A stretch of 64,000 nucleotides of DNA. Source: Gammaproteobacteria bacterium (GTDB taxonomy: Bacteria; Pseudomonadota; Gammaproteobacteria; Steroidobacterales; GCA-2729495). This document shows, piece by piece, positions 1-64,000 of this stretch (within the stretch, counting starts at the first letter, position 1; each line of letters starts with the position of its first letter). A program made the position numbers and the translations under genes. The stretch spans positions 1 through 64,000 of the forward strand of contig JAQWPD010000061.1 in the NCBI GenBank assembly GCA_029245525.1, read 5' to 3'. The notes under the pieces are model-generated. The model worked only from the letters and a program-made list of their open reading frames with translations. It was not told the origin of the DNA and ran no database searches.

Positions 1-288
1 GCGTATGAGAGCCTAAGTCAGATTCTTTATGCGGACTTTGCCGAGCTTCGCGAAGCGCGTGAAACAACCGATACCGATATTGCTGTTTGGTTAAGTGGTG
101 TGACTGATGAGCAGTTGCAAGCTGGCTTTCACGATCGCCTGACATTTCCTCTGTGGTTTGCGCTGACGCACTTTTTTAATCATCAGACCCATCATCGCGG
201 ACAGGTGTCTGCATTATTGAATCAGGCGGGCATTGACTACGGCACTACCGACTTGCCGTGGGTGCCGGAAGCAACCGCCGTGCTCTAG
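1..288 (+). CDS. DinB-family protein, 3' end only
   Basis: The reading frame is open from the first base and stops at 286-288, so the 5' part lies outside the window. The visible 95 residues end in a helix with the pattern HFFNHQTHHRGQ, which matches the last helix of DinB/YfiT-type four-helix bundle proteins, where histidines bind a divalent metal. Members are metal-dependent enzymes, often thiol S-transferases, with many of unknown substrate. The specific function cannot be assigned from this fragment. The last four bases overlap, in convergent orientation, the 3' end of the small gene downstream of feoB. Confidence 0.75.
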   Translation, partial: AYESLSQILYADFAELREARETTDTDIAVWLSGVTDEQLQAGFHDRLTFPLWFALTHFFNHQTHHRGQVSALLNQAGIDYGTTDLPWVPEATAVL

Positions 289-482
289 TCGCGGCTGCGG
301 GGTTTCGGCATGAAGCGCAGAGGGGATTCGTTGGCTGGGATATGCTGACCCCTATTGCTTGGGTTGCTCTTGCAGCTATTGCAGCCGCTGTTTTTGGGTT
401 TGTTCAGACGCCGCCAAACAGCTAAGCCAATGACCGCAGCCACCAATGCCAGCGCTATAATCTCTTGAATGGCGGCGTCCAT
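285..482 (-). CDS. FeoB-associated Cys-rich membrane protein
   Basis: A 65-residue protein whose start is placed at the ATG at 482-480, which shares one base with the feoB stop (TAATG). A longer open frame continues upstream but only inside feoB. The protein begins MDAAIQEIIALALVAAVIGLAVWRR as one membrane helix with a basic cytoplasmic edge, followed by a short tail with CNSCK. This matches the small FeoB-associated Cys-rich proteins found after feoB in many bacteria; their role is unproven but may be to assist or cover the iron transporter. The overlap suggests translation coupled to feoB. The stop overlaps the end of the convergent DinB-family gene. Confidence 0.7.
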   Translation of the reverse strand: MDAAIQEIIALALVAAVIGLAVWRRLNKPKNSGCNSCKSNPSNRGQHIPANESPLRFMPKPRSRD

Positions 483-2662
483 TAGCTGAAGCCTTGGAAA
501 ATAAGCAGTGCGCAAACATAACCGAGGCCCGTCATGTAGGTCCAGGCGAACAACGGCCAGCCCCAGCCGCCGGTTTCTCGGCGCATGACAGCAACGGTGG
601 CAGCGCACTGCAGGCAGAAGGCATAGAAAACCATCAGTCCGACAGTCATCGGCAGGGTAAAGACTTTTTTGCCATCAGCATGCTTGGCTGATCGTAAGCG
701 TCCGATGAGACTTTCATCGGTTTCATTAACATCGGCGCCTACCGCATAAATTGTGCCAAGTACTGCAACCACAACTTCGCGTGCCGGAAAACTTGCGACG
801 ACACCTGCCGATACTTTCCAATCCCAACCGAGTGGACGAAACACCGGCTCAATAGTTTTGCCGATACGCCCGAGCAAACTTTGCTCAATTAAGTTAGCAG
901 ATTCAAGGTTATCGATCTGTGCGAGACGGGTATCCAGCTCTTCGCCACTCAGCTCAATTTCTGCTACCACCCGCTCTGCGTCGTAAGCTTCAAATATTTC
1001 GGCGGGACGGGGGAAATACACCAGTGCCCACACCACAATTGCCACGGTAAAAATGATGGTACCAGCACGACGTAAAAAAATTTTTCCGCGATCGAGCAAA
1101 CGAATGAGAACCGATTTTAAGTCAGGGAAACGGTAGGGGGGCAGCTCAATCATAAAGCCCGGGGTGGGGCCTTTGAGGCCAGTGCGTTTGAGCAGCAGCG
1201 CCGTAAGTACACCACCGACAACCCCAAGCAGGTAAAGGCCGAGAAGAACCAGTCCATGCAGATTGATGAGCCCCCCTAAGAACTGTTGGTTTGGTAGAAA
1301 CGCAGCAATCAATAATGCGTACACCGGCAGCCGAGCAGAGCAGGTCATGAACGGCGCAGCAATAATGGTGGCAATGCGATCGCGCTTATTTGGGATAACG
1401 CGGGTGGCCATAATGCCGGGAACCGCGCAGGCAAAGCTCGATAACATTGGAATAAATGATTGCCCCGACAAGCCAACATAACGCATTAGCCGATCCATCA
1501 TAAATGCGGCACGAGCCATGTAACCGCTGTCTTCAAGAATAATAATGAAGGCGAAGAGAATCATAATTTGCGGCAAGAAAATAATGACACTGCCGACACC
1601 GGCGACGACACCATCAACCAACAGACTGTTAAGCGCACCAGGCGGCACTATTTGGCTAATCGTTGAGGCCATCCAGCCGGCCCCAGAATCAATGAGATTC
1701 ATGAGCGGCCCTGCCCATGAGAACACCGCTTGAAATACGGTAGCCATAATCGTGATAAAAAGCACCATGCCCCAAACCGGGTGATTGGTAATGCGGTCAA
1801 CCTTGTCGGTTAATGAGAGCGGTTCGCCGGTGCGGGTTTCAACTTTGGCTACCATGGCATCGATAAGTTTGTAACGTCGGGTCGCTTCGGTTTTAGCCAG
1901 TGACGAGCCATCGCCTTGTTGCACCAGTTGTTGCCGCAGCACAAAGAGTTTGTCGGCCGTGCCCGTTGGCGCGTTGCTAATAAGCCGTTGTTCGGCATAA
2001 CCCCTGGCATCAATTAACGCGCGCTCAACCTCGTAATCATTGATCTGCATGCCTTCTGAGCGCAGTTCATCTGCGTATAGATGAGCTGCCTCTACCACCT
2101 CGGGCTGCACAGCTGCTGATGCAACAGCGTTAGTGTTAATGGCAACATCCATAGTTGCTTTGAGTGCTTGTGTTTGTGAGCGGTCGGTTGCCACAAACGG
2201 AATAACGGCAGCGCCGAGTTCTTTTGACAATTGATCGGGATCAATGTGTATGCCGCGACGCTTGGCAATATCAGACATGTTCAGCGCAACGACCACCGAC
2301 TTGCCGAGTTCCATAACCTGATGGACAAGAAATAAGTTGCGGCGTAGATTTGCGGAATCAACAACCACGAGCACAGCATCGGGTTGGTGCAGATTGTCGA
2401 TGAGCCCGAGCAATACATCGCAGGCCACCATTTCATCGGGCGACTCAGCGGCCAGGGAGTAGGATCCAGGAAGATCGACCAAGTTCACTTTGCCCGATGG
2501 CAAATCAATGAGACCCGTGTGGTGTTCAACGGTCACCCCCGGGAAGTTTGCGGTTTTTTGACGCATGCCGGTGAGGGCATTAAACAATGTGCTCTTGCCA
2601 GTGTTCGGATTGCCGACAACGGCAATAACGGGAATTTTGTTGGCTGCGGTTGTGGTGTTCAT
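482..2662 (-). CDS. feoB: Ferrous iron transporter FeoB
   Basis: Inner-membrane Fe(II) importer of 726 residues, close to the usual family length. The N-terminal G-protein domain shows G1 GNPNTGKST at about 17-25, G3 DLPG at 63-66 and G4 NMSD near 128. A helical GDI-like spacer follows, then a polytopic membrane part with two gate-type halves, including CSARLPVYALLIAAF in the first core and SFPAREVVVAVLGT in the second, and a C-terminal FCLQCAATVA segment with conserved cysteines. The start ATG at 2662-2660 overlaps the feoA stop (TAATG), so FeoA and FeoB are probably translated in a coupled way. Expression should be iron-repressed through the Fur box upstream of feoA. Confidence 0.97.
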   Translation of the reverse strand: MNTTTAANKIPVIAVVGNPNTGKSTLFNALTGMRQKTANFPGVTVEHHTGLIDLPSGKVNLVDLPGSYSLAAESPDEMVACDVLLGLIDNLHQPDAVLVVVDSANLRRNLFLVHQVMELGKSVVVALNMSDIAKRRGIHIDPDQLSKELGAAVIPFVATDRSQTQALKATMDVAINTNAVASAAVQPEVVEAAHLYADELRSEGMQINDYEVERALIDARGYAEQRLISNAPTGTADKLFVLRQQLVQQGDGSSLAKTEATRRYKLIDAMVAKVETRTGEPLSLTDKVDRITNHPVWGMVLFITIMATVFQAVFSWAGPLMNLIDSGAGWMASTISQIVPPGALNSLLVDGVVAGVGSVIIFLPQIMILFAFIIILEDSGYMARAAFMMDRLMRYVGLSGQSFIPMLSSFACAVPGIMATRVIPNKRDRIATIIAAPFMTCSARLPVYALLIAAFLPNQQFLGGLINLHGLVLLGLYLLGVVGGVLTALLLKRTGLKGPTPGFMIELPPYRFPDLKSVLIRLLDRGKIFLRRAGTIIFTVAIVVWALVYFPRPAEIFEAYDAERVVAEIELSGEELDTRLAQIDNLESANLIEQSLLGRIGKTIEPVFRPLGWDWKVSAGVVASFPAREVVVAVLGTIYAVGADVNETDESLIGRLRSAKHADGKKVFTLPMTVGLMVFYAFCLQCAATVAVMRRETGGWGWPLFAWTYMTGLGYVCALLIFQGFS

Positions 2663-2889
2663 TAGGTGCTGATTTCGATGCTAATGCGGCGTGCTTCATC
2701 TTTGCGCAATGACAGGGCGTAGCCCATCACTTCAACTTCCACAGGATCACCACCCAGTGCTTTTCGGGTCATACTAACCTTCGTTCCCTCGAGCAAGCCC
2801 ATTGCCATGAGGCGCTGGGCTACAGGGCCGTCTTCATCAATATCGATGATGGTGGCTTTTTGGCCGGGCTTTAGCTGATCGAGTTTCAT
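2662..2889 (-). CDS. feoA: FeoA, SH3-like partner of FeoB
   Basis: A 75-residue cytoplasmic protein with the FeoA fold. The pattern begins LDQLKPGQKATI and contains RLMAMGLLEGTKV and LRKDEARRISIE, typical of these small SH3-like beta barrels that bind and modulate FeoB during ferrous iron uptake. It is the first gene of the feo operon on the minus strand. A purine-rich AAGGAG lies about 14 bases before the ATG, a slightly long spacing. The stop overlaps the feoB start by one base. Confidence 0.95.
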   Translation of the reverse strand: MKLDQLKPGQKATIIDIDEDGPVAQRLMAMGLLEGTKVSMTRKALGGDPVEVEVMGYALSLRKDEARRISIEIST

Positions 2890-2946
2890 GGGTGTGTCGC
2901 AGGCTCCTTGCCATCCGCACCATGCGTCTGGTCTGGGCCTATATTA

Positions 2947-2966
2947 AATGAGAATGATTTTCATTA
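2947..2966 (-). promoter_or_regulatory. Fur box upstream of feoA
   Basis: The sequence aatgagaatgattttcatta matches the classical Fur operator pattern (inverted GATAAT-type hexamers) well, with TGAGAATgATTtTCA at its core. It lies 58-77 bases upstream of feoA. An AT-rich TAATAT on the minus strand (2946-2941) directly abuts it and could be the -10 element, so Fur binding would block RNA polymerase. Iron repression of the feo operon is inferred from the site and from known Fur control of feo genes. Confidence 0.85.
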
Positions 2967-3040
2967 ACAGCCTGAAAGGGGGCGTTTTTTTTATTATATT
3001 GAGTAGACCGCCGTGTAATGGGCTAAAAATCAGTGGGGAA

Positions 3041-3058
3041 ACCGCATTTTAATGCGGT
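3041..3058. repeat. Perfect 8-bp inverted repeat in the feoA-FHA gap
   Basis: ACCGCATT-TT-AATGCGGT is a perfect inverted repeat with a two-base centre in the 208-base gap between the FHA gene end and feoA. The centre is too tight for a good RNA hairpin and no T-run follows on the minus strand, so it is either a weak terminator for the FHA gene or a protein-binding palindrome. Nothing else is visible in this gap apart from the Fur box and an AT-rich stretch at 2984-2998. Confidence 0.4.
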
Positions 3059-3097
3059 CAGGTGGGGTGTTTCCAGCTTCAAGGCATGGCCTTGCAA

Positions 3098-3622
3098 CTA
3101 ACGCGGACGATTCTGCCTATGGGTATTGTTGGCTGAGCCGCGGTTATCAGCGCTTTTGGCAACATCGATAACATCGTCCAAGGTGGGTTCGCTCACGCCG
3201 TCTTCGGCAAGCATCGGTATTTCCTTCGATGTATCTTCTTCAACCAGCTGCGCCCGCACAACGGAGTCTCGCATGCCCTCACTGAGGGTAAGCCGCTTAT
3301 CAATAGTAATGCGAACCAGAAACTCGTAATCAGCCATACGGATCAGATCACCATCTTTGAGCTTTTTTGAGCTGCCTTTACCAATGGGGAGGGCAGAGCC
3401 GTTGAGAAAAACACCATTGCGACTGGTGTCAAACAGATAGAATATCGTTCCCTTGCAATCAATCATGGCGTGACGGGCAGAGAGGTAGCGCCGGGCGTCA
3501 GGCAACGCCCAGTCGTTTGCAAGGCTGCGACCAATGGTGCCGCCACAGCCGATAAATTCCCGGGTGTGGTTTTCACCAACCGAGTTTTTATGGTGGCTGA
3601 CGATTTTTAATCGCAGTGGCAT
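3098..3622 (-). CDS. Stand-alone FHA-domain protein
   Basis: A 174-residue cytoplasmic protein with one N-terminal forkhead-associated domain and a polar tail of low complexity. The phosphothreonine-binding signature is intact: GR at 31-32, S48-A-R-H51 and SRNG at 67-70, then NGS at 74-76. The stretch GGTIGRSLANDWALPD resembles the FHA domain of type VI secretion protein TagH, but the C-terminal domain of TagH is absent and no secretion genes are nearby. It probably reads threonine phosphorylation in a signalling complex; the partner is unknown. The kinase at 19757-21037 is the only Ser/Thr kinase in the window and a possible partner, but this is inference. Confidence 0.85.
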   Translation of the reverse strand: MPLRLKIVSHHKNSVGENHTREFIGCGGTIGRSLANDWALPDARRYLSARHAMIDCKGTIFYLFDTSRNGVFLNGSALPIGKGSSKKLKDGDLIRMADYEFLVRITIDKRLTLSEGMRDSVVRAQLVEEDTSKEIPMLAEDGVSEPTLDDVIDVAKSADNRGSANNTHRQNRPR

Positions 3623-3794
3623 ATGGCATCCTGACGGCTATTTGCGGGTTTTTTAGGATTAAAGGTGAGGGAATTGCTCATCATGACCTTGAGGCAATTT
3701 TGCGGGAACAACGTTCAAAAAAAGGGGGTCTAGGTCACAGATTGCGGTTCAGGGCCAATCTGTCATCAGCATGCCGCAATACTATTTTAGCGGG

Positions 3795-3813
3795 TATAAT
3801 CACCGTGCGGTGA
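3795..3813 (+). promoter_or_regulatory. Possible promoter and palindrome upstream of the DUF1820 gene
   Basis: The 302-base gap 3623-3924 between the divergent FHA and DUF1820 genes contains a perfect TATAAT at 3795-3800 with no convincing -35 element. It is joined directly to an inverted repeat TCACCG-TG-CGGTGA (3800-3813), which would cover the transcription start. This could be an operator. The rest of the gap shows no gene; short open frames there have no family resemblance. Confidence 0.35.
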
Positions 3814-3924
3814 GCCTGAGCCCAATGGCAGAGCCACTTTGCCGCCTAATTAATATTGGTTATAAGGTTTTCGGGGTTTTGCGTTGCAAAAAGCAAAATC
3901 CGTTAATGGAGCATTTTAAATATC

Positions 3925-4263
3925 ATGTTGGAAGATCAGTTATATCGGATCATTTTTATGAATCAGGGCAAGGTGTATGAGATTTATGCACGCAGCGTTG
4001 GTGAAGGCGCATTGTATGGCTTTATTGATGTGGAAGAGCTGGTCTTCGGCGAGCGCACGTCGGTGGTTGTTGACCCGGCAGAAGAGAAGCTCAAAAATGA
4101 GTTTGAATCGGTAAAGCGCACCTATATTCCAATGCACTCAATTATTCGGATCGATGAAGTCGAGAAGCAGGGTATTGCTAAAATCAGTTCGGCCGATGGC
4201 ACTAACATTACCCCCTTTCCGATGCATCCGTTCGGTTCAGAGAAGGGTGAGCCGAGTAAATGA
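3925..4263 (+). CDS. DUF1820 family protein
   Basis: A 112-residue protein recognised as DUF1820 by its highly conserved features: an N-terminal YRIIFMNQGKVYEIYAR, then LYGFIDVEELVFGE, VVDPAEEKLKNEFE and a TYIPMHSIIRIDEVEKQG segment. The family is restricted to proteobacteria, soluble, and of unknown function. The start is supported by GGAG 13 bases upstream, a rather long spacing. A 47-base gap separates it from purL on the same strand, so the two may be cotranscribed. I can offer no mechanism. Confidence 0.9.
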   Translation: MLEDQLYRIIFMNQGKVYEIYARSVGEGALYGFIDVEELVFGERTSVVVDPAEEKLKNEFESVKRTYIPMHSIIRIDEVEKQGIAKISSADGTNITPFPMHPFGSEKGEPSK

Positions 4264-4310
4264 TCCAGTCTCCATTTCATCACCACATGAATTCAGCGAA
4301 GAACTAAATC

Positions 4311-7300
4311 ATGCCCGTTCTGCAACTTCAGGGGCCTCCGGCTCTGTCGTCATTCCGCCAAGAAAAATTAGTTGCCCAGCTGCGTGAGATCGTTCCCGAG
4401 ATCAGTGAGGTTAGTGCCCGGTTTACTCATTTTGCAGAGCTCTCCAAAGAACTCGCAGCCGATGAGTTGGACGTATTGGCTGCGCTGCTGAGCTACGGGC
4501 CGCAAATGCCCGACGTGGCTGAAGGTGGTTTTCGTATTACTGTGTTGCCGCGAGTCGGCACGATTTCTCCGTGGTCGAGCTAGGCCACTGAGATCGCTCA
4601 GATCTGCGGTTTGAGTTCGTTGTTACGCGTTGAACGTGGCGTTGAGTATTGCATCGCGTTGCCATCAGCTTTGCGTGATGGCAACGTTGCGGCTATTTCC
4701 GCCGTGCTGCATGATCGGATGACCGATGCGGTGTTTGTCGGTGATGTTGACATAGAGGGTTTGTTCCTTCATCGCGAGCCGACAGTACTTGCCCGTATTC
4801 CATTGCAGAATGAAGGGCGTGAGGCATTGGTTGCCGCAAATATTAAGCTCGGTTTAGCGTTGTCAGAAGATGAAATTGATTATTTGCTTGAGCGTTATAA
4901 TGAAACGGAGCGCGACCCAACTGACGCCGAATTAATGATGTTTGCTCAGGCAAACTCTGAACATTGCCGACATAAAATATTCAATGCCGATTGGGTGGTC
5001 GACGGTGAGGAGCAGCGGAATACGTTGTTTGGCATGATTCGTTCTACGTATGCGGCGCATCCTGACGGGGTGTTGTCAGCGTATTCCGATAATGCCGCTG
5101 TTATAGAAGGGGGGCGCGGTGGTCGGCTGGTGGCTGCCGGGCGTGATCGCCTTTACCGTTATTATCAGGAAGACATTCATCTGGTGATAAAAGTTGAGAC
5201 CCATAACCACCCAACTGCAATATCGCCTTTTCCTGGTGCCGCAACCGGCTCAGGGGGCGAGATTCGTGATGAAGGTGCTACCGGTCGTGGGGCCACGCCG
5301 AAGGCAGGACTTACCGGGTTCTCGGTATCGCATCTGCGGATTCCTGATCATGAGCAACCGTGGGAGCGAAGTATTGGTCATCCCAGCCGTCTTGCTACTG
5401 CGCATGAGATTATGTTGTCGGGCCCTATTGGCGGCGCGGCATTCAATAATGAGTTTGGTCGCCCGAATATTCTGGGCTACTTCCGCACCTTTGAGCAGCC
5501 TGAGAGCGATACCCTGGCTGCCGGGTATCACAAACCGATTATGATTGCGGGTGGTGTGGGCAATATCCGCACTCAGGATGCGATCAAGCCGGAGGTGCCG
5601 GTCGGTGCAAAATTGGTCGTGCTTGGTGGTCCTGCAATGCTGATTGGTTTGGGCGGCAGTGCTGCCTCATCGATGGGCAGCGGGGCATCAAGTGAAGACC
5701 TTGACTATGCCTCCGTGCAACGCGGTAATCCAGAAATGGAGCGACGCGCGCAGCAGGTTATCGATGCCTGTTGGGCGCGGCAGTTGGCCGGCGAAGAAAA
5801 CCCTATTGTTATTGTTCACGACGTTGGTGCGGGTGGTTTGTCCAACGCAGTGCCTGAAGTGGTCGATCACAGTGCCCGCGGCGCAGTCATTAATTTGCGC
5901 GACATTCAGACGGCCGAAGCAGGCATGTCGCCGCTGGAGGTATGGTGTAACGAAGCGCAGGAGCGTTATGTATTGGCGGTGTTGCCGGAGCATATCGAGT
6001 TTTTGGAGGAGGTCTGTCGTCGTGAGCGTTGTCCGTATGCGGTTATTGGCGAAATTGATGGTGGATCACAGTTAAAAGTCTACGACGAGATCAACGACAA
6101 TCATCCGGTAAATATGCCGATGGATACCTTGCTCGGAAAACCGCCGAAAACGACGATGACGGTGACTCGCAGCACACGCAAGATTCCTGAGCTTGATTTA
6201 TGCGGTATCGATTTGGCGGAAGCCTGTCGCCGTGTCCTGCGGTGCCCAACTGTTGCTGACAAATCATTTCTAATACACATTGGTGATCGTACGGTTGGCG
6301 GTTTGGTGTCACGAGACCAGTTGGTGGGTCCGTGGCAGATACCGGTGAGCGATGTGGCAGTAACCGCCCGTAGTTTTGACTCAGATGCTGGTGAGGCAAT
6401 GTCGATGGGCGAGCGTTCGCCGGTTGCGCTGCTAAACCCTGCTGCATCCGGTCGCTTGGCAGTTGGCGAGGCTATTACCAATATTGCCGCGGCTTCAATC
6501 AGTAAAATCACTAACATTCGTTTGTCGGCAAACTGGATGGCGGCTTGTGGGATAGATGCCGAGAATCAGGCTTTGTTCGATACGGTTGCTGCGGTTGCTG
6601 ATGGCTTCTGTCAGACATTGGGTCTCGCTATTCCAGTGGGTAAAGACTCATTGTCGATGCGCACCAGTTGGGATGAAGAGGGCGAGCAGCGCACAGTTTA
6701 TTCGCCTTTGTCATTGATCATTACAGCCTTTGCGCCGGCCGAAGACATTCGTCGCACACTGACCCCACAGCTAAAAAGCGCGCATTGCGATGATTCGGTG
6801 AAATCCCGCAGTTCGGTGTATTTGATTGATCTTGGGGTGGGTAGAAACCGGCTAGGCGGCTCAGTGTTGTCGCAGGTTTTTAATGTTTCTGGCGGCGCAC
6901 CTGCAGATGTGGAAGACCCGCAACTGCTGCGTCGTTACTTTGAGTGCATACAGGTATTAAACCGAGACGGTTTGGTGCAGGCATATCACGATCGTTCCGA
7001 TGGTGGGATGTTCGCTGCTTTATGTGAGATGGCTTTTGCCGGCAGAGCGGGGCTTGATATTGAATTCTCTGAGCAGGATATGCAGACAATCTTTGCGCTA
7101 CTGTTTAATGAAGAGTTAGGCGGTTTGGTGCAGATTGCAGATTCTGAGGCTATGGCGGCGCTGGAGGTTATCGAGCGCTTTGGTCTGGCCAAGTGTTTGC
7201 GCAGGGTCGCTTACGTGACTAATGATGATCAGATTCGTATCAGCGGCAATGAGAACCTTATTTTTTCCGAGCGTCGCACCGAGCTGCATCGTATCTGGTC

Positions 7301-8231
7301 TGAAACCAGCTATCTGATGCAGGCCGAACGAGATAACCCGGAGACTGCCAAGCAAGCCTACGATAGTTTGCTCGACGTGAGTGATCCGGGTTTATGCCCT
7401 AAGGTCAATTTTGACCCATGTGATGATGTCGCCGCACCATTTATTCTCGGTGCCGCTCGTCCACGAGTGGCAATTCTGCGAGAGCAAGGTGTGAACAGTT
7501 TTCAGGAAATGGCCGCTGCATTTGAGCGAGCCGGTTTTCAACCTGTTGATGTGCATATGTCGGAGATGCTGTCGGGCAGCCGCAACCTCGATGACTTCAA
7601 AGGCCTGATTGCCTGTGGCGGGTTCTCTTATGGTGACGTCTTGGGTGCCGGTGGCGGTTGGGCAAAATCGATTTTATTTAACCCTTATGCGCGTGAAACG
7701 TTTGAGGCCTTCTTTAATCGTGACGACAGTTTTACGCTGGGCGTATGCAATGGTTGCCAGATGTTGGCAAACCTTGCGGATATTATTCCTGGTGCTGAGC
7801 ATTGGCCACGTTTTGTTACTAATCTTTCGGAGCAGTTTGAAGCGCGTTTGAGCATGGTTGAGGTGCAGGAAAGTCCGTCTATTTTTCTTGAGGGAATGGC
7901 GGGGAGTCAGTTGATGATTGCGACTTCCCATGGTGAAGGCCGTGCTGAATTTACCACCGAGGACGATCTGACCGCTTTGCAGGGGGGTGGGAAGGTGGCG
8001 ATACGTTACGTTGATAACCGGGGTGCGCAGGCTTCACTGTATCCGGCTAACCCAAACGGCTCCCCCGAAGGTATTGCGGGAATCTGCTCTACCGATGGTC
8101 GCGTTACCGCATTTATGCCGCACCCGGAAAGAGTCTTCCGTACCGTGCAGCATTCTTATCATCCTGAGCATTGGGGTGAGGACGCCCCTTGGTTGCGTAT
8201 GTTCCGCAACGCAAGGGTGTTTGCTGACTAA
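4311..8231 (+). pseudogene. purL: purL, phosphoribosylformylglycinamidine synthase, with an in-frame amber codon
   Basis: The large single-chain FGAM synthetase of purine synthesis makes formylglycinamidine ribotide from FGAR, glutamine and ATP. Codons 1-90 (MPVLQLQGPPALSSF to TISPWSS) match the N-terminal PurS-like domain. A TAG follows at 4581-4583 (codon 91), and the next codons read ATEIAQICG in the same frame and continue to the normal end, giving 1306 codons, the expected length. Family members carry a lysine at this point (SSKATDI), so one base change, AAG to TAG, explains it. The remainder is intact: ATP-binding AIRS-like domains and a C-terminal glutaminase with Cys1146 in GVCNGCQM and the FMPHPER motif. 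The downstream part could only start at TTG 4611 with no ribosome-binding site, and would lack the N-terminal domain. It may be a sequencing error, a true nonsense mutation or read-through. Confidence 0.9.
4581..4583 (+). other. In-frame TAG within purL
   Basis: TAG at codon 91 interrupts an otherwise continuous purL frame. Bases before and after stay in register (AGC TAG GCC ACT GAG), so this is a substitution, not an insertion or deletion. Confidence 0.95.
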
Positions 8232-8273
8232 TGCCGCACGGCGAATCGCAAAATAACACTATGGTGTAGAGAT

Positions 8274-8303
8274 AAAAAAGCCCGGCATTGCCGGGCTTTT
8301 TTA
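8274..8303. terminator. Bidirectional terminator between purL and qmcA
   Basis: A GCCCGGC-ATT-GCCGGGC hairpin (8280-8296) is flanked by six A on the left and six T on the right, so it can terminate purL on the plus strand and qmcA on the minus strand. Confidence 0.9.
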
Positions 8304-8318
8304 TTGCTCAGTAATTTT

Positions 8319-9266
8319 TTAGCTAACAGAGGGTGGGTTGTCATCTTTGCTCTGCTTGAGGATGCTGGTTGCCAATGAAATCATTGATGAAATATCACTC
8401 AGGTTGGCAGGAATGACCAGCGTATTGGCTTGTTTCGCAAGATTGCCGAACTGCGCGACATAATCTTCAGCAATCCGCAATTGCATAGCGGCATTGCCGC
8501 CCGGTTCGTTGACGGCAGTGGCAACCTGGCGCAAGGCCGTTGCCGTTGCTTCAGCAATAGCCTTGATTGCATTGGCCTCACCTTCAGCTTCATTGATCTG
8601 TTGCCGCTGAACCGCTTCAGACGCTTTGATAACCCGCTGTTTCTCACCTTCAGCTTGATTGATTTGCGCATCACGTTCGCCTTCGGAGTTGAGCACTACG
8701 GCGCGTTTTTCACGTTCGGCACGCATTTGTTTTTCCATTGCACTCAGTACGTCAGAGGGGGGATTGATGTTCTTGATTTCATAACGCAGAACCTTTACGC
8801 CCCAAGGGTCTGATGCTTTGTCGAGTTCCGATACTACGTTGCCATTAATAGCACCGCGTTCTTCAAAGGTGCGGTCGAGGTCTATTTTGCCGATTTCGCT
8901 ACGCAGTGTGGTTTGCGCAAGTTGTGAAATGGCAAAATAATAGTCGGTAATACCATAAGAGGCCCGTTCCGGGTCAAGCACTTGCATGTACAGCACACCG
9001 TCAACGCCCACTTGCACATTGTCTTTAGTGATGCAGATTTGCTCATCGATATCGAAAGAGGTTTCTTTCAAGCTGTGCTTGTAGGCAGCACGTTCGATGA
9101 AAGGAATAAGAATATGGAAGCCAGCGCGCAGAGTACGCGAGTATTTGCCCAGGTTTTCCACCACAAAGGCATGTTGTTGGGGCACGATGATTGCGGTTTT
9201 GGCCAGTACAATAACGACCACAACCACAATGGCTAGTGCAACTAAGAAAGCAGTGTTTTCAAGCAT
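8319..9266 (-). CDS. qmcA: SPFH/band-7 membrane protein QmcA-like
   Basis: A 315-residue stomatin/prohibitin-family protein. An N-terminal hydrophobic anchor (residues about 6-28, rich in V, I and A) is followed by the SPFH domain beginning VPQQHAFVVENLGKYSRT, then a coiled-coil region rich in Ala, Glu and Gln (EGERDAQINQAEGEKQRV) and a short polar tail. These proteins form oligomeric membrane scaffolds; E. coli QmcA and its relatives pair with an NfeD protein. Here nfeD is immediately upstream with a four-base gap, forming the usual operon. The precise cellular role is not established. Confidence 0.93.
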   Translation of the reverse strand: MLENTAFLVALAIVVVVVIVLAKTAIIVPQQHAFVVENLGKYSRTLRAGFHILIPFIERAAYKHSLKETSFDIDEQICITKDNVQVGVDGVLYMQVLDPERASYGITDYYFAISQLAQTTLRSEIGKIDLDRTFEERGAINGNVVSELDKASDPWGVKVLRYEIKNINPPSDVLSAMEKQMRAEREKRAVVLNSEGERDAQINQAEGEKQRVIKASEAVQRQQINEAEGEANAIKAIAEATATALRQVATAVNEPGGNAAMQLRIAEDYVAQFGNLAKQANTLVIPANLSDISSMISLATSILKQSKDDNPPSVS

Positions 9267-9270
9267 TTTT

Positions 9271-9723
9271 TTATTCCTGTTTTGAGTGTTGCGGCATGTT
9301 GTGAACGATCAGGTTTAAGCCGCTGACTTCACTAATACGAACTTCAGTCCCTGCAGAAATATCGGCAGTGCTGCGGTTAATTACCATCCATGTGGAGCCA
9401 CGGAACTCCTGACGACACTGGGCACCTGCCGCCAAGTCTGATTCAAGCCGGAGCACTTGACCCACCGGTCCTTCAGCGTAATCGGCAACATTGCCACGGA
9501 TTTTATCGTAGACGCGACCGCGGAATGTCATCATTGTAATCAGTGATAAGGAGCCGAACATCAACCATTGAAGCCACGGTTCCATGACAATGCCAAACAG
9601 AACGGTAAGTCCGGTAATTGCCGCAGCAATACCCAGAAAGACCAGATAAAACGCCGCATCTACCACCATCAACTCAGAGCCGAGCAGCACCGCACCCAAA
9701 ATTATCCATCCCCACCAAGGCAT
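9271..9723 (-). CDS. NfeD-family membrane protein, short form
   Basis: A 150-residue protein with two to three N-terminal membrane helices (from WGWIILGAVLLGSE, and again near residues 25-70), followed by a C-terminal OB-fold beta domain (GPVGQVLRLESDL, FRGSTWMVINR, GTEVRISEVSGLNLIV). It lacks the ClpP-like serine protease domain found in long NfeD proteins. The family accompanies SPFH proteins, and the adjacent qmcA fits. It probably acts as the membrane partner of QmcA in organising membrane microdomains. Confidence 0.9.
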   Translation of the reverse strand: MPWWGWIILGAVLLGSELMVVDAAFYLVFLGIAAAITGLTVLFGIVMEPWLQWLMFGSLSLITMMTFRGRVYDKIRGNVADYAEGPVGQVLRLESDLAAGAQCRQEFRGSTWMVINRSTADISAGTEVRISEVSGLNLIVHNMPQHSKQE

Positions 9724-9830
9724 ATTATTTCCCAGTTTTAATGTGACTTATGCTTATTGAAGCACTCGCAGTGCCTATTTGTATAGTTGGAAGTGTCAGC
9801 CGAGCAGAGTTTGCACTTCAGGGCTGGGTT

Positions 9831-10541
9831 TTATCCGGGTTTGTGCAGCGCGCTAACCGAGGCACGTTCGCTTTTACTGAGAGTAGGCTGGGCAAAGAAC
9901 CGTCGCATGCCAATTGCACGCTGCAGGCGCGCTTCGCGCACATAGAGTTGGTACAGCAGATCTTTTATTGCCTCTAACAATACGGCAGCGTCGGTGCGAC
10001 CAAATACAGGTTTGCTGACGAGAGAGTGTTTGTTATCAAACAGTGTGTCGCTAATGGTATCGAAAGTACGCGCTTCAATATCGAAGATGTTGCGTAGTTC
10101 TTCCATATGATTAAACACGCGCATTTTTCCGCCATCACCGAGATCTTTTATAATGGCCTGCATGGTTTGTTTGCACATTATTGCGAACGGTTGCAGCAGT
10201 TCATGCTGATAGCAGCCCAATGCATCCACGTAAGGCTTTTTAACCGCAGCAGGCAGATAGCTGAGATTAATCGGATCATCGCTGCGTGGTGTTGGCTGTG
10301 TGCTAACGCCGAGCTTGATTTCTGTTTCACCAATCTCAATTACGGCATAGCGCACTAGCAGCGGATTATGACACTTAAGACAGAGAAAGCTGAGTCCGGT
10401 AACCGCCGGTTTGCAGGCTTTGATGGCAGCAAAATCCGGACGCGATACAGGAGTCATTGGTGTTTGCATTTGGCAATGCGGGCAGTCGGGGTTCGCTGCC
10501 CCGGTCTCGTCACTGATTCTATCATCCGCAAATATTTTCAT
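9831..10541 (-). CDS. Zinc-ribbon hypothetical protein
   Basis: A 236-residue soluble protein I do not recognise by name. Near the N-terminus CPHC (20-23) and CLKC (54-57) form a likely four-cysteine zinc ribbon. From about residue 95 the protein is helical: LPAAVKKPYVDALGCYQ, then CKQTMQAIIKDLG, resembling the layout of DUF4145-like proteins, where a ribbon precedes a helical domain. The C-terminal 60 residues are basic. It lies alone between nfeD and ettA, with a 57-base gap to ettA, all on the minus strand. Whether it binds nucleic acid is unknown. Confidence 0.7.
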   Translation of the reverse strand: MKIFADDRISDETGAANPDCPHCQMQTPMTPVSRPDFAAIKACKPAVTGLSFLCLKCHNPLLVRYAVIEIGETEIKLGVSTQPTPRSDDPINLSYLPAAVKKPYVDALGCYQHELLQPFAIMCKQTMQAIIKDLGDGGKMRVFNHMEELRNIFDIEARTFDTISDTLFDNKHSLVSKPVFGRTDAAVLLEAIKDLLYQLYVREARLQRAIGMRRFFAQPTLSKSERASVSALHKPG

Positions 10542-10598
10542 ACGCCCAGATTACCCGAATACACGGCACAAGCAATCGCAAATGTGTGTCGTTGGCCT

Positions 10599-12272
10599 TT
10601 AGCCGGCAAGACTCTTGTACTTGATGCGCTTCGGCGCATCCGCTTCGGCACCAAGACGGCGCTTACGATCTGCCTCGTACTCCATGTAGTTGCCAGCAAA
10701 AAACTCGACATGGCTATCGCCTTCAAAGGCAAGAATATGGGTGGCGATTCGATCGAGGAACCAGCGGTCATGCGATATAACGATGGCAGAGCCGGGGAAG
10801 TCGAGCAGTGCCTCTTCGAGCGCCCGCAGAGTTTCCACATCCAGATCATTGGTCGGTTCATCGAGCAGCAAGACATTGCTGCCTGCTTTCAGCACTTTGG
10901 CAAGATGAACGCGATTACGCTCACCGCCTGATAGTTCGCTAATGGATTGCTGCTGCTGATTGCCCCTGAAGTTAAATCGACCCACATAGGCCCGTGATGA
11001 GGTCTCATAAGTGCCTACGGTAATAAGTTCTTGGCCTTCAGAAACCTCTTCCCATACGGTTTTTTTATCATCCAGTGCATGGCGTGATTGATCGACATAA
11101 GCGAGTTTGACTGTTTCGCCCAGCTGTATGTCACCACTGTCGGGCTTTTCTTCGCCGGTAATCATTCGGAACAACGTCGTTTTACCGGCGCCGTTAGGAC
11201 CGATGATGCCAACAATTGCACCCGCTGGAATATTTGCATGGAAGTTCTCAATAAGCAGGCGGTCACCGAAGCCTTTATTTAGGTTGTTAATTTCAATAAC
11301 CTTGTCGCCGAGGCGGGGGCCGGGTGGAATATAGATTTCGTTGGTTTCCTGACGTTTTTGGAATTGTTGTGAGTTAAGTTCATCAAACTGCGCCATTCGC
11401 GCCTTGCTCTTAGCATGCCGTGCTTTAGGCGCAGTGCGCACCCACTCGAGTTCCTTCTTGATGGATTTCTGATGAGCGTCTTCCTGCGTTTTTTCCATTG
11501 CTAGGCGCGCCTCTTTTTGTTCGAGCCAGCTGGAGTAGTTGCCTTCCCAGGGAATGCCCTCGCCACGATCAAGTTCGAGTATCCAGCCAGCAACATTATC
11601 GAGGAAATAGCGATCATGAGTTACCGCAACCACAGTGCCGGGGTAGTTTTCCAGAAAGTGTTCCATCCATGCCACCGATTCGGCGTCAAGGTGATTGGTG
11701 GGCTCATCAAGCAGCAGCATGTCGGGCTCAGATAGCAGCAGGCGGCACAAGGCTACGCGGCGTTTTTCGCCACCGGAGAGCATGCTGATATCGGCATTCC
11801 AGTCGGGCAGGCGCAGTGCATCGGCCGCAATCTCCAGCTTATGCTCGATATCCCAGCCGTTTACCGCATCAATTTTGTTTTGCAGTTCGCCCTGTTCTTC
11901 GATAAGAGCAGTCATCTCGTCATCATCCATGGGCTCCGCAAATCGGTCGCTTATTTGATTGAAGCGATTGACCAGCTCCATCGCCCCGCCAAGGCCTTCT
12001 GCAACATTGCCGCGGACGTCTTTATCCGGATTCAGCTGGGGCTCTTGTGGCAAAAAGCCCACTTTGGTGCCCGGCTGGGGTCGTGCTTCACCCTCGATAT
12101 CTGTATCGATGCCGGCCATTATGCGCAGCAGGCTGGATTTACCGGACCCATTGAGACCCAGCACGCCGATCTTCGCGCCGGGGAAAAAGCTGAGTGAAAT
12201 ATCTTTAAGAATGAATCGCTTAGGTGGAACTAACTTCGTTACTTGATTCATGACATAGACGTATTGAGCCAC
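10599..12272 (-). CDS. ettA: Energy-dependent translational throttle EttA (ABC-F ATPase)
   Basis: A 557-residue ABC-F protein with two ATPase cassettes and no membrane segments. Cassette 1 has Walker A GLNGSGKSS and signature LSGGEKRRVALCRLLL; cassette 2 has GPNGAGKTT and LSGGERNRVHLAKVL; both have LLLDEPTN Walker B motifs. The arm and linker region (residues about 95-140 and 240-320) and a very early start, MAQYVYVMNQVTKLVPPK, fit EttA, not Uup or YheS. EttA binds the ribosomal E site and gates the first translation step according to the ATP/ADP ratio. It is divergent from glyA across a 207-base gap in which I see no further gene. Confidence 0.95.
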   Translation of the reverse strand: MAQYVYVMNQVTKLVPPKRFILKDISLSFFPGAKIGVLGLNGSGKSSLLRIMAGIDTDIEGEARPQPGTKVGFLPQEPQLNPDKDVRGNVAEGLGGAMELVNRFNQISDRFAEPMDDDEMTALIEEQGELQNKIDAVNGWDIEHKLEIAADALRLPDWNADISMLSGGEKRRVALCRLLLSEPDMLLLDEPTNHLDAESVAWMEHFLENYPGTVVAVTHDRYFLDNVAGWILELDRGEGIPWEGNYSSWLEQKEARLAMEKTQEDAHQKSIKKELEWVRTAPKARHAKSKARMAQFDELNSQQFQKRQETNEIYIPPGPRLGDKVIEINNLNKGFGDRLLIENFHANIPAGAIVGIIGPNGAGKTTLFRMITGEEKPDSGDIQLGETVKLAYVDQSRHALDDKKTVWEEVSEGQELITVGTYETSSRAYVGRFNFRGNQQQQSISELSGGERNRVHLAKVLKAGSNVLLLDEPTNDLDVETLRALEEALLDFPGSAIVISHDRWFLDRIATHILAFEGDSHVEFFAGNYMEYEADRKRRLGAEADAPKRIKYKSLAG

Positions 12273-12479
12273 TGAGTATTACTCCAATATCTCGGGAAAC
12301 GGATCCGGCTAACGGGGCTGGGAGGCGCCATTAAGCTGGTGCAATCGCGCTTGTGGACCACGATCTTCCGGATCACCTCAAGCTTGCCGATTATAACCGC
12401 AGAAAACTGCGCTCTGGCAGGGTGTTTTCTATTACAATTGCGTCCCCCTTTTTACACTTAAATATATACGGAGTACGGC

Positions 12480-13733
12480 ATGTACAGCGGCGACTGGAAC
12501 CTTGCAGATTTTGACCCCGAACTGGCTAAGGCAATGGAAGACGAAGCTCAGCGTCAGGAAGATCATGTCGAATTGATTGCTTCAGAAAACTACACCAGCC
12601 CACGAGTTATGGAGGCGCAGGGGTCCTTGCTGACCAATAAGTACGCTGAGGGTTATCCCGGGAAGCGTTACTACGGCGGTTGCGAGTACGTTGACATTGC
12701 AGAGCAGTTGGCTATCGATCGTGCCAAAGCTTTATTTGGCGCAGATTATGCCAACGTTCAGCCGCACTCAGGTTCGCAGGCCAATGCCGCGGTTTACATG
12801 GCGTTGATGCAGCCGGGCGAGACCGTGCTGGGCATGGGACTTGATGCTGGCGGTCACCTGACCCACGGTGCCAAAGTGAACTTCTCTGGTCAGATCTACA
12901 AATCGGTGTTGTACGGACTGGATGAGACAACGGGGGAAATTGATTACGACCAAGTGGCAGAACTTGCCAAGGCGCATCGCCCTAGGTTAATTGTTGCGGG
13001 TTTCTCAGCGTATGCTCGTGAAATCGATTGGCAGCGTTTCCGTGATATCGCGGATAGTGTTGGCGCCTACTTGTTGGCAGATATGGCGCATGTTGCGGGT
13101 TTGGTTGCCGCTGGTGAATACCCAAACCCCGTGCAGATTTCTGACGTTACCACGACTACCACGCATAAAACGTTGCGCGGTCCACGCGGTGGCTTGATTC
13201 TGGCAAAGGCTAACGCAGAGATAGAGAAGAAGCTGAATTCAAAGATATTTCCGGGCAGTCAGGGTGGCCCACTGATGCATGTGATTGCCGCTAAGGCCGT
13301 ATCATTTAAAGAGGCAATGGATCCTGAGTTTAAGGTTTATGCCAAGCAGGTGAAAAGCAATGCTCGTGTTATGGCAGAAACTTTGGCCAGCCGTGGATTC
13401 ACTATTGTTTCCGGGACCACCGATTGCCATATGTTCTTGATGGATCTCATTGCTAAAGACATCAGTGGAAAGGATGCCGATGCCGCATTGGGTCGGGCGC
13501 ATATCACGGTCAATAAGAACTCTGTGCCCAATGATCCGCGCTCTCCATTTGTGACCAGTGGTTTGCGTATTGGTACTCCGGCGATGACCACCCGTGGTTT
13601 TAAGGAAGAGGAGTTCCGTGACCTGTCGAACTGGATTGCCGATATACTCGATAATCTAGGCGACGCTGCGGTTGAAGAGCGGGTGCGTGAACAAGTGAAA
13701 GCCTTGTGCGCGCGTTTTCCGGTATACCGTTAA
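12480..13733 (+). CDS. glyA: Serine hydroxymethyltransferase
   Basis: A PLP enzyme converting serine and tetrahydrofolate to glycine and 5,10-methylene-THF, supplying one-carbon units for purines and thymidylate. Its 417 residues match the bacterial length. Visible motifs are [32 protein letters not shown], the PLP lysine K230 in [15 protein letters not shown], and [17 protein letters not shown] near the C-terminus. It is preceded by a purine-rich TACGGAGTACGGC. It heads a plus-strand run with nrdR and the riboflavin genes, a common gammaproteobacterial arrangement. FolD at 44364-45251 works on the same one-carbon pool. Confidence 0.98.
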
Positions 13734-13762
13734 GCATTCGTTAATTAGACCAGGCCTGAGAG

Positions 13763-14290
13763 ATGTATTGCCCCTTTTGCGGACATGAAGAAACGAAGGT
13801 TATCGACTCGCGTTTAGCGGGTGAGGGTCGGCAGATTCGAAGAAGGCGTGAGTGTGTCGCTTGTCACGAGCGTTTCAGCACGTATGAAACATCCGAGCTG
13901 GTCGTGCCGAGAATCGTGAAGCGTGATGATTCCCGTGAACCATTCGATGAACAGAAGCTGCGCAATGGAATTGTTCGGGCGGTGGAGAAACGACCGGTCA
14001 GCGCTGAAACGGTTGAGGCGATGGTGGCCCGAATTATTCATAAGTTGCAGACAATAGGCGAGCGTGAAATTCCCGCGCGTGAATTGGGCGATTTAGTCAT
14101 GGAAGAGCTGCGCTCGGTGGACGAAGTGGCTTATGTTCGGTTTGCCTCTGTGTATCGGAGCTTTCAGGATGTTACCCAGTTTGAGGATGAGATCCGCAAG
14201 TTGCAACAAATGCCAAGTCCGGCAGCTCGACGAGATCAACTGTCCTTATTGCCGCGTGATCGCGGAGATGGCAAAGGCAAGAAAAAATAA
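13763..14290 (+). CDS. nrdR: Transcriptional repressor NrdR
   Basis: A 175-residue regulator of ribonucleotide reductase genes. The N-terminal zinc ribbon has C3, C6, C31 and C34, followed by an ATP-cone domain beginning [16 protein letters not shown], which senses ATP/dATP. NrdR binds NrdR boxes upstream of nrd operons; no such genes or boxes are seen here. Its TAA stop shares a base with the ribD ATG (TAATG), so the two are probably translationally coupled. The short charged C-terminal extension ([10 protein letters not shown]-type) is unremarkable. Confidence 0.97.
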
Positions 14291-15405
14291 TGTCAGCGGG
14301 AGACCATACCACTAGCGATCGTGAGCACATGGCGCGCGCTTTGCAGCTGGCAGAGCGCGGCTTGTGCACCGCTGATCCCAACCCTTGCGTTGGCTGTATC
14401 ATTGTCAAGGATGGCAAGGTTGTCGGTGAGGGTTGGCATCAATTTGCAGGCGAAGCGCATGCTGAAGTGAATGCGCTCGCTGCTGCCGGCAAGGCTGCTC
14501 AAGGAGCTGTCGCGTATGTAACCTTGGAACCGTGTTGCCATGTGGGTCGAACCGGTGCTTGCACCGAGGCATTGCATGCCGCAGGTATTTCGCGAGTGGT
14601 GTTTGCAGTTGACGACCCTAATCCTAAGGTTGCTGGTAAAGGTGCCGAGTGGCTGCGTCAGCAGGGAATTGAAGTGAGTAGTGATTTGCTGGCTGAGCAG
14701 TCAGCTGCTTTAAATGCCGGCTTCTGGTCGCGTATGCAGCGCAAGCGTCCTCGTGTGGTTAGTAAGCTGGCAACGAGTTTGGATGGTCGTACGGCTTTGG
14801 CAAATGGCGATAGTCATTGGATTACCGGCACTGAAGCAAGGCGCGATGTGCAAAGGCTGCGTGCATGCAGTTCAGCGGTGCTTACCGGCGTTGCTACGGT
14901 ATTGGCCGATAATCCGTCATTAAATGTGCGTGCTCCAGAGTATGAAGACTGTAAGCAGCCCTTGCGGGTGATTCTGGATTCCAAGTTGCGCACGCCGACG
15001 CGTGCAAAGACTTTGTCGTTGCCAGGCAAGGTGCTGATATTGACCGTAAGCGACGCGCCAGAAAAATCTGCAGCCTTAACTGCTGCGGGCGCTGAAGTCG
15101 TGGTGCTTGGTGCGGAACACGGCCGGGTTAGCCTTACGGCAGTATTGGCGCTGCTGGCTGAGCGTGAGATTAACACTGTGTTGGTTGAAGCAGGTGCGAT
15201 ATTGAATGGCGGGTTTTTGCAGCAGGGGCTGCTTGATGAAGTTGTGGTGTATCAGGCTGCGCATGTGTTGGGCGGTAATTCCCACGGTATGTTTGCACTG
15301 GATGAACTTAAGGATATGTCGCAGCGACCGTCATTAGCGCTGAATGAAGTTCGTCGCGTTGGCGCAGATTTGCGTCTGAGTTATCGAGTCTTGCCAGCTC
15401 AATAA
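14290..15405 (+). CDS. ribD: Bifunctional riboflavin deaminase/reductase RibD
   Basis: A 371-residue two-domain enzyme for steps two and three of riboflavin synthesis: deamination of the pyrimidine ring, then NADPH reduction of the ribose side chain. The deaminase half shows zinc ligands H57-A-E59 and C82/C91 in EPCCHVGRTGAC. The reductase half starts near residue 150 with KLATSLDGRTALANGDSHWI and contains TGVATVLADNPSLNVR. The start overlaps the nrdR stop. A 108-base gap to ribE has no obvious terminator or FMN riboswitch. Confidence 0.97.
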   Translation: MSAGDHTTSDREHMARALQLAERGLCTADPNPCVGCIIVKDGKVVGEGWHQFAGEAHAEVNALAAAGKAAQGAVAYVTLEPCCHVGRTGACTEALHAAGISRVVFAVDDPNPKVAGKGAEWLRQQGIEVSSDLLAEQSAALNAGFWSRMQRKRPRVVSKLATSLDGRTALANGDSHWITGTEARRDVQRLRACSSAVLTGVATVLADNPSLNVRAPEYEDCKQPLRVILDSKLRTPTRAKTLSLPGKVLILTVSDAPEKSAALTAAGAEVVVLGAEHGRVSLTAVLALLAEREINTVLVEAGAILNGGFLQQGLLDEVVVYQAAHVLGGNSHGMFALDELKDMSQRPSLALNEVRRVGADLRLSYRVLPAQ

Positions 15406-15513
15406 TTAATTATTTATTTAGGGCGAGCTTCGGAATTTTTGTGTCGGTCGATTGATAATGTTCTAGATTGTAATTTTGGAATGGTGACTTAAAATAATTG
15501 GGTAGGGTGGTTT

Positions 15514-16107
15514 GTGTTTACAGGAATAGTGAAAGCAGTGGGTCAGATTGTTGCGAAAGATGTTTCGCAGGGTGAAGGCCGACTGCACATTGATACTGGA
15601 GACTTGGATATCAGTAATGCCAAGTTAGGCGACAGTATTGCGGTATGCGGTTGTTGTCTTACTGTCGTTGAGCTCTCTGCAACTGGTTTTGCTGCAGATG
15701 TGTCACGCGAAACTCTTCAGCTTACGAGCTTAGGTGGGCTTGATGCCGGATCTGCGGTGAATCTGGAGCCAGCGCTTACATTGCAGGAGCCGTTGGGCGG
15801 CCACTTGGTTACCGGTCATATCGATGGTATTGGTGATGTGGTGTCGGTTGCCGAGAATGCGCAGTCAATTGCTCTGCAAGTTCGAGTGCCAGAGCCACTG
15901 GCCCGTTACGTCGCCAAGAAGGGCTCGATATGCATTGATGGCATCAGCCTTACGGTTAATGACGTAGCCGGTGCAGTTGCCCATTTAACGATTGTTCCGC
16001 ATACGCGTGAGCAAACTATTATCGCGAACTATGTGTCGGGAACCCGCGTGAATATCGAGGTTGATATTATCGCGCGTTACCTAGAGCGCTTTTCGCAGTA
16101 CACTTAA
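15514..16107 (+). CDS. ribE: Riboflavin synthase alpha chain
   Basis: The last enzyme of riboflavin synthesis, dismutating two molecules of 6,7-dimethyl-8-ribityllumazine. Its 197 residues hold two repeated lumazine-binding barrels. It starts with GTG, giving MFTGIVKAVGQ, the invariant family start; the first repeat has CGCCLTVVE and the second has GSICIDGISLTVND, with GGHLVTGHIDG between them. The upstream GGTAGGGTGG gives a plausible ribosome-binding site. It lies 26 bases before ribB. Confidence 0.97.
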   Translation: MFTGIVKAVGQIVAKDVSQGEGRLHIDTGDLDISNAKLGDSIAVCGCCLTVVELSATGFAADVSRETLQLTSLGGLDAGSAVNLEPALTLQEPLGGHLVTGHIDGIGDVVSVAENAQSIALQVRVPEPLARYVAKKGSICIDGISLTVNDVAGAVAHLTIVPHTREQTIIANYVSGTRVNIEVDIIARYLERFSQYT

Positions 16108-16133
16108 ACGCATGTTTACCAGAGGTTTATCCT

Positions 16134-17288
16134 ATGTCGGCTGTTAACTCGAGCCCTAATGATGCTGATCTTAACCCCGCGTTTAGCAGTATCGAAGAAA
16201 TTATTGCCGATATTAGTGAAGGCAAAATGGTTATTATTGTTGATGATGAAGACCGTGAAAACGAAGGTGATTTATTGATGGCTGCCGATTGTGTTGAGCC
16301 ACATCATGTTAATCATATGGCAACACATGGCCGTGGGTTGATTTGCCTCACTTTGACTCGTGATCGATGCAAACAGTTGCGTTTGCCGCTGATGGTGGAT
16401 GAGACTAACGAGCAGCACGCCACCAACTTCACACTGTCTATTGAAGCGGTAGATGGAGTAACGACAGGTATTTCGGCGCATGATCGTGCACGCACTATTC
16501 GTGCTGCCGTGGCCGCTGATGCCAAGGCGGAAGATCTTATTCAGCCAGGCCATGTGTTTCCGATTATGGCTCAGCCTGGTGGCGTTCTTACCCGTGCCGG
16601 TCATACCGAAGCCGGTTGTGATCTAGCCCGTATGGCCGGCCATGAGCCCGCCGCAGTGATTGTTGAGATTTTGAATGATGATGGCACCATGGCGCGTCGG
16701 CCTCAGTTGGAACTGTTTGCTGTTAAGCATGGCCTGAAGATCGGCAGTATTGCTGACTTGATTCGTTATCGTCTTGAGAAAGAGCAGTCGGTCGAGCGTG
16801 TTTCATCGCAGGCCATTGAAACTGAGTTTGGTGAATTTGAGATGGTTTGTTTTGAAGACCACATTAGTCACAATATGCATCTCGCTTTGGTGAAAGGTGA
16901 TCTGCAGAACGCCGATGCACCGTTGGTGCGGGTGCATTTACAGGACACGCTCGCGGATGTTGTTGGTGTAAAGCATTCGCAACTGGGCTGGCCGCTGAGA
17001 AGCGCTATGCGCAGCATTGCAGAGGCGGAAGCCGGTGTCGTCATTATTCTGCGCTATGAACAATCGGCGCGTCAGTTGGTGCATGATATTGCCGCTTTGG
17101 GGAAGAGTGACTCAGTTGATGCAGTTGAGTCGTCAAAAGATGAGGTTGCTGTGTTACGTACCCACGGCACCGGCGCACAAATACTGCGCGATCTCGGCAT
17201 CACCCGTATGCGCGTGTTGAGTGCGCCGAAACATATGCTGGCTTTGTCCGGCTTTGGCCTTGAAGTGGTTGAGTATGTCGATCATTAG
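16134..17288 (+). CDS. ribB: RibB with a degenerate GTP cyclohydrolase II-like domain (RibBX type)
   Basis: The N-terminal half (about 1-210) is 3,4-dihydroxy-2-butanone 4-phosphate synthase, with the DDEDRENEGD loop at 37-46, ATNFTLSIEA and RAGHTEAGCDLARMAG; it makes the four-carbon unit for riboflavin from ribulose 5-phosphate. The C-terminal half aligns with GTP cyclohydrolase II, but the zinc motif (normally Cys-Leu-Thr-Gly-Asp with two more cysteines) reads LVRVHLQDTLADVVG, and no cysteine triplet is present, so this half cannot be an ordinary GTP cyclohydrolase II. The same arrangement is known in proteobacteria as RibBX. An active RibA must therefore be encoded elsewhere. The gene stands between ribE and ribH. 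Confidence 0.93.
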   Translation: MSAVNSSPNDADLNPAFSSIEEIIADISEGKMVIIVDDEDRENEGDLLMAADCVEPHHVNHMATHGRGLICLTLTRDRCKQLRLPLMVDETNEQHATNFTLSIEAVDGVTTGISAHDRARTIRAAVAADAKAEDLIQPGHVFPIMAQPGGVLTRAGHTEAGCDLARMAGHEPAAVIVEILNDDGTMARRPQLELFAVKHGLKIGSIADLIRYRLEKEQSVERVSSQAIETEFGEFEMVCFEDHISHNMHLALVKGDLQNADAPLVRVHLQDTLADVVGVKHSQLGWPLRSAMRSIAEAEAGVVIILRYEQSARQLVHDIAALGKSDSVDAVESSKDEVAVLRTHGTGAQILRDLGITRMRVLSAPKHMLALSGFGLEVVEYVDH

Positions 17289-17325
17289 TCTGTTACGTAA
17301 TATTATTTATTAGAGACATTGAACC

Positions 17326-17814
17326 TTGAGCGAGACACCAAAAAAACAGCGTTATGCGGCACAAGATTTTGATGTGTATGGCGCACGCTTTTGTATTCTA
17401 TCGGCCCGTTTTAATGAGGGCATCTGCGATAACCTTGTTGCTGGCGCTAAAGCTACATTACTTGAGTATGGTATCCGCGAAAACGATATCGACGTGGTGC
17501 GTGCGCCCGGTGCATTTGAGTTGCCCTTGGCCGCTCAGCATATTGCCTTGAGCCGCGACTATGATGCGATTATTGCCGTTGCTACTATTATTCGTGGTGG
17601 CACGCCGCATTTTGAATTTGTGGCGGGAGCATGCACCGATGGCTTATTGCGGGTGACTCTTGATCATCAGCTGCCGCTGGGGTTTTGTGTGTTAACGACT
17701 GATGACGTGCAGCAGGCTATCGATCGCTCTGGCGATAATGATGATAACAAAGGTCGTGAAACGGCTTTAGCAACCTTAGAAATGGTGAGTTTGTTTCGCG
17801 GAAAACGGCGTTAG
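17326..17814 (+). CDS. ribH: Lumazine synthase
   Basis: 6,7-dimethyl-8-ribityllumazine synthase, the penultimate riboflavin enzyme, joining the RibB and RibD products. Its 162 residues include VRAPGAFELPLAAQ, the catalytic IIRGGTPHFEFVA with its histidine, and LTTDDVQQAIDRSG. The only plausible start is TTG at 17326 (MSETPKKQRY); the ribosome-binding site there is weak (TAGAGACAT). The stop is two bases before nusB, a conserved coupling in gammaproteobacteria. Confidence 0.95.
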   Translation: MSETPKKQRYAAQDFDVYGARFCILSARFNEGICDNLVAGAKATLLEYGIRENDIDVVRAPGAFELPLAAQHIALSRDYDAIIAVATIIRGGTPHFEFVAGACTDGLLRVTLDHQLPLGFCVLTTDDVQQAIDRSGDNDDNKGRETALATLEMVSLFRGKRR

Positions 17815-17816
17815 AT

Positions 17817-18227
17817 ATGGCGATGGTCGGACGCAGTGCTAGTCGCCGCCTGCTTGTTCAGGCGCTCTATCAGCACCAGATTTCAGGACACAATCGCAGT
17901 GTATTGCATGAGCAATACATTAACGGTCGGGAAGCGGTTCGTGCCGATAAGCCTTATTTCGAGCTGTTGTTAACAGAAATCATGGTGTCGGTGGATCAGC
18001 TCGACCAGCGCATTGCCGTATATGCTGACCGACCAGTTGAGCAAATCGACCCTATTGAACGTGCTGTGCTTTGGCTGGGGATGACCGAGCTTGATTTGCA
18101 CCCTGATTTGCCGGCCAAAGTCGTGATGAATGAAGCTATTGAACTGTGTAGATTGTTCGGTTCTCAGGATGGCTACCGCTATGTCAATGCGGTGCTGGAT
18201 AAAGCCGTTAAAGATATCCGCTCTTAA
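17817..18227 (+). CDS. nusB: Transcription antitermination factor NusB
   Basis: A 136-residue all-helical RNA-binding protein that joins NusE (S10) on boxA RNA to allow antitermination, mainly in rRNA operons. Motifs seen are SASRRLLVQALYQHQ at the N-terminus, PIERAVLWLGMTEL in the middle and VVMNEAIELCRLFG..GYRYVNAVLDK at the end. It begins two bases after ribH. Confidence 0.96.
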   Translation: MAMVGRSASRRLLVQALYQHQISGHNRSVLHEQYINGREAVRADKPYFELLLTEIMVSVDQLDQRIAVYADRPVEQIDPIERAVLWLGMTELDLHPDLPAKVVMNEAIELCRLFGSQDGYRYVNAVLDKAVKDIRS

Positions 18228-18252
18228 CCTGCCGCCTGACAGGAGCCTGCGT

Positions 18253-19236
18253 ATGTTAGCTGAGTTTGAACTGATCGCACGCTGTTTTGACCGCAGCACT
18301 GGGCGTGCTTTAGGCGTTGATGTGGGTATTGGGGATGATGGTGCGGTAGTGAGTCTTACTGCCGGTAATAGCTTGGTGGTTGTCACTGATACCATTGTCG
18401 CGGGGGTTCATTTCCCTGCTTATACACCGGCTCATGCTGTTGGCTATCGAGCTCTTGCGGTAAACCTGAGCGATATTGCGGCGATGGGTGCGACGCCCCG
18501 TTGGGCGAGTCTGGCATTGGCGTTACCTGACGCAGAGGCCGAGTGGGTGGCAGATTTTGCCGCCGGTTTTTTTATGCTAGCCGATGCGTATAACGTTGAA
18601 TTGATTGGTGGTGATACTGTCAGTGGCCCATTGGTTGCCACTGTCACTGTGCATGGTGAAGTAACGGCAGGTATGGCTGCGTTACGCAGCACTGCATCTG
18701 AAGGTGATGCAATTTACGTTACTGGCAATCTCGGTGATGCGGTTGCCGGGCGTTTGTCTGAAGGCGACACGGATGCTGAACGCTATCTTGCCGAACGGTT
18801 TCTGTATCCGACCCCGCGGGTTCATGAGGGCTTATCTCTGCGCGGCATTGCTTCTGCGATGATTGATATATCCGATGGGTTGCACGCGGACCTTGACCAT
18901 CTCTTGCTCGCGAGTGGCCTTGGTGCTGAATTGCGCCTTGATGCTTTACCTTTGTCGCCGCAACTTTTGGACACTGTGGGTCGTGACCAGGCTATTGAAA
19001 TGGCCTTGTTGGGTGGTGATGACTACGAGCTCTGTTTTACGGTGCCTGCCGGTCAGAATGAGATTTTCCAGGCGTTGGTCAGCAGTTGGGAGTGTCCTGT
19101 GGCGCACATTGGCATCACGGTGGCATCTGAGGGGCAGCGCTGGCACGATGGAGCTCAACAATTGTATGTTGTGCCGGATTCCGGCTTCGATCATTTTATG
19201 GCTGCTGTAGATGAGCTGCCTGAAGATGCTGGGTAG
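18253..19236 (+). CDS. thiL: Thiamine-monophosphate kinase
   Basis: ThiL phosphorylates thiamine monophosphate to the active pyrophosphate. The start is set at ATG 18253 (MLAEFELIARCF) because AGGAG lies seven bases upstream; a longer open frame reaches back into nusB and is not real. The 327 residues show the PurM-like fold with GVDVGIGDDGAVV near the N-terminus, TDTIVAGVHF, LSDIAAMGATPRW, and MIDISDGLHADLDHL. The stop is four bases before pgpA, so translation is probably coupled. Confidence 0.96.
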   Translation: MLAEFELIARCFDRSTGRALGVDVGIGDDGAVVSLTAGNSLVVVTDTIVAGVHFPAYTPAHAVGYRALAVNLSDIAAMGATPRWASLALALPDAEAEWVADFAAGFFMLADAYNVELIGGDTVSGPLVATVTVHGEVTAGMAALRSTASEGDAIYVTGNLGDAVAGRLSEGDTDAERYLAERFLYPTPRVHEGLSLRGIASAMIDISDGLHADLDHLLLASGLGAELRLDALPLSPQLLDTVGRDQAIEMALLGGDDYELCFTVPAGQNEIFQALVSSWECPVAHIGITVASEGQRWHDGAQQLYVVPDSGFDHFMAAVDELPEDAG

Positions 19237-19240
19237 TGCC

Positions 19241-19729
19241 ATGACTCATAATGAATTAGTGCGAAAGGTATTTCGTGACCCGGTCCACTGGCCAGCCTTT
19301 GGTTTCGGGTTGGGTTTGGCGCCGAGGGCGCCGGGTACTTTTGGTTCGTTGCTGGGGCTGCCGATTTGGTGGTTTGCCTGGTCTTATGGCATTACTGCAT
19401 ACCTTTTGCTGGTATTGCTGTTGTTTGTTTTGGGTGTTTGGATCTGTGGCGAGAGCTCAAAACGTCTCGGTGTTCATGATCATGGCGGTATTGTCTGGGA
19501 TGAAGTAGTCGGTATGACGCTGACCATGACCTTTGTTGAACCGTCCATCATCTCCGCTATATTGGGTTTTGGCTTGTTTCGATTAATGGACATTGCCAAG
19601 CCCTGGCCGATTCTGGATATAGATCACAGATTGCATGGGGGTTTCGGAATTATGCTCGATGACGTGCTAGCCGCTGTGTATGCAGGGTTGGTACTTGCAG
19701 GCGTTCAATATCTGTTAGTGAACCTGTAA
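19241..19729 (+). CDS. pgpA: Phosphatidylglycerophosphatase A
   Basis: An inner-membrane enzyme of 162 residues that dephosphorylates phosphatidylglycerophosphate to phosphatidylglycerol. The start MTHNELVRKVF follows the thiL stop by four bases; a longer frame starts inside thiL. Key features are GLGLAPRAPGTFGSL, DEVVGMTLTM with the conserved acidic pair, and RLMDIAKPWPI, with several hydrophobic helices between. It ends the glyA-to-pgpA run. In P. aeruginosa ribA lies close by, but no ribA is present here. Confidence 0.95.
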   Translation: MTHNELVRKVFRDPVHWPAFGFGLGLAPRAPGTFGSLLGLPIWWFAWSYGITAYLLLVLLLFVLGVWICGESSKRLGVHDHGGIVWDEVVGMTLTMTFVEPSIISAILGFGLFRLMDIAKPWPILDIDHRLHGGFGIMLDDVLAAVYAGLVLAGVQYLLVNL

Positions 19730-19756
19730 ACGGCACCATAACAAAGGCGATCTTTT

Positions 19757-21037
19757 ATGCCACAGGCAACAACCAGCAACTCATCTGAAGTGCCCGAACG
19801 CATTGGTAAATATGACATTATCAATCAGATTGGCAAAGGCACTACCGGAAACGTGTATCTTTCTCATGATCCTTATTATGGGCGTGATGTGGCAATTAAG
19901 GTTTATCACATCGATGCCGCTGCAGACGGCCGTGCTGCTGAAATTGCCCGCAAGATGTTTTTCAACGAGGCGCATATTGTTGGGATGCTGCAGCACCCAA
20001 ATATTCTGCCTATCTATGATGCTGGTGAGGAAGAGGGGAAATACTATGTCGTAATGGAGCATGTTCAGGGGGCCCGAACTTTGGGGGCGTATTGTCGTCC
20101 TGACAACCTGCTGCCTATAGAGGATGTGGTTAAACTGATTTTTAAGTGCGCTAAAGCACTGCATTATGCGCACAGTCGTGGCTTGATTCACCGTGATATT
20201 AAGCCCAATAACGTTATGCTTACATTGGATAACGATGTTCGCATTATCGATTTTGGTATCGCCATAAAAAAAGATTCTGATCTGCCGCAAATAGTCGGTA
20301 TTGCAGGTTCACCGAGTTACATGTCACCGGAGCAGGTGCAGTCGGCTGAGTTATCTCAGGCATCTGATATCTATTCCCTCGGTGCAGTGCTGTATGAGTT
20401 GCTCACTGGCCACCGACCGTTTCGCGGTGCGGATCTAAGCCAGCTGTTAAATCAGATTGTTTATGCGACACCTCCCCCAATACACACTCTTCGAACCGGT
20501 ATTTCTGAAGGGCTAGAAGAAGTAGTGACGGTTGCAATGCAGAAGGAGCCGAATAACCGTTACCAGAACGGAGCGAAGATGGCTGCTGCAATGACGCGGG
20601 TGCATCGCGAACTTCAGCAGGAGTCGGAGCAGCTCGATGCGCAGGAGCATTTTGATATTTTGCGTAGGCTGAGTTTTTTTCACGATTTCTCACAAGGGGA
20701 AATTCTCGAGTTGTTGCGCGCCAGTGAATGGCGTGAGTACTTGCCTGACGATGAGATTATTCGCGAGGGTGACCTTGATGATCGCTTTTATGTGGTTATT
20801 TCGGGAAACTGTATTGTTGAGACTGAAGGTCGATCAATTGGGCGCCTGCAGGCAGGCAATTGCTTTGGCGAAAGCGGTTACGTTCGCGATGCCAGACGCA
20901 GCGCTACGATTCGTTCGGCAGACAACGCCACCTTGCTAACTGTGAGCGCCACGTTGCTCGAGCAGGTATCTGCCGAGTGCCAGTTGCGTTTTACTAAAGT
21001 ATTTTTGCGAGAATTGATTGAGCGTTTGCAGCGCTAG
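19757..21037 (+). CDS. Ser/Thr protein kinase fused to a cyclic nucleotide-binding domain
   Basis: A 426-residue soluble protein with two domains. Residues about 20-285 form a Hanks-type kinase: glycine loop IGKGTTGNVY (25-34), ATP lysine K48, catalytic HRDIKPNN (D147, N152), DFG (165-167) and activation segment SPSYMSPEQ. Residues about 300-426 form a cNMP-binding domain, with LPDDEIIREGDLDDRFYVV and the phosphate-binding cassette-like FGESGYVRDARRSATI. Kinase activity may be gated by cAMP or cGMP, or the domain may only sense or dock. It is unrelated in function to its neighbours. The conserved catalytic residues suggest it is active; the target is unknown. Confidence 0.92.
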   Translation: MPQATTSNSSEVPERIGKYDIINQIGKGTTGNVYLSHDPYYGRDVAIKVYHIDAAADGRAAEIARKMFFNEAHIVGMLQHPNILPIYDAGEEEGKYYVVMEHVQGARTLGAYCRPDNLLPIEDVVKLIFKCAKALHYAHSRGLIHRDIKPNNVMLTLDNDVRIIDFGIAIKKDSDLPQIVGIAGSPSYMSPEQVQSAELSQASDIYSLGAVLYELLTGHRPFRGADLSQLLNQIVYATPPPIHTLRTGISEGLEEVVTVAMQKEPNNRYQNGAKMAAAMTRVHRELQQESEQLDAQEHFDILRRLSFFHDFSQGEILELLRASEWREYLPDDEIIREGDLDDRFYVVISGNCIVETEGRSIGRLQAGNCFGESGYVRDARRSATIRSADNATLLTVSATLLEQVSAECQLRFTKVFLRELIERLQR

Positions 21038-21067
21038 GGCGCCGCACCTCGCTGAGCCAGGCAGGAG

Positions 21068-21295
21068 CTAGTTGGGCGCTTCGCCCGCGGATTCAAAGTC
21101 TTTGAGTTCACCATCCGTTAAAATTTTGACTTTTTGCTCCGCATCTTTGAGCGCTGCCTGACATTCGCGGCTGAGTTTCACCCCTTTTTCAAAATACTTG
21201 AGCGATTGCTCAAGCGAGAGGTCGCCGTCTTCCAGAGTTTCGACAATGCTTTCAAGTTCTTGCAGCGATTTCTCAAGATCAGTCTTCTTAACCAC
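21068..21295 (-). CDS. xseB: Exodeoxyribonuclease VII small subunit
   Basis: A 75-residue helical protein starting at GTG 21295 ([15 protein letters not shown]), chosen because the family begins there; the longer open frame upstream has no resemblance. Features are [26 protein letters not shown] and [15 protein letters not shown]. XseB partners with XseA to degrade single-stranded DNA. In pseudomonads xseB is followed by ispA and dxs, but here the next gene downstream is the convergent kinase, so the usual trio is broken up. The 272 bases between it and parE hold no gene; I see no clear promoter. Confidence 0.93.
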
Positions 21296-21567
21296 GATGG
21301 CGTACCCATTTGTTGTAATAAACCTAGCCTTGCACAGCCACACGCTGTCGTCAATGCACCCCCGTTGGGGCGAAGCCTGCGCCGAAGCCCGCATATTGCA
21401 CACAGGCTTTTAACGGAGCGTCGCTTTATATAGACTGCAAGCATTGACGGCGCTTAGGGTTAGGCGTCGATTTGTGCGTTAACTTTATGTTCCCCGCGAT
21501 GCCTGTGTTCCGCAGGTGTTCTAACAGGAACTGCTTGTGCTCAAAAGAGCGTAGGGCGTGAAGCTTT

Positions 21568-23454
21568 GTGAGTAAGAACTACAGTGCCTCAGACATTGAG
21601 GTTTTGAGCGGGCTGGATCCGGTAAAACGGCGTCCGGGCATGTATACCGACACCCAGCGTCCCAATCATTTGGCTCATGAGGTCGTCGATAATAGCGTTG
21701 ACGAAGCGCTTGCCGGCCATTGTAAAAAGATTGCGGTCACCCTGTTCGCAGACGGTTCGCTGGAAGTTGCCGATGACGGTCGTGGGATGCCGGTGGATAT
21801 CCACCCGAAAGAAAAAATTCCTGGGGTTGAATTGATCCTTACGCGGCTGCATGCCGGTGGCAAGTTCTCAAATGAAAATTATCAATTTTCCGGTGGTTTG
21901 CATGGTGTTGGCGTGTCGGTGGTTAACGCGCTATCCAAGCATATGGAAGTGTGGATTCGCCGCGATGGTCAAGAGCACAATATCAGTTTTCAGGGCGGCG
22001 TTAAGAAAGGCAAGCTCGAAGTTGTGGGTAAGGTGGGCAAGGCTAATACAGGCACCACGATTCGCTTCTGGCCAGATTCAGGTTATTTTGATTCAGTAAA
22101 GTTTTCCGTAACACGGCTTAAGCATGTCTTGAAAGCAAAAGCGGTGCTATGTCCGGGTTTGTTCGTTAGTTTTTATGATGAGAAAACCAAAGAGAAAGTC
22201 GATTGGCATTATCAAGGCGGGCTTGAGCAGTATTTGAGTGAGTCGCTGCAGGGTCTGACTTGTTTGCCTGAAGAACCTTTTGGTGGCAGCTTTTCCAATG
22301 AGACTGAAGAAGTTGATTGGGCCTGCGTTTGGCTGACTGATGGCGGTACACCATTGTCTGAGTCATACGTGAACCTAATCCCAACCGCGCAGGGCGGCAC
22401 TCATGTCAATGGTTTTCGTGCGGGCCTCACTGAAGCGGTGCGTGAGTATTGTGAAGCTCGAAGCCTATTGCCTCGTGGTATTAAGTTGGCTCCTGAAGAT
22501 GTGTGGGATGGTGTCGCCTTTGTTCTTTCAGGGAAAATGGAAGATCCACAGTTTTCGGGTCAGACCAAAGAGCGCCTGTCTTCGCGCCAGTGCACAGCAT
22601 TCATTGCCGGCGTTGTAAAAGATGCGCTGGGGCTATGGCTGAATCAGCACCCTGAAACCGCCGACCTTATTGGCGGTAAAGTCATTGCCGCTGCTCAAAA
22701 ACGTCTTAAAGCCAGTAAGCAGGTTACCCGTAAGAAGATTGTGTCAGGGCCGGCGCTGCCCGGTAAATTAGCCGACTGTACTGCCAGTGATCCCGAGCGC
22801 TGTGAAGTTTTTCTGGTGGAAGGTGACTCCGCTGGAGGCTCCGCTAAGCAGGCACGTAACCGTGAGTTTCAGGCGGTAATGCCATTGCGTGGAAAAATTC
22901 TGAACACCTGGGAGGTTGATTGTGGCGAGCTATTGGCCTCGCAGGAAGTGCACAATATTAGTCTTGCTATCGGCATGGATCCAGGTGACGAAGATACTTC
23001 TAAGCTTCGTTATCACAAGATTTGCATTCTCGCTGATGCCGACTCCGATGGTCTGCATATTGCAACGCTGATCTGTGCCTTATTTGCCCGGCATTTTCCG
23101 CAATTGGTGCGTAAAGGTTATGTGTATGTTGCCATGCCGCCGCTATACCGGATCGATGTGGGCAAGCAGGTGTTCTATGCGCTCGATGAAGATGAGCGTC
23201 GCGGTGTGATGGACAGAGTCGAAGCCGATAAGCTGCGCGGCAATGTAAATGTTACCCGCTTTAAAGGGCTGGGTGAGATGAGTCCGGGGCAGTTGCGTGT
23301 CACCACCATGGCGCCCGAAACGCGCCGCTTGGTGCAGCTTACGGCCAGTGCGGAAGACAATACCGAGCAGGCGCTGGATATCTTGCTCGCCAAGAAACGA
23401 GCTAAAGACCGGCGTGATTGGCTGGAGCGAAAAGGCAATCTTGCCGACATTTGA
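21568..23454 (+). CDS. parE: DNA topoisomerase IV subunit B
   Basis: The ATPase subunit of topoisomerase IV, which unlinks daughter chromosomes. Its 628 residues show the GHKL ATP site (EVVDNSVDEALAGH, DDGRGMPVD, GGLHGVGVSVVNALS), the transducer domain and the TOPRIM metal site (EVFLVEGDSAGGSAKQAR, then DADSDGLHIATL). The length matches ParE, not the longer GyrB. It starts with GTG at 21568. parC follows 43 bases on, forming an operon. Confidence 0.97.
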   Translation: MSKNYSASDIEVLSGLDPVKRRPGMYTDTQRPNHLAHEVVDNSVDEALAGHCKKIAVTLFADGSLEVADDGRGMPVDIHPKEKIPGVELILTRLHAGGKFSNENYQFSGGLHGVGVSVVNALSKHMEVWIRRDGQEHNISFQGGVKKGKLEVVGKVGKANTGTTIRFWPDSGYFDSVKFSVTRLKHVLKAKAVLCPGLFVSFYDEKTKEKVDWHYQGGLEQYLSESLQGLTCLPEEPFGGSFSNETEEVDWACVWLTDGGTPLSESYVNLIPTAQGGTHVNGFRAGLTEAVREYCEARSLLPRGIKLAPEDVWDGVAFVLSGKMEDPQFSGQTKERLSSRQCTAFIAGVVKDALGLWLNQHPETADLIGGKVIAAAQKRLKASKQVTRKKIVSGPALPGKLADCTASDPERCEVFLVEGDSAGGSAKQARNREFQAVMPLRGKILNTWEVDCGELLASQEVHNISLAIGMDPGDEDTSKLRYHKICILADADSDGLHIATLICALFARHFPQLVRKGYVYVAMPPLYRIDVGKQVFYALDEDERRGVMDRVEADKLRGNVNVTRFKGLGEMSPGQLRVTTMAPETRRLVQLTASAEDNTEQALDILLAKKRAKDRRDWLERKGNLADI

Positions 23455-23497
23455 TACTTAATATTTCTGTGGATTAACTGGTCCGTAGGCTGCAATT

Positions 23498-25792
23498 ATG
23501 ACATCTCAAAATCAACTCGACTTCGAAGGTATCGAGCAGGAGTCACTGGCCAGTTATACCGAACGGGCTTACCTAAATTATTCGATGTACGTGATTCTTG
23601 ATCGTGCATTACCTAACATTGCTGATGGGCTGAAGCCGGTACAACGGCGTATAGCCTATGCGATGAGCGAGCTAAGCCTTAAGTCCACGTCGAAGCCGAA
23701 GAAATCAGCTCGTACGATTGGTGATGTGTTGGGTAAGTTTCATCCTCATGGCGATTCGGCCTGTTACGAAGCTATGGTGCATATGGCGCAGCCATTTTCT
23801 TACCGCTACCCAATTGTCGATGGTCATGGTAACTGGGGTTCTACCGACGACCCGAAGTCATTCGCAGCGATGCGTTACACCGAAGCCCGTTTAACCCCTT
23901 ATGCCAATATTCTGCTCAGTGAGTTGGGGCAGGGAACTGCCGACTGGGTGCCGAATTTTGACGGTACCATGACCGAGCCATCGTTGTTGCCAGCGCGTCT
24001 TCCAAACCTATTGCTCAATGGTACTACCGGCATTGCTGTAGGCATGTCAACGGATGTGCCGCCGCATAATCTGCGCGAAGTCGTGGGCGCATTAGTGCAC
24101 TTGTTGGAAGAGCCCAAGGCAACGCTTGCTGTTTTGATGAAGCATGTTAAGGCCCCTGATTACCCCACGGGCGGTGAAATTATCACACCAAAGAGCGAGC
24201 TTGCGGAAATTTATAGGACCGGCAACGGTACTTTACGCGTACGCGCGACCTGGGAAAAAGACGGCACTGGTATTGTCATTAATGAGCTGCCGTTTCAGGT
24301 CTCCGGCAGCAAGTTATTGGAACAAATTGCCGCGCAGATGCGGGCCAAAAAGCTACCTATGGTGGAAGATCTTCGTGATGAGTCTGATCATGAAAACCCG
24401 ATTCGATTGGTCATTGTGCCGCGCTCGAATCGGGTCGATATGGATGCCTTGATGAGCCATCTGTTTGCAACCACTGATCTTGAAAAGACTATGCGCGTGA
24501 ACATGAATATCATTGGGCTTGATGGGCGTCCTACTGTGCGTGGTTTGCGCGAGATTTTGATCGAATGGCTGGAGTACCGCACAGCTACTGTTACCCGACG
24601 GTTGGAATACCGACTGGCAAAGGTTGAGGAGCGGCTGCATATCCTTGATGGCTTGTTGATAGCTTTTTTGAATATTGACAAAGTCATTAAAATTATTCGT
24701 CAACAAGATGAGCCCAAGCCTGTCTTGATGAAAACCTTCAAGATTACCGAAACGCAGGCTGAATCGATTCTTAATCTGCGTTTGCGCAACCTGGCAAAGC
24801 TTGAGGAAATAAAAATTCGTGGTGAGCAGGATGAATTGCAGAAAGAGCAGGCCGCATTAAAGAAACTGCTCGGCAGTAAAGCTAAACTGCGTAAATTGAT
24901 TCGTAAAGAGTTGCTCGAAGCTGCCGAGGAATGTGGTGATGCTCGTCGCAGCAAGCTGATGGAGCGCGAAGCAGCAAAGGCAATGGATGAAAGTGTTCTG
25001 GTTGGTGCAGAGCCGGTCACTGTTGTCTTGTCGCATCGTGGTTTTGCGCGTGCGGCAAAGGGTCATGATATCGATCCGCAGGCATTAAGTTATAAGTCTG
25101 GCGATCGTTTTCTTGCTGCAGCGAGAGGCCGCAGTAATCAGTTTGCGGTGTTTATGGATAGCGCTGGTCGTGCCTATAGCCTGCAGGCGCATACATTACC
25201 CTCGGCGCGCGGTCAGGGTGAGCCGTTGTCGGGTCGGTTAAAGCCTTCTGATGGCGCCAGTTTCTGTGGCGTGATGATTGGCAATGAGCAAGCCCGTTAT
25301 TTGGTGGCCAGCGATGCGGGCTATGGTTTTTTCGTTAAGCTCGGTGATCTGCATACCCGTGCTAAGGCCGGCAAGGCTGCGTTACGCGTGGTAGGTGATG
25401 GCAAGCCATTGGCGCCAGCATCTTTCGATTCAGAGCCGTTCCCGGGGGAGACTATGGTCGCTGGAGTGAGCTCGACCGGACGCTTGCTCTTGTTCTGGGC
25501 TGAGGAACTACCAGAGCTGCCGCGCGGTAAAGGCAACAAGATCTTGGGTATACCAACCAAGAAGTTTAAAGATGGTGAAGAGCGCATGGTTGCTATAGCG
25601 TTGCTGAATGAACAAGATAAGCTGGTGGTGCATTGTGGAAAGCGTCATATGACTATTAAGGGTGCGGATCTTGATCACTACTTTGGTGAACGCGGTCGCC
25701 GGGGCATGATGCTGCCAAGAAACTATCGTTCGGTAGATCGCCTGAGCGTCGAACGTAAACAGTCTAAAGTGATTGTCGGTGATACAGACTAG
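23498..25792 (+). CDS. parC: DNA topoisomerase IV subunit A
   Basis: The DNA-cleaving subunit of topoisomerase IV, 764 residues. The catalytic tyrosine is Y127 in [10 protein letters not shown]. The quinolone-resistance region reads [12 protein letters not shown] with Ser87 and Glu91 unchanged, which is the sensitive-type sequence. A coiled coil around residues 360-480 is followed by a beta-pinwheel C-terminal domain shorter than that of GyrA. It pairs with parE upstream. A convergent 100-base gap separates it from fimX, where only a very weak stem followed by a T-run is visible (25862-25880). Confidence 0.97.
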
Positions 25793-25892
25793 GCATTTGT
25801 GGTGACGGCGAGCGACGGATCCGGCTGCAATGTTAATCGCCTGTTATATCGCTGGTGATGCCTGATAATTCAGATTTTTTTGCGGCACGCTA

Positions 25893-28013
25893 TTACGTTA
25901 TACGGGCCTTTGCCTCATCTTCGTCGATAGCCGGTAGATCAATGAGTGTCATGCCAGTGTTGGTATCTTCAAGAGTGACTTCGCTGGCTTCGACATAGTT
26001 GCCCTGCATATAGGCTACTCCCAGCTGCCAAAGTATCGCCATGGTGTTCGCATTTTGTACTTGCTCTGCGATCGTCTTTATACCTTTTCCTTGCGCGAGG
26101 ATATTCATATTCATGATTTTTTCTTGGAGCTCTTTGTCTTTGTGAAGCCCTGGCATGATGCTGCCGTCAAGCTTGATAAAGTCCATTGGCACATGTGATA
26201 GGAAACGCAAGGAGTTGTCGCTGCCACCAAAATGATCTAGAGCAAAACTGCAGCCTGCAGAACGTAGTTGCTCGGCTAACGACTGCACCTGACGCAAGTG
26301 TACTATCGCGATGCCTTCATTGAGCTGAAAACAAATTTGGTGTGGATCAATGCTGGAATTCTTGAGCGTTTCAAGAATCCATTCTCCGGAGGTTTCGTCA
26401 ACAACAGATTGCCGTGATAGGCGGATAAAGACCATTTTAGGTTGAGTAGCGCTTACAAATGAAATTGAAGCGCCAATAACCCAACGGTCAATATTTTTGG
26501 TCAGGCCGGTGCGTTCGGCGGCTGGCATGAATTCACTCGGAAGCACTGTGTTGCCATCATTGTCAATGATGCGCACAAGTGTATCGTGGACGTTATCGAT
26601 ATCCTCGTTCAGGCTGGCCACAGGCTGATGAATCAGCCGCAGCCGGTTTTCCATTAGGGCAGACCGTATCGTGGCAGACCAAAATTCATCGGCCTCGAGG
26701 GTCTGTTGTTTATCCATAGTGATTTGGCTAACTTGCACCGCGTTACCACCTGAGTCTCGCGCGGCTCGGCAGGCAATCTCAACATCGATCAGAAGGTCCT
26801 CGATAGGCGTCTCTGCGCTATCGATTTCCAGTAGGCCGATAGAGCAGGTCAGTGTGGTCGATCGATCTTCGTGCTCGAAGACTTTTTCTGCCAATGCTTT
26901 ACGCAGCTGCTCAGCCCATTTTTCAACCTCAGCCATGCTGCCTCGTTCGATAATAGCGGTGAACTGAGTGCCACCAAAGCGCCCATATAAGTCCTGTGTT
27001 TGCATATAGTCAGACAGCACTTGTGAAAACTGAATCAAGATCTGTTCGGTTCCAAGCAAGCCGATATCTTCATGCACATTGGAGAATTTATCTGGGCGCA
27101 GGTAGATGATTGCCCGCACGCCACCTTCTAACGGTTCACTGATGCGTTCGTTGGCTTTCGAGAGGAAATAATGACGATGATAGAAGCCGGTTACAGGGTC
27201 TCTCTGTATGGAGCTTTCGAGCAGTTCCTCCGGCACCTGATCCGCAGCGCTTTGAATGGCAACAATTGCCCGCACTGCAGGCTCATTATCAAAGCTTACG
27301 GCTTCAAGTAGCAGTTCTAATCCGAAGTGTTTTTTATCTTGCTTACAGCCATTTATTCGTAGCTTGCTGTTATCCCATTTATTCTTTAGGCAGGCAGCCA
27401 GCGCGCCACGCAGCACCTGCTGGTCATCTTCCGCAAACAGATCCATCGCTGGTGTTCCGATTAGATTGTCTTTATTCGCACAGCCGAACATTTCGATCCA
27501 TGCTGGATTTGCAGCAACAACAATACCTTCCTGAATATCCGCGATTGCTTCGGTCACACCTTGCGTTAGGTTGTGTAGTTCTTGTTTGTAACGCTTTGCC
27601 GACATCATGACATCTTCAAAGCCATGTTCAAGATCAAAGGAGCGCAATTCGCGTTCGAATACAAATACCAGTCTTTCTGTATTGCCTAGTGAAACGACAT
27701 CTCTCGCACCCACCCGCATTGCATCAGTAATTGTGGTTTCGTTTACCAGATCGCTTACTGCAATAACCGGTGTTTTAGGGCAGTGTTGTTTTGCGATATT
27801 GCAGGCGGTCTGTAAATCTAGGTTAGCCTCATCAGCAAATATCAGAATAACCTGAGGGGTATTTTCGACCACAGCATCTTTGAGGTGTTGTAAGGCAGAA
27901 ATGCGTCGGCAATGCACCGGATGCCGGGCACCCCGCAATATGGAATTAAGAACCTCAACATTGTCATCCTCGAGGGCCAAAACGATCAAAGAGACATTTG
28001 ACGATTTGTTCAA
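25893..28013 (-). CDS. fimX: FimX-like c-di-GMP effector (REC-PAS-degenerate GGDEF-degenerate EAL)
   Basis: A 706-residue protein with a receiver-like domain (about 8-125), a PAS domain (about 150-255), a GGDEF-like domain (about 270-430) and an EAL-like domain (about 445-690). The cyclase signature is GGTQF at 347-351 and the phosphodiesterase motif is replaced (QPVASL then HDTLVRI), so neither enzyme is likely active. This is the FimX architecture; P. aeruginosa FimX binds c-di-GMP through its EAL domain and controls type IV pilus assembly at the cell pole. Its location beside parEC agrees with the P. aeruginosa neighbourhood. FimV, encoded at 34368-36995, is also involved in polar pilus function. 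Confidence 0.88.
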   Translation of the reverse strand: MNKSSNVSLIVLALEDDNVEVLNSILRGARHPVHCRRISALQHLKDAVVENTPQVILIFADEANLDLQTACNIAKQHCPKTPVIAVSDLVNETTITDAMRVGARDVVSLGNTERLVFVFERELRSFDLEHGFEDVMMSAKRYKQELHNLTQGVTEAIADIQEGIVVAANPAWIEMFGCANKDNLIGTPAMDLFAEDDQQVLRGALAACLKNKWDNSKLRINGCKQDKKHFGLELLLEAVSFDNEPAVRAIVAIQSAADQVPEELLESSIQRDPVTGFYHRHYFLSKANERISEPLEGGVRAIIYLRPDKFSNVHEDIGLLGTEQILIQFSQVLSDYMQTQDLYGRFGGTQFTAIIERGSMAEVEKWAEQLRKALAEKVFEHEDRSTTLTCSIGLLEIDSAETPIEDLLIDVEIACRAARDSGGNAVQVSQITMDKQQTLEADEFWSATIRSALMENRLRLIHQPVASLNEDIDNVHDTLVRIIDNDGNTVLPSEFMPAAERTGLTKNIDRWVIGASISFVSATQPKMVFIRLSRQSVVDETSGEWILETLKNSSIDPHQICFQLNEGIAIVHLRQVQSLAEQLRSAGCSFALDHFGGSDNSLRFLSHVPMDFIKLDGSIMPGLHKDKELQEKIMNMNILAQGKGIKTIAEQVQNANTMAILWQLGVAYMQGNYVEASEVTLEDTNTGMTLIDLPAIDEDEAKARIT

Positions 28014-28142
28014 CGCTTTGTTCCTGAGTGCATGGGTGCTTTACCGGGGCGGGTGAATAATCGGAGTATCCGTTCTCCTGTCTGAAATTTTATCGATATG
28101 TCTGTTTTTTACTGTGACTCGTATCAGAAATTGTGAAATCGT

Positions 28143-28160
28143 TCACCTTATGTAAGGTGA
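28143..28160. promoter_or_regulatory. Palindrome in the fimX-efp divergent gap
   Basis: TCACCTTA-TG-TAAGGTGA is a perfect 8-bp inverted repeat within the 337-base gap 28014-28350 between the divergent fimX and efp genes. It looks like a regulator operator, not a terminator (two-base centre, no T-run). No gene or clear sigma-70 promoter is visible elsewhere in this gap. Confidence 0.4.
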
Positions 28161-28350
28161 GCAGCTGACGGTGTTATGATTGCAGTGTTGGGGATAATGG
28201 TCAATTGTTGATTTGCAGCAAGCCGCCTCCGACATAATCTTTTTTCTATTCTGGACAATACCCGGATGTTTGTTTTGCAGTTTCGGGCGTTCGGTATTAA
28301 TGTGCGCCTCTTAATATGGGCTGCATAGCGGTTTAATAGTAGGCATTTTC

Positions 28351-28917
28351 ATGGCAAATTACAGCACTAGCGACTTCAAGTCGGGTCTCAAAATTCTTAT
28401 AGATGGTGACCCATGTTCAATTATTGACAATGAGATTGTGAAGCCTGGCAAAGGGCAGGCATTTAACCGTGTAAAAATACGCAATCTGAAGACTGGGCGT
28501 GTGGTTGATCGCACCTATAAGTCGGGAGAATCTGTTGAGGCTGCTGATGTAATGGAAACAATGATGGAGTTTCTATATAGCGACGGTGAGATGTGGCACT
28601 TTATGGAGCCCACTAGTTTTGAGCAGTATGCTGCAGATCAAGCGTGTGTTGGCGATGCAAAGCTGTGGCTCAAAGAACAGGCGGTTTGCACAGTAACGTT
28701 ATGGAACAGCGATCTGCTGATGGTCGAGCCGCCAAAGTTTGTGGAAATGGCAGTCGTCGAAACTGATCCCGGCGTTCGGGGCGATACCGCATCCGGCGGC
28801 GTCAAGCCTGCAACTCTTGAATCCGGGGCTGTTGTTCGTGTGCCGCTGTTTGTGGAGCAGGGCGAAGTTATAAAGGTTGATACCCGCAGCGGTGAGTATG
28901 TTTCGCGGGTTAAATAA
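28351..28917 (+). CDS. efp: Elongation factor P
   Basis: A 188-residue, three-barrel tRNA-shaped factor that rescues ribosomes stalled on polyproline. The domain I loop reads KPGKGQAF with the modifiable residue K34, the type that receives beta-lysine from EpmA. The C-terminal domains contain [21 protein letters not shown] and [16 protein letters not shown]. The epmA gene lies immediately beyond, convergent, so substrate and modifying enzyme are adjacent. EpmB is not seen in the window and should be encoded elsewhere. Confidence 0.98.
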
Positions 28918-28996
28918 CCACTGGTCGTATTTTTACATCGGCATTATGCGGAAGACGTATGTGAGAAGTCTTCGGATACCCAATATTAGTAAGTGT

Positions 28997-29020
28997 CGAT
29001 CAGTTCTGATCGGCATTTTT
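28997..29020 (+). terminator. Likely efp terminator overlapping the epmA stop
   Basis: CGATCA-GTTC-TGATCG (28997-29012) followed by GGCATTTTT can terminate efp on the plus strand. The hairpin contains the epmA stop codon (29000-29002). The stem is short, so efficiency is uncertain. Confidence 0.45.
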
Positions 29021-29977
29021 GTCTGTAGCGGTTTGTAGAGCTAGCGTCTCACTGATCTGCTGGTAGCCTTCGCAGCCCATAATGACTCTGTCGATACCAA
29101 CGGCGACCCCTGAGCAATCCGGCAGACCTGTTTTAAGTGCATTTAGCAGAGCCTCATCTATTATAGGAACTGGCACTCCCGCAGCTGCTCGGATCTTTTG
29201 ATCATTCACAAATCGTTGCCGCTGTTCCTGCGAGTCGGCGAGTTCGTGAAAGCCATTGGCCAGTTCATAGCCCCGATAATAGATTTCGAAACGCTCCGCT
29301 GTACCAGGGAACTCATCACTGAGCCTTGCCAGCAGTGATTGCTCGGCGGGGTAATGGGTTATTACAGTAAGCGTTTCAGGTGGTAGCTTTGGTTCAATAT
29401 GAAGGCTCATTAGTAGATCAAGCCAGCCTTGCCGGTCATCTCCAAGAGCTTTGCGCAGATCAGGCGAGAGCTGATCTGCCAATGTGCTCATCGCGTAATC
29501 AGCGAGTGTCTCGGCCGACGCGTTAAGCGGGTCAAGTCGGGTGGTCTCACGGAATAACTCTCTGTACTGCTGCTGCTCAACTCGGCTAACGGGGTGTGGA
29601 CTTTCACTAGCAAGATGGGTAATAAAGTTGACCGTGTCAGTGATAATCTGTCGCAAACCAAAGTTAATGCGATACCACTCAGCCATCGTAAATTCAGGGT
29701 TGTGCCGGCTGCCGGCCTCACCATCGCGAAACACCCTGCCAATCTCGAAGATATCGCCGCTGCCTTGGGCGAGCAGTTGCTTCAACGCAGATTCGGGAGA
29801 TGGCCTCAAAAACAGCTTGTTGCCAGTGCCGATACAGTTGACATGCGGGTCGGTGACCGCAAAATTGCTGAGTATGGGTGTTTCCACTTCGAGCACATTT
29901 TGCGCCATAAAGTAGGCTCTTGCGTCACGCAGGTATTTGGCCCTAATCTCCAGTCGTTGGCGCATTCCGCTGCGCAT
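29000..29977 (-). CDS. epmA: EF-P beta-lysylation protein EpmA
   Basis: A truncated class II lysyl-tRNA synthetase-like enzyme (also called PoxA, GenX or YjeA) that ligates (R)-beta-lysine to K34 of EF-P. It has 325 residues, equal to E. coli EpmA, and no anticodon-binding domain. Class II motif 2 is FRDGEAGSRHNPEFTMAEW; motif 3 is GVAVGIDRVIMG. The ATG follows the psd TAA directly, so psd and epmA are an operon. Convergence with efp supports the assignment. Confidence 0.96.
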   Translation of the reverse strand: MRSGMRQRLEIRAKYLRDARAYFMAQNVLEVETPILSNFAVTDPHVNCIGTGNKLFLRPSPESALKQLLAQGSGDIFEIGRVFRDGEAGSRHNPEFTMAEWYRINFGLRQIITDTVNFITHLASESPHPVSRVEQQQYRELFRETTRLDPLNASAETLADYAMSTLADQLSPDLRKALGDDRQGWLDLLMSLHIEPKLPPETLTVITHYPAEQSLLARLSDEFPGTAERFEIYYRGYELANGFHELADSQEQRQRFVNDQKIRAAAGVPVPIIDEALLNALKTGLPDCSGVAVGIDRVIMGCEGYQQISETLALQTATDKNADQN

Positions 29978-30847
29978 TTAGTTCAGCGTACCGATGCGCT
30001 CTCCAACTCGTAAGCTGGTGCCAGCTTCCAGCCCTTGTTCCCAGCGCAGCTGCTCCGGGCCAGCAAGAAAGATGACGGTGGAGCCGAGATTAAAGTGGCC
30101 CAGATAGTCGCCTGTCTTATAAGAGGTGTGCGGATCGCTTTTGGTGTGCAGGAAATGATGACCGTTTTTGCGGATGTGTTGCGGAATTTCGCCACCCCAG
30201 GCAGTGGTTATGCTGCCAACATTTAAAGCGCCGACCATAATAACGGCGAATGCGCCGCTCTCTCCGTTAAATATCTGGATAAGCCGTTCGTTTTCGGCAT
30301 ACAAGCTCTGCACCTGAGCGGTAGTGGCCGCATTGACAGAGAGAAGGCCGCCGGGGACATAAATTGATTCGGTGAGTGTTCCTGCTATGGGCATATGAAT
30401 GCGATGGTAGTTATAAGGCGCGAGATACACCGTCGCGAAGCTGCCATTTCTAAAAGGCTGGGCGGCAAGATCCGAGCTTGCGAACAACTGCTCGACCGTA
30501 TAGTCAATACCTTTTGCTTGAATGAGTTTTGAACCGTGGATCAGGCCTGATTGGGCGAGCGTGCCATCTGCCGGGGAGCACACAGCACCGTGACTTTCAT
30601 CAATTGGTCGTGCGCCATCTTTAAGTTTGCGTGTGAAGAATGCATTGAAGCTTCGGTAGCTGCTAGGATCTGGGCTTTCCGCATCTGACAGCCTGACCTT
30701 ATAAAGTCGAATAAAACTGTTGATAAGCAGGCTCTTTAGTAAAGAATTCTCTGACAGAGCGGCGCGACGTACAATCTTGCCCATGAACGCAGCTGGCAGG
30801 AGTCGTTGCAGGCGCACCAGCAGGCTTTCTTGAATTGGCTTTTTCAT
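29978..30847 (-). CDS. psd: Phosphatidylserine decarboxylase proenzyme
   Basis: An inner-membrane-associated enzyme making phosphatidylethanolamine from phosphatidylserine. The proenzyme cleaves itself at the Ser of NLGSTVIFLAGP to create the pyruvoyl cofactor; the LGST motif is intact. Other family segments are SYRSFNAFFTRKL, PADGTLAQSG and YHRIHMPIAGTL. The start is set at MKKPIQESLLVRLQRLLP (289 residues), which aligns with family starts; an alternative in-frame ATG pair at 30895 would add 16 residues. Neither has a strong ribosome-binding site. It is followed by epmA without a gap. Confidence 0.95.
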   Translation of the reverse strand: MKKPIQESLLVRLQRLLPAAFMGKIVRRAALSENSLLKSLLINSFIRLYKVRLSDAESPDPSSYRSFNAFFTRKLKDGARPIDESHGAVCSPADGTLAQSGLIHGSKLIQAKGIDYTVEQLFASSDLAAQPFRNGSFATVYLAPYNYHRIHMPIAGTLTESIYVPGGLLSVNAATTAQVQSLYAENERLIQIFNGESGAFAVIMVGALNVGSITTAWGGEIPQHIRKNGHHFLHTKSDPHTSYKTGDYLGHFNLGSTVIFLAGPEQLRWEQGLEAGTSLRVGERIGTLN

Positions 30848-31054
30848 GATTACTGTGTTGTTTTTTCCATCGTCATTGCCAGATGAGTTCATCATCGGGC
30901 ATCCGTTTCTTCGGTATTTGCAGTGGATTAGAGGCTATCATGGCGACTTGTGGTTGCCTGGGCAAGCCCGAGTCCTGCTTGCGGCGGCTATCTTACATGC
31001 AGAACAGCGTTTGTTTGATAGGTTTCTATTCGAAGAGTTTTGATTGAGTAAGCT

Positions 31055-31960
31055 ATGGATTATGCATTTCAGTACCCGGAAGCATCGTTAACAGTCGGTG
31101 CAGCCATTGAAAGCGTTGCCTCGCATCTGGCTGCAGCCCCACTTTGGTATGGCCACGGCACTGACAATCCTGATGATGAAGCCGCGTGGTTAGTGGTTCA
31201 CATGTGCGGCATCAATTACCCAATCCCCGATGGCGCATACGCAAAGCCGGTGACTCCACAGCAGTTGCAGTGCATCGATGAGTTGCTGAGTCGACGGATT
31301 ACAGAAAGACAGCCATTGCCGTATTTGCTCAATGAGGCCTGGTTCGCGGGTTTGAAGTTTTTTGTCGATGAGCGGGTGCTGATACCGCGTTCCCCTTTCG
31401 CCGAATTAATTGCCGAGGGCTTTCAGCCCTGGCTCGGTGATATAGAGCCCCGACGCATTTTAGAAATTGGCACTGGCAGCGGGTGTATCGCCATTGCGTG
31501 CGCGCTGGCCTTTCCGGATGCTGAGGTGGTGGCCACCGATATATCCCCGGATGCTCTGGCGGTAGCCCGCCAGAATGTTGCCCGGCATCAGCTTGAGGAT
31601 CGCGTGCAGTTGCTCGAGGCGGACTTGTTTAATGGTGTGCCGGGAAAATTCGACCTAATTGTTACCAACCCGCCGTATGTGCCGGTTGAGGCCGCCAACA
31701 ACCTCCCCGAGGAATATAATCATGAGCCTGTGCTTGCGCTTAAATCCGGCAATGATGGCCTGGACGCTGCCCGGGGCATACTTCGCGACAGTGCTGCTCA
31801 CATGCAGTCGCACGCCATATTGTTTCTGGAGGTGGGCGCTCAGTGGGACGCATTGGACAGGGCTTGTCCCGAATTACCCTTTATGTGGCTGGAATTCGAG
31901 CATGGCGGCGAAGGCATTGCTATGATTGCAGCTCAGTCTCTAGTGACAGCTAATCGGTAG
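31055..31960 (+). CDS. prmB: 50S ribosomal protein L3 glutamine methyltransferase
   Basis: A 301-residue SAM-dependent enzyme that N5-methylates a glutamine of ribosomal protein L3. The N-terminal helical domain ends near residue 105, followed by the SAM site ILEIGTGSGCIAIA and the catalytic NPPYVP. The segment RVLIPRSPFAELI is typical of PrmB, where PrmC has VLIPRPDTE. It is followed 57 bases on by aroC, as in many gammaproteobacteria. The gap to the divergent psd is 207 bases and shows no gene. Confidence 0.95.
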   Translation: MDYAFQYPEASLTVGAAIESVASHLAAAPLWYGHGTDNPDDEAAWLVVHMCGINYPIPDGAYAKPVTPQQLQCIDELLSRRITERQPLPYLLNEAWFAGLKFFVDERVLIPRSPFAELIAEGFQPWLGDIEPRRILEIGTGSGCIAIACALAFPDAEVVATDISPDALAVARQNVARHQLEDRVQLLEADLFNGVPGKFDLIVTNPPYVPVEAANNLPEEYNHEPVLALKSGNDGLDAARGILRDSAAHMQSHAILFLEVGAQWDALDRACPELPFMWLEFEHGGEGIAMIAAQSLVTANR

Positions 31961-32017
31961 CTGTTAGCGTTACGGATTTTTGTGTTCGTAACAGTAATTT
32001 ACGAAAAAGGCACGCAC

Positions 32018-33121
32018 ATGGCGGGTAATTCAATAGGACAGTTGTTCAAAGTGACCACTTTCGGTGAGAGTCATGGTCCCTCGCTGGGCGCCATTATTGA
32101 TGGTTGTCCTCCCGGAATGGAGTTGTCGCCTGAAGATATTCAGCCGGATGTTGAGCGTCGCAAGACGGGTAAATCGCGACACACCAGCCAGCGGCGCGAG
32201 CCCGATACCGTTAATATTTTGTCGGGAGTTTTTGAAGGTGTGACCACCGGAATGCCGATTGGCATTGTGATTGAGAACACCAACCAGAAGTCGAAGGACT
32301 ATAGCAAAATTAAAGACCGGTTCAGACCCGGGCATGCTGATTATACCTATCAGATGAAGTACGGCGTCCGTGACTACCGTGGTGGTGGTCGATCATCCGC
32401 CCGTGAAACAGTTATGCGAGTGGCGGCGGGTGCCGTTGCCCGCAAGTATTTGCGCGAGAAGCTAGGCATTGAGATTCATGCATGGTTGGCTCAGTTGGGC
32501 CCTATCAAACTTGATTGTGTCGATATCAGTACCGTCGATGACAATCCTTTTTTCTGTGCAGATCCGTCGCGGGTTGCCGAGCTTGAAACGTATATGGATG
32601 CATTGCGTAAAGAGGGTGATTCGGTTGGCGCACGCGTGAATGTTATTGCTACTCGTGTGCCTGTCGGTCTGGGCGAGCCTGTATTTGACAAGCTTGATGC
32701 TGACATTGCGCATGCAATGATGGGTATTCAAGCAGTGAAGGGCGTGGAAATTGGTGATGGGTTTGCGGTGATTGAACAAAAAGGTACGGAGCATCGCGAT
32801 GAAATGTTCCCGGCACCTGATGGTTTCGATGGAAATGCTGCTGGTGGCACCCTCGGCGGGATATCCTCTGGTCAGGATGTTTTTGTAAGCGTTGCATTGA
32901 AGCCCACATCGAGCATTCGGTTGCCGGGCAAAACTGTGAACGTGTTGGGCGAGCCGGTCGATGTAGTGACTACCGGGCGGCATGATCCTTGTGTAGGCTT
33001 GCGGGCAGCGCCGATCGCTGAGGCGATGTTGGCCATTGTATTGCTGGATCATTTCCTCCGTCAGCGCGGGCAAAATGCTGATGTGAAGCCATCTACGCCG
33101 GATATCATGGCGCAAAAGTAA
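32018..33121 (+). CDS. aroC: Chorismate synthase
   Basis: The last shikimate-pathway enzyme, an FMN-dependent 1,4-elimination from EPSP to chorismate, leading to aromatic amino acids and folate. The start ATG at 32018 ([20 protein letters not shown]) is supported by AAGG seven bases upstream; an open frame 12 codons longer exists. Motifs include [41 protein letters not shown] and [17 protein letters not shown]. The length is 367 residues, as expected. Confidence 0.97.
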
Positions 33122-33230
33122 CGCGATAAGCCCTTGGGCTGGCGCTAATTAATCCCATATTCTTACGCGGCTTAGTTGCAAGCGCAGGCTTACGGGCAGT
33201 TTTCTACAGATTTATACAGGTTTTAGAGCA

Positions 33231-34253
33231 ATGAAAGATAAAGTGAATGTGGCGGTAGTGGGCGCAACCGGAGCGGTTGGCGAAGCTATGATCCAAATTC
33301 TGGAGCAGCGGGATTTTCCGGTTGGCAAACTGGTGCCTTTGGCCAGTGAGCGTTCATTGGGCAAGCGGGTTGAGTTTCGTGGTAAGCATATTTCGTGTGA
33401 GTTGCTCGATGACTACGATTTTTCATCGTGCGATATTGCATTGTTCTCAGCGGGTGGCAGTGTCTCTGAACAGTTCGCACCGATTGCCGGTGCGGCTGGA
33501 TGTGTTGTTATCGATAACACCTCGTATTTTCGGAGAGAAAAAGACATTCCTTTGGTTATTCCTGAAGTAAACCCGGAGGCAATCAAAAACTATGCGCCTG
33601 CTAATATTATTGCGAACCCCAATTGCTCAACCATTCAGATGCTGGTGGCGTTAAAGCCTATTTATGATGCGGTGGGTATTACCCGTATAAATGTTGCGAC
33701 CTATCAAGCTGTTTCTGGAGCAGGGCGCAACTATATGGAAACGCTGGCAACGCAGACCGGAGCGCTAATGAACGGCCGTGATGGCAATCCTGCAGATGGG
33801 TCAAAGCGTATTGCGTTTAATGTGATTCCTCAGATCGATGTTTTTATGCAGAATGGTTACACCAAAGAAGAGATGAAGATGGTTTGGGAAACCCAGAAAA
33901 TTTTTGCTGACGACAGCATTCAGGTGAATCCGACCTGTGTTCGTGTGCCGGTATTTTTTGGTCACTCGGAAGCAGTGCATATCGAGACCCGCGATAAAAT
34001 TTCGGCGGCCGATGCCCTGGCATTGCTCGAAAAAGCGCCGGGTATTACCGTTATTGATGAGCGTGAGTTGGGCGGCTACCCAACTCCGGCTGAGGAGGCT
34101 GTGGGTCAAGACCCCGTTTTTGTAGGGCGTGTTCGTGAAGATATCTCGCACCCTAAAGGCCTGAGTTTGTGGGTGGTCGCGGACAATGTGCGCAAGGGCG
34201 CAGCCCTGAACAGCGTTCAAATCGCAGAGATTTTGGTCAGAGATTATTTATAG
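33231..34253 (+). CDS. asd: Aspartate-semialdehyde dehydrogenase
   Basis: An NADP-dependent enzyme converting aspartyl phosphate to the semialdehyde, feeding lysine, diaminopimelate, threonine and methionine synthesis. It has 340 residues: Rossmann motif VVGATGAVGEAM near residues 9-20, catalytic C132 in ANPNCSTIQM, and the active-site HSEAVHIET. The form resembles the shorter Gram-positive-like Asd2 lineage common in Pseudomonas relatives. It lies directly upstream of fimV, a conserved pairing. Confidence 0.96.
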   Translation: MKDKVNVAVVGATGAVGEAMIQILEQRDFPVGKLVPLASERSLGKRVEFRGKHISCELLDDYDFSSCDIALFSAGGSVSEQFAPIAGAAGCVVIDNTSYFRREKDIPLVIPEVNPEAIKNYAPANIIANPNCSTIQMLVALKPIYDAVGITRINVATYQAVSGAGRNYMETLATQTGALMNGRDGNPADGSKRIAFNVIPQIDVFMQNGYTKEEMKMVWETQKIFADDSIQVNPTCVRVPVFFGHSEAVHIETRDKISAADALALLEKAPGITVIDERELGGYPTPAEEAVGQDPVFVGRVREDISHPKGLSLWVVADNVRKGAALNSVQIAEILVRDYL

Positions 34254-34367
34254 GCTATAGTTTATATTGTAATTTCGTGCACTTAGTTTGGATTTATAGA
34301 CCAAATTCATGATACTTCTTGGCTCCATTTATTAACTTTTTCTCCTGAATATTCCGGGAACGTAGAT

Positions 34368-36995
34368 ATGCTGCGCAGTCTGATTGCCTTAGCTTTTATA
34401 ATTTTTCTTTCATTTTCGACGGTGGTATCCGCCTTATCTGTCGGCGAAATTGAACTGGGTTCTTCACTGAATCAACCGTTCAGCGCGGACGTGGTATTGG
34501 CTGCGTCTAAGCCTGAAGAGATTGAGACCGTGACTGCGTCTCTCGCCTCTCAGGAAGCCTTTGATAATTACGGTCTGGATCGGCCGGAGTTTTTGCGTGA
34601 TATCACCTTTAGTGTAAGGCGCACCGGTCCACGCGATGCGGTCCTTGAGTTGCGTGGCTCACTCCCGGTGCTCGAGCCGTTCCTTACGCTGCTGGTTAAG
34701 TTCAGCTGGTCGTCGGGTAATTTGTTGCGCGAATACACCGTGCTGCTGGACCCCCCCGTATTTGATGCGCTTGTTAATGGTGCTCCGGTGAAACAAGCTG
34801 TGATTTCTGCGCCAGTGTCTGCGGCTACCCCGGAAGTAAGCTCTCAGGCTGTCGCCGCTCCAGTTATTCCGGCAAGCACTGCACAGAATCGTGCCGCACC
34901 TGCCAGGGTAAGCCGTCAGCCTCAGTATTCGGGTGAGACCTATGGTCCGATCCGCAATGGGCAATCTCTGTGGGCTATCGCTGATCGCGTTCGTGCTGGC
35001 ACTGATGCCAGCGTAAACCAGATGATGGTGGCCTTGTTTCGTGCAAACCCTGAAGCATTTATGGGCAATATTAATCGTCTGAAAGCGGGTTCAGTTTTGC
35101 GCGTACCTGCCGCACCGATGGACGGCGTAAGTCGGAGTGAAGCAACTGCTGAAGTTGCTGCCCAGAAAGAAGCTTGGCGCAGCGGAGGTAGGGTGAGCCC
35201 TTCTCCGGAGGTTTTGGCACAGCCTGCGCAGTTGAAGTTGGTTGCCCCTTCTGCCAGTGCCGCTAGCGGTGACGGTGTTGCAGCACCTGGCCCCGCGGAG
35301 AGTTCTGATGCACAGAGTGGCGAAATCGCTGCTTTACGTGATGGCCTCGAAGAAGCTCAGCGTTTGCTGCAGGTTCGTGATGCCGAGTTACAGGCTTTGC
35401 AGCAGCGTTTAGCTGAGCTGGAAGGCAGCCTGCTTGCCGATAGCAGGGCTGGCAACTCAGCCATGGTGGAAGAACTGCCTATTAATGACTTCGCCGATGA
35501 TGCAGAAAGCTTGCCCGGTGTGGATGCCACAGCATTGGCTGTTGAGACTGATGCAGAGGTGGCAGAGGTTTTTGAAGAGGTCCCTGCTGACGCTGCTGTC
35601 GTTCCATCGCCCAATAGTGGAAGTTCAGCAACCGGCACTTTACTGGGCGTGTTGGGCAGCATCTGGTTGTGGATCGGTTTGGCTGTTGTCATCGTCGTTG
35701 GTCTCGTGTTCTTTCGCAGTAAGAAAGCAGCGCCTGCTATAGGGTCTTTGTTTGATGAGAATGAGGTGACCGCCAAGACTGTTGAAGACCGCGGTGCCCC
35801 AATAGCGCAGGCCTTGCCTGAAGGCTTTAAACCATTGTCTACCGATTCATCAATAGTGGTAGAAGAAGGTCTGTCCGAAGAATTTTTAAAACAACCTATT
35901 GATAGTCCTGAGTCGGACCGCTATGGGGATTCTGGCAACAGCTCTTCTGAGTTTAATCAGTCTGGCGATCTGAATGACGATGGTGCCCCCTTTGAGAAGA
36001 CAGGCAGCAGTGAGACAACTATTAATCTGGATAGCTCTGACCCGATTGCCCAAGCAGATTTTCATCTGGCCTATGGTCTTTATGATCAGGCTGCAGATAT
36101 TCTTCAAAAGGCACTGGAAGGCGAGCCCGAGAACAAGATAGCGAGACTGAAATTGCTCGAGGTTTATTTTGTCTGGGAGAACAAGGAAGGGTTTATTGGC
36201 GAAGCCCGCACACTTCATCAGCAGATTGGCGGCGGAGCGAATACCGATTGGACTAAAGTGGTCATTATGGGTAAGCAGATTTGCCCAGAAGATGTTTTGT
36301 TCGAGGGCCAAAGCGAAGGCGTTGGTAGCTCTCAAATTCTTGACATTGAGCTAGATTCGACACCTGCTTCTGACGAGTTAGATATGAATCTGGGCGAAGC
36401 CGCTGACGAAGGTTTGGATATTGATTTTGGCAGTAATGACGATTTTCAAGAAGAGGAGGTAGCGTTTGATTTCGATGGTGAGGGCAGTGATGCGCCAACT
36501 TTGGAAACGCCGACTATCGAAGTTCCGGGCTCCGAGTCGCCTACTATGGAGATGCCGGGTGCCGAATCCCCAACCCTGGAAACGCCAACTATTATCATGC
36601 CCACAGTATCTTCTGACTCGGGCTCGATCAGTCTGGATGATCTGGATATTGACCTAGGTGATTTAGATGAGCTCTTAGCTGCTGATGATTTAGCGGCCAC
36701 TCAAAGTAATCTTGTGGATGAACTAGCGGCTGATGACCCCGATGTTGTCGACGACACCATGACGATGATTGTTGGCAAAATCGATATTTCTGAGGTATCG
36801 CCTGAAGCATTAGCTAATGCTGATGCTTCAGCAGAGGGTGGCGGTAGCGATGTTGGCACAAAGCTGGATTTGGCTCGTGCTTACATTGAAATGAGTGACC
36901 CGGATGGCGCCCGCAGCATTCTTAATGAGGTGCTGGAAGAAGGTGATGCATCTGCACAGGATGAAGCGCGGCGCCTATTGGAACAGCTCAATTAG
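34368..36995 (+). CDS. fimV: FimV-like polar peptidoglycan-binding protein
   Basis: An 875-residue inner-membrane protein. It has a signal peptide (to about residue 22), the conserved FimV N-terminal domain (LSVGEIELGSSLNQPF), a LysM-like domain at about 190-247 (NGQSLWAIADRVR), a coiled coil at about 319-353, one membrane helix at about 424-449, a TPR-like stretch at about 561-610, a very acidic region, and the C-terminal FimV motif at 833-870 (LDLARAYIEMSDPDGARSIL). FimV binds peptidoglycan and, in Pseudomonas, acts as a polar hub for type IV pili and cAMP signalling. Near 36495-36600 it carries imperfect PGxESPTxExP repeats. It lies between asd and truA as in pseudomonads. Confidence 0.92.
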   Translation: MLRSLIALAFIIFLSFSTVVSALSVGEIELGSSLNQPFSADVVLAASKPEEIETVTASLASQEAFDNYGLDRPEFLRDITFSVRRTGPRDAVLELRGSLPVLEPFLTLLVKFSWSSGNLLREYTVLLDPPVFDALVNGAPVKQAVISAPVSAATPEVSSQAVAAPVIPASTAQNRAAPARVSRQPQYSGETYGPIRNGQSLWAIADRVRAGTDASVNQMMVALFRANPEAFMGNINRLKAGSVLRVPAAPMDGVSRSEATAEVAAQKEAWRSGGRVSPSPEVLAQPAQLKLVAPSASAASGDGVAAPGPAESSDAQSGEIAALRDGLEEAQRLLQVRDAELQALQQRLAELEGSLLADSRAGNSAMVEELPINDFADDAESLPGVDATALAVETDAEVAEVFEEVPADAAVVPSPNSGSSATGTLLGVLGSIWLWIGLAVVIVVGLVFFRSKKAAPAIGSLFDENEVTAKTVEDRGAPIAQALPEGFKPLSTDSSIVVEEGLSEEFLKQPIDSPESDRYGDSGNSSSEFNQSGDLNDDGAPFEKTGSSETTINLDSSDPIAQADFHLAYGLYDQAADILQKALEGEPENKIARLKLLEVYFVWENKEGFIGEARTLHQQIGGGANTDWTKVVIMGKQICPEDVLFEGQSEGVGSSQILDIELDSTPASDELDMNLGEAADEGLDIDFGSNDDFQEEEVAFDFDGEGSDAPTLETPTIEVPGSESPTMEMPGAESPTLETPTIIMPTVSSDSGSISLDDLDIDLGDLDELLAADDLAATQSNLVDELAADDPDVVDDTMTMIVGKIDISEVSPEALANADASAEGGGSDVGTKLDLARAYIEMSDPDGARSILNEVLEEGDASAQDEARRLLEQLN

Positions 36996-37034
36996 GTCTG
37001 AATATTCGTTCGTTCCCGTTTAAATAAGCCACTA

Positions 37035-37880
37035 ATGGGCGACATGTCTTCTGCAACGCATACCCCTGAGATTGATTCACTGTATCGCATCGCTGTTGGT
37101 TTGGAATATGATGGCAGTGCTTATAACGGTTGGCAGATGCAGCCGCACGCACCCAGTATTCAAGCGAGTCTTGCCGAAGCTGCTTCAGTGGTTGCCGCCG
37201 AGCCAATTGCCGTGATCGGTGCCGGTCGCACCGATACCGGTGTGCATGCAACCATGCAAGTTGCGCATTTTGATACCCGTGCACGCCGCGATCCGGAGTC
37301 CTGGCGTCGGGGCATTAACAGTAATCTTCCTGCCGATATAAATGTGCACTGGGCGCGCGCAGTGCCCGACACATTTCATGCCCGGTTTACTGCGGTATCC
37401 CGCGCATACCGTTACCTGATTCTGAACAGAGTTAGTGGCTCAGCATTAGACCGCAAGCACGCGTGGTGGGTGAGAGAGGCACTGGATGTTGTCAGTATGC
37501 AGGAGGCAGCGACTCATTTGCTCGGCAAGCACGATTTCAATGCGTTCAGGGCAGCTTCCTGTCAATCCAACTCAGCAGTCCGCACCATATATGAGCTAAG
37601 TTTGCGCCAGAATGCTTCATGCATCACGCTGGATGTTCGCGGCGATGCGTTTTTACACCATATGATTCGCAACATTATGGGTACTCTGGTTAAGGTAGGC
37701 GCTGGAAACGCATCTCCGGATTGGGTGGCTGAGCTTCTGGCAATGCGCGACCGCAAGCTTTCGGGGGTTACAGCACCTGCGCATGGGCTGTATTTTGTTG
37801 ATGTGATTTATCCTAAAGAGTTTGGTCTGCCAAGCTCCGCGGCAAATGTTTCTCCGCTTACTGGCGATTTACTCTTCTAA
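37035..37880 (+). CDS. truA: tRNA pseudouridine38-40 synthase
   Basis: A 281-residue enzyme making pseudouridine in the anticodon arm. Catalytic D67 lies in IGAGRTDTGVHA; other family segments are YDGSAYNGWQ, YRYLILNR, HDFNAFRAASCQS and RGDAFLHHMIRNIMGTLV. The ATG at 37035 gives MGDMSSATH; an in-frame ATG three codons later is equally possible. In pseudomonads trpF follows truA, but here accD follows after 90 bases and no trpF fragment is visible. Confidence 0.96.
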   Translation: MGDMSSATHTPEIDSLYRIAVGLEYDGSAYNGWQMQPHAPSIQASLAEAASVVAAEPIAVIGAGRTDTGVHATMQVAHFDTRARRDPESWRRGINSNLPADINVHWARAVPDTFHARFTAVSRAYRYLILNRVSGSALDRKHAWWVREALDVVSMQEAATHLLGKHDFNAFRAASCQSNSAVRTIYELSLRQNASCITLDVRGDAFLHHMIRNIMGTLVKVGAGNASPDWVAELLAMRDRKLSGVTAPAHGLYFVDVIYPKEFGLPSSAANVSPLTGDLLF

Positions 37881-37970
37881 ATATTGCGATATTGCGGTTT
37901 TTTTTGAATTTCGTTCTAAATACCGCCGAACAGTGGTGAACAGTAGCGCCGACTCGTTTATTATTCGCGC

Positions 37971-38846
37971 ATGAGTTGGTTTGAAAAAATACTGCCGTCG
38001 CGTATTAGCCCTGAGAGCCGCCGTTCAAGTCGTTCGGTGCCAGAGGGTATCTGGCAGAAATGCCCCATTTGTGGGGCTCAGTTGTATCGCGCTGAACTCG
38101 AACGCAATATGTTCGTTTGCCCTAAGTGCAGCCATCACATGCGTATTAATTCTCGTCAGCGTCTGGGGTATTTTCTTGACCCAAACACAGGGCGTGAAAT
38201 AGCTGGCAATTTGTCTCCGCGTGATCCACTGAAATTCAAAGACAGCAAAAAATACAAAGACAGAATTATTGAAGCCCAAAAGAAAACTGGCGAGAAAGAT
38301 GCTTTGATCGTAATGACCGGTTTACTAAAAGGGCAGCCGGTAGTTGTGTGTGCTTTCGAGTTCTCATATATGGGTGGTTCGATGGGCTCAGTAGTTGGCG
38401 AGAAGTTTTCGCGTGCGGCAAAACACGCTCGTGATAATCGAATGCCATTGATTTGTTTTGCTGCCAGCGGCGGTGCACGTATGCAAGAGGCGTTGTTCTC
38501 GTTGTTGCAAATGACAAAAACCAGTGTGGCGTTAGCGACATTGAGTGAGGCAGGTGTGCCGTATATATCTGTGCTTACTGACCCTACTACCGGTGGCGTA
38601 TCTGCAAGTCTCGCGATGCTGGGCGATATCAATGTTGGCGAACCGCGGGCATTAATTGGTTTTGCCGGCCCTCGGGTTATACAGCAGACAGTTCGTGAAA
38701 CCTTGCCTGAAGGTTTTCAGCGCAGTGAGTTTCTGCTTGAGCATGGTGCGATTGATCTCATTATTGACCGGCGCAATATGCGTGATGAGCTTGCCTCATT
38801 GCTGGGTAAACTTACGAAGCAGGCCGCTCCGGCCCCTGCTGGCTAA
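37971..38846 (+). CDS. accD: Acetyl-CoA carboxylase carboxyltransferase beta subunit
   Basis: The zinc-binding half of the carboxyltransferase that makes malonyl-CoA for fatty acids. It has 291 residues. The zinc ribbon is C31/C34 (CPICGAQ) and C50/C53 (CPKCSHHM); the crotonase-fold core has [11 protein letters not shown] and [17 protein letters not shown], and [15 protein letters not shown]. The stop TAA shares one base with the folC ATG (TAATG), indicating coupling. Confidence 0.97.
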
Positions 38847-40129
38847 TGTCTCAGCGTTCTCTGGCAGAGTGGCTTTGCTGGCAGGAATCACTTAATCCTC
38901 TCGAAATCGATCTTGGACTTGATCGCGTCCGCCAGCTTGCAGAGCATCTAAACCTAAAGCCTCCTGAGGGGTCTGTGTTTCTGGTTGCGGGGACCAATGG
39001 TAAAGGTTCGGTTGTTAGCGCTTTGCATGCCGTATGTTATGGGCAGGGCTTAAAAACGGGTACCTACACTTCTCCCCATTTACTTCGTTACAACGAGCGC
39101 GTTTGCGTGTCGGGAAAGCCCGTAGCCGATCAGCAGTTTGTCGATGCCTTCGAGGCAATCGAAGCTGTCCGCGGGGAAGTTCCGCTTACCTACTTTGAAT
39201 ACGGGACACTGGCAGCCTTTTGGATTCTTTCCCGGGTCCCGGTCGATGTTTGGATTATAGAAGTTGGTTTAGGGGGACGCCTTGATGCGACCAACGTTAT
39301 TGAGCCTGATTTTAGTTTAATTACTACTATCGACTTTGATCATCAGTTGTTTTTAGGCACTACATTAGCTGAGATAGCGCGTGAAAAAGCGGGCATTTTT
39401 CGCAGAGCTGGATACGGCTTTTTTGGTGACCCCAATATGCCGGCTACGATTGCCGATGTCGCCGATGACTTGAAAGCTGATTTGCATAGGCAGGGTGTTG
39501 ATTTTGGTTTTAAGCTTGACGCTGCATCCTGGTCATTTTGGAGCGCTGGTGTCGAGATGAAAGGCTTGCCCTTGCCAGTGGGTTGCCCGCAGGTTCAGTT
39601 GCAGAATCAGTCATTGGTTCTAGCCGCTATTGAAGCATGGCGTCCAGGGTTGCTCGACGATTCAGTCGCGGTTGCCAGAGCTCTGGCAGATTCTATTCCT
39701 GCCGGACGTTTTCATAGGCTTGCTACAGACGAGGCCGGAGGCGTAAGGAAGAACTTGGAATGGGTGCTTGATGTGGGGCATAACCCACAGGCATTGAGGG
39801 CGCTGATAGAAGGCATGAATGGCTTGCCCCCGTGTTCCCTGACGGCTGTTTTGGGGATGCTGGCAGATAAAGACGTGGGGGCAATCGTTGAAGCCTTTGC
39901 GGGGCGAGTCGATCGATGGATTGTGACCGATGTCAGCAGCGTTCGTGGGCAATCGGCCAGCGCATTATCGGAAAAGCTTAATGCTTTGGGGGTAGACGCT
40001 TATATTGAACCAATCCATGCAGCGGCATTCGCTCAAGCTGTCGAGACGACACCCGAAGGGGGGCGTATTTTGGTTTTTGGGTCATTTTTTGTTGTCGGTC
40101 CGGCCATGCAATGGCTCGGGATGTTGTAA
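38846..40129 (+). CDS. folC: Dihydrofolate/folylpolyglutamate synthase
   Basis: A 427-residue Mur-ligase-family enzyme that adds glutamate to dihydropteroate and folates. The ATP loop is VAGTNGKGSVVSAL at 48-61, followed by the omega loop TSPHLLRYNERVCV, a central EVGLGGRLDATN and a C-terminal DVGHNPQALRALI. It is the second gene of a coupled accD-folC pair, followed by a SPOR protein across 112 bases without an obvious terminator. Confidence 0.96.
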   Translation: MSQRSLAEWLCWQESLNPLEIDLGLDRVRQLAEHLNLKPPEGSVFLVAGTNGKGSVVSALHAVCYGQGLKTGTYTSPHLLRYNERVCVSGKPVADQQFVDAFEAIEAVRGEVPLTYFEYGTLAAFWILSRVPVDVWIIEVGLGGRLDATNVIEPDFSLITTIDFDHQLFLGTTLAEIAREKAGIFRRAGYGFFGDPNMPATIADVADDLKADLHRQGVDFGFKLDAASWSFWSAGVEMKGLPLPVGCPQVQLQNQSLVLAAIEAWRPGLLDDSVAVARALADSIPAGRFHRLATDEAGGVRKNLEWVLDVGHNPQALRALIEGMNGLPPCSLTAVLGMLADKDVGAIVEAFAGRVDRWIVTDVSSVRGQSASALSEKLNALGVDAYIEPIHAAAFAQAVETTPEGGRILVFGSFFVVGPAMQWLGML

Positions 40130-40241
40130 AATGTGGGTCGAGTATCTCGCTGGCTCTAACCCGGGTCGGTTTTGTGCGCTAGAGGCTGCTGCCATGACAC
40201 CGACTATTTGGGCGCATATTTTTTACCGGAGCATCTTTTAG

Positions 40242-40787
40242 ATGGATCGAAGTTTGCTGGAACGCATGATCGGAGCCACAGTGCTGGTGATTCTGCTGGT
40301 GATTCTGGCGCCAGCTTTGCTGGATGGCCGGCAGTCTCAAGGTCGGCCGTCCGATACTTCTGACATTGATATTCTTGGCACTGCTGAGCAGCAGGATCCG
40401 ATCCGCATCGCGACAATACGATTGAACAGTCCGCCCCCCGATGTTCAGCCAACGAAGACTCAAGTTAAGAAAAAAAAGCCGGTATCCGCTGTTGTGCAAT
40501 CGCCTAAGTTGGCTCCGGCTGCTGCAAAGCCTGCGGCAACTCGGCTAACGGAGGGTCAGTGGATGGTGCAGTTGGGGAGTTTTTCCGGTGAGACGAATGC
40601 CGAAACTTACGCAGCAAAGGTAAAGTCTGCCGGTTTTCCTGCCTTGGTGCGCTCGTTCCGTTCCGGTGGTAAGACAATGTACCGTGTGCAGGTAGGCCCG
40701 AGGGGCGACCGAGCGGGGGCAGAAAAGCTGGTCAGTGCGTTGAAAACAGCGGGCTATAAGGGTGTTGTGATGCCGGTTGAATTGTAG
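40242..40787 (+). CDS. dedD: SPOR-domain protein, DedD-like
   Basis: A 181-residue protein with one N-terminal membrane helix (MIGATVLVILLVILAPALLD), a Pro/Lys-rich periplasmic linker, and a C-terminal SPOR domain of about 75 residues (GQWMVQLGSFSGETNAETYA to GYKGVVMPVEL). SPOR domains bind denuded peptidoglycan at the division septum. The position between folC and cvpA is where dedD lies in gammaproteobacteria; the exact role in division is inferred from family and context. Confidence 0.88.
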   Translation: MDRSLLERMIGATVLVILLVILAPALLDGRQSQGRPSDTSDIDILGTAEQQDPIRIATIRLNSPPPDVQPTKTQVKKKKPVSAVVQSPKLAPAAAKPAATRLTEGQWMVQLGSFSGETNAETYAAKVKSAGFPALVRSFRSGGKTMYRVQVGPRGDRAGAEKLVSALKTAGYKGVVMPVEL

Positions 40788-40811
40788 AGCGTGGCAGACT
40801 GAGAGAATATT

Positions 40812-41354
40812 GTGATTGTGATCGATTATGTATTGCTGGCCATTGTGGCAGTTTCTGCTGTTATAAGTCTTTTTCGCGGCTTTGTGAAAGAGGCTTTTTC
40901 ACTGGTTAGTTGGCTGGTAGCGATTTGGGCGGCCACCCGGTTCGGCCCAGAGTTTGGTGAATTGATTGCCAGTGGAATAGATTCGCTAACTCTGCGGGCC
41001 TGGCTCGGTAGGGCAGCGCTGTTGGTTGCGGTATTGTTCGCCGGAGGGCTGGTCAGTTGGGTGGTTTCAAAATTACTCCACAGCACCGGTCTTAGCGGCA
41101 CAGATCGCGCAGTCGGGATGGTATTTGGATTGGCTCGCGGTATTGTTCTGGCGGCAGTGTTTGTATTGCTGCTCGACTTCGCAGAATTCTCCGAGAGTTC
41201 TTGGTGGACGGGGTCCAAGCTGATACCTTATGTGTCCCCTGTAGCTGTGGTTGTTTCAGACCTTACAGAAGACGGCATTGAATACCTGGATGTAGATCAG
41301 GAAGGAATTATCGACTCGGCTTCGAAGAAAGCCGGCGATATGCTCGCTCCATAA
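40812..41354 (+). CDS. cvpA: CvpA family membrane protein
   Basis: A 180-residue membrane protein starting with GTG 40812 (MIVIDYVLLAIVAVSAVISLFRG), with four hydrophobic helices and the conserved RGFVKEAFSLVSW, typical of CvpA. It was named for a colicin V production requirement, but its general function in envelope homeostasis is unclear. It lies 27 bases before purF, the usual cvpA-purF operon, which is purine-repressed in E. coli; I see no convincing PurR box here. Confidence 0.94.
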   Translation: MIVIDYVLLAIVAVSAVISLFRGFVKEAFSLVSWLVAIWAATRFGPEFGELIASGIDSLTLRAWLGRAALLVAVLFAGGLVSWVVSKLLHSTGLSGTDRAVGMVFGLARGIVLAAVFVLLLDFAEFSESSWWTGSKLIPYVSPVAVVVSDLTEDGIEYLDVDQEGIIDSASKKAGDMLAP

Positions 41355-41381
41355 CGTTAATTGTCACCTTAGGGCTCGCTT

Positions 41382-42884
41382 GTGTGTGGAATAGTTGGAA
41401 TTGTTAGTCAGCAACCGGTCGCTCAGTCAATTTATGACGCGCTAATTGTGTTACAGCATCGTGGGCAGGATGCCGCGGGCATCATGACAGATGCAAACGG
41501 CACGTTGTATACGCGTAAAAGCAAAGGTCTGGTCCAGGATGTTTTTCATCAGCGCCACATGAGTTTGTTGCGTGGAAACATGGGCATTGGTCATGTGCGC
41601 TATCCTACGGCGGGCTGGTCGAGTCTTGCCGAAGCTCAGCCTTTCTATGTGAACTCACCGTACGGTATCTGTCTTGCTCATAATGGTAACCTGACCAACA
41701 CCAGCGAGTTGCAGGATATGCTGGTGAAACAGGACAAGCGCCATTTAAATACCGGCTCCGATACTGAAGCATTATTGAATGTCTTTGCGCACGAGTTGCA
41801 ATCACAGTTGGGCGAATTGACACCGGAGGCAATTTTTACAGCGGTGGGGGCGGTGCATGAGCGTTGTCATGGTGGGTATGGTGTTATTTCGATGCTGATT
41901 GGTCATGGCATCGTGGCATTTCGCGATCCGCACGGCATTCGACCGATTGTGCTGGGTAAAAAAGAAACTAAAGACGGTACCGATTACATGGTGGCTTCTG
42001 AGAGTGTTGCTCTAGATGCCCTCGGTTTTGAATTTGAGCGCGATATTCTTCCGGGTGAAGCAATCTTTATTGAGGCTGATGGCACTCTGCATCGGAAGCA
42101 GTGCTGTGAACGTCGAAGTTATACGCCATGTATTTTTGAATTCGTTTACTTCGCTCGACCCGATAGCATCATTGATGGTATTTCGGTCTATAAATCGCGA
42201 ATGCGAATGGGCGACCGGCTTGCTGAGAAAATATTTGAACTAATGCCGGATCACGATATTGATGTGGTGATTCCTATTCCTGATTCCAGTCGCACCAGTG
42301 CGCAGCAGGTGGCACAGAAGCTGGGTGTTAAGTATCGCGAAGGTTTTATCAAGAACCGCTATATTGGTCGTACGTTTATTATGCCGGGCCAGTCCGTTCG
42401 CGAAAAGTCTGTGCGGCAAAAGCTTAATGCTATCGATCTTGAGTTCCGCGATAAGGCTGTGTTGTTGGTTGATGACAGTATTGTCCGCGGTACTACCTCA
42501 AAACAAATTATCGATATGGCTCGTGAGGCCGGTGCGAGGAAAGTGTATTTTGCTTCCGCAGCACCCGCCGTGCGCTACCCAAATGTGTATGGTATCGACA
42601 TGCCGGTATCGAGTGAATTGGTCGCCAGTGGTCGGAACGAGGCCGAGGTGGCTGAGGCCATCGGCGCAGACTGGCTTATTTATCAAGACCTTAGTGATCT
42701 GATCGATGCCGTTAAATACGACAATGGTGATATTACAGAATTTGATACTTCGTGTTTCTCAGGCACTTACGTTACCGATGATGTCAGTCCTGAGTATCTG
42801 ACTCGTATGGAAACCGAGCGTTCTGATGCAGCCAAGCATCGGCGTGAACAACAGCGTCTGGCTGTGGAAGGCAGCTACAGTTAA
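41382..42884 (+). CDS. purF: Amidophosphoribosyltransferase
   Basis: The committing step of purine synthesis: PRPP plus glutamine to phosphoribosylamine. It starts with GTG so that Cys2 of MCGIVGIVS is the glutaminase nucleophile after Met removal; no propeptide is present. The PRTase domain has [15 protein letters not shown] and the PRPP loop [16 protein letters not shown]. It has 500 residues. purL upstream in the window belongs to the same pathway. In Pseudomonas metZ follows purF; here the next gene is lpxH on the other strand, across 121 bases with no clear terminator. Confidence 0.97.
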
Positions 42885-43005
42885 GAGCTTAATCTCTTGA
42901 CAGTTTGCAGTGCTCATTTTTCTGCTGCTGGTTGATCGCCTGTGAATCCGTATTGGTGGTCTGGCTGCGTGACTTTGTTCTGGCGTTTAAAATAATGCTG
43001 CCGTG

Positions 43006-43728
43006 TCAGAACGTTAATTGCTCGAGTTGATAGCCGTTTGTATTCCAGCGCAGCATGCTGCCCTGTTCATACCAGTCACCCAGCACAATCCGCGTTGCAC
43101 TCTCAGCACCCAGCTTGAATTGGTGGATGGCAGGGCGATGTGTGTGTCCGTGAATCATCGTTCTAATGCCATAGAGCTCCATTATCTGCTCAACTGCGCG
43201 TTGCGAGACATCCATAATCGCTGGTTGCTTCTCGGCATTCTCAAGTTGGCTTTTATCGCGTGCAGTGCCGGCAATTTTCTGGCGCATACGTGCAGGTAAG
43301 GCCAGAAATAGTGTTTGAAACAGAGGGCTGCGCACGATTTTTCTGAATCGTAAGTAGCGCGTATCATCAGTGCACAGCAGGTCACCATGGAGCATAAGCA
43401 CGCGCTCACCATTAATGTCTGTCAGCGCGCAATCGGGCAGTAGGTGGATGCCGGCTGCGGTGGCGAAATCATTGCGAATTAAAAAATCACGATTACCGTT
43501 AATGAAGTAGCAGGAAGTATTGCTCTGATGCACTTTTTGCAAGCCCTTAATGACGCGAAGACCCACATCACCAGGTTCGTCGTCACCAATCCAGCCTTCA
43601 AAAAGGTCACCAAGAATGTAAAGCCGTTCGGCTTTACAGGCCTCATTCTCCAGCAGTGTCTCAAAGGCTGCGATAGCCTCTGGACGGCTGGTATCCAGAT
43701 GCAGGTCAGAAATAAACAGTTGAGTCAT
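43006..43728 (-). CDS. lpxH: UDP-2,3-diacylglucosamine diphosphatase
   Basis: A lipid A pathway enzyme that releases UMP to give lipid X. It has 240 residues of the calcineurin-like metallophosphatase fold. Metal-binding motifs in order are SDLHL (D8, H10), LGDLFEGWIGDD, GNRDFL, HGD and HGHTHRP. It acts at the inner face of the inner membrane. It lies 18 bases after the cyclophilin gene on the same strand. Confidence 0.95.
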   Translation of the reverse strand: MTQLFISDLHLDTSRPEAIAAFETLLENEACKAERLYILGDLFEGWIGDDEPGDVGLRVIKGLQKVHQSNTSCYFINGNRDFLIRNDFATAAGIHLLPDCALTDINGERVLMLHGDLLCTDDTRYLRFRKIVRSPLFQTLFLALPARMRQKIAGTARDKSQLENAEKQPAIMDVSQRAVEQIMELYGIRTMIHGHTHRPAIHQFKLGAESATRIVLGDWYEQGSMLRWNTNGYQLEQLTF

Positions 43729-43746
43729 TCGGGCTGCGACCGTGAG

Positions 43747-44307
43747 CTACTTGCTTTCGATAACGCTGGTTTTAAGAATAACAACAGGGGTTACTGGAAC
43801 GTCGCTCCTGAATATGCCACCAGGACCAGTCGGGCGTTGTGACAGATCTAATAACATATCCATGCCCTGACTTACTTTGCCAAATACAGCATAGCCAGGG
43901 TTGTTTTCATCTTGGTAATTCAGAAAGCTGTTGTCTTTGACATTAATAAAGAATTGCGATGTGGCGCTATCGGGCATTGATGTGCGGGCCATGGCGACAG
44001 TGCCTAGGTTGTTCAGCAAACCATTGCCACCTTCATTGGCGATAGGCTGATTCGGCTCTTTTTGCCCGAAGTCTTCATTGTATCCGCCAACCTGAATCAT
44101 GAAGTCAGCAATCACACGATGGAAGATTATTCCTTCGTAGAAGCCGCTGTTCACATAGTTCAGAAAGTTCTCAACGGTAATGGGCGCTTTATCGTCATTG
44201 AGTTCGATAACAAAGTTGCCGGCAGTGGTTTCAAACTTCACCGCGGGTGCCGCGTTGCCGATGGTCGTGAATAGGAGCAGAGCACTAAGGCTGAGTATTT
44301 TTTTCAT
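43747..44307 (-). CDS. Cyclophilin-type peptidyl-prolyl isomerase with signal peptide
   Basis: A 186-residue prolyl isomerase. The start is the ATG at 44307 (MKKILSLSALLLFTTIGNA), supported by AAGGA eight bases upstream; a much longer open frame upstream is not used. The signal peptide is probably cut around GNA-A, so it acts in the periplasm, like PpiA. The cyclophilin core shows FHRVIADFMIQVGGYN, MARTSMPDSATSQFFINV and AVFGKVSQGMDML. In P. aeruginosa the cyclophilin next to lpxH is a cytoplasmic PpiB; here the export signal changes its compartment. Confidence 0.93.
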   Translation of the reverse strand: MKKILSLSALLLFTTIGNAAPAVKFETTAGNFVIELNDDKAPITVENFLNYVNSGFYEGIIFHRVIADFMIQVGGYNEDFGQKEPNQPIANEGGNGLLNNLGTVAMARTSMPDSATSQFFINVKDNSFLNYQDENNPGYAVFGKVSQGMDMLLDLSQRPTGPGGIFRSDVPVTPVVILKTSVIESK

Positions 44308-44363
44308 GGTTGCAGTCCTTGGAGTTACATTCGTTAAGTGGCGTAATTTATTCGGGTACAGCA

Positions 44364-45251
44364 CTAGTCGGGGGCAACTTCTGTTCGGTTTTCGAGTAAC
44401 TGCTCGCCCATTTGTGCGGCCAAAAGTGTGTTGTGCATAAGCATAGTGACCGTCATCGGGCCGACACCGCCGGGTACAGGCGTAATCCATGCCGCACGCT
44501 CTCGAGCTGCTGCAAATCCTACATCGCCTTTTAGTGTGCCATCGCTCATGCGATTAATACCTACATCGAATACCGCGGCGCCGGGTTTTATCCATTCGCC
44601 CGGAACGAGTTCAGGTTTGCCAACGGCCACAGCAAGTATGTCGGCTTGTGACACATGCTGCTGCAGATTGGTTGTAAATCGATGGCATACCGTTGTAGTG
44701 GCCCCTGCGATCAGCAGCTCCAGCGCGAGCGGGCGTCCTACATGATTTGATGCGCCGACAACCACAGCATTCAGGCCACGCGGATTCACGCCAATTCGTT
44801 TCAGCAATGTCATGATGCCAAACGGGGTGCAGGGCCGCAGCGACGGAATTCGTTGTGACAGGCGACCAATGGTGAACGGGTGAAAGCCATCGACATCTTT
44901 GGCGGGGGAAATACGTTCGATAATGGCGTGGTCATCAATGTGTTCAGGCAAGGGCAGCTGTACCAGAATGCCGGTGACATCGGGTGCATTGTTGAGCTTG
45001 TCGATAAGCGCGAGTAACTCAAGCTGCGGTGTAGTGCTGGGCAGGTCATAATCGAAAGACTCGATGCCGACCTCCTGACAGGCCCGACGCTTGTTGCGCA
45101 CGTAAATCGAGGAGGCGGGGTCGGCGCCAACCTGCACCACGGCGAGGCCGGGAGAGGGTTTGCCACCTGATGTTAGTGCAGAGATTTCCTCGCGTATTTC
45201 TGCGCGAATCTGGGTTGCAATGGCCTTGCCATCAATAAGTTGTGCTGTCAT
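44364..45251 (-). CDS. folD: Bifunctional methylene-THF dehydrogenase/methenyl-THF cyclohydrolase
   Basis: FolD interconverts 5,10-methylene-, methenyl- and 10-formyl-THF, supplying purine synthesis. The start is ATG 45251 ([16 protein letters not shown]); an open frame 14 codons longer is not used. It has 295 residues: [15 protein letters not shown] with the catalytic lysine, [39 protein letters not shown] and [15 protein letters not shown]. The gap to the cyclophilin is 56 bases. glnS and cysS, which separate these genes in P. aeruginosa, are absent here. Confidence 0.96.
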
Positions 45252-45364
45252 GTCGCAATGAACCTTGCTGGCATCCTCTGAGTATGGTGGCAAGATAACA
45301 GAGGCTATGGCAATGCAACACCCTAAAAATAACTTTGAGGGCAGAATATAGCCGCTTGTTTCAA

Positions 45365-45393
45365 TTGACTGACACGGGTTCCGACCGTATTAT
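45365..45393 (+). promoter_or_regulatory. Strong sigma-70 promoter of the four-tRNA operon
   Basis: TTGACT (45365-45370), a 17-base spacer and TATTAT (45388-45393), then a GC-containing discriminator (CCTGCGTCCC), lie about 50 bases before tRNA-Pro. This is a near-consensus promoter and should drive all four tRNAs. Confidence 0.8.
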
Positions 45394-45445
45394 CCTGCGT
45401 CCCTGATGCAGTGAGCCATTGAGCGTGCTTGATTAGGGCATTGGA

Positions 45446-45522
45446 CGGGGCATAGCGCAGCCTGGTAGCGCATCTGCTTTGGGAGCAGAGGGTCGGGAGT
45501 TCGAATCTCTCTGCCCCGACCA
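45446..45522 (+). tRNA. tRNA-Pro (UGG)
   Basis: A 77-base cloverleaf. The acceptor CGGGGCA pairs with TGCCCCG, CCA is encoded, the anticodon loop is TTTGGGA with anticodon TGG, and the T-loop is TTCGAAT. It is the first of four tRNAs in the array. Confidence 0.96.
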
Positions 45523-45615
45523 ATTTTTTCCTTGAACACTGAGGCTCTCTGGTTTTTACTGTAGGTACTTAGGCGTGCTCTAGCAAGAAATACCGCGAAC
45601 ATCTGTATTTAGTAT

Positions 45616-45692
45616 GCGCCCGTAGCTCAACCGGATAGAGCACCGGCCTTCTAAGCCGGGGGTTGCAGGTTCGAGTCCTGCCGGGCGCGCCA
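45616..45692 (+). tRNA. tRNA-Arg (UCU)
   Basis: A 77-base cloverleaf with acceptor GCGCCCG, anticodon loop CTTCTAA (anticodon TCT), T-loop TTCGAGT and encoded CCA. It reads AGA codons. Confidence 0.96.
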
Positions 45693-45728
45693 TCTTGTGT
45701 TGGCTTGTATGTAATAAAGTTTGTTGTG

Positions 45729-45804
45729 GTGGGTGTAGCTCAGTTGGTAGAGCCCCGGATTGTGATTCCGGCCGTCGCGGGTTCGAGTCCCGTCATCCAC
45801 CCCA
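45729..45804 (+). tRNA. tRNA-His (GUG)
   Basis: A 76-base cloverleaf with acceptor GTGGGTG/CATCCAC, anticodon loop TTGTGAT (anticodon GTG) and encoded CCA. The discriminator is C73 and the base before position 1 is G (45728), supplying the G-1 identity base required by HisRS. Confidence 0.96.
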
Positions 45805-45860
45805 TTTTTTCAGCCTCTGACGGGCGTGTTTTCTGCCGCATTCAGGGGTCTCTCGATCAT

Positions 45861-45936
<76 letters not shown>

Positions 45937-46062
45937 TTTCTAATCTATATGATCCTGCGCTTGTATGAACCAAGCGCAGCGCCACAATAAGGTCTGTGCC
46001 AGCCAACTAAGCCGGCGAGATTATTAAAGATCTGGTAATTATTAGTTCATCAGTTCAGATAC

Positions 46063-46092
46063 AAAAAGCCCCGTCCAGTGCCGGGCTTTTTT
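46063..46092 (+). terminator. Terminator of the tRNA operon
   Basis: AGCCCC-G...CCGGGCT forms a GC-rich stem preceded by AAAAA and followed by six T. It lies about 130 bases after tRNA-Lys. The remaining bases up to 46252 hold no gene. Confidence 0.75.
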
Positions 46093-46252
46093 GTGTTAGT
46101 TTGGACCCATATGAAATTTTTTGGACTGGCCTAAGGGCGGGCTGTCAAGGGCTCTCCACTGCCTAGAATAGAGAATTGCTGACGCTAAAGAATCGCGGTA
46201 AGCCAATTAATTTCAATAGAAAAACATTGCCCTGATGAGGGCAGGGGTACTA

Positions 46253-47086
46253 ATGCAAATTTCACGGAGAAGGTTTTCAGGCCTGATGGGCGCTGCGCTG
46301 GGTGCGCTGTATGTTCCAGCTTATGCTGAATCAGCGTTAACGGCGCCAGATGATATCTTGCATGCATTAATTAAGCTTCGCGGCACTTTGGATGACAGGC
46401 TGGTGATGTGGTGGATGAAGGGCATGCGTTATGGGGTTGTTAATGATCGCATTACACCTTTATATGGAATGAAGACTGGAGGGTTTCAGCTGTATCAGCA
46501 ACTGGCCGATGGCCGCCACGCAATGACTATGCTGGAATTGGTTTTCTTCACCGATTTGGAAACCGATAAACCATTGGCTCAATTTGCTAACCCTTACAGC
46601 GGTAAATTGGTGGATATCCCGGAACAACGGCTTGGTCCATATACCGTTTATCACACAACTCAGGGTGTCGAGATACCGCCTAGCCCGGCATTTGGGACCT
46701 TTAAATTGCGCACGCAGCTTGGGCCTGTTGTTGTAGAGGGGGACGATGTCTGGATAAGAGATGACAGTTTTGTTGATGTGGATTCTGATCAGCCAATGAT
46801 GGGTAAGCACACCTACAATGAGTTTGTTACCTACCATGGTAGCCTCAAAGATATTGAGAACCCTAAGCTGACATCTGCGCCTGCTAGCGTTACCTTCCAA
46901 AGCATTACAAGTTGGCGGGAATGGATGGGAGCGGAGGGCATTGGTGGGCACACGACCGCACGAGCTGCTGGGAGAAAATGCTTCTCACTGGATGAGTTTC
47001 CGGATGACTATCTGCAGATACTCAGTGAACGCTATCCGGCAATAGCAAAAGATCCTCGTGCGGCCCTGCTGAAAAAGCCAGCTTAG
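46253..47086 (+). CDS. DUF1838 family protein with Tat-type signal
   Basis: A 277-residue protein starting at ATG 46253, with AGGGG five bases upstream; a small hairpin (TGCCCT-GATG-AGGGCA, 46228-46243) abuts this site. The N-terminus MQISRRRFSGLMGAALGALY is a twin-arginine-like signal, so a folded, periplasmic protein is expected. The rest matches DUF1838: short aromatic-rich beta strands such as MWWMKGMRYGVVNDRI, MLELVFFTDLET, FANPYSGKLVDIP, and a C-terminal EWMGAEGIGGHTTARAAGRK. The biochemical role of the family is unknown. It sits alone in an accessory patch next to the tRNA array. Confidence 0.85.
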   Translation: MQISRRRFSGLMGAALGALYVPAYAESALTAPDDILHALIKLRGTLDDRLVMWWMKGMRYGVVNDRITPLYGMKTGGFQLYQQLADGRHAMTMLELVFFTDLETDKPLAQFANPYSGKLVDIPEQRLGPYTVYHTTQGVEIPPSPAFGTFKLRTQLGPVVVEGDDVWIRDDSFVDVDSDQPMMGKHTYNEFVTYHGSLKDIENPKLTSAPASVTFQSITSWREWMGAEGIGGHTTARAAGRKCFSLDEFPDDYLQILSERYPAIAKDPRAALLKKPA

Positions 47087-47109
47087 CTTGATTTAATTGC
47101 CGGGCGACG

Positions 47110-47150
47110 CCTAATCAGCTCAATCGCAGGCGCGAATCCTGCTCGGCCCT
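47110..47150 (+). pseudogene. Decayed tRNA 3' half
   Basis: The stretch contains CCTAATCAG (anticodon-loop-like), then GCAGG-CGCGAAT-CCTGC (a paired T-arm whose loop has lost TTC) and TCGGCCC as an acceptor 3' strand, but then TATC in place of NCCA. Its layout follows the 3' half of tRNA-Lys at 45861-45936, with compensatory changes in the T stem. No 5' half is present. It could be a dead tRNA or a recombination scar. Confidence 0.5.
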
Positions 47151-47158
47151 ATCGGTTT

Positions 47159-47182
47159 AAGCCCCGCAATGCGGGGCTTTTG
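47159..47182 (+). terminator. Terminator after the DUF1838 gene
   Basis: AAGCCCCGC-AAT-GCGGGGCTT, a nine-pair stem with a three-base loop followed by TT, lies 73 bases after the DUF1838 stop. Apart from this and the tRNA fragment, the 249-base gap holds nothing recognisable. Confidence 0.75.
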
Positions 47183-47335
47183 ACCCCCCAAGTAAAGCCA
47201 AGGAGAAAACGGCTGTTTTGGGTGACCACTGCAAGCACAGCCCTGCAGAGTCTTGTGTATAAGCGATAGACAATATCGTGCGGTTTCTTTAATGTAACCC
47301 AACACTTTATATATCAATATGACTCGGGGACAGTA

Positions 47336-47887
47336 ATGAGAGCATTAATTGGGATTTTCGCGGCATCCGTGCTGTTGGTATCTGGTCCGGTTTTAGCGAA
47401 GGATACGGGTTGGTATACCGGTTTAGGAATAACTTACACCGACTTTAAAGTTGATGCCGGTGCCTTAGGCACTGCGAGAGATAAGACGCCCGGTTTCTTA
47501 GTGCTCGGTGGTTATCAGGTTAGTCCTCACATTGCTTTTGAAGGCGAGTTGGCCTATTCCGGTGAGGCGAAAGACTCGGTCGGCGGCACCAACGTGAAAG
47601 TGAACTATAACTCTTGGACTGTGGGTATCGTCGGTAGTTTGCCAATTGGTGATGTTTTTGATGTTTTTGCTAAGTTTGGTGCGACCTATGGGCAGGGTGA
47701 GTACACCATCGGCGATGTAAAGACTACCGCTCGTGATGGCGGCTATACGGCAGGGGCGGGTGCGGGCATGCACTTTGGTGCTGTCGATTTACGCTTGCGT
47801 TATGAAGTGCAGCGGGTTCGTCTTGACAATAGAGATGTTGTCGATAACCCAACTCGTCTTGGCTTGGATGTTCTGTTCCGCTTCTAA
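47336..47887 (+). CDS. Small outer-membrane beta-barrel protein
   Basis: A 183-residue protein with a clear signal peptide (MRALIGIFAASVLLVSGPVLA, probably cut after VLA) and alternating beta strands: WYTGLGITYTDFKV, GFLVLGGYQVSPHIAFEGELAYSG, NYNSWTVGIVGSLPIG, AGAGAGMHFGAVDLRLRYEVQ, ending in the terminal phenylalanine LDVLFRF that serves as the BAM recognition signal. This fits an eight-stranded OmpA/OmpW/Opa-like porin-fold barrel. It is monocistronic, between two terminators, so it is separately regulated. The specific ligand or role is unknown. Confidence 0.85.
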   Translation: MRALIGIFAASVLLVSGPVLAKDTGWYTGLGITYTDFKVDAGALGTARDKTPGFLVLGGYQVSPHIAFEGELAYSGEAKDSVGGTNVKVNYNSWTVGIVGSLPIGDVFDVFAKFGATYGQGEYTIGDVKTTARDGGYTAGAGAGMHFGAVDLRLRYEVQRVRLDNRDVVDNPTRLGLDVLFRF

Positions 47888-47898
47888 GTTCACCTTAA

Positions 47899-47933
47899 TA
47901 AAAAAGCCGCTGTATTCGCAGCGGCTTTTTTTT
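47899..47933. terminator. Bidirectional terminator between the barrel gene and the SDR gene
   Basis: GCCGCTG-TATTCG-CAGCGGC (47906-47925) has A's on the left and eight T on the right, so it can serve both convergent genes. Confidence 0.9.
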
Positions 47934-47963
47934 ATTCAATCTTCGCAAGATAATAACCTCGTA

Positions 47964-48770
47964 TCACGCACCTAGATGGCTGAAAAGGTCTCTCGGTTTT
48001 TTGAACTTAGCCAGCAGAAAGCGCCGCATCACCTTGCCACCGGTAAGCCAGCGCACTGCATCGCCGTTGTTCTCGGCAGCCAATACACCGTCAACCAGAT
48101 AGGGCGTAACGGTTTCCACGGTGTCGGCAAGAATGTTGAGCACTTTCTTGCTTTTCTCCCAGTCGTCATCCCGTTGTTCAGGTGGCGGCACCAAAAGGTC
48201 GGTTACCACCATGCCGGGACTCAGGTAGCACATTCTGATATTGCTGCCTTCGCATTCTTTAACCAAGGTTTTAGTGAAGTAGCGTAGTCCATATTTGGTC
48301 GAGCCGTAAACGCCGAGTCGCGACCTGGTCATGCCATCGCTACCGAAGCCTTCCATGTTGAAAATACGTCCGCCGGAAGATTGATGCTTCATGCCCTGCA
48401 TTGCGACCTGACAACAGTTCATCATCCCGGTGACATTGGTATCAACGGTCATGCGAAAGTCTTCCGGGGGTAGATCAACGAACTTCATCTTCAGTCCATC
48501 CCGCCCCGCGTTATTGATCCAGATGTCGATACTGCCCATCTTTTCATTGGCAAAGTCCCAAAGGTTTTTGGTTTGCTTGTAATCAGCAACATCGCAGCTG
48601 GTGCCGCAAATAATTTGCCCTGCCGCGCTTGTCTTGTTCAGTTCATCTACAGTCAGATCAATGTCCTTTTGGCTGCGGCTGCAGATGGTGACGTTATGAC
48701 CGCGTTTCAGAAACTCACTGGTCATGCCCTTGCCGATACCTTTTGAACCGCCTGTGATAACTACATTCAT
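47964..48770 (-). CDS. SDR-family oxidoreductase, chlorophyll b reductase (NOL)-like
   Basis: A 268-residue short-chain dehydrogenase. The start is ATG 48770 (MNVVITGGSKGIGKGM), with AAAGGA seven bases upstream; a longer frame exists upstream. The NADP loop is TGGSKGIG, then CSRS for cofactor choice, NNAG and the catalytic YGSTK. The IFNMEGFGSDG segment, in place of the usual Ser-containing strand, and the later MCYLSPGMVVTDLL resemble the NYC1/NOL chlorophyll b reductase subgroup. The substrate here cannot be chlorophyll in a heterotroph and is unknown. It lies in the accessory patch between the barrel gene and tRNA-Leu. Confidence 0.88.
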   Translation of the reverse strand: MNVVITGGSKGIGKGMTSEFLKRGHNVTICSRSQKDIDLTVDELNKTSAAGQIICGTSCDVADYKQTKNLWDFANEKMGSIDIWINNAGRDGLKMKFVDLPPEDFRMTVDTNVTGMMNCCQVAMQGMKHQSSGGRIFNMEGFGSDGMTRSRLGVYGSTKYGLRYFTKTLVKECEGSNIRMCYLSPGMVVTDLLVPPPEQRDDDWEKSKKVLNILADTVETVTPYLVDGVLAAENNGDAVRWLTGGKVMRRFLLAKFKKPRDLFSHLGA

Positions 48771-48859
48771 GTTGTATTCCTTTGCTCGGGGTGTTGCCGC
48801 GTTGCTACAAAAGTCTGGCTGCAAGTCTAGCCGATGATTGTCGCTTTGTTGGCGTTAGT

Positions 48860-48872
48860 GATCAATTTGATC
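48860..48872. promoter_or_regulatory. Palindrome upstream of the SDR gene
   Basis: GATCAA-T-TTGATC is a perfect inverted repeat about 90 bases upstream of the SDR start, in the 347-base gap 48771-49117. It could be an operator. The same gap also contains a hairpin CACTGAT-AAAA-ATCAGTG at 49020-49037 and the tRNA-Leu promoter, but no gene. Confidence 0.3.
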
Positions 48873-49062
48873 GTCGCATCGCCCTAGTTTCGCGCATTTT
48901 TTGTGTTTTTGGCGGGAATGAAGTTGAGACGGATGGCCTGTTTTATCCGTATCCCGCGCTTAGGGCTTGCGCTAACACATTGTTTTATATGCCTATATAA
49001 AAAAAACTGCGGCGCAAGACACTGATAAAAATCAGTGCCCTTTAGTTTGGGCAAAGATTGCG

Positions 49063-49091
49063 TCAACGGGTGGCATGCTCTTCGCTATAAT
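49063..49091 (+). promoter_or_regulatory. tRNA-Leu promoter
   Basis: A perfect TATAAT at 49086-49091 is followed by the GC-rich discriminator GCGCGGG, the type found at stringently controlled stable-RNA promoters. The best -35 candidate around 49063 is weak. The tRNA begins 27 bases after the -10. Confidence 0.65.
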
Positions 49092-49117
49092 GCGCGGGTT
49101 ATGCGCTTGGCTAGCTT

Positions 49118-49202
49118 GCGAATGTGGCGGAATTGGTAGACGCGCTGGTTTTAGGTACCAGTGGGGCAACCCGTGAGAGTTCGAGTCTCTCCTTTCGCAC
49201 CA
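49118..49202 (+). tRNA. tRNA-Leu (UAG)
   Basis: An 85-base class II tRNA with a long variable arm (TGGGGCAACCCG), anticodon loop TTTAGGT (anticodon TAG), T-arm GAGAG-TTCGAGT-CTCTC and encoded CCA. The acceptor GCGAATG/CTTTCGC has a T6:T67 mismatch. It lies before tig, as in P. aeruginosa. Confidence 0.95.
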
Positions 49203-49408
49203 ACGCATAACCCCTATAGTGATAGTCCTATAGGTAGTCCTGATTATTAACCTCAGAATCTGCAGAACGTGGCGGCTTCGCTATTGGCAGAACAGTTCCG
49301 GGGGCGGGATTTGCACTGGAATTGCCGGGTTTTGTGCGCCGGGGCGGGCAGCTTTGACTATGTACGCAACGACAATGTCTTAAAACTTATAGTTACAGGT
49401 AGATAAAC

Positions 49409-50698
49409 ATGCAGGTTTCCGTTGAGTCCTCAGTCGGTCTAGAACGCGTTATTCGGGTCGAAGTGCCCGCCGAGAAGATCGAGCAGGAAGTAGAGTCACG
49501 CCTCAAGAGAGTGGCGAAAGACGCAAAAATTAAGGGTTTTCGTCCGGGCAAGGCCCCAGCTAAGATTGTTCGTCAACAGTACGGGTCGGAGATTCGGCAG
49601 GATGTTCTGCAGGAGCTGTTGCAGTCCAGTTACAACGATGCGCTGAGTCAGGAGAAGCTCGTGCCTGCAGGCCAGCCGCGAATTCATACCGAGTCTTCCG
49701 GTGATAGCCAAAACTTTGTTTATAAAGCAACTTTTGAGGTTTATCCTGAAGTTAGTTTGCAAGGCCTGGATAAACTTAAGCTGGAAAAGTCAGTGGTGGA
49801 TGTCGCTGAAAGCGATATTAACGATATGCTGGACAACCTGCGTAAGCAGCGTGCAAGCTGGATTGAAGTTGATCGCGCATCTGCCGATGGGGATCAGGTT
49901 AGTGTCGATTTCGAAGGTACGCTGAACGGCGAAGTCTTTGAGGGTGGCAGCGGCGAAGATATGCCGGTAGTGCTCGGTAGCGGACAGATGCTTGAGGATT
50001 TTGAGAAGAGTTTATTTGGGTTGAAGACGGGCGAAACTAAGGAATTCGAGGTTAATTTCCCTGCAGACTATCCTGCCGAAGAACTTGCGAGCCAGAAAGC
50101 TGTCTTCACGGTAACAGCGAAGAAAGTTGAAGAGCAGCAGTTGGCTGAAATTAATGAAGAGTTCATTAAGGGCTTTGGTATTGAGAGCGGCACCGAAGAA
50201 GACTTGCGCAAGGATATGGTGACCAATATGGAGCGCGAATCTATTGCTAAGAGCAAGGAGCTGATGAAAGTGCATTTGCTTGAGCAAATCCATGACGCCA
50301 ACAAGATTGATGTGCCCTCAGTGATGATTGACCAGGAAATCACGTCAATGCAGAAAGATGCGATGCAACGAGCCAACATCACGGATGAAAATGACGCGCC
50401 GCCGCGTGACAGCTTCGCAGAGATGGCTGAGCGACGCGTGCGCCTCAGTTTGTTGATGACCGAGGTTATTTCAGCTGAACAGATTGAGCTGGATGAGACG
50501 CTCGTTGGTGAGAAGGTGGACGAATTGTGCAAGGCTTATCCAAATGCTGATGAAATGCGCAATCTCTACTTGCAAAATGAGCAGTTGCTGAGTCAGATTA
50601 AGAATACCGTGATTGAAGAGCAGTTGATTGATCTTTTAATTAGTAAAGCGAAACTAACTGAGAAGAAGGTTGGTTTTATGGAATTGATGGAATCCTAA
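49409..50698 (+). CDS. tig: Trigger factor chaperone
   Basis: A ribosome-bound chaperone and prolyl isomerase of 429 residues. The N-terminal domain has the ribosome-docking region RVAKDAKIKGFRPGKAP near residues 33-50. The FKBP-like domain spans about 160-245 (GDQVSVDFEGTLNGEVFEGG), followed by the helical C-terminal arms. It begins a chaperone/protease series with clpP 15 bases on, then clpX and lon. The 206-base gap from tRNA-Leu contains a weak AT stem (49213-49234) and a possible -35 TTGACT at 49354-49359 without a good -10. Confidence 0.97.
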   Translation: MQVSVESSVGLERVIRVEVPAEKIEQEVESRLKRVAKDAKIKGFRPGKAPAKIVRQQYGSEIRQDVLQELLQSSYNDALSQEKLVPAGQPRIHTESSGDSQNFVYKATFEVYPEVSLQGLDKLKLEKSVVDVAESDINDMLDNLRKQRASWIEVDRASADGDQVSVDFEGTLNGEVFEGGSGEDMPVVLGSGQMLEDFEKSLFGLKTGETKEFEVNFPADYPAEELASQKAVFTVTAKKVEEQQLAEINEEFIKGFGIESGTEEDLRKDMVTNMERESIAKSKELMKVHLLEQIHDANKIDVPSVMIDQEITSMQKDAMQRANITDENDAPPRDSFAEMAERRVRLSLLMTEVISAEQIELDETLVGEKVDELCKAYPNADEMRNLYLQNEQLLSQIKNTVIEEQLIDLLISKAKLTEKKVGFMELMES

Positions 50699-50713
50699 GA
50701 GGATAAATATCTG

Positions 50714-51358
50714 ATGTCATACACAGGGACAGAAACTGAAGCCTTGGGCCTTGTGCCCATGGTAGTCGAACAAAGTGCTCGTGGTGAGCGAGCCTTTGAT
50801 ATTTATTCGCGACTGCTAAAAGAGCGCGTAATTTTTGCTGTGGGGCCGGTTGAGGATTACATGGCTAATCTTATTGTGGCGCAGCTGCTTTTTCTCGAGT
50901 CTGAAAATGCAGATAAAGATATTCATCTTTACATTAACTCTCCGGGTGGTTCGGTGAGCGCGGGTTTGTCGATCTACGACACCATGCAGTTTATCCAGCC
51001 GCAAGTCAGCACCATATGTATTGGTCAGGCGGCTAGCATGGGTGCCGTGTTGTTAGCTGGCGGCGCGAAAGGGAAGCGTTATTGTCTGCCACATTCACGC
51101 ATGATGATTCATCAGCCGCTTGCCGGTTTTCAGGGGCAGGCCAGCGATATTGATATTCATGCGCGTGAAGTGCTTCAGACCCGCGAACGGCTGAATCAGA
51201 TTTTAGCGAGTCACACCGGGCAGAGCATGGAGAATATTATGAAGGATACTGATCGTGATAACTTTATGAGCGGTGATGTGGCTGCGGAATATGGGTTGAT
51301 TGATACTGTTTTGGAGCATCGCGGGAATATAGGCAAAGCACAGCCAGCTAAAGACTGA
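50714..51358 (+). CDS. clpP: ClpP protease subunit
   Basis: The proteolytic chamber subunit of ClpXP/ClpAP, 214 residues. The catalytic triad is visible: S108 in [12 protein letters not shown]133 in SRMMIHQP and D182 in [11 protein letters not shown] short N-terminal propeptide (before about residue 14) is probably removed by self-cleavage. It stands between tig and clpX. Confidence 0.98.
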
Positions 51359-51471
51359 GGTCTGTGTTCAGGTATTTGGGCCGCTGTTTTGTACACAGGT
51401 TTGCTGGCGTGTTATATAAAGTATGAAATCCCTAGTCGCAGTGAGCGGCAGTGATAATTTAAAGGTGATAT

Positions 51472-52788
51472 ATGTCTGATGACACTCTGAGCGGAAGTGA
51501 CGATGGTAAGCTGCTGTATTGTTCTTTTTGCGGCAAGAGTCAGCATGAAGTAAGGAAGCTGATTGCAGGGCCATCGGTTTTTGTGTGTGATGAGTGTGTT
51601 GAACTGTGTAACGACATTATCCGCGAAGAGCTGGAAGATAAGTCTGAGCCGGGCGGCACCAGCCTGCCTAAACCTCATGAGATAAAAGACAATCTTGACG
51701 AGTATGTTATTGGTCAGCCGCGCGCCAAGAAAGTATTGTCAGTCGCTGTTTACAACCACTATAAACGCCTCACTGTTCGCAGCAACGATAAGTTAGATAT
51801 TGAACTGTCGAAAAGCAACATTCTGCTGGTCGGTCCGACCGGCTGTGGTAAGACGCTGTTGGCAGAAACTCTTGCGCGAATGCTGAATGTGCCATTCACC
51901 ATCGCTGATGCGACTACTCTTACTGAAGCCGGTTACGTGGGTGAGGATGTCGAGAATATAATTCAGAAGCTGTTGCAGAAATGCGACTACGATGTTGAGA
52001 AGGCGCAGACCGGCATTGTGTATATCGACGAGATTGACAAAATATCGCGTAAATCCGACAACCCGTCAATCACCCGTGATGTATCCGGTGAGGGCGTTCA
52101 GCAGGCACTGCTTAAGCTCATTGAAGGCACTGTGGCTTCGGTTCCGCCTCAGGGAGGGCGCAAGCACCCTCAGCAGGAATTCCTTCAGGTTGATACGGCT
52201 AATATCCTATTTATTGTTGGTGGTGCATTTGCGGGCCTGGAAAAAATCATTCGAAATCGCTCTAATCAAGGCGGTATAGGCTTCGTCGCCGATATTAAAG
52301 AGACCGATGAAAGTCTCAAAGTGGGTGAGTTGCTCAGTGATGTTGAGCCGGAAGACCTGATCCGTTTTGGCTTGATTCCTGAGTTTGTCGGTCGATTGCC
52401 TATTGTGGCTACGCTTGAAGAACTTGATGAAGCGGCCTTGATTACTATTCTAGTTGAGCCGAAAAATGCACTCACCAAGCAGTATCGCAAGCTGTTTGAG
52501 ATGGAAGGTGTTGAGCTTGAGTTTCGCGACGATGCATTGCGTGCTATCGCAGCGAAAGCCATGGCCCGGAAAACAGGGGCTCGTGGCTTGCGGACCATTA
52601 TGGAGTCTGTGTTGCTGGACACTATGTATGAGCTCCCTAGCATGAAAAATGTTAGCAAAGTTGTTGTCGATGAAGGGGTTGTAACCGGTGAAACTAAGCC
52701 CTATATCATTTATCAGTCAGAAGAGGCGACTGCGCCTGCTGAGTCGGAAGAAGCTCCGCGCCCAACAGGTTCGGGCACTGCCGGGTAG
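51472..52788 (+). CDS. clpX: ClpX unfoldase
   Basis: The AAA+ unfoldase that feeds tagged proteins to ClpP, 438 residues. The N-terminal zinc domain has C17, C20, C39 and C42; Walker A is GPTGCGKT, Walker B is VYIDEIDK, and the pore-loop GYVG and the ClpP-binding-type IGF loop (GGIGFVAD) are present. The 113-base gap after clpP could hold a second promoter. Confidence 0.98.
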
Positions 52789-52912
52789 CGTTTAACTTGC
52801 CTGTTTAACCGCTGGGTTCGGTGTGTAGGGTTGGCTGCCCTATGGCAGTTGTGTTGCGTGACTGCGTGTTATCGGGTTTTGTGCAGTAGCCGCAAAGTTA
52901 TTGGAGGTTTAT

Positions 52913-55330
52913 GTGTCTGAGTCTGTTCAGGATTCGTTAGAGAGTATGCCAATACTTCCACTGCGTGATGTGGTGGTTTATCCGCATATGGTTATTCCGC
53001 TGTTTGTTGGCCGTGAGAAGTCTATTCAGGCTCTTGATAAGGCTATGGAAGCTGGCAAGAAGATCTTGCTGGCTGCCCAGAAGCAGGCAGATGTTGATGA
53101 GCCCGGCATTGAAGATATCCATACGATGGGCACGCTAGCCACTATTCTTCAATTGTTGAAGCTGCCTGACGGTACGGTGAAAGTGCTTGTTGAGGGCGTG
53201 TCCCGTGCGCGTATTAACTCCGTTCTACCGGGCGACTATTTCGCTGCCAATATCGAGCTTATTGAAGACAGTCTGGGTGACGAAGACGCTGATATTGATG
53301 GCCTCAAACGAGCAGTTGTCACTCAGTTTGAAAATTACGTAAAGCTAAACAAGAAAGTGCCGCCCGAAATTCTTGCCTCGCTGTCGAGTATTGAGCAGCC
53401 TGGTCGCTTAGCCGATACGGTTGCTGCGCATATGGCGCTTAAGCTTGATGAGAAGCAGAAAATTCTTGAGATCGACAGTGTACGGAGTCGCTTAGAGCAT
53501 GTAATGAGTCTTATCGATGGCGAAATCGATATGCTGCAAATTGAAAAGCGTATTCGCGGTCGCGTTAAGCAGCAGATGGAGAAGAGTCAGCGCGAGTACT
53601 ATCTGAATGAGCAAATGAAGGCTATTCAGAAAGAGCTCGGTGATATGGAAGACGCGCCTAACGAAGTTGCAGATCTCGAGCAAAGAATTGAAGCAGCTGG
53701 TATGTCGGGAGAGGCCAAAGAGCGGGCTAATTCCGAGCTTACTAAGTTGAAAATGATGTCACCAATGTCGGCTGAAGCCACGGTGGTGCGTAACTATATC
53801 GATTGGTTGCTGAAGGCCCCCTGGAAGAAGCGTACGCGAGTGTTGAAGCGTCTCGACAAAGCTGAAGAAATACTTGAAGAAGATCACTATGGTCTTGAGA
53901 AGGTTAAGGAAAGAATACTTGAGTATCTCGCTGTACAACAGCGCGTCCGTAAGCTAAAAGGTCCGATTTTGTGCTTGGTTGGGCCCCCGGGTGTGGGTAA
54001 GACCTCTCTGGGTAAAAGTATCGCCCGTGCGACAAATCGCAAGTTTGTGCGAATGTCTTTGGGTGGTGTGCGTGATGAAGCCGAGATTCGCGGTCACCGT
54101 CGAACCTATATTGGTTCCATGCCGGGCAAGATAGTCCAGAACCTTTCTAAAGTTGGCGTGCGCAACCCGTTAATGCTGCTGGATGAGGTCGATAAGATGT
54201 CGCAGGATTTCCGTGGTGATCCTGCATCTGCATTATTGGAAGTGTTGGACCCCGAGCAGAACTCAACTTTTGCCGATCACTATCTCGAAGTGGATTTTGA
54301 TTTGTCCGATATCATGTTTGTATGTACCGCTAACACGTTGAATATTCCTCCGCCGTTGCTTGATCGTATGGAAGTGATCCGGATTCCGGGTTACACGGAA
54401 GATGAAAAAATAAATATTGCACACAACTATCTTATTGGTAAACAGATCAGTGCGAATGGCTTGAAGTCTAAAGAAATTGAAATTAGTGATGATAGTGTGC
54501 GCGACATCGTGCGTTACTACACCCGTGAGGCCGGAGTGCGAAGCCTAGAGCGTGAAATCGCAAAGATCTGCCGTAAAGTGGTTAAGAGTTTGTTGCTTGA
54601 GCCAACCGACACTAAGATTGTGGTCTCGGCTGAAAACCTCGAAACATTCCTCGGGGTGCAGAAATACCGCTATGGATCTGCAGAGGAAAATGATCAGGTC
54701 GGCCAGGTTACTGGTCTTGCCTGGACGGAAGTTGGTGGTGAGCTGCTTACGATCGAGTCAGCGGTTGTGCCGGGCAAGGGTAAGCTTGTTAATACCGGTA
54801 AGCTGGGTGAGGTAATGCAGGAGTCTATTCAGGCCGCTGTGACGGTTGTAAGAAGTCGTGCGGCCCTGCTGGGTATCGACCCTGATTTCCATCAGAAGGT
54901 GGATATTCACGTCCATGTGCCAGAAGGAGCCACTCCAAAGGACGGTCCGAGTGCGGGAGTTGGCATGTGTACTGCCCTGGTATCGGCTATTTCTAACATT
55001 CCTGTGAAGTCCGATGTGGCGATGACCGGAGAGATCACCTTGCGTGGTGAGGTGTTGCCTATTGGTGGCCTAAAAGAGAAGCTGCTGGCCGCTCATAGGG
55101 GGGGTATTAAGACGGTACTGATACCCCACGAGAATGAGAAGGATCTTGCAGAAATTCCGAAGAACATCAATGAGAAGTTAGACATTGTTCCTGTACGTTG
55201 GATAGATGAAGTTCTGGCTTTGGCGCTGGATCATGTGCCGGTTCCAGAGGCCGAAACCAAGGCTGCTGCAGACGACAAAAATGAGGTTGGAAAAGGTGAG
55301 TCTGAGTCTAAAGATGTGCGTCCGCATTGA
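52913..55330 (+). CDS. lon: ATP-dependent protease La
   Basis: A homohexameric protease of 805 residues that degrades misfolded and regulatory proteins. The start is the GTG at 52913, because GGAGG (52903-52907) lies five bases before it; the TTG at 52901 precedes that site. The N-domain begins [15 protein letters not shown]; Walker A is GPPGVGKTS near 357; the catalytic dyad is S680 ([13 protein letters not shown]) and K723 ([14 protein letters not shown]). The C-terminal tail is charged. No convincing sigma-32 promoter is visible in the 124-base gap after clpX. hupB follows, as in Pseudomonas. Confidence 0.98.
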
Positions 55331-55359
55331 GTTTGCGCGGAATAGTTGCACAAAGTTTG

Positions 55360-55388
55360 TTGACATTGGATTTTGCAGCGGGTTATAA
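55360..55388 (+). promoter_or_regulatory. Near-consensus sigma-70 promoter for hupB
   Basis: TTGACA (55360-55365), 17 bases, then TTATAA (55383-55388) lies just after lon and gives hupB its own strong promoter with a leader of about 185 bases. The 250-base gap 55331-55580 otherwise has no gene. Confidence 0.75.
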
Positions 55389-55580
55389 GATTTACGTGGT
55401 TGTTGGTAAGGTTTTGGCAGTACAAAGATTGATTGGACGAGAAAAGCTCAAGTTAGATTGGGTTTAAAACTCAGAACCTATTGATTTTTGTTTTGACTTC
55501 AGCGTAAAGATTTTTGTCCTGTCAGCTATGCCGAATGACTTGGATGTTTTTTTTTAACCTCTTTCAAAAAAGGTGGATTG

Positions 55581-55853
55581 ATGAACAAGGGCGATTTGAT
55601 CGAAGCAGTTGCGACAGCAACGAACCTCTCAAAAGCAGATGCCGGTCGTGCGGTTGATGCAGTTATTGGTTCTATTACGGGTGCACTGAAGGGTGGCAAT
55701 CAGGTTTCATTGGTTGGTTTTGGTACTTTCACTGTGAAAGCGCGTGCAGCAAGAACTGGTCGCAATCCACGTACGGGTGAGACCATTCAAATTAAAGCCA
55801 GTAACGTACCTGGGTTTAAGGCTGGTAAAGCACTTAAGGATGCCGTAAACTAG
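55581..55853 (+). CDS. hupB: DNA-binding protein HU-beta
   Basis: A 90-residue nucleoid protein of the HU type. The start ATG at 55581 ([21 protein letters not shown]) follows AGGTGG by four bases. The DNA-binding arm region reads [21 protein letters not shown] with the conserved proline tip. Dimers bend and coat DNA. It is adjacent to lon and has its own promoter; the standard neighbourhood supports HupB over IHF. Confidence 0.97.
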
Positions 55854-55924
55854 CGCGCCTTTCGAGCATACTGGGTTCTTCGGAGCCTGATGAGGTCCGG
55901 CTCTGGCTGGAGTTACATCAAGAC

Positions 55925-55948
55925 ATCGGCGCTTTTTGGCGCCGATTT
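55925..55948 (+). terminator. Hairpin after hupB
   Basis: ATCGGCGC-TTTTTG-GCGCCGAT, eight perfect pairs followed by TTC, lies 72 bases after the hupB stop and 25 bases before tRNA-Val. The short T-run suggests incomplete termination. Confidence 0.65.
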
Positions 55949-55972
55949 CTTTGCTAGAAAGAACGATTTACC

Positions 55973-56048
55973 GGGTGCTTAGCTCAGCTGGTAGAGCGGC
56001 GCCCTTACAAGGCGTAGGTCGGGGGTTCGAACCCCTCAGCACCCACCA
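55973..56048 (+). tRNA. tRNA-Val (UAC)
   Basis: A 76-base cloverleaf with acceptor GGGTGCT/AGCACCC, anticodon loop CTTACAA (anticodon TAC), T-loop TTCGAAC and encoded CCA. No promoter is visible between the hupB hairpin and this tRNA, so it may be read from the hupB promoter. Confidence 0.96.
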
Positions 56049-56101
56049 AATAGTTTGGTAGAAGTCCGGCTTGCCGGATGGACGAAAAGCTTTAGTAGTT
56101 C

Positions 56102-56178
56102 GGACTGGTAGTTCAGTTGGTTAGAATACCGGCCTGTCACGCCGGGGGTCGCGGGTTCGAGTCCCGTCCAGTCCGCCA
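56102..56178 (+). tRNA. tRNA-Asp (GUC)
   Basis: A 77-base cloverleaf with acceptor GGACTGG/CCAGTCC, discriminator G73 (the Asp identity base), anticodon loop CTGTCAC (anticodon GTC) and encoded CCA. It lies 53 bases after tRNA-Val. Confidence 0.96.
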
Positions 56179-56220
56179 TATAAGCCTTTTGTTAGAAAAG
56201 CCTATCAACAAAAAAACTAA

Positions 56221-56252
56221 AAGGCGTTGCCGAAAGGTAACGCCTTTTTTTT
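56221..56252 (+). terminator. Terminator of the tRNA-Val/tRNA-Asp transcript
   Basis: AAGGCGTTGCC-GAAA-GGTAACGCCTT, an eleven-pair stem with a GAAA tetraloop and eight T, is a strong intrinsic terminator. Confidence 0.92.
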
Positions 56253-56401
56253 GTTTCGGCGCTACAATAACGTATAAATTAAAGGCAGGGCGCTGTGGCC
56301 GACCTGTTGTTCGCGTTAAGCGATAGTTGTGGTTGAGCAAACTACAGGCTGACTGAACGTTTTAACAACTGATATATTTAAACTGTGCGTTGGGAGTAAG
56401 C

Positions 56402-58312
56402 ATGCTTGAAGCAATTCGTACTCGTCTTTCCGGATGGGTTTCATTCGTCATTATCGGTTTCATTGGTTTGGCTCTGGTCATTTCATTTGGCAATATGGAT
56501 TCCGGTATTAATCCGGAGCTGGTCGTCGCCGAGGTAAATGGTGAAGAGATCTTTGTGCAGCAGCTTCGCCAGTCGCTTGATGCGCAGGTCAAGCGTTATC
56601 AGGATGCCACGGGTCAGGATGTGCCACCGTTTTTGAAGGCCCAGCTGGCACAGAATGTTCTCAACAGCATCATCGACAGTCGCTTGTTACTTCAGTACGT
56701 TAACAAATCGGGTTACCGCGTTAGCGATGCGGCTGTGGCGGCTGCTATTCGCAGCATGGAGGTGTTCCAGGTTGATGGCGAGTTTTCTCAGCAGACTTAT
56801 GAGGCGCTTTTATTAAGCCAAGGTTTGTCGCCACAGTTGTTTGAAGAAGATCGCCGCCGGGATCTTCAGATGCGGCAATTACAGGCTGCCATCATCGATT
56901 CAGCGTTTGTAACCCCTTCAGATTACCGACGCTTTCTGGAGCTTGAAGCGGAGACGCGTGATATTAGCTACATCGCTTTCAATGCGGCCAGCTATGAGAG
57001 TGAGGTGACTGTTAGTGAGGCGTCGGTTGCCGAGTATTATGCTGCTAATAGTCAAGAGTTCGAAACTGACGAAACTATTGACGTTGAATTTATCGAGTTG
57101 AAGCTCGCCAATATCGCGGCCACCGTCGAAGACGACGACGAAATGGTGGAAAATTACTATAACGAAAATATCGATCGGTTCCGCACTGAGACAGAGCGCA
57201 AAGCCAGTCATATTCTGCTAGCAACCGATGAGCAAAGTGATGCGGATGCCTTGAGTCAAGCTAATGAAGTGCTTAGCTTGATTAATGCCGGGGAAGATTT
57301 TGATGTTCTCGCTGCTGAGTACTCCGCAGATCCAGGTTCTGCTGCAATGGGTGGCGATTTGGGTTGGAGTGCTTCCGGTGTGTTTGTGCCAGAGTTTGAG
57401 CTTGCGTTATTTGAGTTGCAGAAGGGCGAGGTTTCCAAACCGGTAAAGACTCAGTTTGGTTATCATGTAATTAAGCTCACTGATATTCGTCCTGGCGCAG
57501 AGGAGCCGCTCAGTGAAGTACGCGAATCATTGCTGGTTACTTTGGCGCGGGACGAAGCTGAGGAACTTTTTTATTCTGCAAGCGAACGTCTCGATGATCT
57601 CTCTTTGGAAAGTCTAGATGGCTTGGCGGTGGTTGCTGAGGATATGAACCTGGAGCTTAAGTCAGTTGCTGATGTTCCGCGTATGGGCAGTGTCATTGGT
57701 CTTCCGGTCAGTGAGCAGTTGCAGAATGCGTTATTCAGTCTTGAGGTGCTTGAGGACGGCGAGAACACGCCGCTCATAGAGATTGAGCCGGGGCACGTGC
57801 TTGTGGCGCGAGTGACTCGTCATAATTTGCCGCAGCCCCGCCCGATTGACGAAGTGGCCCCGGGAATTCGGGCTTTTTTAGTGGGTCAGGAGGCGGCGAG
57901 TCTGGCATCTGCCGCTGGCGATGCCGTATTGCTTGAATTGCAGGAGGGTGCGGAGATTGCTGCTGTGGCAATAGCTAATGATGTTGAATTGCAGTCGGAG
58001 CAGGCGGTCACCCGAGGTTCAAGTGACCTGCCGCCTGAGTTAGTGAGTGCTGTTTTTGATGCGCCCAAGCCGAACGGTGTTCCTGTACCGCAGGTTGTTC
58101 TTTCACCCAATGGCAGCGTTTTGATTCTGCAGATTGATTCTGTAGTCCCCGGCAAGCCAGCCGAGTTACCTCGTGGTGAGCGTGACGAGCGCAAAATGCA
58201 GTTGGAGCGCATGGTGGGTCAATCGCAGGTTGCGGCTCTCGTTCAGAGTCTGCGCGAAGCTGCCACTATTAGAATGTTTGATGACATCATGCAGGACCCG
58301 GAACTACTCTAA
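56402..58312 (+). CDS. ppiD: Peptidyl-prolyl isomerase/chaperone PpiD
   Basis: A periplasmic folding factor tethered to the inner membrane, 636 residues. The start is ATG 56402 with GGGAG six bases before it; a TTG codon four codons upstream lies before that site. A membrane helix at about residues 13-35 is followed by SurA-like N-terminal helices (VAEVNGEEIFVQQLRQSLDAQ) and one parvulin domain at about 268-366 (SHILLATDEQS, GGDLGWSASGVFVPEFE, TQFGYHVIKLTDI). It assists proteins emerging from SecYEG. Position after lon-hupB is conserved. The 149-base gap before it has no visible gene. Confidence 0.95.
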   Translation: MLEAIRTRLSGWVSFVIIGFIGLALVISFGNMDSGINPELVVAEVNGEEIFVQQLRQSLDAQVKRYQDATGQDVPPFLKAQLAQNVLNSIIDSRLLLQYVNKSGYRVSDAAVAAAIRSMEVFQVDGEFSQQTYEALLLSQGLSPQLFEEDRRRDLQMRQLQAAIIDSAFVTPSDYRRFLELEAETRDISYIAFNAASYESEVTVSEASVAEYYAANSQEFETDETIDVEFIELKLANIAATVEDDDEMVENYYNENIDRFRTETERKASHILLATDEQSDADALSQANEVLSLINAGEDFDVLAAEYSADPGSAAMGGDLGWSASGVFVPEFELALFELQKGEVSKPVKTQFGYHVIKLTDIRPGAEEPLSEVRESLLVTLARDEAEELFYSASERLDDLSLESLDGLAVVAEDMNLELKSVADVPRMGSVIGLPVSEQLQNALFSLEVLEDGENTPLIEIEPGHVLVARVTRHNLPQPRPIDEVAPGIRAFLVGQEAASLASAAGDAVLLELQEGAEIAAVAIANDVELQSEQAVTRGSSDLPPELVSAVFDAPKPNGVPVPQVVLSPNGSVLILQIDSVVPGKPAELPRGERDERKMQLERMVGQSQVAALVQSLREAATIRMFDDIMQDPELL

Positions 58313-58325
58313 GGAATCGTTTCTT

Positions 58326-58349
58326 ATGCTAATGGCACTACTTAATTGA
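58326..58349 (+). other. Possible 7-codon leader ORF overlapping the symporter start
   Basis: ATG CTA ATG GCA CTA CTT AAT TGA follows an AAGGAA ribosome-binding site by ten bases, and its stop TGA overlaps the TTG start of the next gene by two bases. The TTG itself has no good ribosome-binding site, so translation coupling is possible. This is inferred from sequence only. Confidence 0.35.
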
Positions 58350-59620
58350 AGCTTAAACTGCACTGGCAGATACTGATTGCGATTGTGCTTGCTGGGTTTG
58401 CCGGGTGGGCCGCCGGAGTCGACGGCAGTATCTTCGGTATTCGGTTTTATTCGGTGTTTGACTTTGTCGGCACGTTGTTCCTTAACGCGCTAAAGATGTT
58501 GATTGTTCCTTTGATCGCATCATCAATTATTGTTGGTGCCGCCAATATTGGTTCCTCCAAACATCTGAGCAGCATTGGCAGCAAGACTTTTCTTTTTTAT
58601 GCAATAACCACACTTGCAGCTATTGTTGTTGGTTTGCTGGTGCTGAATGTGGTGCAGCCGGGTATCGTTGATGGTGAGCCGGCTCGTGACTTGTTGGCCT
58701 TAAATGTTGATACATCTGCAGTAGCGGAAAAAGTAGGCGACCGGGGTGTTGGCGACGTTGTTGATATTTTTTTGAGAGCAGTGCCTACCAATATAGTCGA
58801 TGCGGCAGCCCGTGGTGAGATGCTCGGGCTTATCGTGTTCTGTTTGCTGTTCGGCTATTTTATGGCGCAAATCGAAAATGAATATGCCCAGACCATGTTT
58901 AAATTCTGGAATGGCATATTTCAGGTCATGATGAAAATGACCGAGTGGGTGATGCGGTTTGCGCCTATCGGTGTATTTGGGTTGGTGGCTCGTGTGGTCG
59001 CTAGTACTGGTTTCGATGCAGCAGCGCCGCTGTTGATCTTTACCGGAGCCGTTTTACTTGCATTGGCCATTCATTCTCTGGTGACCTTGCCATTGCTGCT
59101 GAAGCTGATTGCCGGGGTATCACCAACGAGACTTTACCGGGCTTTATCGCCTGCGTTGTTAACCGCCTTTTCTAGCGCATCATCATCTGCAACATTGCCG
59201 GTAACGATGGAGTGCATTGAGAAGAAAGCTGGTGTGTCAAATCGTATTAGCAGTTTTGTGTTGCCGCTAGGCGCCACTGTAAACATGAATGGTACAGCTT
59301 TGTATGAATGCAGTGCGGCTTTGTTTTTGGCTCAGGCTTATGGGCTCGAATTGAATCTATCAACGCAGTTCGTTGTTGTCGCAGTGGCATTACTTACATC
59401 GATCGGTGTTGCGGGAATACCCTCGGCATCGTTGGTTGCCATCGCAATTATTCTTACGGCAATCGGCTTGCCGGTAGAGGCGATAGCAGTGCTATTTGTG
59501 TTTGATCGGGTTCTCGATATGGCGAGAACATCAGTTAATGTTCTGGGCGATGGTTGTTGTGCTGTGATTGTTGCTAGTCTCAATGGCGAGCAGGATCTGC
59601 TGAGCGATAAACGGACCTGA
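58346..59620 (+). CDS. Dicarboxylate/amino acid:cation symporter (glutamate/aspartate type)
   Basis: A polytopic transporter of 424 residues in the DAACS family. The start is TTG 58346 (MKLKLHWQILIAIVL); an in-frame stop lies just upstream. Hairpin loop 1 reads SSASSSATLP; the unwound helix 7 reads NMNGTALYE in place of the common NMDGT; helix 8 carries DRVLDMARTSVNVLGD, with the arginine and asparagine that bind acidic amino acids. The pattern is closer to glutamate/aspartate carriers than to DctA. It is inserted between ppiD and fabI, where P. aeruginosa has no such gene. Confidence 0.92.
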   Translation: MKLKLHWQILIAIVLAGFAGWAAGVDGSIFGIRFYSVFDFVGTLFLNALKMLIVPLIASSIIVGAANIGSSKHLSSIGSKTFLFYAITTLAAIVVGLLVLNVVQPGIVDGEPARDLLALNVDTSAVAEKVGDRGVGDVVDIFLRAVPTNIVDAAARGEMLGLIVFCLLFGYFMAQIENEYAQTMFKFWNGIFQVMMKMTEWVMRFAPIGVFGLVARVVASTGFDAAAPLLIFTGAVLLALAIHSLVTLPLLLKLIAGVSPTRLYRALSPALLTAFSSASSSATLPVTMECIEKKAGVSNRISSFVLPLGATVNMNGTALYECSAALFLAQAYGLELNLSTQFVVVAVALLTSIGVAGIPSASLVAIAIILTAIGLPVEAIAVLFVFDRVLDMARTSVNVLGDGCCAVIVASLNGEQDLLSDKRT

Positions 59621-59690
59621 CAACCGCGTGAGGATAAGGTGGGGCGTTGTTTCTGCTTTCCTCGTGTTGGTTTGGCGGTTTTGTGACAAT

Positions 59691-59728
59691 AAAAGGGCGC
59701 CGCTGATGAGATCGGCGGTGCCCTTTTT
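59691..59728. terminator. Strong bidirectional terminator between the symporter and fabI
   Basis: A thirteen-pair stem GGGCGCCGCTGAT-GAG-ATCGGCGGTGCCC with flanking A's and T's can terminate both convergent genes. Confidence 0.93.
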
Positions 59729-59764
59729 CATGACTTAGTGCCACGGGTTTTGCCGGTTGAAGTT

Positions 59765-60559
59765 TTATTCCGGAGTTGTCCCAACCTGAGGCGTGCCAAC
59801 CGTGCTGTACCCGTTATCCACCATCATGACTTCGCCGGTAATACCACTGGCAAGGTCCGAGCAAAGAAAGGCAGCCGCGTTGCCAACTTCCTCAATTGTG
59901 ATATTACGTTTCATTGGGTTGCCTTCTGCCCCCATCTGCAGCATTTTCCGGAAGTTGCCGACGCCGGAAGAAGCCAGAGTTCTTATGGGGCCTGCGGAGA
60001 TGCCATTTACGCGGATACCGCGTTCGCCAGTTGCCGCAGCCATAAACCTGACGTTGGCCTCTAGGCTGGCTTTAGCCGGGCCCATAACGTTGTATTGCGG
60101 AATTGACCGGATTGCACCTAGGTAGCTCAATGTCAGCATCGCACCGCCGGGGGGCATCATGTGGCGAGCCACCTTGCCCATGGCTGCAAAGCTGTAGCTG
60201 CTGATATCATGGGCAACCATTGAGCCTTCACGTGTCACGCAATCCAGATAATTACCATCGAGCTGCTCGCGCGGGGCAAAACCAATTGAGTGAACCATAA
60301 TATCAAGCTGATCCCAGTGATCTTTCAGTGAGGCAAATGCTGTTTCAATTTCTTCGTCTTTTCCGACATCCATTGGGATAACAATATTTGAGCCTAATTT
60401 GGCGGCCATATCGGTAACCCGGTCACGCAGTTTTTCACCCTGATAAGTGAATGCCAGTTCTGCACCCTGTTCATGCATAGCTGACGCGATGCCCCATGCG
60501 ATAGACCTGCTGCTGGCCAGTCCCGCAATCAGGCATTTTTTTCCGTCCAGAAAACCCAT
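59765..60559 (-). CDS. fabI: Enoyl-ACP reductase (NADH)
   Basis: The last reductive step of fatty-acid elongation, 264 residues. The active-site pattern is Y146, Y156 and K163 (YLGA and [12 protein letters not shown]), and the cofactor region reads [13 protein letters not shown] and SIGFAP with Gly93, the triclosan-sensitive type. It acts in the cytosol on acyl-ACP. The position after ppiD is conserved. In P. aeruginosa mltD and gloB precede the next genes, but they are absent here. Confidence 0.97.
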
Positions 60560-60696
60560 GTTTGATCCTTTATCGCTTGCCTAAGCTAAATGATGGCTTG
60601 CATAGTTTAACGCGCTTGGCGGCAATGTTGGAGTACTTATTGTTGTCTCGGGTATAGTTCATCCAGTAACAACGGCAAAACTGTCGTGAGGTGACA

Positions 60697-61539
60697 ATGG
60701 ATTGGCTGGATGAAGAGCGTGGCAAAGGGCTTCTTTGGGAAGAGTCGAGGTTGGTCGAAGCAGCTCTGCAAGCTGTATTCGGCGATTATCTGCTGCAGAT
60801 TGGTGTATGGGGTCCTGAGAATCTGTTCCTTAAATCTGCGCGCACTCGCCAATGCTATATTTTGGCAGATACCCTGAACCCTTCTGCGTCCTTGGTTAGT
60901 TCTGCGGATTGTCTGGCGATAGCCTCCGATTCAATCGACGCGGTTTTATTACCCCATGCACTTGAGACCAGCGCTGATCCGCATCAGTTGCTGCGTGAGA
61001 TTGACCGAGTGTTGCGTCCGGAGGGGCATCTGATCGTGCTCGGGTTTAACTCGCCGAGCTGGTGGCTGCTTCGTCAGCGTCTGTCAGACGGGGGCTTTTT
61101 GCCGGGTATTGATCGTTTTTTAGGCGAGCATCGATTAAACGACTGGCTGCAGCTATTGGGCTTTACCGTAACTCAGACTCGTTTTTATCATCCGGCCAGT
61201 GCGGTAGATCGTTTGGTGTCTGATCCGGGGTCCTCAAACCCGCCGTTGGATACCATTGCACATCAGGCGTGGTGGCGGAAGAATCTCCTGCGCAGACCCT
61301 CTGAGCAGCGGGGCATATTGCGTACCATGCGCAGTTGGCGATATTGGCGCGTTGCTGCTGCCTGCTATATGGTAGTCGCCCGTAAGGAAGTAATGAATAT
61401 TGTACCGATGCGTCCGCAGCGCTTTTCACGTCGGCAGCTGGCGCGCGGCTTGGTGCGCCCCAGCGCCCGAGCTTCAGCGCCGGTTAAGCAAATTCATGGG
61501 CGTTGGCGCGTTCGGCATTCATCAGATGAGGGCATTTGA
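60697..61539 (+). CDS. Class I SAM-dependent methyltransferase (type 11-like)
   Basis: A 280-residue soluble protein. The start ATG 60697 (MDWLDEERGKGLLWEE) has GAGGTGA just upstream. The SAM-binding strand is atypical: LLQIGVWGPENLF in place of the usual acidic-glycine loop, followed by DAVLLPHALETSADPHQLLREIDRVLRPEGHLIVLGFN, which is clearly methyltransferase-like. The C-terminal 45 residues are basic. In P. aeruginosa an equivalent gene precedes rnhA and dnaQ. Its substrate is unknown. rnhA begins immediately after its stop. Confidence 0.85.
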   Translation: MDWLDEERGKGLLWEESRLVEAALQAVFGDYLLQIGVWGPENLFLKSARTRQCYILADTLNPSASLVSSADCLAIASDSIDAVLLPHALETSADPHQLLREIDRVLRPEGHLIVLGFNSPSWWLLRQRLSDGGFLPGIDRFLGEHRLNDWLQLLGFTVTQTRFYHPASAVDRLVSDPGSSNPPLDTIAHQAWWRKNLLRRPSEQRGILRTMRSWRYWRVAAACYMVVARKEVMNIVPMRPQRFSRRQLARGLVRPSARASAPVKQIHGRWRVRHSSDEGI

Positions 61540-61974
61540 TTGAGTAAAGTTGAGATATACACAGATGGCGCCTGTCGTGGCAATCCGGGCCCGGGTGGTT
61601 GGGGTGCGCTGCTGCTCTCTGCTGATAGGGAGCGAGCAGTGTTTGGCGGAGAGCCTGACACAACGAACAACCGCATGGAGTTGACGGCCGCAATTGAGGC
61701 GCTGAATACTCTAAAACACTCCTGTGAGGTGGTTTTGTACACCGATTCTACCTATGTCCAGAAAGGCATTAGCGAATGGTTGTCTAATTGGAAGAGCCGC
61801 GGATGGAAAACTGCTGCCAGAAAGCCGGTGAAAAATGCCGATTTGTGGCAGGCGCTTGACGAAGCGGCGGGTCGCCATCAGATCGAGTGGCGCTGGGTCA
61901 AAGGTCATGCGGGTAATGACGGAAACGAACGTGCTGACCAGTTGGCCAATCGGGGCTTAGAAGAGGCGCTGTAA
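61540..61974 (+). CDS. rnhA: Ribonuclease HI
   Basis: Removes RNA from RNA-DNA hybrids. It starts with TTG 61540 ([20 protein letters not shown]), directly after the previous TGA. The 144 residues show the full catalytic set: D9, E47 ([11 protein letters not shown]), D69 (YTDSTYVQ), and D133 (NERADQLA) with H in KGHAGNDG. dnaQ follows after 109 bases. Confidence 0.97.
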
Positions 61975-62083
61975 CTTCATTTTCATGTGCTATGGTTCGT
62001 CTACAATCTTGCTCGCGGCATAATGTTTGTTTGCATCGTTAGCCGCTTAAATTTTTTAGTTCGTTATCTCGGGGGGTCATCAA

Positions 62084-62803
62084 ATGCGGCAGGTTGTTCT
62101 CGATACGGAGACCACAGGCCTTGATTGGGAGCACGGGCATCGTGTTATCGAAATTGGTTGTGTTGAGATTGTTAATCGTAAACAGACATCTCATACCTAT
62201 CATCAATACGTTCGCCCCAATCGTGAAATTGATGAAGCTGCTCAGGAGATTCACGGAATCTCTCTTGAAATGCTTGCCGATAAGCCGCTGTTTGAAGAAA
62301 TCGCAGATGACTTTTTAAATTTTGTTGATGGTTCAGAGCTCATCATCCATAACGCGGCTTTTGATGTCGGCTTTTTAAGCAATGAATTGCGCCTCAGCGG
62401 TTATGGCGAGAAGCGCATGGATCAGGCCTGCTCTGTGCTCGATACCCTATTGCTTGCAAGAGAAATGCACCCGGGGCAGCGGAACACTCTTGACGCGCTG
62501 TGTAAGCGCTATAGCGTCGACAATACCAAACGTGATCTGCATGGCGCCTTGCTTGATGCGCGGCTCCTAGCCGATGTCTATCTGATGATGACCGGCGGCC
62601 AGGCGGGTCTTGATTGGGGCGGTCAAGCTGACCCTGATGCCAGTATTGGCAGTGCTGAAGTCGATTATATCGACCGCGCGGGTTTAGATTTGCCCGTGCT
62701 TTATCCCACCGATGAAGAAATGCAGGCTCACGATGCTCAGCTCGACATGCTTGCCAAGCACGCCAGTGGCGGTGTTTTGTGGCGAAAGCCGAACAACAGT
62801 TAA
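62084..62803 (+). CDS. dnaQ: DNA polymerase III epsilon subunit (3'-5' proofreading exonuclease)
   Basis: The proofreading subunit of the replicase core, 239 residues. Exo I has DTETTG (D7, E9), Exo II lies around IIHNAAFDVGFL, and Exo III has HGALLDARLLADVY with the conserved His and Asp. The C-terminal tail is the region that binds the alpha subunit. It follows rnhA, as in many gammaproteobacteria. The 194 bases to nhaB contain the structured leader described separately. Confidence 0.97.
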   Translation: MRQVVLDTETTGLDWEHGHRVIEIGCVEIVNRKQTSHTYHQYVRPNREIDEAAQEIHGISLEMLADKPLFEEIADDFLNFVDGSELIIHNAAFDVGFLSNELRLSGYGEKRMDQACSVLDTLLLAREMHPGQRNTLDALCKRYSVDNTKRDLHGALLDARLLADVYLMMTGGQAGLDWGGQADPDASIGSAEVDYIDRAGLDLPVLYPTDEEMQAHDAQLDMLAKHASGGVLWRKPNNS

Positions 62804-62884
62804 GCTATCTTGCCTGTTTTTCATTAATCCGGACCTATTCTGGGCCTCGGAACGCTATACAGCCGATTAATCCTGATATTATTG

Positions 62885-62959
62885 CCGGGCACTGCACGCC
62901 TCACGGGAAGTCTCGTGGGCTGCGGTGCTTTTCGTGCCCGGATGCTTGGAGCTTCCGGG
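62885..62959 (+). promoter_or_regulatory. Structured leader of nhaB, candidate nhaA-I/Li+ riboswitch
   Basis: An outer stem CCGGGCAC (62885-62892) pairs perfectly with GTGCCCGG (62934-62941). Inside it, GCACG pairs with CGGTGC-type bases with one bulge, and an inner CACG (62902-62905) pairs with CGTG (62914-62917). An alternative hairpin CCCGGA (62937-62942) with TCCGGG (62954-62959) uses the same outer bases, so the two folds exclude each other, the form of a regulatory switch. It precedes a Na+/H+ antiporter gene. The conserved-looking CTCACGGG and GGGCTGCGG segments recall the nhaA-I RNA, known as a lithium-binding riboswitch, but I cannot align it formally here. Confidence 0.55.
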
Positions 62960-62997
62960 AAAAGTAAACACCGTATTTAGAAGTGAAGCACATTCTT

Positions 62998-64000
62998 ATG
63001 CAGCAGTTGTCGTCCGCATTTATTCATAATTTTCTTGGTAACTCACCCGTTTGGTACAAGTGGTCTATCGTTGCCTTTTTGGTGATCAATCCGATTTTGT
63101 TCTATACCGTCGGCCCTTTTATTGCCGGTTGGGTATTAATTCTTGAGTTTATTTTTACTCTGGCGATGGCGCTGAAGTGCTATCCACTTCAGCCGGGTGG
63201 CCTACTAGCGATTGAGGCCATTTTTATTGGTATGACTACGCCCGACGCGGTTTACGAAGAAACGCTGCATAACTTTCCGGTTATTTTGTTGTTGATGTTT
63301 ATGGTTGCCGGTATTTTCTTCCTGAAGGATCTGTTGCTGTTGGTGTTTACTAAGATTCTATTGGGTGTTCGCTCGAAGAAACTTTTGTCGTTGTTATTTT
63401 GTGCCTTGTCGGCGCTTTTGTCAGCATTTCTTGATGCGCTTACGGTGACGGCTGTTGTTATTGCGGTAGCGGAAGGTTTTTATTCAATCTATCACCGGGT
63501 GGCTTCTGGTAAGCAATATCATATGGATCATGACCGGTCCGACGATGCTCAAGTCGAGGAGTATCATCGTGAAGATCTTGTTCAGTTCCGTTCATTTTTG
63601 TGCAGCCTGATGATGCATGCGGCTATAGGCACTGCGCTTGGCGGTGTAATGACGATAGTTGGCGAACCCCAGAACCTGCTTATTGCCCAAGAGGCTGGCT
63701 GGGATTTTGGTGAGTTCTTCATGCGTATGCTGCCGGTTACGGCACCAGTGCTGGTCATCGGGCTGATAACTTGCCTGCTGTTGGAGCTGTCGAAAAAGTT
63801 CGGTTATGGCACTGAGTTACCCTCGTCGGTGCGGCATGTTCTTGAACAATATGATCTCCATGAAACTGAGCAACGCACGAATCGTCAGCGTGCGGCCCTT
63901 ATTGCGCAAGCGCTTACCGCGTTGTTTCTGGTTGTTGCCTTGGCATTTCACCTTGCTGAAGTCGGTATCATCGGCTTGACGGTGATCGTTCTGGCAACAG
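62998..64000 (+). CDS. nhaB: Na+/H+ antiporter NhaB, 5' part (runs off the window)
   Basis: An inner-membrane sodium/proton antiporter. The ATG at 62998 gives [21 protein letters not shown]; the frame is open to the window end, 334 codons of about 500. It closely follows Nha[79 protein letters not shown] and [14 protein letters not shown]. The 3' end and possible neighbours lie outside. The upstream leader may regulate it in response to a cation. Confidence 0.95.

Follow-up and report, generated by a model that had tools for sequence, protein, structure and literature searches.

The purL gene examined here is complete in every respect except that one codon of its reading frame is TAG. This raises the question of whether the amber codon reflects a real loss of function, a stop that the cell reads through or bypasses, or an incorrect base in the assembly. 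The window, meaning the whole 64,000-nucleotide stretch of DNA that was analyzed, belongs to a gammaproteobacterial genome of 2.28 Mb; its contig is 69.5 kb long, with 4.6 kb separating the stop from the contig end.

The purL frame and its product

purL occupies a single plus-strand frame of 1306 codons, opening with ATG 4311 and closing with the stop codon 8229-8231. The TAG at 4581-4583, codon 91, is its only internal stop, and no further stops or indels were found when the frame was read across 4311-8231. The relevant features are as follows.

4311-8231, plus strand: purL, large-form phosphoribosylformylglycinamidine synthase (FGAR amidotransferase), above the cut-offs of NF003672 and TIGR01735 and matching 1t3t
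4311-4580, plus strand: 90-codon fragment preceding the stop, whose residues 38-90 make up the initial half of the PurS-like N-terminal domain of FGAR-AT (PF18076)
4581-4583, plus strand: amber stop within the frame (TAG, codon 91) where every homologue has lysine, from frame reading and homologue comparison
4611-8231, plus strand: open frame following the stop, with TTG 4611 as first possible start and the linker, synthase and glutaminase domains retained, from the frame and domain matches
41382-42884: purF, intact

Read through the TAG, the product scored 1944 bits against NF003672 (cut-off 783) and 1804 bits against TIGR01735 (cut-off 1123), in both cases over the whole length, and aligned to residues 13-1299 of Salmonella PurL (1t3t). 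The domains PF18076, PF18072, PF02769, PF22689 and PF13507 are present in one chain, and the FGAR-AT N-terminal domain spans residues 38-152. With its whole-length matches and all four domains, the read-through product is a large-form PurL (TIGR01735/NF003672). The fragment preceding the stop alone matched PF18076 with 50.3 bits over profile positions 2-54 of 115. An earlier sequence-only reading, which described a purL of normal length interrupted only at codon 91, is thus borne out by both the re-read frame and the profile matches.

Conservation of codon 91

The residue equivalent to codon 91 is lysine in all 111 homologous loci compared (60 AAG, 51 AAA), where it forms part of an SSKAT motif, as the sequence-only reading had anticipated. 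Both other members of the genus that were compared carry AAG at this position within an intact purL, and both are 89% identical to the query over the first 1200 bases. The local difference from these relatives consists of two adjacent bases, AGT AAG in the relatives and AGC TAG here, the AGT-to-AGC change being synonymous. Neighbouring differences of this kind occur often in the gene, with ten pairs within the first 1296 bases. Because lysine is invariant among homologues and AAG is present in both same-genus genomes, the AAG-to-TAG change, previously proposed as the simplest event, is plausible, with the qualification that the neighbouring base differs as well.

Constraint on the remainder of the gene

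Near-invariant columns were defined as those at least 97% conserved among 80 homologues. Codon 91 aside, the query departs from 14 of these columns, as does the intact purL of a same-genus relative, and 13 of the departures are common to both. Across purL, dN/dS relative to this genus member was 0.10, and constraint on the stretch following the stop is no weaker than on that preceding it. A decaying pseudogene is contradicted by the lack of additional stops or indels, the equal number of changed columns (14 vs 14) and the low dN/dS. Together, the absence of decay and the unbroken frame indicate that the stop arose very recently or does not exist in the organism; the same choice had been offered from the letters alone, and the invariant lysine and the single copy of the gene agree with it.

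One further substitution was observed in the glutaminase domain, where codon 1283 (8157-8159) encodes Tyr in place of the Trp of an SWHP motif found in 80 of 80 homologues and in the same-genus relative. This codon is two base changes from TGG, hence a single error is unlikely there.

Back-up copies and the purine pathway

purL is single-copy in the genome. A search for an additional purL or a split PurSLQ system, a check proposed in the sequence-only reading, found neither in the genome, and PurS was likewise absent; a phage-borne purL was also considered and rejected, as no near match was obtained. Among the purine genes sought, purF, purD, purN, purM, purE, purC, purB, purH, purA, guaA and guaB are unbroken, purK not being among the genes established. 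purC was initially a candidate for a second broken purine gene, having been returned with one TAG, and was dismissed when reading of the locus showed this to be its normal terminal stop. With the other purine genes intact and no second purL, the pathway looks to be in use.

Decoding of TAG and downstream restart

Both release factors are intact: RF1 carries its PxT motif (PET) and GGQ, and RF2 carries SPF. The terminal stops of 394 long open reading frames comprise 162 TAA, 143 TAG (approximately 36%) and 89 TGA, and purC itself ends naturally in TAG. No internal TAG was found in conserved genes at approximately 305 places matched to E. coli open reading frames (approximately 105,000 aligned residues). 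Stop usage, the intact RF1 and the survey of E. coli homologues therefore contradict genome-wide recoding of TAG. Because TAG ends 143 of the 394 frames, it is a normal and much-used stop in this genome, which makes both recoding and efficient suppression implausible.

Readthrough at this one codon, through a leaky context or a suppressor tRNA, would still allow PurL to be made, though at a reduced level. It would accommodate the full constraint that persists in frame past the TAG in the sole copy of an important gene. A suppressor tRNA had been suggested earlier, but none with anticodon CTA occurs among the 33 tRNA genes found, and both lysine tRNAs (CTT and TTT) are normal. This absence is strong rather than absolute evidence, as the set is incomplete, lacking Ala, Ile and Glu-TTC genes; tRNA genes of these kinds are common in rRNA operons, which draft assemblies lose. 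Furthermore, suppression of TAG would lengthen hundreds of proteins, and both release factors are intact, so that we regard readthrough as unlikely. That a lineage should make its only FGAM synthase through a leaky lone amber at an invariant lysine, with low purine synthesis and no suppressor tRNA, is very improbable.

Restart downstream of the stop, at TTG 4611 or ATG 4719, would have to yield an enzyme able to function with the greater part of its N-terminal domain missing. Starting at 4584 the frame stays open, and every catalytic domain lies downstream of the stop, but no convincing Shine-Dalgarno sequence was found at the candidate restart codons, including these two. For TTG 4611 this accords with the sequence-only reading, as the upstream sequence ATCGCTCAGATCTGCGGT contains nothing resembling one. 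The same reading held that restart would cost the N-terminal domain; the domain would indeed be damaged and halved, but not removed whole, since its last approximately 50 residues (domain 38-152) would be kept. According to a study of Salmonella PurL, homologues function poorly without PurS, the counterpart of the N-terminal domain, and approximately 80% of the activity is lost as the N-terminal and linker domains unfold (PMC3815217). Restart giving a working enzyme is accordingly very improbable.

Lone stops in this genome and across the order

A survey for other stops covered approximately 1.77 Mb of the genome, and E. coli purL was outside the query set of the E. coli comparison. Among the approximately 305 matched places, a single conserved gene had a clear internal stop. 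This gene, which is gcvPB-like and encodes a glycine dehydrogenase subunit (stop at L160, G000:C10, position 224, minus strand), has TAA in place of the conserved Tyr of ILDYGIHAP; the codon is 224 bases away from the contig end, and gcvPB is intact in both same-genus relatives. Most of the apparent stops in this comparison were spurious antisense frames and were filtered out, and most candidates from coding scores proved to be places where one gene ends normally and its neighbour begins. No frameshifted homologues were seen among approximately 300 matched places, and the assembly is in this respect otherwise clean.

A frame-by-frame scan also detected a probable late in-frame TAA in an alpha/beta hydrolase gene (PF12695; L183, G000:C29, position 536, plus strand), 536 bases from the contig end, with the Pfam match reaching slightly across the stop. 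This observation suggests a third lone stop in the genome.

The order-wide purL search included 396 genomes, mostly fragmented drafts. A lone in-frame stop was present in 3 of the roughly 150 matches listed (approximately 2%): the TAG of the query, a TGA in genome G011 and a TAG in genome G056. The G011 gene (L012, G011:C111), from the same family, carries its TGA at the site equivalent to query codon 405. Stop-creating changes account for 3.5% of single-base changes in purL, and for a genome of this size the predicted number of false stops is approximately 0.7 at a consensus error of 1e-5 and approximately 7 at 1e-4. The lone stops seen fit this prediction and are the background expected of draft assemblies. 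The genome is fragmented and its tRNA set is incomplete, and on these grounds it is probably metagenome-assembled; a literature search for work on premature stops in such genomes found none.

Origin of the amber codon

Codon 91 is thus abnormal and isolated, its gene shows no decay, and the assembly contains further lone stops of this kind at other loci. We favour a base-level consensus error in the draft genome over a real and recent loss of function, readthrough and restart being unlikely, and consider such an error probable. It is consistent with the lysine in 111 of 111 homologues, the AAG in both relatives, the lack of a second purL or PurS, the unbroken purine pathway and absence of decay, the lone stop in gcvPB, and the three interrupted genes among the purL matches listed. 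Several observations count against it: at 4.6 kb from the contig end there is no obvious edge artefact, the assembly shows no frameshifts at the places matched, the adjacent AGT-to-AGC change looks like natural variation, and a rare or recent real nonsense allele would leave identical traces.

Such an allele, through which FGAM synthase was lost from the sequenced strain or sub-population, leaving it reliant on imported purines with the rest of the pathway not yet decayed, is a possible but less probable origin of the stop. An otherwise intact frame with no second copy is what it would leave, a recent event would show no decay yet, and the lone stop in gcvPB could mark a second lost gene. However, purL is intact in both relatives, the remaining purine genes that were sought are unbroken, there is no sign of relaxed selection, and losing the FGAM step alone would idle the remaining de novo pathway. 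If the TAG is real, it represents an ordinary recent loss of a single biosynthetic step.

Under a consensus error, the true codon 91 would most likely encode lysine, and the product is predicted to be an ordinary working enzyme of 1306 residues. The locus then carries a caution: because automatic gene callers would split purL, one false base in a draft genome can make a prototroph look like a purine auxotroph.

Comparison with known systems

The read-through protein is co-linear with full-length Salmonella StPurL (PDB 1t3t), with the N-terminal, linker, synthase and glutaminase domains in the same order. Unlike Gram-negative large-form PurL proteins such as StPurL, it carries a stop at position 91, where lysine is invariant. 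In this feature, the gene resembles those with sporadic in-frame stops in draft genomes, such as purL of G011 and gcvPB of this genome, in that a single stop occurs with no surrounding decay and is absent from close relatives.
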